A DNA stretch of 64,000 nucleotides, from contig OX419762.1 in NCBI GenBank assembly GCA_948567375.1, positions 27,161,465 through 27,225,464 on the forward strand, written 5' to 3'. The position numbers and the translations under genes were made by a program. The notes under the pieces are model-generated. The model was not told the DNA's origin, ran no database searches, and saw only the letters and a program-made list of their open reading frames with translations. This stretch comes from Lunularia cruciata (taxonomy: Eukaryota; Streptophyta; Marchantiopsida; Lunulariales; Lunulariaceae). Below are positions 1 through 64,000 of this stretch, in pieces (within the stretch, counting starts at the first letter, position 1; each line of letters opens with the position of its first letter).

Positions 1-695
1 TGTAGAGAGTACAAAGATATTATACCTAAATCCAAAGAAGAAGAGCAACCATGATGTTCTTGGAGATGCTAACATTTGAGAGGGAGGATATATGGTGCAC
101 ACCTTTTTGCAAAATTTATAATTTTTTTCATTTTGTTATTTTTTGATAGAAGAAGACACTTATAGCTTCATGTTTAGGGAAAAAGAAATCGTTTATGAGT
201 ATTCTTTGGAATCATTTATGTACCTATTTTGAAGCAAAGAATGCATCATCAAAGATAGAATATATATTAAGAAGTCAAGTCTAAAGAAGAGTACAAGTAC
301 ACAAATCTTTGCCATTAAATATTTTCTGAATCAATGAACATACATTGATTTAAATCACACCACTATTAAGGATATAAAGAATTGTCACCAAAAGCTTATG
401 GTGCCACTTGGAGATTTTTCATTTGTGGAGAGTGATGCCTTGCACACTAAGGATTATTAAAAAAGAATCCATGTCTATAAAAACAACTACTAATTGATTA
501 GTTTTCACTTTTGCCAATATATCTTTGTGGTAACATCTTTGAAGAGTGCTTAAGTAATACTTCTCTTTGTAGTTGTTAGTCTCTTTGTTGAAAAAGAACA
601 ATATTTTCATATGGCCAAAGCAAAGAAAATTGGTAGGAAGATTCTTGAGGTGATCCTTTGATGCCAAGAGAGATCTCAATTAGAGCTAGGAGTGA
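1..695. other. Unassigned AT-rich sequence
   Basis: No gene or recognisable element is visible here. All frames contain many stops and I find no match to the other repeats in the window. The right boundary is where a family A LTR remnant begins abruptly. The sequence is probably old transposon debris, but that is inference from its composition and neighbours. Confidence 0.4.
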
Positions 696-838
696 TCTAG
701 TGAGCAATGTCCTGAGTCTTGGAGTGTTAGCCTTGGAGGAGTATGATGGAGTTGGGGTTCCTTGCATTCTTAGTCCATGGTGTGCTACCATAACAGCCAT
801 CAGAGGTTCATCTTGAGTGAGAGACAAGCCGGCTCACA
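696..838 (+). repeat. 3' end fragment of a family A LTR
   Basis: The last 140 or so bases of the family A LTR are present. They run from CTAGTGAGCAATGTC through the conserved CTTGGAGTGTTAGCC block to the LTR end CCGGCTCACA at 829-838. The same block ends the LTRs at 5,332-6,022, 28,535-29,220, 32,855-33,542 and 39,989-40,678. The upstream 550 bases of the LTR are missing, so this copy is 5' truncated. The leader of the same element follows directly. Confidence 0.85.
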
Positions 839-1310
839 ATTTTTGGTTCCATTCTCTAGAAGGCAAGATAATGTTCCGTGTACAATTCTATATTAGACAA
901 AAGGGAGCTATGGGAGCTCGCTTGGAGAGAAATTTAGTGGAGGAGAGGGCTGAACTTATGTTAGAAAACTTGGACCCATTTGTATACCCTATAGTTCATC
1001 ATGATCTCTTTGAGGTGATTTTGTATATCTTGTACACATGAGAGGATTTGGAAAGATTGTATGAGGTGGATTACAAATTTTCAGGGATTAAGGTGATTTG
1101 GGAAAAATATTGAGTTTAAGATCTGGACTTGAAAATTTCTATATATGATAGTTTGGATTATCCTCTAGTTACCACACTTAAACTTAATGTGAGAGCTACT
1201 ATGCGCATTGGGCTAGAATTTTTGAAAGTTGAAAGGGTAAACTGCTCCTGCAACTACATGCTCTCTAGAAAATTGTAAGAGTCTGCCATCTCTTCAAATT
1301 TCAGTGGATT
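839..1310 (+). pseudogene. Family A leader reading frame, copy 1
   Basis: Directly after the LTR a frame reads LEGKIMFRVQFYIRQKG and continues to YILYT, with a TGA at 1,039-1,041. The same frame continues past the stop with EDLERLYEVDYKFSGIKVI. Three other copies (6,023; 33,543; minus 61,232) conserve both halves and the same TGA. I do not recognise the protein. Conservation at the amino-acid level suggests that it was coding, or that it was a structured leader. The primer binding site expected just after the LTR is damaged here by a short deletion. Confidence 0.5.
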
Positions 1311-1655
1311 TTTGTAAAACTTTCCAAGAAAATTAAGTGCATTGTATCCTACCTTTTAACACAAAAATTAGAGAGAGATCATTCTTCTGTATAGAGTTAT
1401 GAGTTTTTAAGTGAGGGGGGTGGTTTTCAAACCAAATCTAAAATATGTGTGTTGAATAGAAAGGTGCCTAGGCCAAATGGCTAAATGAAAAGATCTAAAT
1501 TTTACCAAAAAAAGACACCTTAGAGTTGTGATCAAGTACGCACAATTTCAAAGGATTATGACATACCACTTGAGAGATTTGACTCATTGTGAGGAAGGGT
1601 CAATTCTGCAAAGTTGAGATCTCATGCATGAGGAGTTTGAGAGCAACTAAAAACA

Positions 1656-2123
1656 TGTTTGAGTGTTTAGATTCATCTTGGGAACTTGGAGGGTCATCAA
1701 GGGTGGAAATTAAGACTATGCAAGGTTCCCTAAGACTTTGAGGTGATTGTAGGGGTGGATTTCAGGAAAAGAGAGTTTAGACTAAAATTTGAAGAGAGCG
1801 TTGAGAGGATCCAAAAACATACACTACTTGGAGGAAAGAGTGAGTCTAAGTGCTTTCTATGTGGAGAGAAGGGATATAAGGTTAGTTCATATCCATTGAC
1901 CTCTAAGAGCAAGAGATTAAGAGAAAGGAGAAGGTTACTTGACTTAAGTTTGCATGTTGGACCTTCTTCACCAAGATTGGGAGGGAGAAGATCTACGACC
2001 AAGGAATTGTATGACTTTTATGGAGTTGAAAGACTTCCAAAAGGACATGAGTGTAATAGAGTAAAAGCACTTTTGGAGACTTTAGTGAAAGATATTGGAG
2101 AGAGTCTTAGTATAGCTACATAA
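1656..2123 (+). pseudogene. ORF1 upstream of gag, family A copy 1
   Basis: This is an extra reading frame between leader and gag. The best stretch (1,743-2,123) reads VDFRKREFRLKFEESVERIQK, then a basic region with a knuckle-like KCFLCGEKGYK and a conserved PSSPRLGGRRS. A tail follows with GVERLPKGHEC and VKALLETLVKDIGES. Equivalent frames occur at 6,845-7,332 and 34,402-34,872, and a fragment lies on the minus strand near 60,600. An extra ORF before gag is known in some Tat-lineage elements such as Ogre; whether this one is homologous is unknown. The 5' part is frameshifted and the last cysteine of the first knuckle is tyrosine here. Confidence 0.6.
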
Positions 2124-2385
2124 ATACTATCACTTTCATCAGCTAGTTCTCAAGATTAGTGATAAAAATAATCTTTCAACTTATGAATAAACTATCCATG
2201 AGGGTTCAATTAATATGCACTCTATGATTTGATGTTACTTCAGAAATATTGGAGCAACCTGAACCTTTTATGTTCCCTAGGGTAGATTACTCTCAAATGG
2301 TGTTAGTTATGTACATACTCTATTAGTTATAGAGTGAGAGAAAAGAAAAAGAATTGAGAGAAAAGAAACATAGTGAGGGATCAAG

Positions 2386-3404
2386 ATGGTGAAACTTCCG
2401 ATTTTCTTTGGCAAGGATGGGAAAGATGTGGAGGTCTTTCTGAAAGACTTAAAGACAGTTTGCATAGGGAAAAATGAGAGGAGGAAGAATGAGTGGGCCT
2501 CCTTCTTACCAGATTTATTTGAGGATGCAGCACTTACATGGTATGAGTTAGAATACCAAAAGAGAGAGGAGAGAGATGGGCAAGAAGAGTCTTGGGAGAG
2601 TTTGACTTCAACACTCATTGAGAATTTCCTTCTAGATGAGAGTTATGAGAGATTGATGAGTGAGGTTACCTTTCTCAAACAAGAAGATGGAGAGAAAGTG
2701 AGAGTCTATGTGGAAAGAGTGGAAAAGTTAGAGTCTAGATTTTGCAAAGTGTTGAGGAAGGTGGGGATGATGTGGAGACTACTATGATTGGCACAATGGC
2801 CATGCTCACCACAAATTTTGTGGGAGGATTGAGAACACAAATAAGAAGCAAGGTGAGATATGAGAAACCTTCTTCCAAGGTTGAAGTTATCAAGATTGCA
2901 ATTCGTATGGAGGAGAGTTTGGAAGGAGATGAGAGTGATTTGGTGGTGAAAGAGGCTGTGCATCCTCCTCAAGGTTACAAGTATGGTGGAACTTTTGATA
3001 CTTTGGTGGCAAGGGTTGCACCACAAGAAGTAGTTGCTCCAATTCTTGCAACTCCACCAAAGTATCCACTTCAAACCATCACAAAACAACTTGTAGATCT
3101 CAATATCAATGTGGTGCAACTATTGGAGAAAAGAGAGGTGGATCAAAATGTGAGGAGAGGACCTAGGAGTTATGGAAACTATCCATATAGAGGAGGCCAA
3201 CCAACCAACCATTTCAATGAGAGAAATTTCTTTGGTTTTGGAGGAAGAGGTCACATCCAAAAGAATTGCCCAAATTCCATTTACCATAGAGGAAAGGGTT
3301 ATGAAGGAGCCAATAGAGAGAAAGAAGGAGGTAATGAAACCCAAGTGACTCCTAATCCAAATAAAGATAAGGGGAAAGCATCTTTAGAAGTGGTTGAGAG
3401 TAAA
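2386..3404 (+). pseudogene. gag, family A copy 1
   Basis: The frame starts at the ATG of 2,386 with VKLPIFFGKDGKDVEVFL and continues through WYELEYQ and an ENFL-SYERLMSEV-FLKQ region, typical of a retrotransposon capsid. A frameshift near 2,755 moves the frame to GDDVETTMIGT. The nucleocapsid knuckle at about 3,223-3,270 reads NFFGFGGRGHIQKNCP. Both leading cysteines are replaced by phenylalanine, while copies 2 and 4 keep CFGCGGRGHIQRNC. The knuckle is therefore dead and the copy is a pseudogene. The end is lost at about 3,404. Confidence 0.8.
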
Positions 3405-3489
3405 AGAAATTCTTCCATACATAAGTAATGTGATCAAATCATTCAACATCCTGGTTGTAGTCTTGCCTCATACAATCATCAATTGCAAT

Positions 3490-4300
3490 AGTGGTAGAGT
3501 GGAGTGTATGGAATGGACTCAATTTGAATTTTGATATCATAGTAGGAGCCTACTTCCATGAGTTCATGGTTACATGAGGGTACGGACTGTTAGAGATTAG
3601 AGTGATCAATCAGTACCAAAGTAGAATAAAAAAATTTACTATCAAGAAAGAGTAGAAGATGATCAATTGACGAGGTACACACAAGAATTTGATCATATAA
3701 ATAAACACAGAAGAACCATTGATCATAACTATTTCATTTTGTAACATAGTATCGAGTCAATTTTACCCAATAGATGCCAATTTCAGGTCAATTAAAAAAT
3801 TGCACTCAAGCATTCCTAGACCTTGACAATGAAATTGCTAACCTTGGTGTGAAATCAAGCTAGGACTTGGAAGGGTTATGATCAGTCACCCAAATTTAGT
3901 GGAATAGAGAAGAAGCAGATGGTAGATTGATTGCAACAGTGGCAATAGTATATGAAGTGGACTCAATTTGAATTTTGATATCGTAGTAGGAGCATGCTTC
4001 TATCAGTTCATGATTACATGAGGTTAGGGACTCTTAGAGATTAGAGTGATCAAATAATACCAAAGTAGAATCAAAGAATTGCAATCAAGAAAGAGAAGAT
4101 GATCAATTGATATGATATACACAAGAATTTGATCAGATAAACAAACATAGAAGAACCATTGATTGCAACTATCCATTTTGCAACATATTATAGATTCAAC
4201 TTTACCCAATAGATGCCAATTTGAGATTGATACAAAATTGCACTCAAGCATTCCCAAACCTTCACAAAAAAATTGATCTACTAACCTTGGTGTGAAATGA
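3490..4300. repeat. Imperfect tandem duplication, unit about 442 bp
   Basis: Two diverged direct copies lie at about 3,490-3,855 and 3,932-4,300. Shared blocks include ACTCAATTTGAATTTTGATAT (3,517 and 3,961), TTAGAGATTAGAGTGATCAA, ACACAAGAATTTGATCA, TTTACCCAATAGATGCC and CTAACCTTGGTGTGAAAT. The first copy contains TGTTAGAGATTAG at 3,588, which looks like a Copia-type LTR start, but no LTR end or paired LTR is evident. No protein is recognisable in either copy. Confidence 0.75.
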
Positions 4301-5331
4301 GTGCAACCAATTTTCAGATTATTGTTTGAGTTTGAGTGCATTTGAGTTCTTGTCTCCTTGGAGCTAGAGGAAGATCACAAGTTGGAGGTAGCATGTAGGT
4401 AGGGTTGTAGGCAAGATGCATGTGTTAAGAGAAGATTGCCAATAGCAACAACAATAGGTCGGGATACCAAGAATGAGCTAGTGCAAAACGCACTTGGGTT
4501 CACTACGATTGGAGATTTCACCTCATTTTATGTTCTTGTAACTTGAGTTCTTGTGCTGGATGTTTTGGGTCAAAAACTTTTACACTAGAGGTTCTTGTAT
4601 CAAAAATACTTATTCCAATTGTTCTTCCATAGAGGGTTCTTGTACCAAAAATTCTTGTAGGGAAGAGTTCATGTATTAGAAGGCTCATGTACCACATGTG
4701 ATGGAGCTTTCAAAATAGCCTATATCCTTTGGAAGTAGATAGATTCTTATCCTATCTACTCTTTGTCTTTTCATTTTTTGTTTACTTTTGTGTGTGTTTG
4801 TTCTTGGTTGTGTTCCTTCTATAGCGTTAGTCTATGTTCTTCATGTATTACCTTCTAATTATGTCAAAGGATGTATCTCTTAGGTGTTAGAAGATGTTTT
4901 AGTCAAATCTCTTATGATGTTTTTGCTCTGTTCCTTAGCATGGGTCTACTCATTGGCCACGTCCTCTACTAGAGGAACCTACATTAGATGACATTCCTAT
5001 GGAGGACCTCCCACTCACTATCTCTTCAAATCCTCTCCTAATCTTTCCTCCTAGTTTTCCAACTCCACCTCCACCTCCACCACCACCACTCCTCCCAAAC
5101 TTCCACGCACCACTAATTGATATCCTCCCTCTAGTACCCTCAGCACCTCCTTGTATCCTACCTCACCAATGCCCTATGCAGTAATGCCTTGATTGCCCAT
5201 GGGTAGGAGTAGGTTTGGCACAATATTGAGGATAATCTAGACGCTTATGGATGAGAGCAAAGGCCACCTCTATGCCTATCCTCCTTGACCCACTTCATAC
5301 TCCAACTCTCTCACTACATGCAACCCCGAAC
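4301..5331. other. Unassigned sequence with microrepeats
   Basis: No gene is supported. Repeated short phrases such as GTTCTTGTA with ACCAAAAATT occur at 4,560-4,690. A CT-rich stretch at 5,050-5,090 encodes a proline run in one frame. The right boundary is the sharp start of a family A LTR at 5,332. Confidence 0.5.
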
Positions 5332-6022
5332 TGTAACACCCATTTGTGCATGTGTGTGGTATTGTGATATTTAGCTTGGTATTACAAGTACTTGAGAGAT
5401 ATTATTTATATAGAGATAAAGGATGGTTCTACATTAGTCATGATTAGTTATAGTTAGTCATAGCTAAGATAGAAGGGACCTTACTTTAGAGGAGGTGGAA
5501 AAGATAAGCACCACTATTTTGGATTCTAGTCTGTTGACTTGGTATTATTCCTAAGTGTTTGGCTTTGAGGAAAGAGTTGAGAACTCTTTGGCCCGCAAGC
5601 CTTTTTGTTTTGGATTCTTCTATAGTCCAAGGATAGCCCATGTGAAAGAATCCTTGACTTAGTGGTTGGATCAAGATAAGACCACATGCTAGTGGAATAT
5701 GCCCATGTGAATGGATATTCCTTTATACTTTTTTACTTTATTTGACTTTTAGTCTAGTAACTTGAGTTACTATGGTAATTAGTAACTTTGGTATGTAACT
5801 ATTTCACAAGTATATAAACAAGGAGTGAGTAGGTACTCATCATCCTTTCATTTGCAACTATCTCTCTCTCATTGAGTTCTCTAGTGAGCAATGTCTTGAG
5901 TCTTGGAGTGTTAGCCTTGGAGGAGTATGATGGAGTTGGGGTTCCTTGCCTTCTTAGTCCATGGTGCGCTACCATAATAACCATCAGAGGTTCATCCTAA
6001 GTGAGAGACATGCCGGCTCACA
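5332..6022 (+). repeat. 5' LTR, family A copy 2
   Basis: This 691-bp LTR starts TGTAACACCC and ends CCGGCTCACA, with the usual TG...CA ends. A TATATAAA box lies at 5,811-5,818, followed by the CAAGGAGTGAG segment, so the U3 promoter and R/U5 regions are plausible. Downstream at 6,029 is TGGTTCTGTTGCC, which resembles the tRNA-Asp type primer binding site TGGCGCCGTTGCCGGGGA with several changes. No target duplication can be checked because the partner LTR is missing. Confidence 0.85.
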
Positions 6023-6510
6023 TTTTTGGTTCTGTTGCCATGACCTCTCTAGAAGGCAATATAATGTTCGGCATTCAATTCTACATTAGGTAGAAGGAGG
6101 CTATGAGAGCTCACTTGGAGAGAACATTAGGAGAGTAGAGAGTTGAACTTATGTTAGAGAATCAAGATCCATTTGTATACCCTGTAGTTCATTATGATGT
6201 CTTTGAAGTGATTTTGTACATCTTATACACATGAGAGGATTTAGAGAGATTGTGTGAGGTGGATTGCAGATTTTGGGGATTAAGGTGATTTTGGGCAAAA
6301 TCTCAAGTTTGAGATCTGAACTTGAAACTTCTACACATGATAGCTTAGATTATCTTTTAGTTATCATACTTAGAATTATTGTGAGATCTATTATGTATAT
6401 TGGGCTAGAATTTTTGAAAGTTGATGGGGTAAATTACTCCCGCAACTGCATGCTCTCTAGAAAATTGTATAGAGTCTGCCATTTCTTTAATTTTCAGTAA
6501 ATTGTTGTGA
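6023..6510 (+). pseudogene. Family A leader reading frame, copy 2
   Basis: The leader after the LTR encodes a degraded version of the same frame as copy 1: LEGNIMFGIQFYIR, then ENQDPFVYPVVHYDVFEVI and YILYT, with the shared TGA at 6,232-6,234. A second stretch at 6,264-6,500 reads LGIKVILGKISSLRSELE and GLEFLKVDGVNYSRNCML. Extra stops and a frameshift separate the two. The function is unknown. The match between copies is at protein level in one continuous frame in copy 1. Confidence 0.5.
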
Positions 6511-6844
6511 AACTTTCCAAGAAAATTCAGTACATTATATTCTACCTACTGACACAAAAATTAGAGAGAGATTATTGTTGAGCAGGGAGTTATGAGTTTT
6601 TCAAGTGAGGGGGGTAGTTTTCAGACCAAATCTGAAATATGCATGCTAAATAGAAAGGTGTCTAGGCCAAACGGCTCAATGAAATTATATTTAATTTGGC
6701 AAGGAGGGACAATTTGGAGTTTTAATCACGTCTAAATAATTTCAGAGGACTGTCACGTACAAGTTGAGAGGTCTGAGTGAAATTGTGAGGAAGGGTCAAT
6801 TCTGCAGAGTGGAGATCTCATGCATGAGGAGTTTGAGTGTTTAG

Positions 6845-7332
6845 ATTCATCTTGGGAACATGGAGAGTCACCAAGAGTGGAAATTGAGACTATGCAATGC
6901 TCCCCAAGGGTTTGAGATGATTGTATGGGTGGATTTGAGGAAAAGAGATTTTACAATAGAATTTGAAGAGAGTGTTGAGAGGATCCAAAAACCTACGCCA
7001 CTTGGAGGAAAGAGTGAGTCTAAGTGCTTTCTATGTGGAAAGAAGGGACAAAAGGCAAGTTCATGTCCGTTGACCTTTGAGAGTAATAGATTGAGTGAAA
7101 GGAGAGACTTACTTGACTTGGGTCTGCATGTTGGACCTTCTTCACCAAGATTGGGAGGGAGAAGAACTAAGACCAAGAGTTGTGTGAGGTTTGTGGAGTT
7201 GAAGGACTTCCAAAAGGACATGAGTGTAGTGGAGTAAAATCACTTTTGGAGACTTTGGTGAAAGATCTTGGAGAGAGTCTAAGTACAGCTACAGAAATAT
7301 TACCACCTTCATCAGCGAGTTCTCAAGACTAG
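6845..7332 (+). pseudogene. ORF1 upstream of gag, family A copy 2
   Basis: The frame from 6,860 reads HQEWKLRLCNAPQGFEMIVW, then DLRKRDFTIEFEESVERIQK and the knuckle KCFLCGKKGQKASSCP. This is a CX2C...C arrangement with glutamine where a CCHC knuckle has histidine. GPSSPRLGGRR follows. A frameshift near 7,180 shifts the tail, whose other frame retains VCGVEGLPKGHECSGVK, a second C/H-rich cluster. The ORF lies about 230 bases before the gag start. I do not recognise a named family beyond an extra-ORF position typical of some Tat elements. Confidence 0.6.
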
Positions 7333-7564
7333 TGATGGAGATGATCTTTCAACTTATGGATAAACTATCCATGAGGGTTGGATTAATATGCACTCTAGGA
7401 TTTGATGTTGCTATAGAAATCTTGGAGCAATTTGAGGCTTTTGTGTCCCCTAGGGTGGATTACTCTCAAATGGTGTTAGTCATGCACATACATCTTATTA
7501 TTTTAGAGTGAGAGAAAAAAAAAAGAAAAAAAATTGAGAGAAAGAAAGATAGTGAGAGGTTAAG

Positions 7565-9047
7565 ATGGGGAAACTTCCGGTTTTCTTTGGCAAGGATGGA
7601 GAAGATGTGGAGGTCTTTGTGCAAGACTTCAAGAGAGCTTGCATAGGAAAGAATGAGAAGAGGAAAAATGAGTGGGCCTCATTATTACCAGATTTCTTTG
7701 AGGATGTAGCACTTACATGGTATGAGTTAGAATACCAAAAGAGAGGAGAGATAGGCAAGAAGAGTCTAGGGAGAGTTTGAATTTAGCACTCATTGAGAAC
7801 TTTCTTCCAAATGAGAGTTATGAGAGATTGATGAGTGAGGTTACCTTTCTCAAGCAAGAAAATGGAGAGAAAGTGAGAGTCTATGTGGAAAGAGTAGAAA
7901 AGTTAGAGTCAAGATTTCACATAGTGTTGAGGAAAGGTGGGGATGATGTGGAGACTACTATGATTGGCATAGGGGCCATGCTCACCAAGAATTTTGTGGG
8001 AGGGTTGAGACCACAAATAAGAAGCAAGGTGAGATATGAGAAACCTTCTTCCAAGGTTGAAGCTATCAAAATCGCAATTCGTATGGAGGAGAGTTTGGAA
8101 GGGGATGAGAGTGATTTAGTGGTGAAGGAGATTGTGCATCCTCCTCAAGGCTACAAGTATGGTGGAACTTCTAATACTTTGGTGGCCAAGTTTTGCACCA
8201 CAAGTAGTAGTTGCTCCAAGTCTTGCACCTCCACCAAAGGATCCACTTCAAACCATCACATAACAACTTGCAGATCTTAAAATCAATGTGCTGCAACTAT
8301 GGGAGAAGAGAGAGGTGGATCAGAATGTTGGGAGAGGGCATAGGAGTTATGGAAATTATCCATATAGAGGAGGCCAACCCGCCAACAATTTTGATGATAG
8401 AAATTGTTTTGGTTGTGGAGGAAGAGGCCATATCCAAAGAAATTGCCCAAATTCCACTTACCATGGAGGAAAGGGTTATGAGGGAGCCAATAGAAGGAAA
8501 GAGGGAGGTAGTGAAACCCATGTGACTCTTGATCCAGAAAAAGGTAAGGGGATAGCATCCATAGATGTGGTTGAGAGCAAGTATGAGAAGGGAGAGTGCT
8601 CAAAGTCCAAGGGTCTTAATTTGGATCTTTTGGCATAAGAGAAGAAGAGAGCTAATTTTGCAAAGGATCTATACTCTTCTCAAGGATTTACTCCTAGCCA
8701 AGATACTCCTATGTCTACTAGGAGCACTTGCACAAGCACTCCAACACCATCAACAACAAAGACTCTATTGGAGAAGTTGGGGATGGAGGACTTCTTGATC
8801 TCAAAGCAACAATGGAACTATAATGTCTTGGAGGATGTTGGTAGTCACAAGGCTAACATCCCAATGGGCCAATTGATTGCTTTGAACCCTACTATGAGAA
8901 AGGAGCTTAGAGATGGTTTGAGTTCTACAAGGAGCAAGAGGAAGAAGAAGGCAAAAGCTCCAATATCAATGGGGTTGGTGGATGCCAAGCCAACACCATG
9001 GGAGGCTTGTGAATATGCCTCCAAGATTGATGTGAGAGTGAATGGTC
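7565..9047 (+). pseudogene. gag and protease linker, family A copy 2
   Basis: The ATG at 7,565 opens GKLPVFFGKDGEDVEVFVQD; a frameshift near 7,770 moves to LALIENFLPNESYERLMSEV. Two more frameshifts near 8,190-8,290 precede the nucleocapsid region. The knuckle at about 8,402-8,446 is intact (CFGCGGRGHIQRNC). A TAA at 8,636-8,638 replaces a CAA that is intact in the 36-kb copy, a C-to-T change. The frame then runs through KLGMEDFLISKQQWNYNVLE to KIDVRVNG, where the inverted LTR begins. Confidence 0.8.
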
Positions 9048-9739
9048 TATGAGCCGGTCTGTCTCTCACTCAAGATAAACCTCTGATGGCTATTATGGTA
9101 GTGCACCATGGACTAAGAAGGCAAGGAACCCCAACTCCATCATACTCCTCCAAGGCTAACACTCCAAGACTCAAGACATTGCTCACTAGAGAACTCAATA
9201 AGAGAGAGTTAGTTGCAAATAAAAGGATGATGAGTACTTCCTCACCCCTTGTTTATATACTTGTGAAATAGTTACGTACCAAAGTTACTAATTACCATAG
9301 TAACTCAAGTTACTAAATTAAAAGTCAAGTAAAGTCAAAAAGTAGAAAGGAATATCCATTCACATGGGCATATTCTCCTAAGCATGTGGTCTTATCTTGA
9401 CCCAACCACTAAGTCAAGGATTCCTTCACATGGGCTATCCTTGGACTAAAGAAGAATCCAAAACAAAAAGGCTTGCGGGCCCAAGAGTTCTCAACTCTTT
9501 CCTCAAAGCCAAACACCTAGGAATAATACCAAGTTAACACACTAAAATCCAAAATAGTGGTGCTCATCTTTTCTACTTCCTCTAAAGTAAGGTCTCCTCT
9601 ATCTTAGCTATGAATAACTTTAGCTAACCATGACTAATATAGAACCATCCTTTATCTCTATATAAATAATATCTCTTAAGTACTTGTAATACCAAGCTAA
9701 ATATCACAATACCACACACATGCACAAATGGGTGTTACA
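9048..9739 (-). repeat. 3' LTR, family A copy 3
   Basis: On the minus strand this 692-bp block starts TGTAACACCC at 9,739 and ends at 9,048 with a slightly changed GGCTCATA. It aligns along its length to the LTRs at 5,332, 28,535 and 39,989. The last integrase codons and a short purine-rich stretch lie just inside at 9,740-9,790, as expected for a 3' LTR. Confidence 0.85.
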
Positions 9740-9787
9740 TTTACCCCCGGACTAAGTTTTCACTTTGTCCTCAAAGTGAAGGTCTCT

Positions 9788-10885
9788 CTACCTTCTATGG
9801 TACATCTTCAACTTATCATGGTTAATCCTATCATAGTGTTGTCCTCCCAACTCCTTGAGATCATAGGTGTAATTTCCCCACACCTTCTCCACTATGAAAG
9901 GTCCAAAGTACTTAGGCAAAAACTTCTTTTGCACTCTCTTAAATCGAATGGAATCAAACAACATTACCCAATCACCTTCTTTGAAAGGCTCCACTTTCTT
10001 CTTGCCTTGCCTCTTGTCATAGCTCTCCTTTTGTTTCCTTTGGGCTTGCTCTACTCAAACCATAGCAACTGCTCTTGCCTCTTCCAACTCCATGAGTTGA
10101 TCCTTCCTTGACTTCTCTACATCACCTCCTTGTGCTTTCTTCAATCTCTTATGAATGCTTTGGAAGGTAGGAAAATCAAAGTGAATAGGTAAGGTAGACT
10201 CAATACCATATACCAATTGAAATGGAGAATACCCGGTGGAATTCTTCATGGTTGTCCTATACTCCCACAAAATTGCATGAATCCTCTTGTCCCAATGATG
10301 TTTAGACTCCTCCATTTCTGCATCTTTGGCCAACATCATGCACAAGGTCTGATTGGTTCTCTTTGCCAAGCCATTGGAATTTGGCTTATAGGATGTAGTT
10401 ACTCTATGTGTGATAGAGAAATGTCGTAGCATGGCTGTAGTAATGAAATCTATTTCATAAAGAAAAATCTGCCCACTTCATCTTCATTCTTGTCCCCCAA
10501 TGGTCTAGCCTCAACCCACTTAGTAAGGTAATGAGTAACTACCACAATGTACCAATTGTTCCTTGGGGTTCTATTGAGAGGACCTACAAAATCAATTCCC
10601 CACTTCTCAAAAGGTCCTAACAATAGAATTGATCTAAGTGGTGGAGTAGATGTAGACTTTCTAGCAAAGCTTGACAAACAAGACAAGTTTTGCAATAATC
10701 AAGACAATCCTTGAAAATCCCTCTCCAATAGAAACCTGCATCTAGAATCTTGAAAGCAGTCACCTTTCTTACAAAGTGTCCTCCACACACTAAACCTTCA
10801 TGAAACTCCTTTATGAGTAGGATAGACTCTTCCTTACCTACTGCTCTTTGAAGTAGACCATCTGCTCCTTGGTGAAAAAGAATAT
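9788..10885 (-). pseudogene. Integrase, family A copy 3
   Basis: Minus-strand pieces give, in order: FHQGADGLLQRA and GLVCGGHF with YCKTCLVCQ (HHCC zinc finger, about 10,880-10,670); KWGIDFVGPLNRTPRN with the first catalytic Asp (about 10,590); KWVEARPL; then RHFSITHRVTTSYKPNSNG (about 10,430). The motif after NG reads LAKRTNQ, so the catalytic Glu of the usual AERTN is Lys here. The C-terminal part (9,994-9,788) reads YFGPFIVEKVWGNYTYDLKE. Frameshifts separate these pieces and the 5' end is cut by the 3.5-kb insertion, so this is a pseudogene. Confidence 0.85.
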
Positions 10886-13800
10886 TGTGGTGCCCACATT
10901 TTTTTGTTTTTTCCAAAATAAAGGAGAAGAAGTGTATAGAGAAGTCGTATTGCGTCTGTATGGCCAAAGAAGACAAAGAAAAGAGTCTTCGGGATGAAAC
11001 CCAAAGTAAAGTGACTTTGAGTCATAAGGCAAAGTACTTGGAAATGCCATGTCAGAGAGTTGGAATAAAGTTGGAATCGTGTTAAAATAGAGTTGGAATC
11101 GTGTTAGTGCGCAAGAGAGAAGTCGTAAGAGTGAAATCGAGAGAGAGTGAGAAAGTAGAAGAGATGGGAGGAGGAAAGAAGAACTCCGAATTTGCAGTGA
11201 GAAATCATGCAATTCAGAGGTTAGATGTGATAGCGAGGATCAAAGACTTAAGCCGACTTCGGATCACATTTCTGACATGGAATTGGAATGTAAGCTTTCC
11301 AAGATTCATGACAAAAATCATCAAGAGTAAGTGTCTCGATGGACCCGAGGAAGAAGGGAAGGGAGGAAATCCGGCTCGCTGGACAAAGTTGGATTGGAGA
11401 CTTGTACTCGAGAAGGAGGTAGGCTTGGAGCAGGGAGCCACATTCTTGGGGAAGGGAGAGATAGCTCAGGAGACTCAGGAGGTGAGAGACGCTTTCTCTT
11501 TGAAGAGAACGAAGAATGGGTATAAGGTTGAGAGTTACAAGGATCCAATGAAGAGAGGGATTGTGAGTGCTCTCATGGCAATCTTGAAGCCGGAGAGAAC
11601 AACTTATGTGATGAAACACCAAGCGGTGTTCTTCCATAAGTTGTTTGCAGGAGAACCTATTAATTGGGCAAGGTGCTTCCATGGGAGGACGAGACAGATG
11701 GTGTGGAATTTGCGGGATAAGTCGCCTCCACACTACATTGTACCATTTGCAGCACATTTCTACCTCGGGTTGAATTTGCTCAATTCGGCCAAGCGAAACA
11801 AAATGGTGTCTCACTTCCATCCCGACTTAAGAAGAGAAGTCAACGTAGAGGAACATCAGCAGGGTATTCTCCAAATCCAAAGCACGGATGATTACTACAC
11901 AAAGACAGGTAAGAGCGTGGAGATAGAAGCGAGTACTCCGATGACAAAGAAGAGAGGTCGGCAAGGTGAAGCCAAAGATATCAAGAAACCTTGGAAGACG
12001 AGGAGAGGCAACCCAAGGCAAGGAATGGTGGTAATTGAGTCGGAGGACAAAGACTCAAAAGGAGATGCCAAGCTCAAGACTGAAGACTCGGAACACAAAG
12101 AAGAGCCTGAGCTAACGCTGCAAAGTGAGGATATGAGTAGCGATAGTGATGAAGGGGGAGAAATGACATTAGCTCCATCGGCTAAAGAAGCAGAAGAAGA
12201 AGAAGTTCATACACAGTTGGAAGACAAAGTAGCTGTGCCTGAAGAAAAGAAGATCGCAGTACAGCGAGGAGTTCACTCAAGACGTAAGGCAAAGTGTGAA
12301 GCGGGGCCGAGTAAAGCAAAAGACAAGGTAAGCAAAAGCTCGAGAAGTGAGGCATCAATTCCAATATGAAGACTGCAAAGGAGAAGGCGAGTATTGGGTG
12401 AAGAAGAGGTAAGAAGGAAGATTTCTATGCCGGAAGAAGTAGGTGCAAGAAATGGAGTGGAGTACCTGCATGAAATCTTGTGTCCATTGTTGGTAAGGTT
12501 GGAGTACAAGAAGAGGGAGATGCAGTTGACATGTCCGGAGGTGACGACTGTGTTGCAGGTATTAGCGCGATTAGAAGAAGAGAACTCTGAGTTGAAGAAG
12601 AGTGTAACCCGAGGAGAGGAGGAAAGGGAAGTGCTGCGAGCATAGGCAGTGGTGAGAAGTCAGGTAATTGAAGACCTAAAGAGAGAGGTAAATTATCAAG
12701 AGGATCTTGTGAAGAAGAGTGACGTAGCAAGGGAGAGACAAGTAGCGGAGTATGAGATTTTGAAGCAACAGTTTGCTGATTCAAGAGTAGAAGTAATCCA
12801 TGCTATGGCGAGAATAGCTGCAAAGGATCAGGAGCTCGATAGAGTGATGGAGAGTGTTGAGGAGAAGAAGCAACTCTAGCAACAAGAGTTGGCGGCATGA
12901 TACAGAGAAGAAGACCAATTACGAGAGCTACTTCGTAATCAAGAGGAGAAGGTTGTCCAGAAAGAGAAGGAGAAGGAGTCGGTGAAAGCCGAGTTTGAGG
13001 AGGAGTTGGCAATGTATCAAGAGGACTGGCTTGCAGATCGGGTTCAAGAAAGGAAGACAAGATTGGAGCCGATAAAGGAGATTGTCCTCCAGATGAATGC
13101 AATGTTGAGTACAAAGGCCAGCGTTCAAATTGAAGAGACGAGACTGCACAAGTTGAAATTGTTGGTGCAGGAGACGAGGCAAAGACAGGCAAAAGACACT
13201 GATTTGAACACCTTGTTGATTAGTTTAAGGACTCGGGTAGACAGGAAGATTTTAGAAGTAGAGGATAACATTTCAATTAGATTAGACTTAGTGAAAATAG
13301 AGATAGAAAAGCTTTGGAAAGATGTTCAAGCAAAACCCAAAGTAAATAACGTAGGAGTACAAATGTCTTTGAAGTTACCGATGGAGACATTAGAGAAGAG
13401 TGGGTCGGGAGATAAGGAGTTAGATAGATTGCCCACTAGTGGAATTTCAGATCAAGAAAGAGAATTGTTGGATCTGGTAGAAGAATTAGAAGTTGTGAAA
13501 CCCGAAGACAGAGTAGTAGGAAGTAAGATTACTTCGGGTTCGGGTTTGAAAGCCAAAGAAGAAGTAGACATTGGATCGGATTAGTAATAGTTTTGATATT
13601 TGAAGAGGCAGATATGAAGAGGTTCATTGTCATTTTGGATCTGCAGGTTAGAAGAGTTGTTGTAGAACGATATAGTTGTTAATACTGTCAATTGATTGAC
13701 TACTTAAGAGTGGCATTTGTAGTCAAATGTTGTTCAGTGCTCATTATTTCTGAGAATAGATAAAGTGAAGTGCTATGAAGCAGTGCTCGTTGCTTGAGCT

Positions 13801-14380
13801 TGATTCTGAGTATCAACGTTATACTTGTGTTTATGAGTGTTTGGAGAAATTTGAAGTGCAAGTCAGAGTGCTTGTTGGATGTTGGATTCCACAGCCTTGA
13901 TCCTCATTCTGTGTGTTTGATCTAGAGTGAAGTGCAATCGAAGCAATGCCTTGACAGATCTGAGAGGAATTGTAGTGTTGGTAGTATTCTGCATTTGTAA
14001 GTGCAGTGCGAAGTTGATGTGAAGCAATTTTGATTGAGGAAGTTGTGCCTTCAGGGGAAGGGTGGAACACAATTTTGAGGCAAAGTTGTTTTGTAGTGAA
14101 GTGCCATTTTTGGAAGAGCCTGAATTCATCACAATCAAGATTGTTTGGAAAGATTTGATGGAGTTGTGATTAAGGAGTGTTAATTTGTGACAAGACTGCA
14201 AGTCAATGCTTGTTACTCTCTTTTGGGTGTGGTTTCTACCTGAGAGATTAAAGACGCAACCAAGAAGAACTACATTGTTACTGTTTGACTTTGTATTTGA
14301 ACATTTCTGACTCGTATCTCTGTGGGAACAAACTTTACTTACCTAATTACCGCAAACGTGATATTTGCCGGGTTGTCACA
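10886..14380 (+). mobile_element. 3,495-bp insertion with AATAT target duplication, unknown class
   Basis: The family A copy 3 polyprotein is interrupted between the RNase H linker and the integrase zinc finger. The same sequence is continuous in the copy at 38,785. The insertion starts TGTGGTGCCCACA (10,886) and ends GGGTTGTCACA (14,380). It is flanked by AATAT at 10,881-10,885 and 14,381-14,385, a perfect 5-bp duplication. The ends show TG...CA, and as inverted ends TGTG-GTGCCC and TGTGACAACCC they are weakly similar. I could not find an internal direct repeat of either end, so there are no LTRs. The insertion is CpG-richer than its host element and holds a single long ORF plus about 800 bases of 3' noncoding sequence. 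Confidence 0.8.
11164..13584 (+). pseudogene. Long single ORF of the insertion: plant transposon-like N-terminus plus coiled coil
   Basis: One frame of 807 codons runs from ATG 11,164 to TAG 13,582 with only four internal stops (12,367 TGA; 12,643 TAG; 12,877 TAG; 12,898 TGA) and no frameshift. Residues about 149-212 (HQAVFFHKLFAGEPINW, then IVPFAAHFYLGLNLL) resemble what is usually called putative plant transposon protein, found in large non-autonomous plant retroelements; this is from memory. An acidic, Ser/Glu-rich linker follows (residues about 290-360), then basic VHSRRKAK, then long charged heptad-like segments (about 410-720) predicted to be coiled coil. No RT, integrase or transposase triad is visible. 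All four stops are explicable as C-to-T changes (CAG to TAG or CGA to TGA). It could be a gag-like structural protein or a captured host gene. Confidence 0.65.
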
Positions 14381-14385
14381 AATAT

Positions 14386-16090
14386 CCCCCACCATTGTGT
14401 AAGGTCTAGATCTTGTTGCAAGGGCCTTCTTCTCCCTAGCATGCATCCGTTCTGGATAGTTACCTCTTGTCACAGAATCCACAATCTCCTTGTACTCCAT
14501 TGGAACCTCTTGAGTGATTGAGATTGTCATGAGCTCCTCATCCGGGAAGGAATCATCCACTGGCTCATCTCCATCATGATCATAGGCTCTAGATAACAAA
14601 TCAGCATTTGCATGTTTCTTTCCTGGCCTATCCTCAATGGTGTAGTCATACTCAGACAAGAGTATCATCCACCTTGCTAGTCTCCCTTCAACATTAGGCT
14701 TGTTGAAGATGTACTTCAAAGCCTTATGATCCGTGACAATGGTGGCTTTCCTTCCAATCAAGTAGTGTCTAAACTTCTTGAGACCAAAGATCACTGCCAA
14801 CCCTTCTCTCTCCATGACAGAGTAGTTCTTCTCTACAGAAACCATCTGCCTACTAGCATAAGCTATTGGATGATCATGCCCATCTTGGTCTAATTGACTA
14901 AGAGTGCATCCTATAGCTACATTAGAAGCATCAGTGTAGAAGATGAAAGGCTTACTCCAATCAGGTTTAGCAAGAATTGGAGTTACAACAAGGGATTGCT
15001 TGAGCTCCTCAAAAGCTTTGAGAGCCTTCTTGTCCTCTAAAATCACCATGTAATCTACACCCTTCTTCATGTAGATGGTCAATGCATAAGCCTTGTTGGA
15101 AAGTGAGAAAATGAAACTCCTATAGTATCCAACCATCCCCAAGAATTGGTGTCACTTTGTCAAGCTTGAAGGGAATGGAAGGTCTGAGATTTTCCTCACC
15201 TTCTCAAGATCAACTGCTATTCCATCCTTGGAGATGATTTGCCCCAAAAGTAGACCTTCTTCACATCCAAAAATGCACTTCTCTGGGTTGAGTGATGCAT
15301 TTGCCTCATCCAAGCATTGCAAGTCCTTGATTAGGTGCTCAAAGTGCTCCTCCTTACTCCCATAGACACAAAAGTCATCAATGAAGTCTCTCATAAATTT
15401 CCCAATGAAAGGTTCAAATACCTTGTTCATGAACCGTCAGAATGTGGCTTGGGCATTGCAAAGCCCAAAAAGCATGACCTTGAAAGTGTAAGATCCCCAA
15501 GGTGTGGTGAATGTGGTGAGTTGTTGATGCTTTGGTGCAATCTTGATTTGGTTATATCCACTATAACCATCTCCAAAATTGTACCTCTCATGACTTGTTA
15601 CCTCCTCCAAGATCTCATCAATGAATGGCAATGGGTAGTAGTCCTTCTTGGTAACAACATTGAGCTTCTTGTAATCCACACATACCCGAAGCTTGCCATT
15701 CTTTTTCTTCACAATGACAATTGGAGACACCCATTCTGAATTCTCTACCTCAAAGATAAATCCAGCCTCCTTGAGTTTATCAATCTCCTCCTTCACAACC
15801 AAAGATATTTGTGGGCTAATGCAACATTGTTTTTGGCGGATTGGTCTTGCAAGTGACTCCACCTCTAACTTGTGCTCCTCCAAGGTGACTTCCTTCAAAT
15901 CCTTGTAACTGAAAGCAAAAACATGGATGAACTTGCGGAAAATCTCCTCAAATCCCACCTTCTCCTCCTTGGTAACATTTGGGCCATACTTGAGGGTAGC
16001 TAACCTTCTCTCTACCTCCTCAAGTGTCAATGGTGATTTATCTGGGTCCTTCAAAACCTCTGGCTTAGTGCAAAATCTATAGCACACAAA
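14386..16090 (-). pseudogene. Reverse transcriptase and RNase H, family A copy 3
   Basis: A single minus-strand frame from 16,087 down to the insertion edge has only two stops (about 15,434 and 15,149). RT motifs in order: SPIVIVKKKNGKLRVCVDYK, KLNVVTKKDYYPLPFIDEIL, DGYSGYNQIKIAP, FGLCNAQATF and the catalytic box DFIDDF (about 15,380). RNase H follows: PFIFYTDASNVAIG, VMEREGLAVIFGLKKFRHYL, IVTDHKALKYIF and GKKHANADLLSR. The DGYSGYNQI form and the FIDD box match non-chromovirus Tat/Athila gypsy RTs. The frame is lost at the 3.5-kb insertion after the YTMV segment. Confidence 0.9.
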
Positions 16091-16760
16091 GGATACACAT
16101 CTAAATCAGATTTAGATTCATCCTCCTCCGTGGAAGTCTCCTCTTCCATGCTTGTGTCCACACCTGAAGCTCTTTCTTCAGAATCTGATTCTCAATAATC
16201 AGAAGATGGTGTATCTGAATGTGAAGTGTTGGTGGTATTAGTCACAGGAATTGTGACTCTATGGTTTGATGGCCCAATCCTCAAGTACACTTTGTGCCAT
16301 CAATCAATTGTGCGTGCTGCTCTCAACCATGGCCTCCCAAGAAGTAAGTCATAGCTTGAATCCTTCAAGACTTGGAAAGTCATGAGATTTTGAACTCCCA
16401 TAACTGAAACTACCACTTTATCCATCACCCCTACTAATCAAACTTGTTGCTTGTTTGCCATGCTCACCACAAATGTTGAAGGTCTTGAGGGTATCATACC
16501 CAACTTCTCATCAACCTTTCTGACATGGCATTTACTGCTGATCCTCCATCAACCAATGCATCCTTGATGTTATGACCATTCACTCTTACATCAATCTTGG
16601 AGGTATATTCACAAGCCTCCCATGGTGCTGACTTGGCATCCACCACCCCCATTGATACTAGAGCTTTGGCCTTCTTCTTCCTCTTGCTCCTTGTAGAACT
16701 CAAATCACCTCTAAGCTCCTTTCTCAAGGTAGGGTTCAAAGCAATCAATTGGCCCACTAT
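16091..16760 (-). pseudogene. Protease and gag-protease linker, family A copy 3
   Basis: On the minus strand, LIALNPTLRKELRG and KIDVRVNGHNIKDA lead into ALVDGGSAVNAMSERLM, the retropepsin active-site segment (about 16,500-16,560); DGG replaces the common DSG/DTG. The rest of the protease and the acidic linker to RT (16,490-16,091) are degraded by stops and frameshifts. A solo LTR of another family cuts the frame at 16,761. The intact order is seen in the copy at 36,420-37,080. Confidence 0.8.
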
Positions 16761-17160
16761 TGTAAAAGACCAAAACCAAGGAGAGAAATAGGAGAATGGA
16801 AACTCACATTGGGACACTTGAATGAGAGAAAACTCCAAATGCCTAGCATGAGCTTTGGCTTTGGTATTTATAGGTAACATACAAGGCCCTTGAGAAGCTT
16901 ATCAAGAAGCTTCCTCAAGCCGCTTTCTTAGAGTGCAAGCCAAGTTAACTAGGAAGCTTCTCAAGAAGCTTCCTTTTAGAAGCCGCCTACTTGGTGTGCA
17001 AGCTAAGCTAGTTGGAAGCTTCTAGAAGCTACTTACTTAAGGTGCAAGCTAAGCTAACCGGGAAGCTTCCTAGATACTTCCAAAATATTCTAGGCTAATT
17101 TGTCTTATGTGCTACTTCGTGAGCCTGACTGACTTCATCGCTAAACTCCATATTGTTACA
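16761..17160 (-). repeat. Solo LTR, family H (heat-shock-element-like), copy 1
   Basis: This 400-bp block is TGTAAAAGACC...CATATTGTTACA on the plus strand. It is flanked by ACTAT (16,756-16,760) and ACTGT (17,161-17,165), a 5-bp duplication with one transition. The host gag sequence resumes in frame after it. Minus is the likely transcribed strand because TATAAATA lies there (16,872-16,865). Upstream of it are several GAAGCTTC units, including GAAGCTTCTAGAAGC near 17,015-17,030. No internal region is present, so this is a solo LTR. Confidence 0.85.
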
Positions 17161-17420
17161 ACTGTGATGTTAGCCTTGTGACTACCAACATCCTCCAACA
17201 CATAGTAGTTCCATTGTTGCTTTGAGATCAAGAAGTCCTCCATCCCCAACTTCTTCCTTGGAGTCTTTGTTGTTGATGGTGTTGAGGTGTGAGTGCTCCT
17301 AGTAGACATAGCAGTATCCTTGCTTGGAGTAAATCCTTGAGAAGATGCTTGGAGTAAATCCTTGAGAAGATGCTTGGAGTAAATGCTTGGAGTAAATCCT
17401 TGAGATTTTTGGTGGTAATC
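17161..17420 (-). pseudogene. gag tail of family A copy 3 and microrepeat junction
   Basis: The minus strand reads STRSTHTSTPSTTKTPRKKL and MEDFLISKQQWNYYVLEDVG, the same gag tail as at 8,711 and 36,270 on the plus strand. Upstream of it (17,325-17,410 plus coordinates) the phrase CTTGGAGTAAATCCTTGAGA recurs about three to four times with small variations. Each unit encodes the SQGFTPS segment that occurs once in other copies. Beyond the repeat the sequence belongs to a different gypsy element. Confidence 0.75.
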
Positions 17421-17990
17421 TTACGGGTAGGTTTTCTATGAAAACATTTTGAAACTCATTGACCACATCTTTCAATTTCTCAAGAACTTGTCTATTGAGT
17501 TGTGCACTTTGGACTTCTCTTATTAGACCCATGAAACATCTATATGTCTTACATATAGCTTTTGTCCCTATGACATAGAGAGGTGATTCTTGCTTATGTG
17601 CTCTCTCTTTAACCCCAATGATCTTCCATTGGATGGCTTCTTACTACTTTCTTCCTCCAATTGACCATGAGGTTGTAGTGTTCCATCCATAATATACCTA
17701 AGATTGCATCATAATGAGCTAACCATCTCACTTGCTAGTCAATTGCTTCTTGATACTCTCTTATAGAGAGTGTTACCTTTCTAGGTAATAACTCAATCCT
17801 CTTTGTCTGCCCATTAAGTAATTCTATTTTTTCATTCTCATCCTTCTCTAGATCCATCTCCAACCTTATTGCAATAGAGCAAGATAAGAAATTCTCTATT
17901 GCTTCCAGATCTATCAATACTCTCACTTGATTGCCTTTTAAGACTCTATTTATGATAATCAAATGTGAGTTTTTCATCCTCAATTTCTAG
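17420..17990 (-). pseudogene. Chromovirus protease and RT N-terminus (family C)
   Basis: Minus strand 17,983-17,735 reads VRVLIDLEAIENFLSCSIAI, which matches the retropepsin pattern VLIDSGATHNFIS with the catalytic Ser-Gly replaced. Further down, 17,532-17,400 reads LKDVVNEFQNVFIENLPVRL followed by PPK, the conserved segment that opens the RT of chromoviruses. Both are broken by stops. The reading direction agrees with the LTR at 19,702-20,286. The rest of RT is missing because of the fusion with family A copy 3. Confidence 0.65.
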
Positions 17991-18099
17991 GCACTTGTCT
18001 TCTTCCTCCATCACTTTTTTGCTTCTCCATTGAGCCAATAAGGCCAAGAGGTACATTTATTGGCAATCTTTGTTTTTGGGTGTGATTTTTGCATCCTCT

Positions 18100-19120
18100 T
18101 CTTCAATTTGTTTCTCCATGTTGTTCAAATTGTAAGTATGACAATTGATGGTTAGGTGCACACTTGACTACAATTGTAACAACAACTGTGTTTTGCTTGA
18201 ATCCCTTCCCCTTGTGGGACACTATCTCTCCTTTCTTTGACCTGCCTCTATTCTCCTTGGAATGGTTGTGCTCCTCATTCTCAAAACTAAATGTTACCCA
18301 ATTCTATAGGAATTGGTCCACCAAATTGTTGTGTTTCATTCCAAGAATGTTCAGTCGGGACTACCCCTTGACCTCCTCCAAGCACCCTTGCTATTCTTTG
18401 AGCACAAGAAATGGCTTCAAAAACCATATGAGGGTTTTGTACCATTAATTCTTGGTGAATTTGCTCCTTTAACCTTCATTTGAAATTGTTGAGAGCTTCT
18501 GCTTGACTCATGTTGATTATTGCAACCTATAGATTGAGGAATGCCTCTATGTACTCTTGTACATTATTCTTTTGCTTCAACTCCCATAGTTGAGAATAGC
18601 CCATCTGCAGATTGGAAGATCTTCAACAGCCCTTCCTACATGGCAGTCCAAGTGACCTCTCTTCCTTCTACCAACATTGATCATTACCAAGCATCATCCC
18701 ATGTGAGGGATTTATCAACCAAGTACCCACATGCAAACACACCTATAAAACAATTGGTGATTTCAATTCTGAATAACCAAAAGTATTAATTCATCCTTGA
18801 AATCCAATTCTCCACTACTCCCATGGACCATTGTTCCTTGTAAGGTTCAATATTGCATATCTTTTTAATCCGCAATAGCAACGTGGCCTCATTGTTTACT
18901 AGAGTGGGTGTCATTGGCATGAGTGACTCTCCATGTACTTCAAACAATGGTATTGGGGTTTTGGATGACTCTCCTTTGTGCATTGCCTGATCATTCTTGA
19001 AGGTACATACTTGAATTTGCAATGCTTCTAAGGTCATCTTAATCTCTTGAAACTTTTTCAACATCCCTTGCATTCCTTGCATCAACTCTTGCAACTACAT
19101 ATCCATGATTCTACACACAA
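18100..19120 (-). pseudogene. gag, chromovirus family C
   Basis: Minus strand 19,094-18,786 starts MQELMQGMQGMLKKFQEIKM, a coiled-coil-like gag N-terminus. It leads to NIEPYKEQWSMGVVENWISR and, after stops, LTWDDAW, KQKNNVQEYIEAFL and MSQAEALNNF. This order is that of gypsy gag capsids. A cysteine-bearing segment near 18,160 may be the remains of the knuckle. Multiple frameshifts make it a pseudogene. Confidence 0.6.
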
Positions 19121-19701
19121 CAATTGCCTAATCACTATTTCTATCTCAACAAAGGATTGATACAATCACTCATGAAGGGGCATCAACTATTAGGACTACC
19201 ATTGGGATTTCAAAAGCTATCACTCATTGATAATATTTCTCACCAAAGTTACAGACTACAAAATCCTTGAACATTACTTTTGGTTTAACCACATAACGGC
19301 TTTCTACTTAAGTGATGAAAGGGAGAGGATTTAGTATCTTCATATCCATCACAATAGAATATAGATCATCAAATTGCACTCTTTATCATAGATACCAGAA
19401 GCAAAATTTGGTGAATCCATCACTATATCCATGAACTCTAATCCAAAATAGACAATGAGATATACTCTCACTTGCTCATGCTAGATATACATAATCTTGA
19501 TGTGGAATGGATTCAAGAATAGAAAGCATAGTGCCGGATATTGTCCTTTTAGAGCCTCTGTCACATCCTCTCTCTAACACACTCCTAGTCTATTGATTGC
19601 ACTACAATCTTTCTCCTCAAAATTACTCAACCTCAGTAACTCATGTTCCTCTAAGAGGAGTGATCCACTCTCTTGGATTGAAACATTTTCTATGATATCA
19701 T
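19121..19701 (-). other. Leader of chromovirus family C
   Basis: No gene is seen. On the minus strand, the segment directly after the LTR reads TGATATCATAGA (19,700-19,689). This resembles the initiator tRNA-Met primer binding site TGGTATCAGAGC. The remaining 560 bases are the untranslated leader of the gag fragment. Confidence 0.5.
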
Positions 19702-20286
19702 TGTAATCTTCCAAGGATAAGAGACCTTAAGAGAAACAAAAAAGAAACACAAAAGCTTCACACTCAATATTCCAATGCTCCAAAGAAGCACCTTGTCTTT
19801 ATTATATAGCAAAGAGGATTCCCTCAAAGGAAGCTCCACCTTTGGATCAGATACATGGATTGGTGACATGGTAGTGAGCTCTACTCTTAGATAAGTTGCA
19901 TGCATGGGTGAGATGTTTTTTTTTGGTCCTATCTGGTTGGTCAAACAAGCTTTGACCAAAGGGAATCTTTAGAGAATCTTCTTGTATAAATTTCATAATT
20001 GCATGGGTGAGTACCGTTGGAAAGCTCTTGATGAGATAAATAGGAGGAGGGAAGGCTAGCCTGGTTTTTTCCTTGGGGAAGAGTTTGCACAATTTTTGTG
20101 GCCTAATTCATTCATTAGGTCTCCAAAATTGACTCAAAAGTTCTCAACTCCTACTCTATTAGTAGAACTACTCTTTTGGTAATATTTATACCTGATCTAT
20201 TTACTACATTATCTATAATAATCTTCTAAATGTTACCAAGCCAATTTTCACCTTTGGGTAATATATATATAGCTATTGGTATTACA
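19702..20286 (-). repeat. 5' LTR, chromovirus family C (inverted copy)
   Basis: This 585-bp block reads TGTAATACCAATAGC at its minus-strand start (20,286) and ends ATTACA at 19,702. It aligns in order with the plus-strand LTR at 22,734-23,322, sharing GGCTTGGTAACAT, ACCAAAAGAGTA, CCCATGCAATT and CTATATAATAAAGACAAGGTG. The TATATAATA motif is a plausible promoter. A primer binding site follows, so this is the 5' LTR of the gag/protease fragments at 17.4-19.1 kb. Confidence 0.8.
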
Positions 20287-20291
20287 TCTAG

Positions 20292-20439
20292 GCTATTTTT
20301 GGCTCTTGCACTATTAGTAGACGTACTCTTTTGGTGATACCTCTATTTGATCTACCTAGCCCATCATACCTAACATCCTTCCAGATGATACCAAGCCAAT
20401 TTTAATGTAAAGATAATATGTCTAGCTATTGGTATAACA
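20292..20439 (-). repeat. Family C LTR start fragment
   Basis: A second copy of the first 148 bases of the family C LTR lies immediately outside the full LTR, in the same orientation (start TGTTATACCAATAGC at 20,439). It ends at the CAAAAATAG point. This makes two LTR starts in tandem, which could mark a nested insertion or unequal recombination. Confidence 0.7.
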
Positions 20440-20642
20440 TGCTCCAAGCCCCAACATACTCCAATTAGTTTGAACTTGGAATGGTCATCCTTTGATCAGT
20501 CTCCTAAGAATAGGAGCAATATCAACCTCTCCTTGAGCTCTTTAAAAGCTCTCTCTTGTTTATGTTCCCAACACCACTCTTGTGTAAGCTTGGTGAGCTT
20601 TGTCAAGGCTTTAGAAATGGCACTAAATCCTCTAACTATTGG
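20440..20642 (-). pseudogene. RT C-terminus / RNase H junction, gypsy family K
   Basis: The minus strand reads RGFSAISKALTKLTK, then AFKELKERL. This is the segment that follows the RT palm in gypsy elements (compare VKGFSSIAKPLT...FQELK in relatives, from memory). It is the continuation of the RT at 23,328-24,140: the two parts are separated by a chromovirus insertion with target duplication CAATA. A one-base shift lies at the junction. Confidence 0.65.
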
Positions 20643-20894
20643 CAATATGTAATACCATTATCTAGACATATTATCTAAAAGTGAAATTTGGCTTGATAAC
20701 ATTTAGAAGGATATTAGATAGAGGTGTCACCAAAATAGTACTTCCACTAATAGAGCAAGAGTTGAAAACACCTTGAAACTTTTGAAGTCAATTTTGGAGG
20801 CCTAAATGGAGGAATCAAGCCTAAAAAATAGAACAAATTCCCTTCTATTGAGACCAAAAGGCTTGACTTATCTCTCCTCACTATTTGCTTCAAG

Positions 20895-22700
20895 TTGGCT
20901 ACAAATGCATCAAGCATAGCATAGGAGCAATTCTACAATAAGAGAGGCAAGATGGATGGCACCCAATTTCATATTTCTTCAAAAATTATTTCAGATAGAA
21001 CACAATTGTCACACCACCAAATAAGAAGAGTTAGCCATTGTCCTTGCAACCAAGCATTGAAAGTACTGTCTTAGCAAGAAGGCATTTGTAGTGGAGACAA
21101 ACCACAAATCTCTAGTCTACCTTGAGACACAAAAAGATCTATCTTATCAATAAATTTGGTGGGAGACAAACAATTCAACATGACAATCACATATATGGAA
21201 GCCAAGAAGTAACTTGTAGATGCATTCACCCAAATGCCTATGGCAAAAAATCTGGTGGTAGAGGTCAAGATAAAACCCATAATTATGGCAAAAAATTCCT
21301 ACTACTACAAAAACTAGATTGTAGATTGTATGAGCTTGTTCATCCAAAGGTGTCACCAATACCCAAGGACTTATCTTTCATGATGGCAAGTTATGGATCT
21401 TGGATGCCATAAACATAAGAACCACCATCCTAGTGGAATGTCATGATTCCACCATTGTAGGTCATATTGGAATGGACAAGATCTTAGATGCAGTCAAATA
21501 CCATTACAATTGGCCGAAGATGAGCAACAATGTGATGGAATATGTTTGAAGTGGCCTAATTTGTCAACAAAATAAAACTTTTAATCAAGCTTACACAAAA
21601 CTCCTTCAACTCTTCCCTACTTCTACACAATTTTGGGAACATGTAAGCATGGATTTGGTTTGTGAATTGCCCAAGACCACCTTAAGGTTTGACTCTATTG
21701 TAGTCTTTGTCAAACAACTTAGCAAAATGATTTATGTGCATCCTATTGCCAAGGATGTGATTGCTCCACAATTAGCTCAATATACTTATGTAATCTTTTC
21801 TCACCATGGCTTGTCTCAAGTGCTCATCATTGAAAGAGGCACTCAATTCACTAGTTGTTTTTGGAGAACACTCTTTGGCATCTTCAAAACCAAATTGGCC
21901 ATATCTACGGCTTACCATCCATAAACCAATGGACAAATAAAGCAGGCTAATTGCATTATTGAGGACATGCTCTAGGGCTTCACCTTAGATGAACAAGAGA
22001 GGTGGGACACCTTACTTCCATTGGTAAAAATTTTATACAAAAATTTTGTGAATGCATCCATATAGGGCACACCATTCTTCATCATGTATGAAGAGCATTC
22101 TTTCACACCTTTGAGCTTGATGAAGATCTGCCCAATGGCTATCAAGGTTGACATTTCTCACACTTTTATTTCTAGAATCCAACATGGTGTGGAGAACACC
22201 AAGCATAGGTTGCAAATTGCCCAAAATTGACAAAAATAGTATACAAATGCATATCACTATCACATGGAGTTTAATATTGGGGATCAAGTCTAGTTGTCAG
22301 TAATCAACCTCAGGTTAATTGGCCCTTTTAAGCTCAAACCTCATTTTATTGGGCCTTATCCCATCCTTTGGCAAATTAGCACAGTGGCCTATCACCTTGA
22401 ACTACCACCACACATGAAAATCCATCCAATGTTCTATGTTTCCTTTCTATGTAGAAATTGACACTAGCTACTCCTCTTTCCTTCTATACAAGAAATTTGA
22501 CCTTGTCTAATACTCATTGATGGCACAAAGGAATATGGAGTCAAACATATCCTCCAAAAATGCATTTGTGGTACCCACCATCTATGTGTGGAATATCATA
22601 TACATTGGAAAGAGTACCCATTATATGAGGCAATATGGGAGCCAAAAGTCAACTTGACCAATGCATTAGTGCTAGTGCAACCTTTTGAGCAACAACTTTG
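20895..22700 (+). pseudogene. RNase H, integrase and chromodomain remnants, family C
   Basis: In order: FKLATNASSIA (RNase H start), EELAIVLATKH, VVETNHKSLVYLETQKDL; then VECHDSTIVGHIGMDKILDA and GLICQQNKT (integrase zinc finger); QFWEHVSMDLVCELPKT (first Asp, about 21,650); HHGLSQVLIIERGTQFTSCF (the position of the second Asp reads Glu); FKTKLAISTAYHP then TNGQ. After the GDQV and GPFKLKPHFIGPYPI segment, 22,520-22,670 reads YGVKHILQKCICG, then EYHIHWKEYPLYEAIWEPKV. This is a chromodomain (aromatic cage-like W and WEP). Many stops make it a pseudogene. Confidence 0.8.
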
Positions 22701-22733
22701 CAATGAGAACATTGTCTTAAAAGGGGAGAGGTT

Positions 22734-23322
22734 TGCAATACCATTAGCTAGACATATTATCTAAATGTGAAATTTGGCTTGGTAACATCTAGAAGGATGT
22801 TATATATGATGGACTAAGTAGATTAGATAAAAGTGCCACCAAAAGAGTACTTCCACTAATAGTGCAAGAGTCAAAAACATTTTCAAAACTTCAGAGCTAA
22901 TTTTGGAGGCCTAAATGGAGGAATTAGGCCTTGAACATGAATGGAATCTCCTCCATTTAGGGACCAGAAGGTTTGTCTTCTCCTCCTATTGTGTATCTTA
23001 TTGAGAGATTTTCATTGGTAGCTCACCCATGCAATTGTAAGATTCTTATATAAAGATTCCCTTTGGTCTAACTTGTTTGACCAACCAAATAGAACAAGAA
23101 CCAACATGTCACTCATCCATGCAACTAATCTAAGGGTAGAGCTTGCTGAAATGTCACCAATCCATGTATCTGATCCAAGGATGGAACTTCCTTTGAAAGA
23201 ATCTTCTTTGCTATATAATAAAGACAAGGTGCTCCTTTGGGGCATCAGAGTATTGAGTGTGAAGCTTTGTGTTTCTTCTCTTGTGTTTCTCTTGAGGGTT
23301 CTTCTATTCTTGGAATATTACA
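22734..23322 (+). repeat. 3' LTR, chromovirus family C
   Basis: This 589-bp LTR starts TGCAATACCATTAGC after the polypurine tract AAAAGGGGAGAGG (22,719-22,731) and ends ATTACA. A CTATATAATAAAG promoter-like box lies near 23,211-23,225. It pairs with the shortened 5' LTR at 20,648 and matches the inverted LTR at 19,702-20,286. Confidence 0.85.
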
Positions 23323-23327
23323 CAATA

Positions 23328-24140
23328 GAAGTATGACAACCCAAGGAGTGCTTACACTCTACTCATATTTGTAGTCCAAGGAATACAAGCCATAAACTCC
23401 ATCTTGGTCTACTCAACACCAGGTCCAATAGGATAGATAGTGTGACCTAAATACTCAACTTGCTCTTCAAAGAATCTACACTTTGTAGGATGTTATTTGA
23501 CTCCATGAGATCTCAATATCTTAATATCTCCAACAAATGTCTTTCATGTTCTTCCATAGTAGTGCTATAGACCAAAATGTCATTAATATAACACCAAGTA
23601 AAATCAAATCCTTCTAGGATCCTATCTATGACATTTTGGAACTTGGTAGGCTCATTATTAAACCCAAATGGTAAGAATCACCATTGATATAATACAACCT
23701 TGCCATGAGGATCAATAGTCTCAAATAGTATCTTGGACTTTTCTTCCTCCCTAATTGGCAACTTATGATGTTTTGCTCAAAGATCCAAACCATTAAAGAC
23801 CTTTTCATGCCCAATTGTATCAAAGATCTCCTCTATTGTAGGCATACTATACCAATTAGCCCTAGTTTGTTGGTTGATAGGATGGTAATCTCCACACATC
23901 CACCTTTATGTGTAGTTGCCATGCATATCCTTCTTGGTTGGCATCATTGTAGCTAAAGCATACTCTTCATGTGAAATCTCCACCAAACCAACCTCAAAGA
24001 GGCCTCTATTCCAAATCTGAATCAAGGTTTCCTCCATATCATTATATCTATAGGGACGTAAAAAAATTAGTGTATCACTAGTTAGCTCAATCTGAATACC
24101 AAAAGTCCTTTTAGAGCACATAAATGCTAAATACAAAATT
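23328..24140 (-). pseudogene. Reverse transcriptase, gypsy family K
   Basis: The minus strand reads EYALATMMPTKKDMHGNY, then RWMCGDYHPINQQTRANWYS, MPTIEEIFDTIGHEKVFNGL and, after stops, HGVKHPTKCRFFEEQVEYLG then HTIYPIGPGV. The KKDxxGN and MCGDY.P.N motifs mark a distinct gypsy RT group that I associate with seed-free plants and algae (from memory, moderate). The palm catalytic box region is broken by stops. The frame is cut at ALLGLSYFY by the nested chromovirus and resumes at 20,642. Confidence 0.75.
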
Positions 24141-24697
24141 CAAAACAACTTGTGTAGCTCCTCAAGAACCTCTAAACTCTTTGTCTTTCTCTTTCTATAT
24201 GCTTGGATCCAACATTTGGCTTCCAAGTATCCTTTGTAATTGATATAGGAGTGGAAGATTCACTAACTTTATGCTACACTAAGCCCTTAGGAGCAATATT
24301 GTCATACCTAAAAAATTGCTAGAGTCCATAATTTTAGAGCAAAAAAACTCCCTCTACTATGGCTACAAGTTTCATATGTCCTCTAGTTGTATCCTAAGTA
24401 AACCAAGAGTGTATCTAAAGTAGACCTTGCTCACTTGTCTATACCCCAAGTAGACCACTCCCACTGGCAATCATTGGTTATGTTGCAAGAATACTATGCA
24501 TATTTGGTCCATTTCCCCCAACATGTGCTTGAATCATCTCAATAGGCACAAGTGAGATGATCATTGAGTCGATCATCATACTCAATTTATCAAGTACATC
24601 CCAATGATGATTGAATCATACTCAATTGAGTCAATCATTGAGTACATTTCAATGATGATTGACTCATACTCAATTTATCAAGTACATCACACACTAC
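24141..24697 (-). other. Family K linker with short direct repeats
   Basis: No domain is recognised between the RT and the upstream ORF. At about 24,560-24,688 the phrases CAATGATGATTGA.TCATACTCAA and TTATCAAGTACATC recur, forming imperfect direct repeats of roughly 60 bases with the internal palindrome-like TCAATCATTGA. The region is probably a degraded gag-protease linker of family K. Confidence 0.4.
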
Positions 24698-25096
24698 TTA
24701 GCCAATCCAAGGCTCACAATTCAAGTCAAAAAATTCAAGTCCATAGTTTGACCTAACACTTGATGCTTGGAGAATATTGGTAATATTGGTATGGAAATCC
24801 ACTACCTGCTCTCTCTCATTGGTAGAGAGGTCCATCAATTGGTGGTATTTGTGAGTCCCAAACAAGTCAAAGACCTTCCTTCCAAAGAGCGGGGAGCATA
24901 GGAAACTCATGAGTGTGGGTAAAGCAATTCTAGGTTGCACAACAAGGTTCATCACTACCAAAGGTGACCTATCAACCACTACCATTGTTGGAGATTGGCA
25001 CTCAACATCCAAGATCCAAATAATACCATATAGGCACAATATAGAACCTCTTTCTATAAGAGGTTTATCCACCAAAGACAAAGATGATGAACCCAT
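24698..25096 (-). pseudogene. Family K upstream ORF fragment
   Basis: A 132-codon open stretch on the minus strand starts MGSSSLSLVDKPLIERGSIL and contains FLCSPLFGRKVFDLFGTHKY followed by NEREQVVDFHTNI, then LEFFDLNCEP. It lies upstream of the family K RT in the same orientation. I recall similar segments in gypsy-like polyproteins of seed-free plants, but I cannot name the domain. It lacks a knuckle or protease motif. Confidence 0.5.
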
Positions 25097-26960
25097 GATC
25101 CAACTCTAGCTACATCCAAAAACACGACGAGTCCCATCCAAGAATGGACGTCATGTGTACTTGCCATCATCCATGAGCAAGAGTCACCCATCAAAGGTTT
25201 ATTCTCCAAAATGTAGGTTAGAGAAATGACTTAATGAACTTGGAGACGTCATAATATACCTAACATCTCCCAAAAAATTCCAAAATGAGGATCTTGTAGG
25301 CCTTAACCTTGATCAACATAAGCATGTTCCTAACATTGGCCAAAAATCACCAAATGGATGAGACCATGTCTATCCAAATCTTGTACCCATAGCAATGAAA
25401 TGTTTGTTGGTAAGATCTTTTGCTTTTCCCTAATTGCTAACCTTGGTAATAACTTAGGATACCAATATGCCAAGTGTGCCACATGAAGTAGAGAGACTCA
25501 CCTAACAATTTCATCTCTCTCCACATATATAAGTACCTCTTAACTCGTGTGTATGTTTATGGTACTACAACTTGTCCAATGCTGATCCCACCAAACAACT
25601 CCAATAAGCATACTCTCTTTATTAGATACTACCAAGCAATAATTGTGGTATCCAAAGGTGACAAGGTAAAAGAATTTGGGAGCTCACGTTTAAATTGGTT
25701 TATAGGTGGTACAAAGGCTCCACTCCAAACCTGCTACACTAACCTATCCACATGATGCTACAACTCCTCATCAAAATTCCACAATGGCATATCAAAGGTG
25801 GATGGAACAACTCCACTTGTACTCCAAATCTGAGTGATCTCCTTTGGTAATAGAATATCTTTTACATGTGCATTCCACTCTGATAACTCACTAGGCCAAG
25901 TAATGGAAGCACTAAACATAGAGATTGATGCCATGGTCCCTTGTTATAAGGAGCCAAGACTATCACTACTAAAATGCATTGGTAAGCAACATACAAGTCC
26001 ACCTAACAACCAACCTAGCCTATAGGAAGTTATCTCCTCCCAATAGCCAATGTTGAACTCTAGGAGTATAACATTATTCCACCAACTAGCACACCATATG
26101 ACTCTACTATTCTCACAATGGCTTGAGCTCTCACCAAAGAACCACCAATTGGATAATTGAATTGAATCTAGACAATGAGCTCCTACATGTGATGTACTTT
26201 GTAGAACCACCCTTGGATATGTTTGGATCTAAAATAGACACTTCTTCACATTTTCATCCAAAGCCCAAGATTGACAATTGCAACCTTCTCTAACACAATA
26301 GAGTCTAATAAGACCCTCTATGGTGTATAGATCTTCCTTGAAGGTCCCACTAAACTAAAAGTCTCACTATGTCTGACCAATAGTACAACTCCAAAGTGTA
26401 AACTAAGCTTGCTCAAATGCAAATGTAACTAGTAACTCCTCCAACCTAATAGTTACTACTTGCCACTAGTAGCCAAAAGAATGCCATGCTCTTCAACTAA
26501 GCTGGCTCCACTATCAACCACCTCTACTCTAGAACCAAGAACCACACCATCTCTGCTCTCACAAAGTGTGATAGCCAATTAAAACATTGGAGTTGGATCA
26601 ATTTCCAATATAAACATGTCATTGGTTGAGAATAAGGAGCACATAATCAATTGAGACGCTCCCAAAGTCATACTAGACATAATCTTTTTAGAAGTAAGGA
26701 TTGACTACTACCTAATCCATCCTCCCCACCTACCACACCTACACTAGGACATCTAAGAGCCATGGATGTTATCCTCAGTGCCTGTAAAAGAATGAAAGAT
26801 GGGGAAGTCTAACCTATCTACCAACCTCTATTCTTTGTGGATCCAACGCTACTAATGCTCTAGGCTTAACAGCACATATTTCCCTCCTAGTCACTATGGA
26901 AAATGCATCTACTTGTGATGTTTCACACATAAAGTCAAGGACATCTCTATCACAAGCATA
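25097..26960 (-). pseudogene. Family K 5' coding remnants
   Basis: The minus strand carries broken protein-like segments, such as EWNAHVKDILLPKEITQIWS, GAFVPPINQFKRELPNSFTL and VKRYLYMWREMKLLGESLYF. They occur in the right order to precede the fragment at 24,698-25,096. A related plus-strand copy lies at 61,930-63,060: CATTCTTGGATGGGAC and the GATGTAGCTAGAGTTGGAT phrase occur in both. Repetition in two places shows that it is part of the element. The function is unknown. Confidence 0.45.
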
Positions 26961-27295
26961 AAAGGTAGAAGACCCAATACCTAAATTTTATCTCCTTTGA
27001 GCTATACAAACAAGAAAATAAAAGTGTACATGATTATAACCGCTACTCACTCACTCTCTTTATGTCCCTCTCCTCTCTCCTCAGTCTCATAGAGGAAGTC
27101 CTCCCCTGTCCTACAATGCTCTCAAACCTCACACCTCATCCTCATCAATGATACCACTCTCAACAAAAAGAAGTGTGAGTATTTTCCCTATGAATGTCAT
27201 TATGAATATGTGCCCATTTGGGTGGTGGCATTGTCCATGTAAGACCAACAACTCAGCTTAAATAGTTGGCATCATCAGATCTACCAAATCATAAT
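26961..27295. other. Unassigned sequence
   Basis: Nothing recognisable is present between the family K remnants and the next solo LTR. All frames are broken. ATAAT at 27,291-27,295 is the left target duplication of that LTR. Confidence 0.5.
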
Positions 27296-27705
27296 TTTAA
27301 AAGATTGAGGAAAGAAATAGAAGAATGGAAGATCACATTGGGACTCTCAAATAAGTGAAACTCAAAATACCTAGCATGAGCTTGGACTTTGGTATTTATA
27401 GAAAATGTATAATACTCATGGGAAGTTCCCAAGGAAGTTTCCTACTAGAAGCCACCTTCTTGGAGTGAAAGCTAAGCTAGTTAGGAAGCTTCCTCCTATG
27501 AGCCGCCTACTTGGCATGCAAGCTAAGCTAACAAAGAAGCTTCCTCCTAGAAACTACCTCCTTGGCATACACATTACCGATACTTGGAAGGTACTAAGAA
27601 TTTTCCTAGATGCTTCCAAAACATTATTAAACTGTTTGGCTCATTTGGCCTATTTGCTAACTTGTTAGCCTTTATTAACTTGTTTTCTAACTCCATATTG
27701 TTACA
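27296..27705 (-). repeat. Solo LTR, family H, copy 2
   Basis: This 410-bp block is flanked by a perfect 5-bp duplication, ATAAT (27,291-27,295 and 27,706-27,710). Its plus-strand ends are TTTAAAAGATT and CATATTGTTACA, so the first bases have drifted from TGTAAAAGACC. The minus strand has TATAAATA at 27,400-27,393 and GAAGCTTC units (for example AGGAAGCTTCCTCC near 27,484). It matches the copies at 16,761 and 31,817. No coding sequence is present. Confidence 0.85.
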
Positions 27706-28534
27706 ATAATCCTCATCAAAAGCCTAGGCCATCTTAGTCTTCACATGAAGGATAGGATGTCCATGGACCACATTGGTCCTCCTAGAAATGAACAAGAAAT
27801 ACATCATATGGAAGAAAGATCTCCAAGTTGGATATGTATACTATTGGGCTTGGTATCTCTTAGCAATGAAATATTGCACCAAGAACTAATATAGAACTAA
27901 GGTGTGTAGAATTGTCCTCCATCTTGCTATTGTCTTCCTTTGCAATTCAACTTCTTCCCTAATGAGGTTGGCTGATAGTGTGAAGGATCTCACACCAACC
28001 ATTCCGGTGTGAGTGTTCCTATCCTAAGTGTGAACAAACTCAATGCATGCCAAAACCTAAAAGCCAAAATAGGACTTAATAAGACATAAACCAAAATAGT
28101 TAAAAATATCTAGCAAACCACTCTCAAATAGCCAATATGCACATGTCAAATTGACATGTGCATATTGACTATTTGAGATATGGTATGCGTAGGTAAAAAA
28201 TTGGTATGCATAGGATTTCTCATGTGTGAAAATAATTTGTTATTTGTTAAAAAGGTAATATGTATAGGGAAACTAGTATGCACAAGCATGAATGTTAGTA
28301 TGTATAGGAAATTGGATTTATGCAAGCATAGGATTTGGCAATTTGTTATAACTAACTATAATTTCAAAATAAAACAAACAACTCACATGTGGGTTTAGGT
28401 ATTCCAACCCAATTGCAACCTTCACCTCCAATAGATCCAAGTTTGACTTGCAAATATCCTTGATTTATCTACCCAACACTAGTTCATGAATGTCATATGA
28501 TCCTTCAAATGGTGAAAGTTGATGAGCCATGGTC
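27706..28534. other. Unassigned sequence around a long hairpin
   Basis: No gene is supported. A near-perfect inverted repeat lies at 28,123-28,177. Downstream of it, phrases such as GGTATGCATAGGA and GTATGTATAGGAAA recur several times to about 28,330. Confidence 0.5.
28123..28177. repeat. Near-perfect palindrome, 27-nt arms
   Basis: The left arm starts CTCAAATAGCCAATATGC and ends ACATGTCAA (28,123-28,149). After one spacer base the right arm (28,151-28,177) is its reverse complement with one C/T mismatch. RNA from either strand would fold into a stem of 27 pairs with almost no loop. It is not part of any LTR or gene that I recognise. Confidence 0.85.
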
Positions 28535-29220
28535 TATAGCACCCATTGTGCACGTGTGTGGTATTTTGATATTAAACTTGGTATAACAAGTACTAGAGAG
28601 ATATTATTTATATAGAGATAAAAGATGGTTCTACATTAGTCATGATTAGCTAAAGTTAGTCATAGTTAAGATAGAGGGGACTTTACTTTAGAAGAAGTGA
28701 GATGAGTACCACTATTTTGGATTTTAGTGTATTGACTTGGTATTATTCCTAGGTGTTTGGCTTTGAGGAAAGAGTTGAGAACTTTTGGGCCCGCAAGCCT
28801 TTTGGTTTTGGATTCTTCTATAGTCCAAGGATAGCCCATGTGAAAGAATCCTTGACTTAGTTTTTGGGTCAAGATAAGATCATATGCTTAGTGGAATATG
28901 CCCATGTGGATGGATATTCCTTTATACTTTTTGACTTTACTTGACTTTTAGTCTAGTAACTTGAGTTACTTTGGTAAATAGTAACTTTAGTGCATAACTA
29001 TTTCACAAGTATATAAACAAGGGGTGAGGAGGTACTCAACATCCTTTCATTTGCAACTATCTCTCTCTCATTGGTTCTCTAGTGAGCAATGTCTTGAGTC
29101 TTGGAATGTTAGGCTTGGAGGAGTATGATGGAGTTGGGGTTCCTTGCCTTCTTAGTCCATGGTGCGCTACCATAATAACCATCAGAGGTTCATCTTGAGT
29201 GAGAGACAGACCGGCTCACA
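28535..29220 (+). repeat. Solo LTR, family A
   Basis: A 686-bp family A LTR stands alone, from TATAGCACCC (a drifted TGTAACACCC) to CCGGCTCACA. GGTC lies just outside both ends (28,531-28,534 and 29,221-29,224), which is consistent with a decayed 5-bp target duplication. No leader or integrase sequence adjoins it, so it is a solo LTR left by recombination. Confidence 0.85.
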
Positions 29221-30606
29221 GGTCCCTCTTCTATGTCTTCTATATTATCTTCTTCAAAGCTTCTCACTTACTCTTCCATTCCCATAGCCCTGATGCTTTG
29301 ATGCAATGTTTGGCTTCTGATGTATTGTAGACCTCTTTGTTTTGCTATGCAGACCTCTTCACATGTTGTGCAAATCCTTTCTACTACACAAACCCCTTCT
29401 CTCTACTACATAGACTCCTTGTTGTTTCTCCTCTAGATTCGGCTTCAATAGATAACATTACTTCCTCATTGGACACCCATAGAGATTTTCACTTGGTGAT
29501 TCTTGGATCTCTCTCCAAAATGTATTGTGTTCACACCATTGTGTGACACAAAGATCTCAAAACTAACCATGCATATTCCAATCAATTGAACCTACATACA
29601 CCAAAGTGTGAACATCCAAACCTGCATATTCCAAACAACTAAACCTACATACACTAAAGTATAAACCCCACTTCTATGTATTCCAATCAGCTAAACCTAG
29701 ATATACTTGAGTGTGTATACCAAACTTGCTTATTCCAATCAGCCCACATGCATGCATTTTTGTGTATACACACTCATGCACACCCAAGTATGTACACACA
29801 AGCCAAATTATTTCACACCCAAGTGTGTATACACAAACTAGCTTATTCAATAAGGTTTATATGCATAGCATAACATACACACATGTATAAGAGCATACCA
29901 CAAAAATATTTTATTAAACTTATCTTGGATATAAGGAGCCTCATGGTCTCCTATTAAATCCCAAACATTTCTCCATAACATTATCTCTTACATTTTCCCT
30001 ATTTGAGTACTCATATTGGTTTGATCATCTACTTCATCAATTAAATCCTCCAATTCCCAAGTGTTGCATCTATCAAGAAGTTATGCAAAATAAACTACAT
30101 TGGATTCATTTTATTAGATATGCATTTCTACTTTTGATTTTTACTTGAACACTTAATTCTCTCAAGGAACATCAGCTACATTTGAGAACTCCTACACAAT
30201 GCTCATTTATTACTTGAGTGCATGATGCATATTTGTTGAAGTCATGTTTGTCCACCATATGAGTTATTTTGAAGGCCAAAACTAGGTGTAACATTGGTGT
30301 GTATCTAAAATCTGTAAGCAAATATTTGTGGAGGTTGAAGGAGTTCCATATGCCTCTTTGATTAAGATTTTTCTAGAGAGAAGACTTCTTCAAACATGTA
30401 ATATCATCAACTAACATGACATCCCTGAAACCAATCAACACCAATCAACACCAATCAACAATGGGGGGAACCAATATAAGAAGTCAAATTATATTGCAAG
30501 GAAATATAACAAACATCTTGATCAAGCATTGCAAACCAACTTGTGATGATCTAGTGAGGCTTACCTCTTGCAAAATGAAGCACCTTCTTTGGTCATCAAA
30601 ACTTAC
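29221..30606. other. Unassigned sequence including a degenerate tandem repeat
   Basis: No coding region is supported. From about 29,570 to 29,870 a unit of roughly 50-60 bases recurs with heavy drift: GCATATTCCAATCA, AACCTACATACAC and AAGTGTG-AAC phrases repeat four to five times. The rest is AT-rich and unmatched. A triplicated ACCAATCAACA lies at 30,430-30,462. Confidence 0.5.
29570..29870. repeat. Degenerate tandem repeat
   Basis: The consensus phrases TATTCCAATCA, TAAACCTACATACAC and CAAAGTGTG recur at roughly 55-base spacing, with later units rich in GTGTATACACA. It is a minisatellite-like array with no known function. Confidence 0.6.
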
Positions 30607-30930
30607 TTAGCCATTTATTGAGTAGGATACCTTGCTACCATAATATATCTCACCATCTATCTTGGGTCCTTGAGCAAGAGGAAATGAAGTCACATCTACC
30701 AACCAAACACATCTCAAAAACCCCTTCAATGCAAAGGCATATGATATTTGAGATCTCTCTTCTCTATCCAGCCATTGAACCTCTCTTGACATGGTGGATA
30801 ATGTAGCTTTTATCACTCTCTCATTTAATATTTTTTTGTAGAGAACACACTTACCCACCCAAAGTTCACTCCCTTGAGTAATGAGGTGCAATTCCAATGT
30901 TTCCAAAGAGCCATTGCTACTTGAAGCCAT
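30607..30930 (-). pseudogene. Harbinger/DDE_Tnp_4-like transposase fragment
   Basis: A 107-codon minus-strand frame reads MASSSNGSLETLELHLITQG at its start and ends VQWLDREERSQISYAF, CVWLVDVTSFPLAQGPKIDG and EIYYGSKVSYSING. The last part matches the first-Asp region of the PIF/Harbinger-like DDE superfamily, where relatives read VDGT.IPL...P...GE.YY.RK..YSIN (from memory). The Gly after Asp is Val here. The remaining DDE region downstream (to about 30,540) is unreadable apart from DDQRR, so this is a fragment. Confidence 0.55.
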
Positions 30931-31630
30931 ATAGAGTCTGAATTTTTTTAGTCGATTTCCTAGAGAAAACTAGATGATATTTAATTATCTTCCCTAAAGT
31001 GAAAAATGAACTTATACCCATGCACATTAATTGTTTAAACATGTGAGGTTTAAGAACATGAAAACACTTCAAAACAAAATCAAAAGAATGTTCAATTCTA
31101 ACTCTTGGGCTAAGATATTTACTACTATGAACAGATCGCTACCACTTTATAAACATGTCAATTTTAGATTCCTACTCATCACCACTCATTGTTTAACCTC
31201 CATCTAGCTCACTTGCCCAAGCTAAAATTATTTAAGTCATTCTCAAATCCACCATCTAGATCTCAAGAGTGTTCCACATGCATTTCTCAATTTTCTTACT
31301 TATATGCTTGTGACTACTAATCTTTTGCATGATTCTTGATAACCAAAAAAATTTTGAGGACCACCAAAAAATTTCAAGGACCACCAAAAAAATTTGAGCA
31401 ACAACAAGTGGCAAAAAATATTAAGCCAAGTGGAGCAGCAAAAAATGTTGAAACACGTCCCATTTCAAATGTTTTTGGGTCGTTAGCTAACCATCACCCC
31501 AACATAAGTATCACTTTCATACCTTTCAAATGTAATCTCATTAACACAATTATTATTATATTACACACAATATTTCCAAACAACACGCTATTCTTTTGAC
31601 TCATAAAATTTCCATGGGCATGATGTTTAC
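30931..31630. other. Unassigned sequence
   Basis: No gene is supported. A short direct repeat, ATTTTGAGGACCACCAAAAAA, recurs with small changes at about 31,350-31,400. Everything else is AT-rich with stops in all frames. Confidence 0.5.
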
Positions 31631-31816
31631 AACTACAAGCCATGGACCAAAAGCCCAAAGGCGACAAAAGAGGTAGAATGGGACTAAGCCCCAACAGTAT
31701 AGATATGAGAAATATGCCCTATTGCACCTAAGATATCCGAGCTATGCGAGTCATAAGGTCTACAAACTATTGAAGCATCCAAAGAAGCATCACCTAGAGT
31801 GATTGATCTCCTATTG

Positions 31817-32286
31817 TGTAAAAGACCAAGACCAAGGAGAGGAATAGGAGAATAGAAACTCACATTGGGACACTTGAATGAGGGAAAACTCCAAATGCCT
31901 AGCATGAGCTTTGCCTTTGGTATTTATTAGTAGCATACAAGGCCCTTGAGAAGCTTCTCAAGAAGCTTCCTCAAGCCACTTTATTAGAGTGCAAGCCAAG
32001 TTAACTAGGAAGTTTCTCAAGAAGCTACCTTCTAGAAGCCGCTTACTTGACGTGTAAGCTAAGCTAGTTGGAAGCTTCTAGAAGCTTCCTTCTAGAAGCT
32101 TCCTTCTAGAAGCTTCCTTCTAGAAGCTTCCTTCTAGAAGCTACTTACTTGTGGTGCAAGCTAAGCTAGCCAGGAAGCTTCCCAAGAAGCTTCCTAGATA
32201 CTTCCAAAATATTCTAGGCTAATTTGTCTTATGTGCTACTTTGTAAGTCCAACTAACTTCATCCAACTAAACTCCATATTGTTACA
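31817..32286 (-). repeat. Solo LTR, family H, copy 3, with expanded heat-shock-like array
   Basis: This 470-bp LTR reads TGTAAAAGACC...ATTGTTACA on plus. It is flanked by TATTG (31,812-31,816) and CATTG (32,287-32,291). The paralogue at 54,770-54,785 shows the uninterrupted site CTCCTATGGATTGCACC, which confirms the insertion. The 14-bp unit TTCTAGAAGCTTCC is repeated about five times at 32,071-32,141. Each unit is a perfect three-box heat-shock element (TTCnnGAAnnTTC). The TATA box on the minus strand is drifted (AATAAATA at about 31,928). Confidence 0.9.
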
Positions 32287-32346
32287 CATTGATTGCACAA
32301 GCTAATGCTCTCTGTAGAACAATGGACACCCAATGTCTAAAGTATG

Positions 32347-32854
32347 CTACAAAGTATGAGAGTGACATTGGTACCCCCTAGTATCTAATATGATAGCTTT
32401 CATACACTCTTTGACAAATGTGTCAAATGTCATGTCCATGGCTCCATATAACTCCAAGGCTAGAGGAACAAAGAAGTGACCTTGTTGCATACTCCTATGC
32501 TTGGAGACCTTACGTGTTGCAATACTGCTTGCCGTCCATCCCAAAAGATGAGAAATCACTCCTTCCAAAATTGCATCATGCATAGGGTTTGTAACCACAA
32601 CATCCGCCATTGTCATGTGATCATCTCGGACCAAATATAAGTGTGCTCTAACATGTGTCATCTACAAAGAATATGAGCACTCCCTCCAAGCAAGGTATAC
32701 ACTCTCTTGTGCCATAGCAAACACTACATCCTTGATGGCATCATAGGTAGCTATCCTTTGTCCTCCATAAGGACATCGTGTGATATGGACCTTTGCTGCA
32801 TCTAGTGTAGAACCACACTCACAATTGAGTAACAAAGATGTAGACGAGTGAACA
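32347..32854 (-). pseudogene. RT-associated C-terminal region (zinc finger and nuclease-like), copy 1
   Basis: The minus strand 32,854-32,662 reads NCECGSTLDAAKVHITRCPY then GGQRIATYDAIKDVVF, a C-x-C...H...C finger. Then 32,661-32,347 reads RAHLYLVRDDHMTMADVVVT followed by FVPLALELYGAMDMTFDTFV. This order resembles the C-terminus of non-LTR RT proteins that carry a restriction-like (PD-(D/E)XK-type) endonuclease; the assignment is from memory and moderate. A stop separates the two halves, so the copy is inactive. Confidence 0.55.
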
Positions 32855-33542
32855 TGTAACACCTATTTGTGCATGTGTGTGGTATTGTGATATTTGACTT
32901 GGCATAACAAGTACTAGAGAGATATTATTTATATAGAGATAAAGGATGGTTCTATATTAGTCATGATTAGCTAAAGTTAGTCATAGTTAAGATAGAGGGA
33001 ACCTTACTTAAAGGAAGTGGAAAAGATGAGCACCACTATTTGGATTCTAGTGTGTTGACTTGGTATTATTCCTAGATGTTTGGCTTTGAGGAAAGAGTTG
33101 AGAACTCTTGGGCCCGCAAGCCTTTTTGTTTTGGATTCTTCTATAGTTCAAGGATAGCCCATGGGAAAGAATCCTTGACTTAGTTTTTGGGCCAAGATAA
33201 GATCATATGCTTAGTGGAATATGCCCATGTAGATGGATATTCCTTTATACTTTTTGACTTTACTTGACTTTTAGTCTAGTAACTTGAGTTACTTTGGTAA
33301 ATAGTAACTTTAGTGCATAACTATTTCATAAGTATATAAACAAGGGATGAGGAGGTACTCAACATCCTTTTATTTGCAACTAACTCTCTCATTGAGTTCT
33401 CTAGTGAGCAATGTCTTGATTCTTGGAGTGTTAGCCTTGGAGGAGTATGATGGAGGTGGGGTTCCTTGCCTTCTTAGTCCATGGTGTGATACCATAATAA
33501 CCATCAGAGGTTCATCCGGAGTGAGAGACAAGCTGGCTCATA
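32855..33542 (+). repeat. 5' LTR, family A copy 4
   Basis: This LTR runs from TGTAACACC to GGCTCATA (688 bp). A TATATAAA box lies at 33,333-33,340. The putative primer binding site follows at about 33,547: TGGTTCCATTTTTGGGA, a decayed match to the tRNA-Asp-type TGGCGCCGTTGCCGGGGA. Confidence 0.9.
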
Positions 33543-34010
33543 TTTTTGGTTCCATTTTTGGGACCTCTCTAGAAGGTAAGATAATGTTGCACGTACAATT
33601 CCATATTAGACAAAAGAAGGCTCTAAGAGCTCATTTGGAGAGAACTTTAGGGGAGGAGAGGGCTGAACTTATGTAAGAAAACTTGGACCCATTTTTATAC
33701 TCTATAGTTCATTATGATGTCTTTGAGTTGATTTTGTATATCTTGTACACATGAGAGGATTTGGAGAGATTGTGTGAGGTGGATTATAGATTTGGGGGAT
33801 TAAGGTGATTTTGGACAAAATCTCAAGTTTGAAATCTAGACTTGAAATTTCTACATATGATAACCTGGGTTATCCTTCAGTTTGCACACTTGAAACTATT
33901 GTGAGAGCTATTATGAGCATTGAGCTAGAATTTTTGAATGTGGATAGGGGAAACTATTCTTGCAATTGCATACTCTCTGGAGAATTGTATAGAGTCTGAC
34001 ATTTCTTCAA
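33543..34010 (+). pseudogene. Family A leader reading frame, copy 4
   Basis: The frame reads LEGKIMLHVQFHIRQKKA, ERTLGEERAELM, then ENLDPF and YILYT with the shared TGA at 33,752-33,754. It continues as EDLERLCEVDYRF and, after a shift, ILDKISSLKSRLEISTYDNL and ELEFLNVDRGNYSCNCI. It is the same unknown product as in copies 1 and 2. Confidence 0.5.
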
Positions 34011-34401
34011 TTTTTGATGGATTGTTCTGAAACACTTTCCAAAAAAATTTATTGCATTGTACCCTACCTTTTGACATAAAAATTAGAGGAAGTTCATTCT
34101 TGTGCAAGGAGTTATGAGTTTTTTAAGTGAGTGTGGTGGTTTTCAGACCAAATCTAAAATATGTGTGCTAAATTAAAAATGTGCTTAGGCAAAATGGCTT
34201 GATGAAAAGATGTGAAATTTTGCAGAGAGGAACACCCTAGAGTTATGGTAAATTGTGAAAAATTCAAAGGATCATGATATACAAATTGAGAGATTAGAGT
34301 GACATTGTGAGGAAGTGTCAATTCAACATAGTTTAAATCTCATGCATTAGGAGTGTGAGAGCAACAAAAAACATGTTTGAGTGTTTAGACTCAAACAAAC
34401 A

Positions 34402-34872
34402 TGGAGGATCACCAAGAGTGGAAATTGATACTATGCAAGGTTTCCCAAGGGTTTGAGGTGATTGTAGGGGTGCATTTGAGAAAGAGAGTTTAGAATAGAT
34501 TTTGAAGAGAGTGTAGAGAGGATCCAAAAACTTACACCACTTTGAGGAAAGAGTGAGTCTAAGTGCTTTCTATGTGGAGAGAAGGGAAATAAGACAAGTT
34601 CATGTCCATTGACCTTTGAGAGCAAGAGATTGAGGGAAAGGAGAGGATTATTTGACTTGGGTTTGCATGTTGAACCTTCTTCACCAAGCTTGGGAGGGAG
34701 AAGATCTAACACGAAGGAGTTGTGTGAGGTTTGTGGAGTTGAAGGACTTCCAAAGGGATATGAGCGTAGTGGAGTAAAAGCACTTTTGGAGACTTTGGTG
34801 AAGGATCTTGGAGAGAGTCTTAGTACAACTACAAAAATATTACTACCTTCATTAGCTAGTTCTCAAGATTAG
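34402..34872 (+). pseudogene. ORF1 upstream of gag, family A copy 4
   Basis: After a frameshifted start (HQEWKL at 34,411), the open part at 34,560-34,872 reads KCFLCGEKGNKTSSCPLTFE, then RLRERRGLFDLGLHVEPSSP. It continues with KELCEVCGVEGLPKGYERSG, VKALLETLVKDLGESLSTTT and ends SSQD. The two cysteine clusters CX2C...C and CEVC...(H/Y)E(C/R) are conserved between copies and suggest a zinc-binding protein. Confidence 0.6.
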
Positions 34873-35124
34873 TGATGGAGATAATCTTTCAACTTATGGA
34901 TAAAATATCCATGAGGTTTTGATTAATATGCACTTTAGGATTTGAAATCTTATGGAATTTGAGTTGTTATAGAAATCTTGGAGCAACCTAAGCCTTTTAT
35001 GTTCCCTAGGGTGGATTACTCTCAAATGGTGTTAATCATGTACATACTCTATGAGTTATAGAGTGAGAGAAAAGAAATGAGAAAAAGAAAAATTGTGAGA
35101 AAAGAAAGATAGTGAGGGGTTAGG

Positions 35125-36540
35125 ATGAGGAAACTTCCGGTTTTCTTTGGCAAGGATGGAGAAGATGTGGAGGCCTTTGTGAGAGACTTCAAGAGAGCTT
35201 GCATAAGAAAAAAATAAGAGGAGGAAGAATGAGTGGGCCTCATTATTACCAAATTCCTTTGAGAATGCAACACTTACATGATATGAGTTAGAATACCAAA
35301 AGAGAGGAGAGATGGGCAAGAAGAGTCTTGAGAGAGTTTGAATTTAGCACTCATTGAGAACTTTCTTCCAAATGAGAGTTATGAGAGATTGATGAGTGAG
35401 GTTACCTTTCTCAAGCAAGAAAATGGAGAGAAAGTGAGAGTTTATGTGGAAAGAGTGGAGAAGGTAGAGTCTAGATTTTGCATAGTGTTGAGGAAGGGTG
35501 TGGATGATGTAGAGACTACTATGATTGGCATAGGGGCCATGCTCACCAAGAATTTTGTGGGAGGATTGAGAACACAAATAAGAAGTAAGGTGAGATATGA
35601 GAAACCTTCTTCCAAGGTTGAAGCTATCAAGATTGCAATTTGTATGGAGTAGAGTTTGGAAGGAGATGAGAGTGATTTCATGGTGAATGAGGTTGTGCAT
35701 CCTCCTCAAGGTTACAAGTATGGTGGAACTTGTGATACTTTGGTGACAAGGGTTGCACTATAAGTAGTAGTTGCCCTAGTTCTTGCACTCCTACCAAAGG
35801 ATCCACTTCAAACCATCACATAACAACTTGCAGATCTCAAGATCAATGTGGTGCAACTATGGGAGAAGAGAGAGGTGGATCAAAATGTAAGGAGAGGGCC
35901 TAGGAGTTATGGAAACTATCCATATAGAGGAGGCCAACCAACCAAAATTTTCAAAGATATAAATTGTTTTGGTTGTGGAGGAAGAGACCATATCCAAAGG
36001 AATTGCCAAAATTCCATTTACCATGGAGGAAGGGGTTATGAGGGAGCCAATAGAGGGAAAGAAGGAGGAAGTAAAACCCAAGTGGCTCATAATTCAAACA
36101 AAGGTAAGGTGATAGCATCCATAGATGTGGTTGAGAGCAAGTATGAGAAGAGAAAGTGCTCAAACTCCAAAGGTCTTTGTTTGGATCTTTTGGCACAAGA
36201 GAAGAAGAGAGCTCATTTTGTAGAAGATGTGCACTCGCCTCAAGGATTTACTCCTAACCAAGATACTCCTATGCCTATTAGGAGCACTTACACAAGCACT
36301 TCAACACCATCAACAACAAAGACTCCAAGGAAGAAGTTGGGGGTGGAGGACTTCTTGATCTCAAAGCAACAATGGAATTACAATGTCTTGGAGAATATTG
36401 GTAGTCATAAGGCTAACATCATAGTGGGCAAATTGATCGCTTTGAACCCTACCTTGAGAAAGGAGCTTAGAGGTGGTTTGAGTTCTACAAGGAGCAAGAG
36501 GAAGAAGAAGACAAAGCTCCAATATCAATGGGGGTGGTGG
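35125..36540 (+). pseudogene. gag, family A copy 4
   Basis: The ATG at 35,125 opens RKLPVFFGKDGEDVEAFV. Stops and frameshifts follow near 35,215, 35,340 and 35,651 (TAG). From 35,848 the frame is open for 248 codons and includes the intact knuckle CFGCGGRDHIQRNC (35,961-36,006), the basic YEGANRGKEGG region and KKLGVEDFLISKQQWNYNVL. This tail is the part found inverted at 17.2 kb. Confidence 0.85.
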
Positions 36541-37080
36541 ATGCCAAACCAACATCATGGGAGGCTTGTGAATATACCTCCAAGATTGATGTGAGAGTGA
36601 ATGGTCACAACATCAAGGATGCATTGGTTGATGGAGGATCAGCAATGAATGCCATATCAAAAAGGTTGATGAATAAGTTATGTATGATGCCCTCAAGACC
36701 TTCAACATTTATGGTGAGCATGGCAAACAAGCAACAAGTTTGACTAGTAGGGATGATGGATAAGGTGGTAGTTTCAATTATGGGAGTTCAAAATCTCATG
36801 ACTTTCCAAGTCTTGAAGAATTCAAGCTATGACTTATTTCTTGGGAGGCCATGGTTGAGAGCCACACACATAATTGATCAATGGCACAAAGGGTACTTGA
36901 GGATTGGGCCATCAAACCATAGAGTCATAGTTCCTATGACTAACATCACCAACACTTCATATTCAGATACACCATCTTCTGATTATTGGGAATCAGATTC
37001 TAAAGAAGGAGCTTCAGGTGTGGACACAAGCATGGAAGAAGAGACTTCCACAGAGAACAATGAATCTGAATCTGATTAAG
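36528..37080 (+). pseudogene. Protease and linker, family A copy 4
   Basis: The frame from 36,528 reads VDAKPTSWEACEYTSKIDVR, then NGHNIKDALVDGGSAMNAIS, the retropepsin active site (Asp-Gly-Gly). The flap-side segment NLMTFQVLKNSSYDLFLGRP followed by WLRATHIIDQ is at 36,790-36,880, separated by a TGA at 36,741. An acidic tail with repeated Ser/Glu precedes RT. Confidence 0.85.
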
Positions 37081-37082
37081 AT

Positions 37083-38780
37083 GTGTATCTCTTGTGTGCT
37101 ATGGATTTTGCACCTAAGTCAAAAGTTTTGAAGGACCCAGATAAATCACCATTGACACTTGAGGAGATAGAGAGGAGGTTATCTACCCTCAAGTATGGTC
37201 CAAATGTTACCAAGGGGGAGAAGGTGAGATTTGAGGAGATTTTCCACAAGTTCATCCATGTGTTTGCTTTCAATTACAAGGATCTAAGGGAAGTCACCTT
37301 GGAGGAGCACAAGATAAAGGTGGAGTCACATGCAAGACCAATCCGCCAAAAGCAACATTGCATTAGCCCACCAATAGCTTTGGTTATGAAGGAGGAGATT
37401 GATAAGCTTTAGGAGGCTGGATTTATCTTTGAGGTGGAGAATTCAAAATGTGTGTCTCCAATTGTGATTGTGAAGAAAAAATGGCAAGCTTTGGGTGTGT
37501 GTGGATTACAAGAAGCTCAATGTTGTTACCAAGAAAGACTACTACCCATTACCATTCATTGATGAGATCTTGGAGGAGGTTGTAGGTCATGAGAAGTATA
37601 GTTTTGGAGATGGTTATAGTGGATGTAACCAAATCAAGATTGCACCAGAGCATCAACAACTCACCACATTCACCACACCTTGGGGAACTTATGCTTTCAA
37701 GGTCATGCCTTTTGGGCTTTACAATGCTCCAATCACATTCCAACAGTTCATGAACAAGGTATTTAAACCTTTCATTGGGAAATTTGTGAGAGACTTCATT
37801 GATGACTTTTGTGTCTATGGGAGCAAGGAGGAGCACTTTGAGCACCTAATCAAGGTCTTGTGATGCTTGGATGAGCAAATGCATCACTCAACCCAAAGAA
37901 GTGAATTTTTGGATGTGAAGAAGGTCTACTTTTGGGCCACATCATCTCCAAGGATGGAATAGCAGTTGGTCTTGAGAAGGTGAAGAAAATCTCAAACCTT
38001 CCATTCCCTTCAAGCTTGACAAAGTTACGCCAATTTTTGGGGATGGTTGGGTACTATAGGAGGTTCATCTTCTCATTTTCCAACAAGGCTTATGCATTGA
38101 CCATCTACATGAAGAAAGGTGTAGATTACATGGTGATTTTAGAAGACAAGGAGGCTCTTAAAGCTTTTGAGGAGCTCAAGCAATCCCTTGTTGTAGCTCC
38201 AATTCTTGCTAAACTTGATTGGAGTAAGTCCTTCATCCTCTATACTGATGCTTCCAATGTTGTATAGGATGCACCCTTAGTCAATTAGACCAAGATGGGC
38301 ATGATCATCCAATAGCTTATGCTAGTAGGCAAATGGTTTCAATAGAAAAGAACTACTCTATCACGGAGAGAGAAGGGTTTTGGCAGTGATCTTTGGTCTC
38401 AAGAAGTTTAGACACTACTTGATTGGAGGGAAAGCCACCATTGTCACAGATCACAAGGCTTTGAAGTATATCTTCATCAAGCCTAATGTGGAATGAAGGC
38501 TAGCAAGGTGGATGATACTCTCATATGAGTATGATTACACCATTGAGGATAGGCTAGGAAAGAAACATGCAAATGCTGATTTGTTATCTTGGGCCTATGA
38601 TCATCATGGAGATGAGCCATTGGATGATTCCTTCTTGGATGAGGAGCTCATGACAATCTTAGTCACTCAAGAGGTTCCAATGGAGTACAAGGAGATTGTG
38701 GATTTTGTGACAAGAGGTAACTATCCAGAAGGGATGCATGCTAGGGAGAGGAAGGCCCTTGCAACAAGATCTAGACCTTA
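37083..38780 (+). pseudogene. Reverse transcriptase and RNase H, family A copy 4
   Basis: The RT begins with the KDPDKSPLTLEEIERRLSTL region and continues with RPIRQKQHCISPPIA. A TAG at about 37,411 and a small frameshift near 37,480 break it. The palm reads VDYKKLNVVTKKDYYPLPFI, DGYSGCNQIKIAPEHQQ, FGLYNAPITFQQFMNKVF and DFIDDFCVYGSKEEH (37,792 onward). A shift at 37,862 and a deletion at 38,265 break the thumb and RNase H start (ILYTDASNVV). RNase H then shows IVTDHKAL and GKKHANADLLS. The active version would act in reverse transcription within virus-like particles. Confidence 0.9.
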
Positions 38781-39945
38781 CACAATGGTGGAATATATTC
38801 TTTTTCACCAAGGAGCAGATGGTCTACTTCAAAGAGCAATGGGTAAGGAAGAGTCCATCCTACTCATAAAGGAGTTTCATGAAGGTTTAGTGTGTGGAGG
38901 ACACTATGCAAGAAAGGTGACTGCTTTCAAGATTTTAGATGCAAGTTACCATTGGAGAGAGATTTTCAAGGATTGTCTTGATTATTGCAAAACTTTTCAT
39001 GTTTGTCAAGCTTTTGCTAGAAAGTATACTTCCACTCCACCACTTAGACCAATTCCATTGCTAAGACCTTTCAAGAAGTGGGGAATTGATTTTGTAGGTC
39101 CTCTCAATAGAACCCCAAGGAACAACCAATATATTGTGGTAGTTACTAATTATCTTACCAAGTGGGTTGAGGCTAGACCATTGAGGGACAAGAATGAAGA
39201 TGAAGTTGGGAGATTTCTTTATGAGCGCATTATCACTAGGTTTGGGTACCCTTTGGAGTTAATTTCTGATAGAGTAGGAAAGTTTATAAGAAGCATTACT
39301 ACAGCCATGCTATGACATTTCTCTATCACACATAGAGTAACTACATCCTATAAGCCCAATTCCAATGGCTTGGCAGAGAGAATTAATTAGACCTTGTGCA
39401 TGATGTTGGCCAAAGATGCAGAAATGGAGGGTGCTAAACATCATTGGGATAAGAGGATTCATGCAATTTTGTGGGAGTATAGGACAACCATGAAGACTTC
39501 TACCGGAAATTCTCCATTTCAATTGGTATATGGTATTGAGTCTACCTTATCTATTCACTTTGATCTTCCTACCTTCCAAAGCATTCATAGGAGATTGAAG
39601 GTGATGCAAAGAAGTCAAGGAAGGATCAATTCATGGAATTGGAAGAGGCAAGAGCAGTTGCTATGGTTCGAGTGGAGCAAGCCCAAAGGAAAAAAAAGGA
39701 GAGCTATGACAAGAGGCAAGTTAAGAAGAAGGTGAGGCCTTTCAAAGAAGGTAATTGGGTAATGTTGTTTGATTCCATTCAATTCAAGAGAGTGCAAAAG
39801 AAGGTTTTGCCTAAGTACTTTGGACCTTTCATAGTGGAAAAGGTGTGGTGAAATTACACCTATGATGTCAAGGAGTTGGGAGGAAGATACTTTGATAGGA
39901 TTAACCATGATCAGTTGAAAATGTATCATAGAAAGTAGAGAGATC
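38781..39945 (+). pseudogene. Integrase, family A copy 4
   Basis: The zinc-binding start reads FHQGADGLLQRA, HEGLVCGGHYARKVTAFKIL and YCKTFHVCQ; one finger Cys is Phe here. The catalytic core reads FKKWGIDFVGPLNRTPRNNQ (first Asp, 39,077-39,100) and PLELISDRVGKFIRS (second Asp). It then crosses a TGA at 39,313 into HRVTTSYKPNSNGLAERI (Glu retained) and a TAG at 39,388. The C-terminal part ends VLPKYFGPFIVEKVW and INHDQLKMYHRK. No chromodomain follows, in contrast to family C. Confidence 0.9.
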
Positions 39946-39988
39946 TTCACTTTGAGGACAAAGTGAAAACTTAGTCGAGGGGTTACAT

Positions 39989-40678
39989 GTAACACCCATT
40001 TGTACATATGTGTTGTATTGTGATATTTGGCTTGGTATAACAAGTACTACAGAGATATATATTTATATAGATAAAGGATGGTTCTACATTAGTCATGATT
40101 AGCTAAAGTTAGTCATAGCTAAGATAGAGGGGACCTTACTTTAGAAGAAGTGGAAAAGATGAGCACCACTATTTTGGATTCTAGTGTGTTGACTTGGTAT
40201 TATTCCTAGGTGTCTGGCTTTGAGGAAAGAGTTGAGAACTCTTAGGCCCGTAAGCCTTTTTGTTTTGGATTCTTTTATAGTCCAAGGATAGCCCATGTGA
40301 AAGAATCCTTGACTTAGTTTTTGGGTCAAGATAAGATCACATGCTTAGTAGAATATACCCATGTAGATGGATATTCCTTTATACTTTTTGACTTTACTTG
40401 ACTTTTAGTCTAGTAACTTAAGTTATTTTGGTAAATAGTGATTTTAGTGCGTAACTATTTCACAAGTATATAAACAAGGGATGAGGAGGTACTCAACATC
40501 CTTTCATTTGCAACTAACTCTCTCTCATTGAGTTCTCTAGTGAGCAATATCTTGAGTCTTGGAGTGTTAGCCTTGGAGGAGTATGATGGAGTTGGGGTTC
40601 CTTGCCTTCTAAGTCCATGGTGCACTACCATAATAGCCATCATAGGTTCATCCAGAGTGAGAGACAAGCCGGCTCACA
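39989..40678 (+). repeat. 3' LTR, family A copy 4
   Basis: This 690-bp LTR runs from TGTAACACCC to CCGGCTCACA. It follows the weak purine stretch GTCGAGGGG (39,974-39,982). It ends at the left edge of the GC-richer genic island. Confidence 0.9.
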
Positions 40679-42370
40679 TACCAAACCTAGGCGGAACCTC
40701 CTCGCCATAGAGAAAATGGTTGGTGCGAATCCAAATGCCCTAATGCAAGGTTGAGCTCGGATCCAAGAGTCTGCACCCCGCCGGAGCAAGAGTGAAGACT
40801 CGCTCTAGTGGCCCGAGGAATGGCTACAGGCCGGGGACTAGACTACAAGCTGCGGGATAGGAAACAAACTTAATGCTCTTGCCACACCAATCATAACATT
40901 TTTGAGGACGGACAGGGAAATTTGGTTTACTGTTTCATTTACTGACAAAAATGCCCCATTTGAACCAACCGCTGATAGGTGGAAAGGCCCAAGTTAGCTT
41001 GTGGATCTGCAGAAAAGCAAAATCACGCACCGTCGGGCTTAAAAAGAAGACGTATTTAAGGATACTCCATAGACATAGACATGACCTAGTGTGACAAAGA
41101 GGTAGATCGACAGATTAAAAAATGAAAGAGGGCCTTGTAGATGAATTGGAAGAAAACCTTGAGGAAACCGACTCAAAGTAAAAGAATAATTCTTTGTTGT
41201 CTAATCCATCAACGTCACTTTCTTCATTTTGTAAAAATCTATTTACAAGTATATATATATCTTGATGGCCATTTATATTCAGTAGCTATATATAGACTTA
41301 CAAGCATGATTTCTGTCCAATGATTACTATTTTAAATAGTCTACGAAGATTATGAACTAAGAAACCTACATGATAGATGGTTGATCTGTATTATTAAGAA
41401 AAAGAAAGATTTTATCACTTGAAAGTCTTAAATTTGATTATATTCTACTTTATATTATTTTAAGAATTATTATTAATAATAAAATCATCACAAAATCTGA
41501 AGTTAAGATATGTCCATTACTTTTGATGTACCGACAATAATTTCAAATGATTAAAATAACCAAACATGGATAATATCAAAGTGCTCTACCTCTTCCGGAG
41601 TTCTTGTAACTAGACCATTAATTAAAAGCTTAACAACTTCAAAATGAACAAGAAATACTACACCATCCCGAAGTAGATCAAGTGGCATCTAGAGATGCCG
41701 TGTACGAAGAAGTCAAAGTTAGACGCACATGGCTTAACCTTCCAGAACCGGAGAAATTGGAGGACATCAGCGGATGAATGCTACAATGAATATCCTTACT
41801 GATGAGGAAGTTTTCGTTGTGGAGATCCCCGTGAGCTCCTGCGTACATATCTGGAAGATGGAAGAGTTCCAAGTGCCGATCCTTTCGGCCGAAAAGAGGA
41901 GAACAGCGAGAAGAACTCCCTAATCTGTACCACTGCTGAGCGAAACTGGTAACGTATTACCTAGTAGCCACGGATACTCGCTATATATATCAATGGATGG
42001 ATGCCATCGCAGTGTGAGCTGACGAAGAAGTTTCCGTTTCGGAGAAGTTGCAGAAGGGCGAAGACGGAAGAGTTTACGTCGTTCTTGAAATTGACTTTTT
42101 TGCCCACTTAAAACTCAATTCGTACTTTTCAAGAGAGAAAAGAAGGGGAAAGATAGTCTTATGCTGGTACTCTACTGATGCGATCACCCTTTGAGCGAAG
42201 AAAGGGGAAGAAGCGAAGGGATTGTTTGGGAGTTAGTTCGACCCGGAAAAGAGAATCGACTTGTGTTGGGAATCACAGGCTTTAAAAGACGGGAGACAGA
42301 GAAGAGAATCGAGGGCGATGATGAGAAACAAAAACAATTGTGTGTTTCAGTGTTGATGTGATTGAGAACA
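40679..42370 (+). promoter_or_regulatory. Upstream region and probable promoter of the tomosyn gene
   Basis: This 1.7-kb region is single-copy within the window and has more CpG than the repeats. A TATATATA run at about 41,982-41,990 lies about 380 bases before the start codon and could be the TATA element, but other AT runs exist (41,255-41,295). No upstream gene is convincing: open stretches are short and lack conserved motifs. The 5' untranslated region probably begins between 42,000 and 42,200, but the transcription start cannot be fixed from sequence. Confidence 0.4.
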
Positions 42371-45300
42371 ATGTTTGTCAAGCGTCTTCTTCAGAAGGCG
42401 GTAGTGGATGTGCGTTTTCTGTATTTCCCGCCGTTGTATCCGTTGATTACATATGTTGCTTGATCTCCTCCAATCGCCTGGACCCGCATTGGTTCGGTGG
42501 ATGGAAGTTTGCTTGAAATTTTGCTGGACCACTGAGGTATTGTGGAAATTATGCTGCCGGGTTGGGGGCTTGATTTCAATCAGATCGGACGAGTAGAACA
42601 ATCACAGCCATCAGTTTGAACAGTTCAAGGAGTTTTTGGAATTGATTTCCGTCCCATATTGCCAGTCGGTAATGTATTTGGTAGATTATTTGCGTAGGAT
42701 TTAGCACAAGTTTGTTTAGAAGTACGAGTGCGCTTCAATCTATTCGATATTTCATCGTCTAGATCTGAAGAACAACAGGGCAGGATGAACAAGAACTGAT
42801 CGATTGCATACAGGAACTGACGCAAGAATGCACTTTAGCTTTCTCGTAGATTAGCATCACTGATGGCGATGTTGCCTAGTTTGGAGGTGTGGTCACGTCA
42901 ATGGTCTCTTTGCTAGGAAGACAAGTCGAATAATTGCCTGAACGGAAGGCGGGGTGGGAGGAACGTTTTACCGGCGGTGATTGAATGCGACACTCTAGTG
43001 CTGAAATGTGACAGAATGTACAATAGCCGTGAAAAATTTCAGTGAATTTATTTTCTTACAATCTGCTCGTTGACCTCTCAGCAACCAGTACCAGCAGGGA
43101 ACCTCAAGCAATCCCATTTGAGTCCTCGGCTTGCAGTGCATCATGGAATCTTTCATTCAGCTTCTCTGGTGGCCTACGAGCCTGTTCAACGGCTTCTTGC
43201 TGTGGCCTCGACGTACGTTTCGCTATATATTTAACTAGATGTTGGTATCACAACTCTATCTGTAGTCCCAAACTTACGAAGCTGAGTTTATGTTTGATAC
43301 ATTAATCCAGGGAATGTGATTTCGTACATGAGATTACACAGACGACTGGATAGCAGCAGCATTACCAAAGAAATAAATATTTCTAATTTATTGCGCTAGA
43401 ATGTGTTTCTATTGATGCAGAGAATTTTCTTTTCCTTATTCGTCCTAAAAAGTTATCGGAACTTGAACAATGCATAGAGACAAAACTTGTCACTTCTTTT
43501 CGTATCTTGACATTAGCCACAATAAGAGTATGATCGCTTCTGAGAGGAACCTCCCTTAAAACACTAGAAACATCTATCAAGTGATCACGCTGTTGAGCCA
43601 AAAAATTTCGTAACATTATGTCTCTGCATTAGCAACGGAAAAGTAGGAGAGAGCGCAACCTAAGAGTGAGACTTACATTAATTGTTGGCAAGGCACATAG
43701 TCTTTTACCATCGTTTTTGTCCTCGGAAATATTGCTGATTGTGGGCGGAAACTCTCAATATTTTGTCTAGATTAGTAGGTCCTGCTGTGCTTTGTATGCT
43801 ACAATTCAATAACAACTTTGGAATGTGTGCGGAACTTCACGACGGATGCTCATTGACTGGAACAGTGAAGGAAGAATCAAGATACTGGGTGCACCTGGCA
43901 ACGAAGTATTGCTCCAGTCAAAAAGCCAGCTGGCCTGTAAATTCCTCGAGGTTAGTTTACTTGGTGATTTCAGAGCATAGGTGAGCGGTCTTCTGATAAG
44001 CTCCAACTAGTTGTGCTTGCGTCAAGTCTATGCATGGTTTATAGCAAAGAAATGTAACCCTCTGGGAAACTCTTGGCTCTTGCTGCAGTTTATGAACAAT
44101 CAAGGTCTACTGGTGCAAGTTAACACCAAAAATGATATAGAAGTAAGTGACAGTGGACACTTTGTATACTGCCATTTTGTCAGATGAGAATGTGTCAAGT
44201 TACCTGTTCTTCTACCAAGTTACAGCAAAGTACAGCATTTTGGAGGTCTGGGAAGATGTTTGCTTTGCCTTTAGAAATAACAGAATTTCGACTCACAAAG
44301 GGTCTGGTCTCTTGCATTAACTTGTTACAGATATGGGATTACGAGAAGAAGGAAAGCGTATACTGGGAACCTTGGATGGGAGACATCACCAGCTTTTACG
44401 TAATACAGGGATCGCCATTTATGTATGCATCATACGAGGATGAGTGACATTCCTTCGCTCGTCTACTCCTCGCAGGATTCAGCAGATTATGTATCTACTT
44501 CCGCCTTTCCTAACTTTCTTGATTTTATTAGCTTGGAACTAACCTGGACGTCGTTCATGTTTGTGTGGGACAGATTGGTTGGTGAACATTCTGGTGTAGT
44601 AGTTGTTCTTCAATATGTTGAAGGGGAGAAACTTCTCAAACGGATGGATTACGGCATTCCTGCGCATATTACCCTTGGTATGAAGATTTGCACTCCGTTA
44701 CCTTCAAATGTCATAGTCAAGTCCGATGAGACGTGGGGATGGAACTGGGTTGTTTACAACGGGTTCTGTTTTCCCTTTCTCAGTAATGCTCTTGGTAGTG
44801 TTTTCACCACTCTGTTTGGTGGTTCTCGTTGCCCAGCTCCATCCATGTAGAGGATAGTCTGATTTTTCTGAGTTGTTCTGACTTCCAGTCTGAGATCTCT
44901 TCTTCTAGTGTTGAAACCCTCTGCTTTTGCTTCACTCTCACATTCACGGAAACCAGGGGTTCAAAATCCGAGGGTATCCAAGCTACTATACAACGTGATT
45001 GATGGACTGTGCACATTTTGTTCATGTTGGGAGATAAAGCATGGTTCAGCATCAACTATGCAGCTTTCCAGTAAGGCAGCAACAAGATAATGTCAATGTG
45101 GTTGTAGGTGGCCTTGTTAGAGCCGGGGATTCAGATGCGCCATGTGTGGTTGCGACTCTTGTTCAGCCTGATGTTCTTTATAGCAGGTAAGATACCCGCA
45201 CAATTATCCATCTTGAATATCTCAGCATGTTTTTACTAGCATACAACAACAGTCATCATCTAATCCAGTTTCTAATCCGGAAAATTAACCCTGACTGTTG

Positions 45301-48300
45301 GTGTGAGGTGCTCTTACAGGTTAGTTATGGCGTATGGGAATGGCCTGATAGTACTGTGGGGACTCTTTGAGCACCAAGTTATTGCCGTGCGTGGAGGTAC
45401 TGACTATCAACGACTTGAGCTATCGAATTTTGCGAACAGCCTAAAAGGCCGTGCAATTGCTGCTCATCCTGATGTGACACACGACGATGAGGAAGAGAAA
45501 GAAATATGCTGTATGTGCTGGGTTTGTCCGGTAGGGAGTGCTTTGGCCGTTGGGTACACCAATGGGGAGATTTTGCTTTGGAGTTTCCCTACAATCATCA
45601 AAGCGAAGGGACTAGTGACTATGGAGCTTGTAGAAGGCCCAGCTTTTTCTGGTGAACCTATAAAGACACTGGATCTTGCCCCTGGCAAGGCGAAGATGCC
45701 GGTTGTAGGTCTCAACTGGTCTGCCAGTTGTAATATCAGCAGGGGAGTTGGAGGTAGACTCTACGTGTTTGGAGGTGGGGAAGTCGGCCGACCTGAAGTT
45801 CTTATGGTTAAGTCAACCCGAACACTAGCAAAACGTTTTGAAACTTATTCAACGACTTTGGTTGATGACAATTTAGATGTTTTCTGCAATAGTTAGACGA
45901 GTCATTCTCACCACAATCAGATGTTTTCTCCATGGCTTGCATGTCCGAACTTGGTAGCGGATCAATGCAATCAAACATCTTACAATACAGTTCAAAGGGC
46001 AGGCTCAGCCGTCCTAATCGGTTTTGTGACATTCTTGGTGTTACGTTCAAATGTACATTGGAAACTAGTTTCCACTAGGCTGATTAACTTCTATCGTCTT
46101 GCAGGTGATCTCTTTGGATTCTTCAAACCTTGGAGAAGGTGATGTCAAGCTTTTACAATGGGATCTCAGTCTAGAGGGCCCCTTTGCAGACATGGCATTG
46201 TTACCACCATGGCCGGTTGGTGATCTATCCAGTTCCCCAGCCGCCGCCCTAGTTTTACTTATGACTCCAGGGCTACTACATATCTACGATGAACTCAGTG
46301 TTGACACTTACTTCGGAGCTTTAGCTGAAGGCACGCCCTCTCCTCCACTTCCACAACCAGTGCCCTTACAGCTCGATGTAACAGAAACAAATGTAACTTG
46401 TGCCAAGCTGGTTTTGGTTTCAAATGATGGAGTGGCTGCCAAATCTCTGATTCAGGTACTGATGTTATTAATCCCGGTGTGGAGTACTTGTGTGCATAGA
46501 CACACCGGCAGTTGTGATTACATGCTTGCGATTTCTATATTATTAGAGTATTTGTATCTGTATAATATATTTTATATTTGTATCTGTATCTTCCGCTTTT
46601 AAACTGTAAGCTGACTCTGCGCGCTTCTCTAATCCAGATGCCGCCAGCTTCAAAGAGTTCCGTCCCTTCTACCTTAGTAGCTGGTACCAAGTGGCCTTTA
46701 AGTGGAGGAAAATCTGTAAAAAAGTGTGCTTCTTCCGAGGATCTTGCTGATAGGAATATCTACTTGACCGGACATGAAGATGGGCTTGTGAAGTTCTGGG
46801 ATGCCTCTTCACCTTCTTACAAACTTATATGCACCGTGCAAAGTCAGGTACAAGTCATCTGAATGGATGTTATTCTCGAACTTGCTGTCGAGAAGCTGCA
46901 AGTAATAGCAGGTCATCAGGAACTTTGAAGTCGCAGTTGAGATTAACGATTTCCTCTCACCTCTTCTGCAGAGTAAACTGGATGCAGACTGTCCTATATC
47001 AAAGCTGGACTTTTGTCCCTCATCTGGGTTTCTTGTTGTTGGAAATGAGCGTGGCTTGGTAAGGCTTTTGATAAACACCGGAGTCACTATTGCATGTCCA
47101 TGTAGTTTGATAAATTGGTCATATTATATCAAATTCAGGTCTTTACTGTAGATTCTTTGCTAAACTGCAGAACATTAGCATTTCTCCATATCCAGTTTGG
47201 AGTACGTTGGATATTTCAGAGAACAAGCGTGTCAGGCTTTCCACTCGCCTCATGGTTGTCCATATCTACAGCCAGAGTACTGGACTTACTTCCCAATAGT
47301 CTCTTGTGCACTTATTCCTTCTATTTATGAAGAATCTCTCTTACACCCTTGTACCTCATGGTCGGCAGTGTTCATGACTTTACTTATTACATGAAGTGAA
47401 GCTGGTTAAACATGCAGTATCAGGTATCCATTAACATGTCCCGTACGCTGAGCAGCATAGAATCAGAATCAACACGTTGTGCTCAATGCAAAATTCTTAG
47501 CAAATTCTACTTTTTCATTTTGGTCCAGGTCTGTGTGTACAAGTTACGGACTGCAAGCAGTGAAATCAACCGCCATATGATAAGTGATGGTGGTTCCAAC
47601 ACCCAAGGTAAATGATTGTTCACTTGTTCAGTGTACCAATAATTTCGATCGGTGATTATATTTCTAGTTCTTTTCTTCGTTGAGGAATTTTTTTCTCCAA
47701 TTCATTGTCTACTTCCTCTACCTGAAAGATCGTACTTGTTTCCAGATGATGCTGTTGCAGAGGAGTTGCTACTTAGTGGTGAAATATTTGGTTCTTTCCT
47801 CAAGTTGAAACTTCAAGTTGCCATTCGGGCTGTTGCTCTTGCCAGTGGTTTGTTTCGTTTGGCTGTAGGTGATGAAAGTGGCAAGGTACATAAAATTGCA
47901 GTTGTTGAGAGGACATCACGTAGCAGTCACAACAGTCGATGCGTAGAGTTTGGCCAGTGATTCTTTATACTTTATCTACAAGGGGGTTTGATTTGCGCGC
48001 TGATGTTGGAATGTTTGTTATGGTGCTCCGTAAGGTATATAATGTAATCACGCCAGTTGTGACTGGTAACCTCAAGCCGGACAGTCTTGTTGATTACATC
48101 AGTCTTACTCGCAGGTTGCAGTTATTGATTTAAAATCAAACACTACCATCTTTTTAGAGAACTGTTTCTCAAATCATCCGTCCAGCATTTTGTCGCTTGC
48201 ATTTTCAAGGGAGACTGAATCCAGATCAGTTCCACCGTCTCCTACTTCCTCTTCCAAACCTAAAAGACAGCAAGAATCAGGAGGCCCTATACCAATCTTG

Positions 48301-51300
48301 TACGTGGCTAGAAAAGATGCGAGTATGGCTGCTTTTGATGCAAGGACTGGAGCAGTTCTCGGACCAGGAGCTTTCCAACCCAAGAATCCCTCTACATCAG
48401 TTTCACTCCATCTTTTAGGTGAGACTGCTGCGAGCTAGGACGCTCATTCGACTTTGTGCTACCTGTTTTTACCCGCAATGCCATGTCCATTTAAGGTACT
48501 TGCCTGCTTTAACTGTAACCTTGTTGTACACATCAGATGCAGACGGTGACTCGGTCTCTCTTCCAATTGTGGCCCCTAACGAACTCAGACAAACAGAAAT
48601 GAGTGACAGTGGGTCTGTTGAGGATGAGTCGGCTGGCAGTGAAGAAGCCAGCCCTCTAACCTCTTCGGGACATTCAGAAGCCCAGTATTTGCTGCTGTCA
48701 TGTACAGATTCTTTGCGTCTTTATGCAACTTCTGCTGTTATACAGGTACAGCGTGCACTAGACTCTTGCTTCTTAAGACCTTGTGTTCACGTCCTTGTTT
48801 ATCTGTTGGAGTTGTTTCCTACTTTGACAGTGCTTTAGAATACTTAGTCTTAAAGTCGGTCTTGTCGTAGGTCGACTGCTTCATTTTAAAGAACTATCCT
48901 AGATGCAAACGTGGTCCTAGGTCTTCTGTCCTCATTTCTCTATATCCTAGATGCGACGTGCTACCTTGTGTCGTCAATTCTGGAAGCGCGCGTGGGTTAG
49001 ACTAACTAGTGTGATGATGAAAATAGGTCTTTTCAAAATCCCTTCTTCGCCAGTCTGCCTACTCTGCCGCTGGTATCCACAATGCGATGCTTGTTGTACG
49101 TTGAGCGCTCGGTCTTACTGCTCTCCTTTCCTTACGGCAGCGGATATGATGAGGACTAGGATTTGTGGATTGCATTCGTTAGATTCAAGAGACAACCCCG
49201 AAATTCCTGTTAATGTATGCGGCAGGCTCTCGTGAAAGAACTCGTGAGAAAGTACTGTGTCGTTATTTGACAGGGTCTACGTGTTTCGCTAAGAAAAATC
49301 AAGCTGGAGAGGACCTGTTGCTGGACATCAGTTTTCCAGAGGGGTATTAAAGAGTCGGGTCTCATAGTTCTGTATACTACTGGAGACATAGAAATCAGGT
49401 GAGCTTTATGTCCATTGACCTTCTCCGCAGATGATGACAGTGGGGATAAATAATTGATTGCATTCAGCGTTTGAATCAGGTGTAATTTGCTTATGTGGGC
49501 TCTGAATTTTTCAGTCTGTTCTTACATACAACATGAACAACCAGCTTGAAACAGTTGTTCATAGTCTTTGTAAGAACGAAGCCTTCTATTCGCATTAGCA
49601 GGTCATCATACCTCGCAGCTTTTAGTGGTTTCAAATCATCATGATGCAGGTCCTTGCCAGACTTGGAGATTCTAACGACGACATCTTTGAGTACGTGCTT
49701 GAAATGGAAGATTGAGCTCAAAGTGCCGGTCCTGAAATCTCTGGGATGTAACTCGATTGGCCAGCTTGTTTTGGTGAGCCCCCAGGCTTAGTGGTCTGTC
49801 ACATTCCACCTACTGTGTATATTGGCACGTAATGGCTTTCTCCCACAAAGTACTCAATTTGCCGCATTCTACTGCGTGAATAGACCCCGTACTTCGTAGT
49901 CTGCAAATGATGAGTAGGGTTGGTCTCTGTATTTATGATGTCTCTTCTCCTGATGGCTTTCTGTCGCCTGGAGATCCAAGTTTCACTTTTTCTGCACTCA
50001 CCCTTCAATGCACCCATTGCCGGTGTATTGCACGAGATCCCTATAGGAACTCTGGAGCTTTAAGAATAATTTTGTCTGCAGAGACAATGAATTCAGCACC
50101 CACTCGATGAAAAACTAATGTTGCTTGTGTGGATTTCCAGATAGATCACCATAGGGAGGTGATACAGATCTCATGTCTTGAGGAGGATATTACGAGGTAA
50201 TGATCTGATCGCAGGTTAATGTACAGGTCTTGTTAAATGCGATTGTGAATCGCTGTACGTGACTCTCGCGTCCAAATGTTAATTCGTGTGCAGAAAACAT
50301 ATATCTCAGCCACAACTTTTTGATAGAGATCTGGCCCTGGCAGACAAGCATGCTAGTGCCGCTAGAAATATTATCAAAAAGAAGGTGAGCACTGTTTACC
50401 CCCTCACCATGTGCCCATTCAAACGTACAGTGTCTAAGTTATGTTTGGCTGAAGATGGAGCTTTTGATGCACTGCTGATACAGACCAGTTCAAAAACTCT
50501 ACTGCTCCAAGTATACGTCAAGGATGGAGTGAGGAAACCTTGTTTCATTTTCCATCTATCTCAGAGCCTAATGCAAGTGAGGGCAGGATTCTATGAATAT
50601 ACCTTCTAACAATAATCTGTAGACTCTTCGTATGCCATGATGCCTTTTCCTAACGACGCACGTGTGTTCTGATCAAGTCAGCATTTACACGAACAAATCA
50701 TAAACGCCACTCATACATACAAGCCTAGGTATCAGGTTATGGCAAAACCCAAATTGCCTGCAGACGGTCTCATACGTCTTTGTGTTGTACTGGTTGTACT
50801 TGAAAGTCAAGTATTCCAGGAATGGAAGGCCTTTTAAAAGGAGTGGTTGGTGGAGTCATCAAAGAGCTGAAGAATGCACTAGATCCTGAAGTACAGCACG
50901 TTCATTTGGCATCAGAGCTTCCCAAATTATTTTCCACACGACCCTTCACCATTGCTTCGCAACATTCAAACCGACCTAAAACCGGCGTTGAAATCTCCTC
51001 GAGCGACAACTTGGACATTGGTCAGTTACAAGCATCAATTTCGTCGTTGCTTCGGTCACTTTTCCATTCTAATGGAAGCAATTTCGGTCCGTCGCAGCTA
51101 TCAAGCTCCGGATTATAATATGTGAATTCTTCCGTGTTGTTCAATGCAGATGACATCGATGTTGACGATACGGAGTCGGGACCACTAACCCCTGGAAGCT
51201 CCAGCGGAGGAGGATTTGGAGGAAAATTAATGCGGTCTTTCAAAGGTAGGTTGGAAGGAGGGAACGGAACGACTGACGTTCTGAGCTTTTGGCCGTAAGA

Positions 51301-52195
51301 AAAGCGACCTCATCAACCAAAGCTTTGACTTGCAGAATTTGTAAAAGGATAGTTTCTCAAGGTGTACCGTATTCAGATGCACAAATTGTGATTAAAATGC
51401 ACAAACCCATTCCTGTCTCAAAGCAGGTAATTACTAGTGACGGACATTCACTCCTTCAGAAAATTTGCAGCTTTGTTGCCAGATTAGACCTGGTTCAAAG
51501 AGCAGTGTTCAGCTTGAATTGGGGAATTGGGTGGCTAATTGGAACTGATTTAAACATAGCAGGAAAGGAAAAGAGCGGCCATGATTCACCAGAGACTGAT
51601 AGGATGAAGCTCTTCGATGGGAAGGATGATGGCAGGGCAGCCACGCAACGAACAGCAGATGACATCAGAGCCAAATATGGTCATCCGAGGAAATCACAGG
51701 TATCAACGGCTGCCTTAATGGAACTGCCAGAACCTTTAATAGTTGACAACTCTTGAACTACAATCTAAGTGCTACTTTCTTGGTGCTTGGAGCCTTTTGG
51801 TCGCGGTGAACGTGAAGGTTTGTTTAGCTGAATTCAGCAATCTTCTCATAAGTGTTGCGCGCTTCTTCCTTCAGGAGGTGTCAAGTGTAATGGAAATGGC
51901 CAGAAACAAGCTGATGGAACGAGGTGAAAAGTTACAGGTAATTCTATTCTCGACGCACTATCTGGTCAAGAAGAAGAAGCGGAACTCTGACATCCTTTTA
52001 GCTTACCTTTCTTTACTGGAAGTTGAGATATTAAAGATCCAACTAAGGTATTCCTGTCTTACGAGTATCGAGTTGGAATACTTGCAGGGTATCGAGAACA
52101 GGACGGCGGAGCTAGAAGACAATGCTGAAAACTTTGCATCAATGGCTGAAGAGCTTGCCAAGAGAATGGCCGCTAAGAAATGGTGGGAGCTTTGA
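42371..52195 (+). CDS. TYN: Plant tomosyn (Lgl/STXBP5-like WD40 protein with C-terminal SNARE motif)
   Basis: Tomosyns bind syntaxin/SNAP25-type SNAREs and regulate vesicle fusion at the plasma membrane. I deduce 24 exons, all GT-AG and phase-consistent, giving 1,170 residues; plant tomosyns are about 1,100. Exons: 42371-42400, 43082-43212, 43866-43950, 44089-44142, 44331-44443, 44574-44677, 45072-45186, 45320-45806, 46105-46455, 46638-46847, 46972-47058, 47529-47607, 47746-47885, 48115-48418, 48537-48745, 49274-49398, 49650-49773, 50141-50196, 50294-50384, 50807-51020, 51150-51245, 51563-51699, 51875-51937, 52088-52195. The start [10 protein letters not shown] fits the family N-terminus. Propeller-type segments include [33 protein letters not shown] and [13 protein letters not shown] (about residues 535-547). 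Residues 1,115-1,170 form the SNARE-like helix ([15 protein letters not shown]), ending KKWWEL. No stop or frameshift breaks it, so it is probably functional. The least certain points are exon 1 and the acceptor at 50,806. Confidence 0.9.
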
Positions 52196-54360
52196 TAAGT
52201 GCAATGATTCACGTGTACATAGACTTAGGGTTCTCGTATATCTTTGTCCTTGGACACTTACAGACTGCCAAGCCTCCACGTTTGATTGATGCAATTTGCT
52301 CCTGTACCCACCACCGAATTGAGGATTCAAAGCATGTAAAATAGGAGTAAATCCACTTTATAAAATCACTTCGTTCTTGAGTGGATCTCTCCTAAGGATG
52401 AATTCTCTTTTACCTAGATTACATATTTGAAGTTTGACAGCACTTCGTATGACAGGTTGTCGAAAGCGATGACTGCTGTTATCTGTGAAGCTAAAGATCA
52501 AATAAAAAAATAATTAGAAAAAGAATGGAAAGTCTTTGCACTGTGGCAACACCTGTGTCAATTCTCCAGAACCTCACTTTCTGTCCTCACTGAGGATTCC
52601 TATTCACAGGCTAGACATTGAGATCTTTTACAAACATATACATCTAGAAGCACGCTTTTACCTTTAGGCACTACGGACCGGTTAGCGCTTCTGAAACTAC
52701 GTATGTTTTTTCTCTTCACTTTTGACGCACTGACAAGCACTCAGATGATTGAACGATGTATCAACGAGCTCCTGGAATCTTCTGCCTGACCAACAGGGAT
52801 CCTAATGTATCAAAACAACCGCTTGAACATTCAAAATTATAGAGGAAAATGTTAAGACCTTCGCACATTATTCCGAAGAGTATGAAGTGCAAAATCTCTT
52901 CCCTCTTGTACACCACCACGCGAGACAAACGAGTTTCAGAAATAACGTACTAGTTCCTTCCTTTGCCTAACTACGCCGTAGACCTGTTGGCTTCTGTCGG
53001 TTTACCTGGATGGCGCAATCTGTGATCGAGAGGTGGAACTTGGAAACAAAGTGGAGATCGTTCACCATGTATTTTGAAGGCTGACTCTTGTTCATCTGTA
53101 TCGTTGTTTGACTTATGCTCATGTAGTTTCCTCCTACTTACGAAGAATTTAACTCTAGATCGTATTTAGATTCTCTGACCATATACTAGACCTTCAAAGA
53201 AAAAGTGCATACCGTCGTATGGTGTGTCGAAACCTTCGATACGCCAGGCATTTAAAACAAAAAGGAGGGAAGTATTATCAAAGAAACAGTAAATTTGAGA
53301 TGCATTGAAACGCATAATTGGTCATCTGCAGACGCTTAGGTAGTCATATCGAGCGTATGAGCTGGAAATTGGAGAAACTGAGCTATGTTCGGGATCGCAA
53401 TTTGTCGTGGTAGATTTACTCGTTGTGATTCTACCAATTCTCGAGCAAAACGAGGATACCTCGTGCGCAAAGTTGGGAAATCCAAGAAATCCACCGATCG
53501 TGCACATGTTTGAGCTACTTTGGTTCAATATCGTATCATACCATACATATCATACACAAACTCTCTCCACAGAGAAGAAGTAAAATTCCGATCGGGTCAC
53601 TTTTGTTGAAAGAAATAGGGAACCCGTATTTTGACGGAGCACGTAGCTTTATTGGTAAAACTAATGCACATAGCTGTGGAGCATATTCATTCAAGTGGTA
53701 GCCATACATCACGTCCATTGACCTACATTGGCGATCAAATACAACAGCTCTTTACAGAGCTCATCCCACCTGAATCCCGTGTCGATAGCTAAGTCGATGA
53801 CGTATAGCTTTTCAAAGCTAGAACTAGCCTCCAAAGATCGATGTTTGCATGTCCATGTACCACGTTTCGAACCTTCATTGCTTTAGGAGTTAAAAAATGC
53901 GTCTTTCCCGGTGAAAATGTACCATATCTTTCCCTTTCCCATATTGGACCATACAGCATTGCAGGCACGGACCCTCGACGTCGGCAATTCGTCTACTCTG
54001 CAGGATAGACCGGACATCAATGACGTCTCTCATTTCTCTCAAGTGTGTGATGCATCTTGACAGGGCTTTCTGCATTCAAACCAACCAGCACAGTTCACAG
54101 GGTAAATGGAACGCCCACCAATTAGTAGACACCTGATCTGACCAATCTTGTGTCTCAAATTGTCGAGAGACTGAAACTTAGGAGCGAGAACTTTTGTTGA
54201 GTAAGTTTCTTTTCTACTGTCACTCTCACCGTTCCAAGGAGAACATAAGTTTGCAACAATGGAGTTATGAACTACCCTAGACTGAAGGCAGCTGGGCCGC
54301 CTGCCACATCATTATCGCGCCACTAAGTTGGTTCATGCCGACATCTAAGCAGACTAGTGT
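52196..54360. other. 3' flank of the tomosyn gene; unique sequence
   Basis: The first few hundred bases are the probable 3' untranslated region; AATAAA-like signals occur near 52,499 and the T/A-rich stretch at 52,495-52,525. Beyond about 52,600 I find no gene: open stretches are under 70 codons and lack motifs. The region is not matched elsewhere in the window and keeps the higher CpG content of the genic island. Confidence 0.5.
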
Positions 54361-54369
54361 ATGCCCGGT

Positions 54370-54590
54370 GCACCATGTACCGGTACAAGAGCCTTAAATA
54401 TATTAGTAAAGAAAAAGAGGCGACCGCGTAGGAAAAACGAAGGAAGGGCACCATGTACCGGTACAAGAGCCTTAAATATATTAGTAAAGAAAAAGAGGCG
54501 ACCGCGTAGGAAAAACGAAGGAAGGGAAGACCCCGTCAAGCCGTAGGAAAAACGAAGGATGGGAAGACCCATCAAGCCGAACAAGGGAGA
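54370..54590. repeat. Tandem duplication of a 78-bp unit plus partial copies
   Basis: The unit GCACCATGTACCGGTAC...GGAAAAACGAAGGAAGG occurs at 54,370-54,447 and again, virtually identical, at 54,448-54,525. A shorter unit with GTAGGAAAAACGAAGGA and GGAAGACCC follows twice to about 54,580. The unit is a multiple of three and so keeps one frame open (a basic KKKRRPRRKNEGR repeat), but nothing suggests translation. It adjoins the 3' end of a non-LTR element. Confidence 0.85.
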
Positions 54591-55170
54591 GACAAAAAAG
54601 GTAATATGGGGCTAAGCCCCAATAGAGTCTATATGAGATATCTGCCCTATCGCATCTAAGATATCCGAGCTATGCAAGTCGTACCTATCGCCCCTAAGAT
54701 ATCCGAGCTATGCAAGTCGTACGGTCTACACACAACGGGAGCATCCGAAGAAACATCACCTAATGTGATTGCTCTCCTATGGATTGCACCAGCCACTACC
54801 CTATGTAGAACAATGGACACACGTTGTCTAAAATATGCTACAAAGTATGAAAGTGAGAGTGGTACCCTTGACGCCTAACATGATAAGCTCTTGCGCACTC
54901 CCTGACAAACGTGTCAAATGCCGTGTCCATTGCTCCATATAACTCCAAGGCTAGAGGAACAAAGAGGTGACTTCGCTGCATGCCCCTATACTTGGAGACC
55001 TTGCGACTTGCGGCTGCACTTGCCGCCCATCCAAGGGGATGGGTAATCACTCCCTACGAAACTGTATCCCGTGTAGGGTCCGTCACCACGACATCCGCTA
55101 CTGTCACCTGATCATCTCGGACCAAGTATAAGTCTGCACTGACACGTGTCGTCTGCAAAACATACAAAAG
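54591..55170 (-). mobile_element. Non-LTR retrotransposon 3' part, copy 2
   Basis: The minus strand reads LYLVRDDQVTVADVVVTDP, then LFVPLALELYGAMDTAFDTF and VRECARAYHVRRQGYHSHF. These are the same protein end as at 32,347-32,661, in a better-preserved, CpG-richer form. The 3' untranslated part includes GGGGCTAAGCCCCAA at 54,607. A local 38-bp duplication (ATATCCGAGCTATGCAAGTCGTAC at about 54,660-54,683 and 54,698-54,721) is private to this copy. No family H LTR is present at the homologous site. The 5' part is missing. Confidence 0.65.
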
Positions 55171-55249
55171 CCAAGTATCCAAGTATCAGTAAAATGAGCT
55201 TAGCAATGGAAGGCAAATAGTGAACAGTTGTTCACTATCTAACAATACA

Positions 55250-55252
<3 letters not shown>

Positions 55253-55341
<89 letters not shown>
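55253..55341. repeat. (TA)n microsatellite
   Basis: About 44 uninterrupted TA units occur here. The tract is long enough to be highly polymorphic and prone to collapse in assembly, so its true length is uncertain. It lies between a non-LTR remnant and unassigned AT-rich sequence. Confidence 0.95.
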
Positions 55342-55346
<5 letters not shown>

Positions 55347-58309
55347 AGAGATTTCTAATATATCAGAAATCTAAAGGAACTTGTGAAGACATTATGTATA
55401 GTTAACAATAACGGTCGGTATATCTTGCCGTGCATAGGAGGAGATAAGCTTTTAATTATACTCCGAATTAATGAGATTGAAAGTGGTCCTTGTGTCTTGG
55501 TCTTGGTTTCCACAGTTTGTGCTAAAGCTTTAGTATGTTCCTTGTGTGAAGTCAATACTACAACCTTGGTTTTTCCTTTAAATGATATGTTGGTTGGTCT
55601 AGAGTTGTGAGCAACTTATTCTGATTCTTGTTCGGAGCATTGTTCAAGCGATGTACAAAACTTGTTATTGTGAACAATTGCAGGTCTTCTCAATCACTTT
55701 AGAGTTCACAAATATAGCATTTCCATGTATTGTTTCAAAATATACAAACTAAAAGTTATAGGCTTAACTCCTTAGGACTGGTTAGCAAATTGCAAGTACA
55801 GGTCCCTCCGAGAGGATCATAGGACATACTTAGATTAAAGCTTTAATGTAACATGTAATATAATGGATTTAAGGAGGTCCTTGGACTAGTTGAAACTATC
55901 AAGCAACCAAAATTTTTCCTACTTGAAGTGATGGAACTTGGTGTACGCTTCAATGGAAGTTGCTCTAAGTTGGCCATCTTCCATGACTTCAACAAAGTGA
56001 CGGGCGCTGCACAGTTCAGAAAAAAAAGTTGTGTACTATCATTTAGCTTCTCGCTACCATAAATAAAAGTAATAGTTTCCTCTTCTCAAATCTATTGATG
56101 AACAGGCCAGAGTATAGTTTAGATATGAGAATGTTATTAATTCCTGTTAAGATTCTTGGAGAGTAGATTAAATAGGTATGAGTTGATGCCATGTATTCTT
56201 CCTACTCTTCTCTACGAACTCTCACATGAAGATCATTCTGAATTGCAGTCTATGTTTCTTTCCAGTTTCTTTTTGTGGTGAATGTGCATTGATAGATAGA
56301 TGGAGGGAACTATAAGCAGTCTTCTCAAATTACATGTCATGATCCAAAATAATACTCCAAGAGCTAATCTCTTTGTTCACTGATAACTCACATTCTATTT
56401 TCACCTTTTATGTTTGGGCTATGATAAAGAAAGCTCACCAAAACTCACATTCTATTTTAACCTTGTATGTTTGGGCTATGATAAAGAAAGCTCATCAAAA
56501 CTTCACACAATCAAATTCTCACGTCAGGGAATGATTATGAAGCTTACTTTTCAGAAACTTTGTTGATTTTAGAGAACACAGATCTAGTACAATAGTTGTT
56601 GCAATTTGAGACAAATGAAGTGTACTTCTTCATGGTTTGATACCATCAATAATATCTCTTGGAGTTCTCCAAAATGCAGTTGTCATTTTTGCATCACCAA
56701 ACTTTGAACCAACAATCATCTTTGGGCCATGTTTCTTTCACCACTCTCTTGTTACGATGCACATGACATGCAGATTGTGCAGCCTACTAGAATTGGATTG
56801 TACTTATATTACATAGTACCAACACTTGCATGCTTGGGACATACCAAGAGCATGAAGAGAACATTCTCCAAGTGAGCAAGCATGTGATCCAAAGTGATTA
56901 TATTAGAGAGAGAGAGAGTTCAATTTATCAAGGAGATTAGAGAAGTCTTCATGTTTGGGACTTTTTCATTCTTCCACAAGAGAACAAAGGAGTGCGTAAA
57001 AGAAATAATAAACACATGGCATCATCAAACATGGTAATACCACACGATAATTATGATATAGGAGTGGATCCTAAAGATAATTGCAAAGAAAACCTATAGC
57101 TCCAAGTTTGAATTTCCCAAGAAGCTCTATGAGTAATAGCCTTGCTAAGGATGACATCAACCTTCTTGTCATAAACATCATAGCTCTCTTACTTGAGACA
57201 ATGAGAAGATTTTGCGGCATAGGATGGCACTTTCAATTAAAAGAATCAAATGATATTTGAGAAAAATTAACAACAACCACCAGTCTAAAGTCAAAGTACC
57301 TTGGAAAAGAGAATTCAAAACAAAGGTTTTTTGTGACTTGGTGAAAAGAACACTTAGCACACTTGGCCAACTTCAATGTAGAAAGTCTTGATTCTTCTAG
57401 GACTTGATGGAATCCTGACTTGTTGTCTTGGGTAGTGAAAACTCTTTGTAGTGAGTTGTCTTGCTTGTATATGATAGGACAGTATAGCTTAGAGTTTATG
57501 TCTGCTCCCGGAAGTAAATTTGCATGTAAGGCAAATATATTCATCTATCATAGATTATTGACACAAGCTAAACTTCCTTCAATCAAACTCTATTAAAATG
57601 ATAATTTTATCTGTGCCACTCAAGGAATAGATTGAGAAAAGTCCAAGAAATTGATTGAATAAACCTACCGATGGACAACAGTCATTTCCACGGAGATAAT
57701 TGAATGAAGAATGGACAGGTTGTGAGCAACCTTAGATAGAAAGAATGTGATGAGTAACTTAATTCAAATGAGTTCAGCAAGTTCATGAAGCTCAACATTA
57801 AAACTGTAGGAAGGTGTACGTAAGGAGCTAGAAAAATACACACTGATTTCCATAGAGAAAAATGGTACAATGTTCCTTGAGGTCCTCAATGGCTGGCTGA
57901 AAGGATCAAATGAGTGATAGAATACATCACTCATCAAACACAAAAAACCAAGAATAGAAAATAATGATACTAAATGATAGAAGACATCACATATGAAACA
58001 GAAAAACTGAACCACAAATCATAGTACGTATAACTTACTCAAATGAGAAAAGAAAAGCAGCTTTAGTGATCAGATCCGTACTATATAATTTAAGTAGTTT
58101 TCAAGGTTGAAGTGATGATGGATAGCAATGGAAAAAAAACATCGAATCATAATTTTATCTAGATGGTACAATCACTTGTACTTTTTGAAAATATTGAGGT
58201 AGCTGAGTACGTACTCACACTCCATGATCCTAGCACTTGGAATAACAATATTAGGTGACACAATGTATTGAAAATGGTCCAAAATAGTTCTAAAAAATTT
58301 TTAGATTTA
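55342..58309. other. Unassigned AT-rich sequence
   Basis: Three kilobases hold no gene or element that I can recognise on either strand. The longest open stretches are about 100 codons and show no motifs. A small tandem duplication lies at 56,387-56,500, and a GA run (GAGAGAGAGAG) lies at about 56,909. Confidence 0.5.
56387..56500. repeat. Tandem duplication, unit about 57 bp
   Basis: The phrases CTCACATTCTATTTT, TATGTTTGGGCTATGATAAA and GAAAGCTCA.CAAAACT occur twice in succession with few differences. It is a simple local duplication with no evident function. Confidence 0.85.
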
Positions 58310-60545
58310 TAGAATCTCCTTATACACTACATTCCACATGTATTCATAGAGGGGCCCTCTATATTGAGAGTCTTGATCTTTAAAGAACTTGCCACTCAAG
58401 AGACTACCACATACAATTGGGTGTAGGAGAAAACAAGGCTTGGTAGATAAACACAAAAAAAATCCATTGTTTGATCTTGGCTTTTGTTGATTTTCATAGC
58501 ATATGATAGCCTAATAGGAAATTGGTGGCAATACAAGACAAAAGGGTAATCACTCCATGTAGCAATAAAAATATGGGAGATAACTTGGGTGCCAATATAA
58601 CTACTTATAATTACTTCTACCTCTATTACCCACTATCCAAGTCTTATAACAATCAATCTAGTGCCATTCTACAATCCAAGAGATTGATTAAGAATGTGCA
58701 AGAGAATGATAGGAACACCTACCTTAAGCTCAAGCATGTGGCTTGCCACACCATTGGATCTCAAAGTATTTAGGAGTTCAACAAGATATAATGTTTCATG
58801 TGGTACTCCACTTGTCGCCATTGTAGCAATTGGTACCACCAAATCTGCATTGTGACAAGTTTGTAGTTCTCTTGGCATAGATTGGAGGATGATATTGTTG
58901 AGAAAATCAACGTCTGCATTTTTAGGTGCAAGTATGCTATGCTGCATAAGGCATTTTATGTTTCACACATGATGTTGATAATATGGATACAATGTATTGA
59001 TAAGGCCTTGCAAATTATGTTATTCACTTGGTAATTGCAACATTGATGGAATAAGTATCCATTCACAATCCATACCACCCCAAGTTGTGACCGTTGGTAA
59101 ATTACCATTGCCAATGTCAAGTATCCATTTACAAGTATCTTTTTCTTGTTCAGATGTAGATACAAAAATTCTCATGTTGAGTTGCAGATGGAGAATACTG
59201 ATGTGCTCTCAAAGAGGAGAGCGTGGCAATGATGCTACCACAATGTCTGCTTGTTTGCATCGTAAAACTACCAGCAATATCTATTTAAAGTCCCCACTAA
59301 GCACAACTATCTTGCCATCAAATGGTTTAGTATCTGCTTGAGTATCTATAATCTTCATGAGATCTTGCAAAGTGTGATGAATGGACTCAAATGCTTGTTG
59401 GTGCATCATCAATGCTTCATCCCAAATGATGAGGTATGCCTAAAAAAACAACTCACCTAGTGCCATTCTTTGAATGATTTTACATTTGGATTCATCATTC
59501 AATATGATCTAAATCTTGAATCTTGAATCTTGAATATGTTATGCATCTCCTTGGAAGGAGAAGTCTTGCTATTCTTGATAATGCCACAACAAGGACAATC
59601 TTAACTTTCACACATGGCACAAATAAGTTATATCCACACAGATGTTTTGTATGTACCTCCACTGCCATAAATACTTAATGCCTTTCTTTCTTTGTTCATG
59701 ATGATATTGAAAATGGTGTCATACACCAATTGCTGATCAATGTTTAGCAAGTTTTCATTTTTACCTACTTCAGCTGCAAGGAGTGCCTGGTCATATGCTT
59801 ACTCTTCTTGGATCAAGCTGTTCTACATGCAAAAATAAGGCATATGCATTGAAATAGGCATTGGTGGAAACTTTGAGAGATGTCGTTCATTTTGATTCAA
59901 GATAGATTCAAGCTCAAAAAGAGCTCTATTTTTTTTCCTCCAAGAGCTGAAGTTATTGGTCTCCATATTACTTGTGGCTCATTGCTTGTATGTCATCACT
60001 AAGATTTTCCCAATGGCTACTCCGCAATTGCTTTTGGTTTGTCACTTTAGCAAATATAGCAAACATATCCCTCAATTGTTTTCCAGGGGCCCAAAGATTG
60101 GCTTCTTACAATGCTTGATGCCACTCATTGTCATCTTCAAGCAACCTAAGTGCTAGGCAAGCATCCTTGAAGGTGCTATGTATAGTGATATTGATAGTAC
60201 ATAATTCAATGGAGGAAGTTGCTCCTTTGACATAGTTCAACAAAACACAAAGGCAATAACGTTTGCTAGAGGTTGGGTGATAAAAGTTAACACAACCAAT
60301 AGCAAAGCCTTGCTTATGTAAGTCCCATTTGTTTTTCCAAACTCATCATTGTAGAAACTCACCATATGTGAGTTCATGTGCTACAAAAATTTTGCGATTT
60401 GCCTCAAACCATTGCAACAAAGTTGTTTTTGACGCATTGGATCTTTCAACAATTATTAGAAGATTTGCATTTTCATTGAATAAGATTGTGTGATTGTGTG
60501 TTCCAGGTAGCATTGTAGACATTCTACAAATAGATAGCAATGTAC
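58310..60545 (-). pseudogene. Helitron PIF1-like helicase remnant
   Basis: The minus strand gives, in order: FNENANLLIIVERS and FEANRKIFVAHELTYGEF (60,500-60,360); KQGFAIGCVNFYHPTSSKRY, YVKGATSS and STFKDACLALRLLEDDNEW (60,330-60,100); SIYGSGGTYKT (59,675-59,643), the Walker A box with Tyr for the usual Gly; ILAPKNADVDFLNNIILQSM (58,940); LELKVGVPIILLHILNQSLG, NGTRLIVIRLG, FPIRLSYAMKINKSQDQT (58,490); YTQLYVVVS (motif VI, arginine lost to a stop) and MWNVVYKEIL (58,320). This is the Helitron helicase half. The Rep nuclease part and the 5'-TC and CTRR ends are not seen. Many stops make it inactive. Confidence 0.85.
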
Positions 60546-61232
60546 ATGCAAAAATGGGTGTTATAGATCCTCTCAACACTCCAAATTCTATTCTAAACTC
60601 TCTTTTCTTCAAATTAATCAGCTCAAACCCATGGAGAACCTTACACAACCTAAACTTCCATTCTTGATGGCCGCAAGATGAGTCTAAACACTCAAATACT
60701 TTTGGTTGTTCCCACACTCATGCAGAGAACTAAACTTGCTAAAAATAACCCTTCTTCACTATCTGAGTCAATACTCCCAATTGGTAGCTCCAAAATTTTT
60801 GATTTTTCATGCACAAGCTCCACCTTAGAGAGTTTTTTCTTGAAAAATTTCAATCCTTTTCATTGAGTCATTTGGCCAAAAATCCTCTCTATTTACTACA
60901 TATCTTCCTAGATTCCAAAATTCTAACTCAGTGCATGTAGAAGTCCTTATAGTAATTTCAAGTTTTACCCAAAATCATAATAATCTAAAAAATCCACCTC
61001 ACACAATTTCTCCAAGTCTTCTCATGTGTATAGGATGTACAATATTACCTCAAAAATATTATCATGAATTACAAGGTATAAAAATGGTCTAATTTTTCTA
61101 AAATAAGTTAAGCTCTCTCCTTCCTTAATGTTCTCTCCAAGTGAGCTCTCATAGACTCTTTTTGTCTAATACAAAAATGAGAATAGATCATTATATTGCC
61201 TTCTAGAGAAGTCTTGGCAAAGGAACCAAAAA
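60546..61232 (-). pseudogene. Family A leader and ORF1 fragment, inverted
   Basis: On the minus strand, after the LTR end at 61,233, comes TGGTTCCTTTGCCAAGAC, another decayed tRNA-Asp-type primer site. The leader frame follows, with the shared TGA at 61,024-61,022. ORF1 starts as FECLDSSCGHQEWKFRLCKV, then LKKREFRIEF. The element is cut near 60,560, where Helitron-derived sequence begins. Confidence 0.7.
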
Positions 61233-61903
61233 TGTGAGTAGGCCTAATTCCCACTCAAGATGAACCTCTGATGGTTATTAAGGTAGCACACCAAGGACTA
61301 AAAATGCAAGGAACCCCAACTCCATCACCTTCCTCCAAAGCTTAAATTCCAATGCACCTCCAAGTCTCAAGCATTGCTCACTAAAGACCTCAATGAGAGA
61401 GAGATAATTGCAAATGAAAAAATAATGAGCGCCTCGTCACCCCTAGCTTATATATTTATGAAAAATTACACACCAAAGTTATTAATTATTAGAGTAACTC
61501 AAGTTAATAGGCTAAAAGTTAAGTAAAATCATAACATCTAAAGGAATATCCAAGCACATAAGAATAATTTCATGAATAGATGGTCTTATCCTCACCTATC
61601 AACTAAGTCAAGGATTTTTTCACATGGGCTATCCTTGGGCTATAAAAAAATCTACACAAACAAGATTTCTCAACTCTTTCTTGAAGTCAAATAATTAGGA
61701 ATAATACCAAGTCAATACACTAAAAGACAAAATAGTGATACTCACTCTTTTCCTTTCTATAGAATAGAGTCACCTTTATCTTAGCTAGGACTAACTCTAG
61801 CTAATCATGACTTATGTAGAAATTTAGTTAAAATCCATATAGATAATATTTCTCTACTACTTGCAATACCAAATAGAGCATACATGCACCAACATGTGTT
61901 ATA
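61233..61903 (-). repeat. Family A LTR, inverted, old
   Basis: The minus strand matches the family A LTR along about 670 bases, from TATAACACATG (61,903) to the drifted end GGCCTACTCACA (61,233). It is more diverged than the other LTRs. It is the 5' LTR of the leader fragment at 60,546-61,232. Confidence 0.75.
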
Positions 61904-63080
61904 GCTTGTTGTCTAGATTCAACCCAATCATCCGATTGATAGCTCTATGATGAGAGCTTAGGTTATTGCAACAATAGTAGAGTTACATGATGTGCTAGTG
62001 GGTAGAGCATTTTTACACCCCATATGCTTCAACATTGATTATTTAGAGGAGATAACTTCTTATAGGATAGATTGGCAATCAAATGAGGGATATGTATGTT
62101 ACCTATTTGTGTGCTTTAGTAGTGCTTTAGTGGTCTTGGCTCACTATAATTAAGGACCATGACATTAATATTAGCTTTTAGTGGTTCTATTACTTGGCCT
62201 AGTGACTTATTGGAGGGGAACATTCTATGTAGAGGATACTCTAGTACTAGATGAGATCACTTGGATCAATTGGTGCAATAGGCTTGGAGTGGAGCCTTTG
62301 TACCACTTAGAAGACTAGTAGAAGGATGCATCTCAAGAGTCTATTACCTTATCACATTTGGAAACCATTTTTATTGCTTGGTAGTATCTGGCAAAATATC
62401 CTTATTGGAGTTGTTTGGAGGAATCAACATTGGACTAGTTGTGATACTACAAGAAGGCATACGTGTTTAGAAGTACTTTTATGTGGAGACAAATAAGATT
62501 ATTATGCAAGTCTTTCTACATCATGTCTCACAATTGGCCTATTGGTATCTAGAGTTATTACCAATATTAGCAATCAAGGGTTACCAAAAACCCTACCAAC
62601 AAATATTTCCTTATTGGGGGCATTAGATCTAGAGAGATATAGTCCTATTCATTTTGTGATTTTAGAATGGCCTGTAAGGGACATACTTGTATTGGTTGAG
62701 GTCAAGGTCTAAAAGATCCTTGTTTTGGTGTGTTTTGGGAGATGTTATGTATACTATAACATCTCTAAGTTCATCAAGCCATTTCTCTAGCCTACATTTT
62801 GGAGAATGTCCCTTTGATGGGTGATTCTTATATATGGGTGGTGGTAAGTACACATCAAGTCCATTCTTGGATGGGACCTACCATGTTGTTAGATGTAGCT
62901 AGAGTTGGATTGCAAGCTCTTTTCTTTGTTGGATAAACCTCTTACCTAAAGAGGTTTTATAATGTATTTATGATGGGATTCAATGACTAGCCCACCTTAC
63001 TATTGATGATGTTTTGGCTTTTGGGCACAACTTCAAACAATTGTAGTGGTTGATAGGTCATCTATGGCAATGATGAACCT
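61904..63080 (+). pseudogene. Family K 5' coding remnants, copy 2
   Basis: This plus-strand region is related to the minus-strand region 25,060-26,500. CCATTCTTGGATGGGAC, GATGTAGCTAGAGTTGGAT and TTGTTGGATAAACCTCTTA occur in both, in the same order relative to family K RT orientation. No long frame remains. It shows that the poorly understood upstream part of family K is a repeated unit. Confidence 0.5.
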
Positions 63081-63081
63081 T

Positions 63082-63310
63082 GGATAATGTTGTTTGATTC
63101 TATTTGATTTAAGAGAGTGCAAAAAAGTTTTTGCCTAAGTATTTTAGACCTTTCATAGCAGAGAAAGTGTAGGGCAATTACACCTATGATCTCAAGGAGT
63201 TGGGAGGAAGAAACTTTGATAAGATTAACCATGATAAGTTGAAGATGTATCATAGAAGGTAGAGAGACCTTCAATCCAATGACAAAGTGAAACCTTAGTC
63301 CGCAGGTAAA
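63082..63310 (+). pseudogene. Integrase C-terminus, family A (3' end fragment)
   Basis: The frame includes LPKYFRPFIAEKV, NYTYDLKELGGRNFDKINHD and KLKMYHRR, the integrase end seen at 9,800 (minus) and 39,800. It is followed directly by a family A 3' LTR. The rest of the element is missing upstream. Confidence 0.75.
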
Positions 63311-63722
63311 TGTAACACCCATTTTTGCATGCATGTGCTATTGTGATATTTAGTTTGATATTATAAGTACTTGAGAGCTATTATTTTATATAAAAATAAA
63401 GGATGGTTTTACATTAGTCATAGCTAAAATAAAGAGAACTTTACTTTAGAGGAAGTAGAAAAGATGAACACCACTATTTTGGATTTTGGTGTATTGACTT
63501 GGTATTATTCTTAGGTGTTTGGCTTTGAGGAAAGATTTGAGAACTCTTGGATCCACAAGCCTTTTTGTTCATTGAGTTTTCTTGTGAGCAATGGTTTGAG
63601 TCTTGGAGTGTTAGCCTTGGAAGAGAATTATGGATTTCGGGTTCTTTGCCTTCTTAGTCCATGGTGCGTTACCATAATAGCCATAAGAGGTTCATTCTAA
63701 GTGAGAGACATGCCATCTTACA
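63311..63722 (+). repeat. Family A 3' LTR with internal deletion
   Basis: The LTR starts TGTAACACCC and ends at a drifted CCATCTTACA. About 280 bases are missing in the middle: the sequence jumps from AAGCCTTTTTGTT (63,550) to CATTGAGTTTTC. The deletion removes the TATA box region. The remaining parts align to the other family A LTRs. Confidence 0.8.
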
Positions 63723-64000
63723 ATATAGTTCAACTAGACATTCATGATGATATCTTAATGATGGATTACTTTTGCATTGGTGTTCAGGGTAGCATAGTTG
63801 GTACCAAGGAGAGAGAAAATGTTCTTCAACAAGCTAGGTGGTTTAGATTGGAAGGAAGACACCTTTTTTATGTATGGGAAGATGGTATAGTGTGAGTAGT
63901 ACCACTTCCATCTCAAAGACCACAATTGGTCTACCATGCTCATGAGGAGCTGGAAAATTTTGAAGTAAAGCATACATATAACATACTCCAGAGTAATTAT
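63723..64000 (+). pseudogene. Family K RNase H-integrase junction (runs off the window)
   Basis: The frame reads VQLDIHDDILMMDYFCIGVQ, ENVLQQARWFRLEGRHLFYV, WEDGIV, then after a stop RPQLVYHAHEELENFEVKHT and YNILQSNY. The HEELxxFxVxxTY segment is the start of the integrase zinc finger. The arrangement (RARxFRLEG.HLFxVWEDG) matches the gypsy group that I link to the RT at 23.3-24.1 kb. It continues beyond 64,000. Confidence 0.65.

Follow-up and report, generated by a model that had tools for sequence, protein, structure and literature searches.

The insert described here lies in a window of 64 kb, by which we mean the whole stretch of Lunularia cruciata DNA that was analysed. It is almost certainly a solo LTR from a Ty3/gypsy family with long LTRs, in which the LTR holds a gene that was under selection. 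As an object the insert is an ordinary solo LTR; the unusual part is the gene in the LTR of its family.

The insertion site and the host element were read as follows:
10881..10885, no strand: left target site duplication AATAT, read directly
10886..14380, plus strand: solo LTR of 3,495 bp, which starts TGTGGTGCCC and terminates GGGTTGTCACA, ends that are common to the genomic copies
14381..14385, no strand: right target site duplication AATAT, read directly
14339..15142, minus strand: RNase H part of the host gypsy pol, cut by the insertion; the last 42 bases of its open frame fall within the right end of the LTR
38368..39014, plus strand: unbroken relative of the host gypsy element, identified by sequence alignment and representing the empty-site arrangement

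A first-pass annotation of this DNA had placed the insert at 10,886-14,380 between perfect copies of AATAT, which is exact, and inside a gypsy polyprotein. The latter is confirmed for a polyprotein on the minus strand: the related copy in the same window (38,500-39,095) is uninterrupted across the insertion site and is 92.8% identical in an alignment of 601 columns. Within the 64-kb window the insert was found only once.

An LTR that was integrated by a retroviral-type integrase is recognised by TG...CA ends together with a 5-bp duplication. The annotation was right to suspect an integrase-type mechanism and a retrotransposon origin, as the TG...CA ends, the 5-bp duplications and the paired LTRs found elsewhere in the genome (see below) indicate.

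Two side observations concern the surroundings. A 183-bp inverted pair (8865-9047 and 16574-16756, 93% identity) flanks the host gypsy element that holds the insert; its orientation is unlike that of LTRs, which are expected to be direct. Short repeats with many AAGCTTCC-like palindromes occur at 16952-17059, 27421-27533 and 32008-32171, and sequence of locus L042 that resembles these units also matches loci L010, L012, L014, L021 and L027.

The genome (565.8 Mb in 74 contigs, seven of them of 60-85 Mb, with contig C8 at least 63.7 Mb; the window is on contig C12 of assembly G000) was searched with the insert. On the plastid contig, C74 (L037:1006-2469), rbcL appears moss-like, which suggests that the host may be a bryophyte. 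The search yielded at least 79 matches, from the best 36 of 14,212 first-look candidates. Ends were read in 21 copies: the window copy and 20 close relatives supplied by 20 ten-kb stretches around the best matches, which are not a random sample. The common ends for which a genome search had been proposed were found, the copies sharing a unit of approximately 3.78 kb with ends as in the window. Full-length copies were mostly 3.74-3.81 kb long, compared with 3,495 bp in the window.

The flanking 5-bp duplication was perfect in 8 of the 21 copies, all solo, and 4 of its 5 bases matched in 3 more; by chance a single such duplication is expected in about 1 case in 1,000. An identical PBS-like sequence followed two copies and a polypurine tract (PPT) preceded three, one of these with one mismatch. 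Five copies were truncated or showed neither the duplication nor PBS/PPT. LTR copies of the family were seen adjacent, head to head or nested at L012, L015, L022, L024 and L028.

Counting of end patterns over the whole genome gave 1,172 junctions of LTR and PBS, 1,364 junctions of PPT and LTR and 3,801 left ends of the LTR, each with no hit for the reversed-pattern control within the mismatches allowed. Subtraction of both kinds of junction from the left ends leaves approximately 1,265, a rough figure because the patterns differ in length and stringency. The right-end 23-mer was counted 9,400 times, far above the 3,801 left ends, and was set aside for this estimate of solo LTRs; the surplus suggests further families with an identical right end. 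Longer LTRs are reported to accompany more solo LTRs, according to the available text of PMC7251063, which cites Du et al. 2012.

Among the matches listed, at least 11 PBS junctions could be paired by hand with a PPT junction on the same strand, at a distance of 6.12-6.17 kb, and the LTRs were retrieved for four of these pairs. In L031/L032 both LTRs are 3,783 bp long and 97.6% identical, CCCAT is present on both sides and the whole measures approximately 13.7 kb. L029/L030 is bordered by GGTGG on both sides; its LTRs are 95.6% and 97.7% identical in two blocks, the 3' LTR being approximately 190 bp shorter. The LTRs of L033/L034 are 95.9% identical, the end of L034 being degraded. The fourth pair has a 5' LTR (L035) without its 5' half, and what remains of it matches at 96.8%.

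Profile searches of the interior gave matches to Retrotrans_gag (5.5e-10), zinc knuckle (7e-6), RVT_1 (1.3e-14), RNase H (5e-32) and rve (2.8e-10), read on separate open pieces of different copies (L009, L025 and L026). When the pieces of these copies are combined, the order is gag, then protease-RT-RNase H-integrase, with the aspartyl protease match (0.008) below its cut-off. The elements thus have the TG...CA ends, the 5-bp duplication and the paired direct LTRs with PBS and PPT of Ty3/gypsy elements; their PBS and RT motif may be of the Athila/Tat (OTA) kind. Since the same unit pairs around a gag-pol interior, the insert is the solo LTR of a gag-pol-encoding Ty3/gypsy family. The annotation had stated that the insert has no LTRs, which is literally correct, but because the insert is itself one LTR. 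Copies bearing LTRs, named beforehand as the sign of an ordinary truncated element, do occur, yet the entire insert is that LTR and its ends are common to the copies.

Two other readings of the unit, both raised in outline by the annotation, are addressed by the complete elements. One is an undescribed, Revolver-like class of non-autonomous, single-gene elements of approximately 3.8 kb moved by a gypsy integrase. It would account for the eight copies that stand alone with perfect duplications, and for a single gene in an insert in which no enzyme domain was found, an oddity that the annotation had spotted well. The same unit, however, makes up both termini of gag-pol elements that have a PBS, a PPT and an outer duplication, which makes such a class very improbable; it should have no LTR-flanked coding relatives, and paired LTRs around a coding interior were found. 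The other is a large retrotransposon derivative (LARD), which would have long LTRs, an interior with no coding capacity and mobilisation in trans. An LTR length of 3-5 kb is LARD-like, and the LTRs of barley LARDs are also regarded as solo LTRs in the available text of PMC2851119, but here the interior encodes gag, RT, RNase H and integrase instead of being non-coding, and the probability of a LARD is close to nil.

The solo LTR of the window goes back to an element of approximately 13.7 kb (two LTRs of approximately 3.78 kb and a gag-pol interior of 6.1-6.2 kb) that inserted into the older gypsy element and made the 5-bp duplication, as the duplication and the complete relatives show. Recombination between its two LTRs, the standard route to a solo LTR, would have removed the interior and one LTR. 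The window copy has also lost approximately 300 bp with the TATA-box region and gained stop codons, presumably afterwards. That it carries a deletion follows from the other copies being approximately 300 bp longer at query positions 170-200, which among the matches listed are crossed by the window's own match only. The features inside the LTR are:
11055..11085, plus strand: deletion junction with approximately 300 bp lost and a short repetitive filler; the lost part holds, in other copies, a TATA box at LTR position ~388
11164..13584, plus strand: remnant of the LTR-encoded gene, 806 codons, with stops at codons 402, 494, 572 and 579
13695..13715, plus strand: second TATA-like motif downstream of the gene, at LTR position ~3,105, a candidate genomic promoter with a putative function

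The gene is in the sense direction relative to gag-pol, and its frame lies inside both LTRs of L031/L032. The annotation had taken the frame for a single product of 806 residues; in the window copy it is not open, owing to its four in-frame stops. An alignment of 26 LTR rows was constructed from the window, 17 copies and 8 LTRs of paired elements, one row being partial; L015 and both L028 rows, which are not full length, were excluded. All 25 near-full-length rows contain in-frame stops, from 1 to 12 each, and the partial row none; frameshifting indels relative to the window frame are present in 18 of the 26. At each of 11 codons a stop is shared by 4-8 rows. Stops across the family are mostly of the C-to-T type, the commonest changes behind the 142 stops being CAG-to-TAG (44) and CGA-to-TGA (41). 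This pattern fits methylation decay, which can recur, and some stops may have been inherited. In part of the amplification, gene-dead copies may have been helped in trans.

At least one in-frame stop in every near-full-length row, and the lack of a known homologue, could be due to the frame being the passive remains of a gene that was captured or nested there, with no function in the element. The distribution of substitutions argues against this. Substitutions shared by at least two rows fell on codon positions 1/2/3 as 105/87/210 in the N-terminal half (chi-square p 3e-22) and as 119/96/202 in the C-terminal half (p 2e-15). Private substitutions, confined to one row, were distributed as 60/57/52 (p 0.71) and 73/55/54 (p 0.11), respectively, and those in the non-coding 5' and 3' flanks of the LTR had no codon phase. 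Because inherited substitutions are biased towards the third position and private ones are not, the LTR-encoded protein was under purifying selection. This is the pattern expected if the frame was constrained in propagating lineages and copies decayed freely after insertion.

Transversions taken alone gave 14/13/45 in the N-terminal half (p 4e-7) and, more weakly, 35/18/41 in the C-terminal half (p 0.007), so that the bias is not due solely to C-to-T changes driven by methylation. On a fixed nucleotide tree, a model that estimates kappa gave an omega of 0.49 for the gene; the 3' flank, treated as codons in two of its three frames, gave 0.87-0.88. The values obtained when kappa was set to 1 (0.32 for the gene and 0.58 for the flank) were discarded, as the flank exposed a bias of that codon model.

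Divergent relatives of 65-80% identity were compared in 12 alignments, after exclusion of those above 80% identity or with under approximately 100 compared gene columns per codon position. Mismatches were most frequent at the third position in 11 of the 12, for example 153/115/304 of 798 positions each; the exception was L009, short and decayed, with 32/26/32. A passive leftover is therefore quite unlikely, inherited substitutions being biased in both halves and the divergent relatives agreeing. These statistics identify the LTR gene as having been under purifying selection while the elements multiplied.

The placement of the gene within the LTR was examined with promoters, R and polyA sites assigned from motifs. 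A TATA motif is present at LTR 383-395 in 16 of the 17 other copies and absent from the window copy; the 23-mer containing it has 2,288 genomic occurrences when up to two mismatches are allowed. The start codon of the gene lies approximately 165 bp past this TATA box. The second TATA-like motif reads CTACTTAAG in the window and 5 other rows and CTATTTAA in 20 of the 26 rows, and the best conserved stretch of the LTR, 3,241-3,600, is located just past it (mean pairwise difference 0.048-0.073).

It is likely that the gene lies in U3 with its own upstream TATA box (~388), and that the motif near 3,105 starts the genomic RNA, which leaves approximately 650 bp for R-U5. A placement in R-U5, where the TATA box near 388 would start the genomic RNA and the gene would be the first cistron of a leader of approximately 3.3 kb before gag, is less probable. 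In its favour, that TATA box is where such a promoter is expected in 16 of 17 copies, the only TATAAA or TATATA motif to recur at one place across copies; the conserved motif near 3,105 and the best conserved stretch right after it speak for the U3 placement, and a long upstream ORF would hinder the translation of gag.

The product has an acidic linker, as the annotation had noted, and the gene, pieces from relatives included, has no match to a Pfam family above that family's cut-off. For two open pieces of the window frame no Pfam family was obtained at E<=1, and for the N-terminal 266 residues nothing at E<=10. Listings below cut-off for the gene pieces of relatives were QueC (0.72), ELL (0.022), YwqJ-deaminase (0.026) and TSP3_bac (0.054). 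The N-terminus, described earlier as similar to a putative plant transposon, has no Pfam support: the Transposase_32 profile (PF20167) had no match in the genome, its control likewise matching no genome, and Transposase_28 (PF04195) had five sub-threshold matches, of which the two examined were unrelated to the LTR. Kinship with these families is rejected as far as profiles reach, which leaves room for a homologue too distant for profiles.

The first 401 residues had no relative in IMG/VR contigs, and a 422-residue open piece had none among PDB sequences at E<=1. Structure prediction of the N-terminal domain from the single sequence, with no alignment, gave a mean pLDDT of 35.9, too low to be relied on. 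The long coiled coil of the annotation received modest support, from the open C-terminal stretch of the relative L031: the heptad periodicity of the best of nine overlapping 120-residue segments was matched by 4 of 1000 shuffles and was weaker or absent in the others.

On balance, we favour a plant Ty3/gypsy family with an accessory gene wholly in its LTR, whose solo LTRs would be promoter-bearing gene units and a supply of the protein in trans. The LTR protein, with its N-terminal domain, acidic linker and charged helical C-terminal half, would serve the element as an accessory factor. This is the weakest step of the proposal; such a role is probable by analogy with the one suggested for additional genes in other gypsy elements of plants. 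The gene may have come to lie in the LTR in a single step, when the polypurine tract, and with it the start of U3, moved to a point upstream of a former 3' accessory ORF, an origin that can be tested.

In the usual view, LTRs are regulatory DNA and solo LTRs are dead ends. With the gene in the LTR, every complete element has two copies of it, twice the gene dose, and a whole copy together with its promoter can survive in a solo LTR. A conserved gene in an LTR thus means that solo LTRs are able to preserve whole genes. If the proposal is true, recombination between LTRs, which normally leaves regulatory DNA only, leaves gene units with their own promoter, and solo LTRs are a standing supply of a trans-acting accessory protein.

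The insert resembles the solo LTRs of other plant long-LTR Ty3/gypsy elements in its TG...CA ends, its 5-bp duplication and the pairing of the same unit elsewhere with PBS and PPT, but differs from them by the conserved protein-coding gene in the LTR. LTR-encoded genes are known in animal retroviruses; sag of mouse mammary tumour virus is an accessory gene encoded in the LTR, although, the virus being an animal retrovirus, the analogy with the present gene is functional only. Our literature search, beyond which most subscription journals lay, found no plant description of an ORF or gene inside an LTR, only two animal papers. The phrase 'LTR contains an ORF' occurs in the available text of PMC9412291, and the accessible parts of PMC11963269 and PMC12582370 report none in an LTR.

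Among plant LTR retrotransposons, the additional ORFs (aORFs) covered in the available part of PMC7264820 include the env-like ORFs of Athila and Bagy2, gene23 of Grande, and those of RIRE2, Retand and PvRetro13. The present gene shares with them that it is an extra conserved gene besides gag-pol, with coding constraint across copies and no known enzyme. The same text places aORFs in the internal region, most of them between pol and the 3' LTR, whereas the frame described here is wholly inside the LTRs. PvRetro13 ORF2 is said there to hold an SMC domain, similar in flavour to the charged helical half of the LTR product, a resemblance by description. Rice Retrosat2 also combines very long LTRs (over 3.2 kb) with an extra ORF of unknown function; in the available text of PMC3485330 this ORF0 is upstream of the gag-pol ORF and is not described as lying in the LTR, in contrast to the present gene.

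Revolver of the Triticeae, according to the available text of PMC2851119, is a single-gene repeat of approximately 3 kb with ends resembling the LTRs of large retrotransposon derivatives. It differs in being class II-like, with introns and a product of 139 residues, compared with an LTR holding a gene of approximately 806 codons here. Repeats with a single gene that were presented as new classes of transposon may be solo LTRs that bear a gene, and the present case suggests that Revolver should be re-examined as one.
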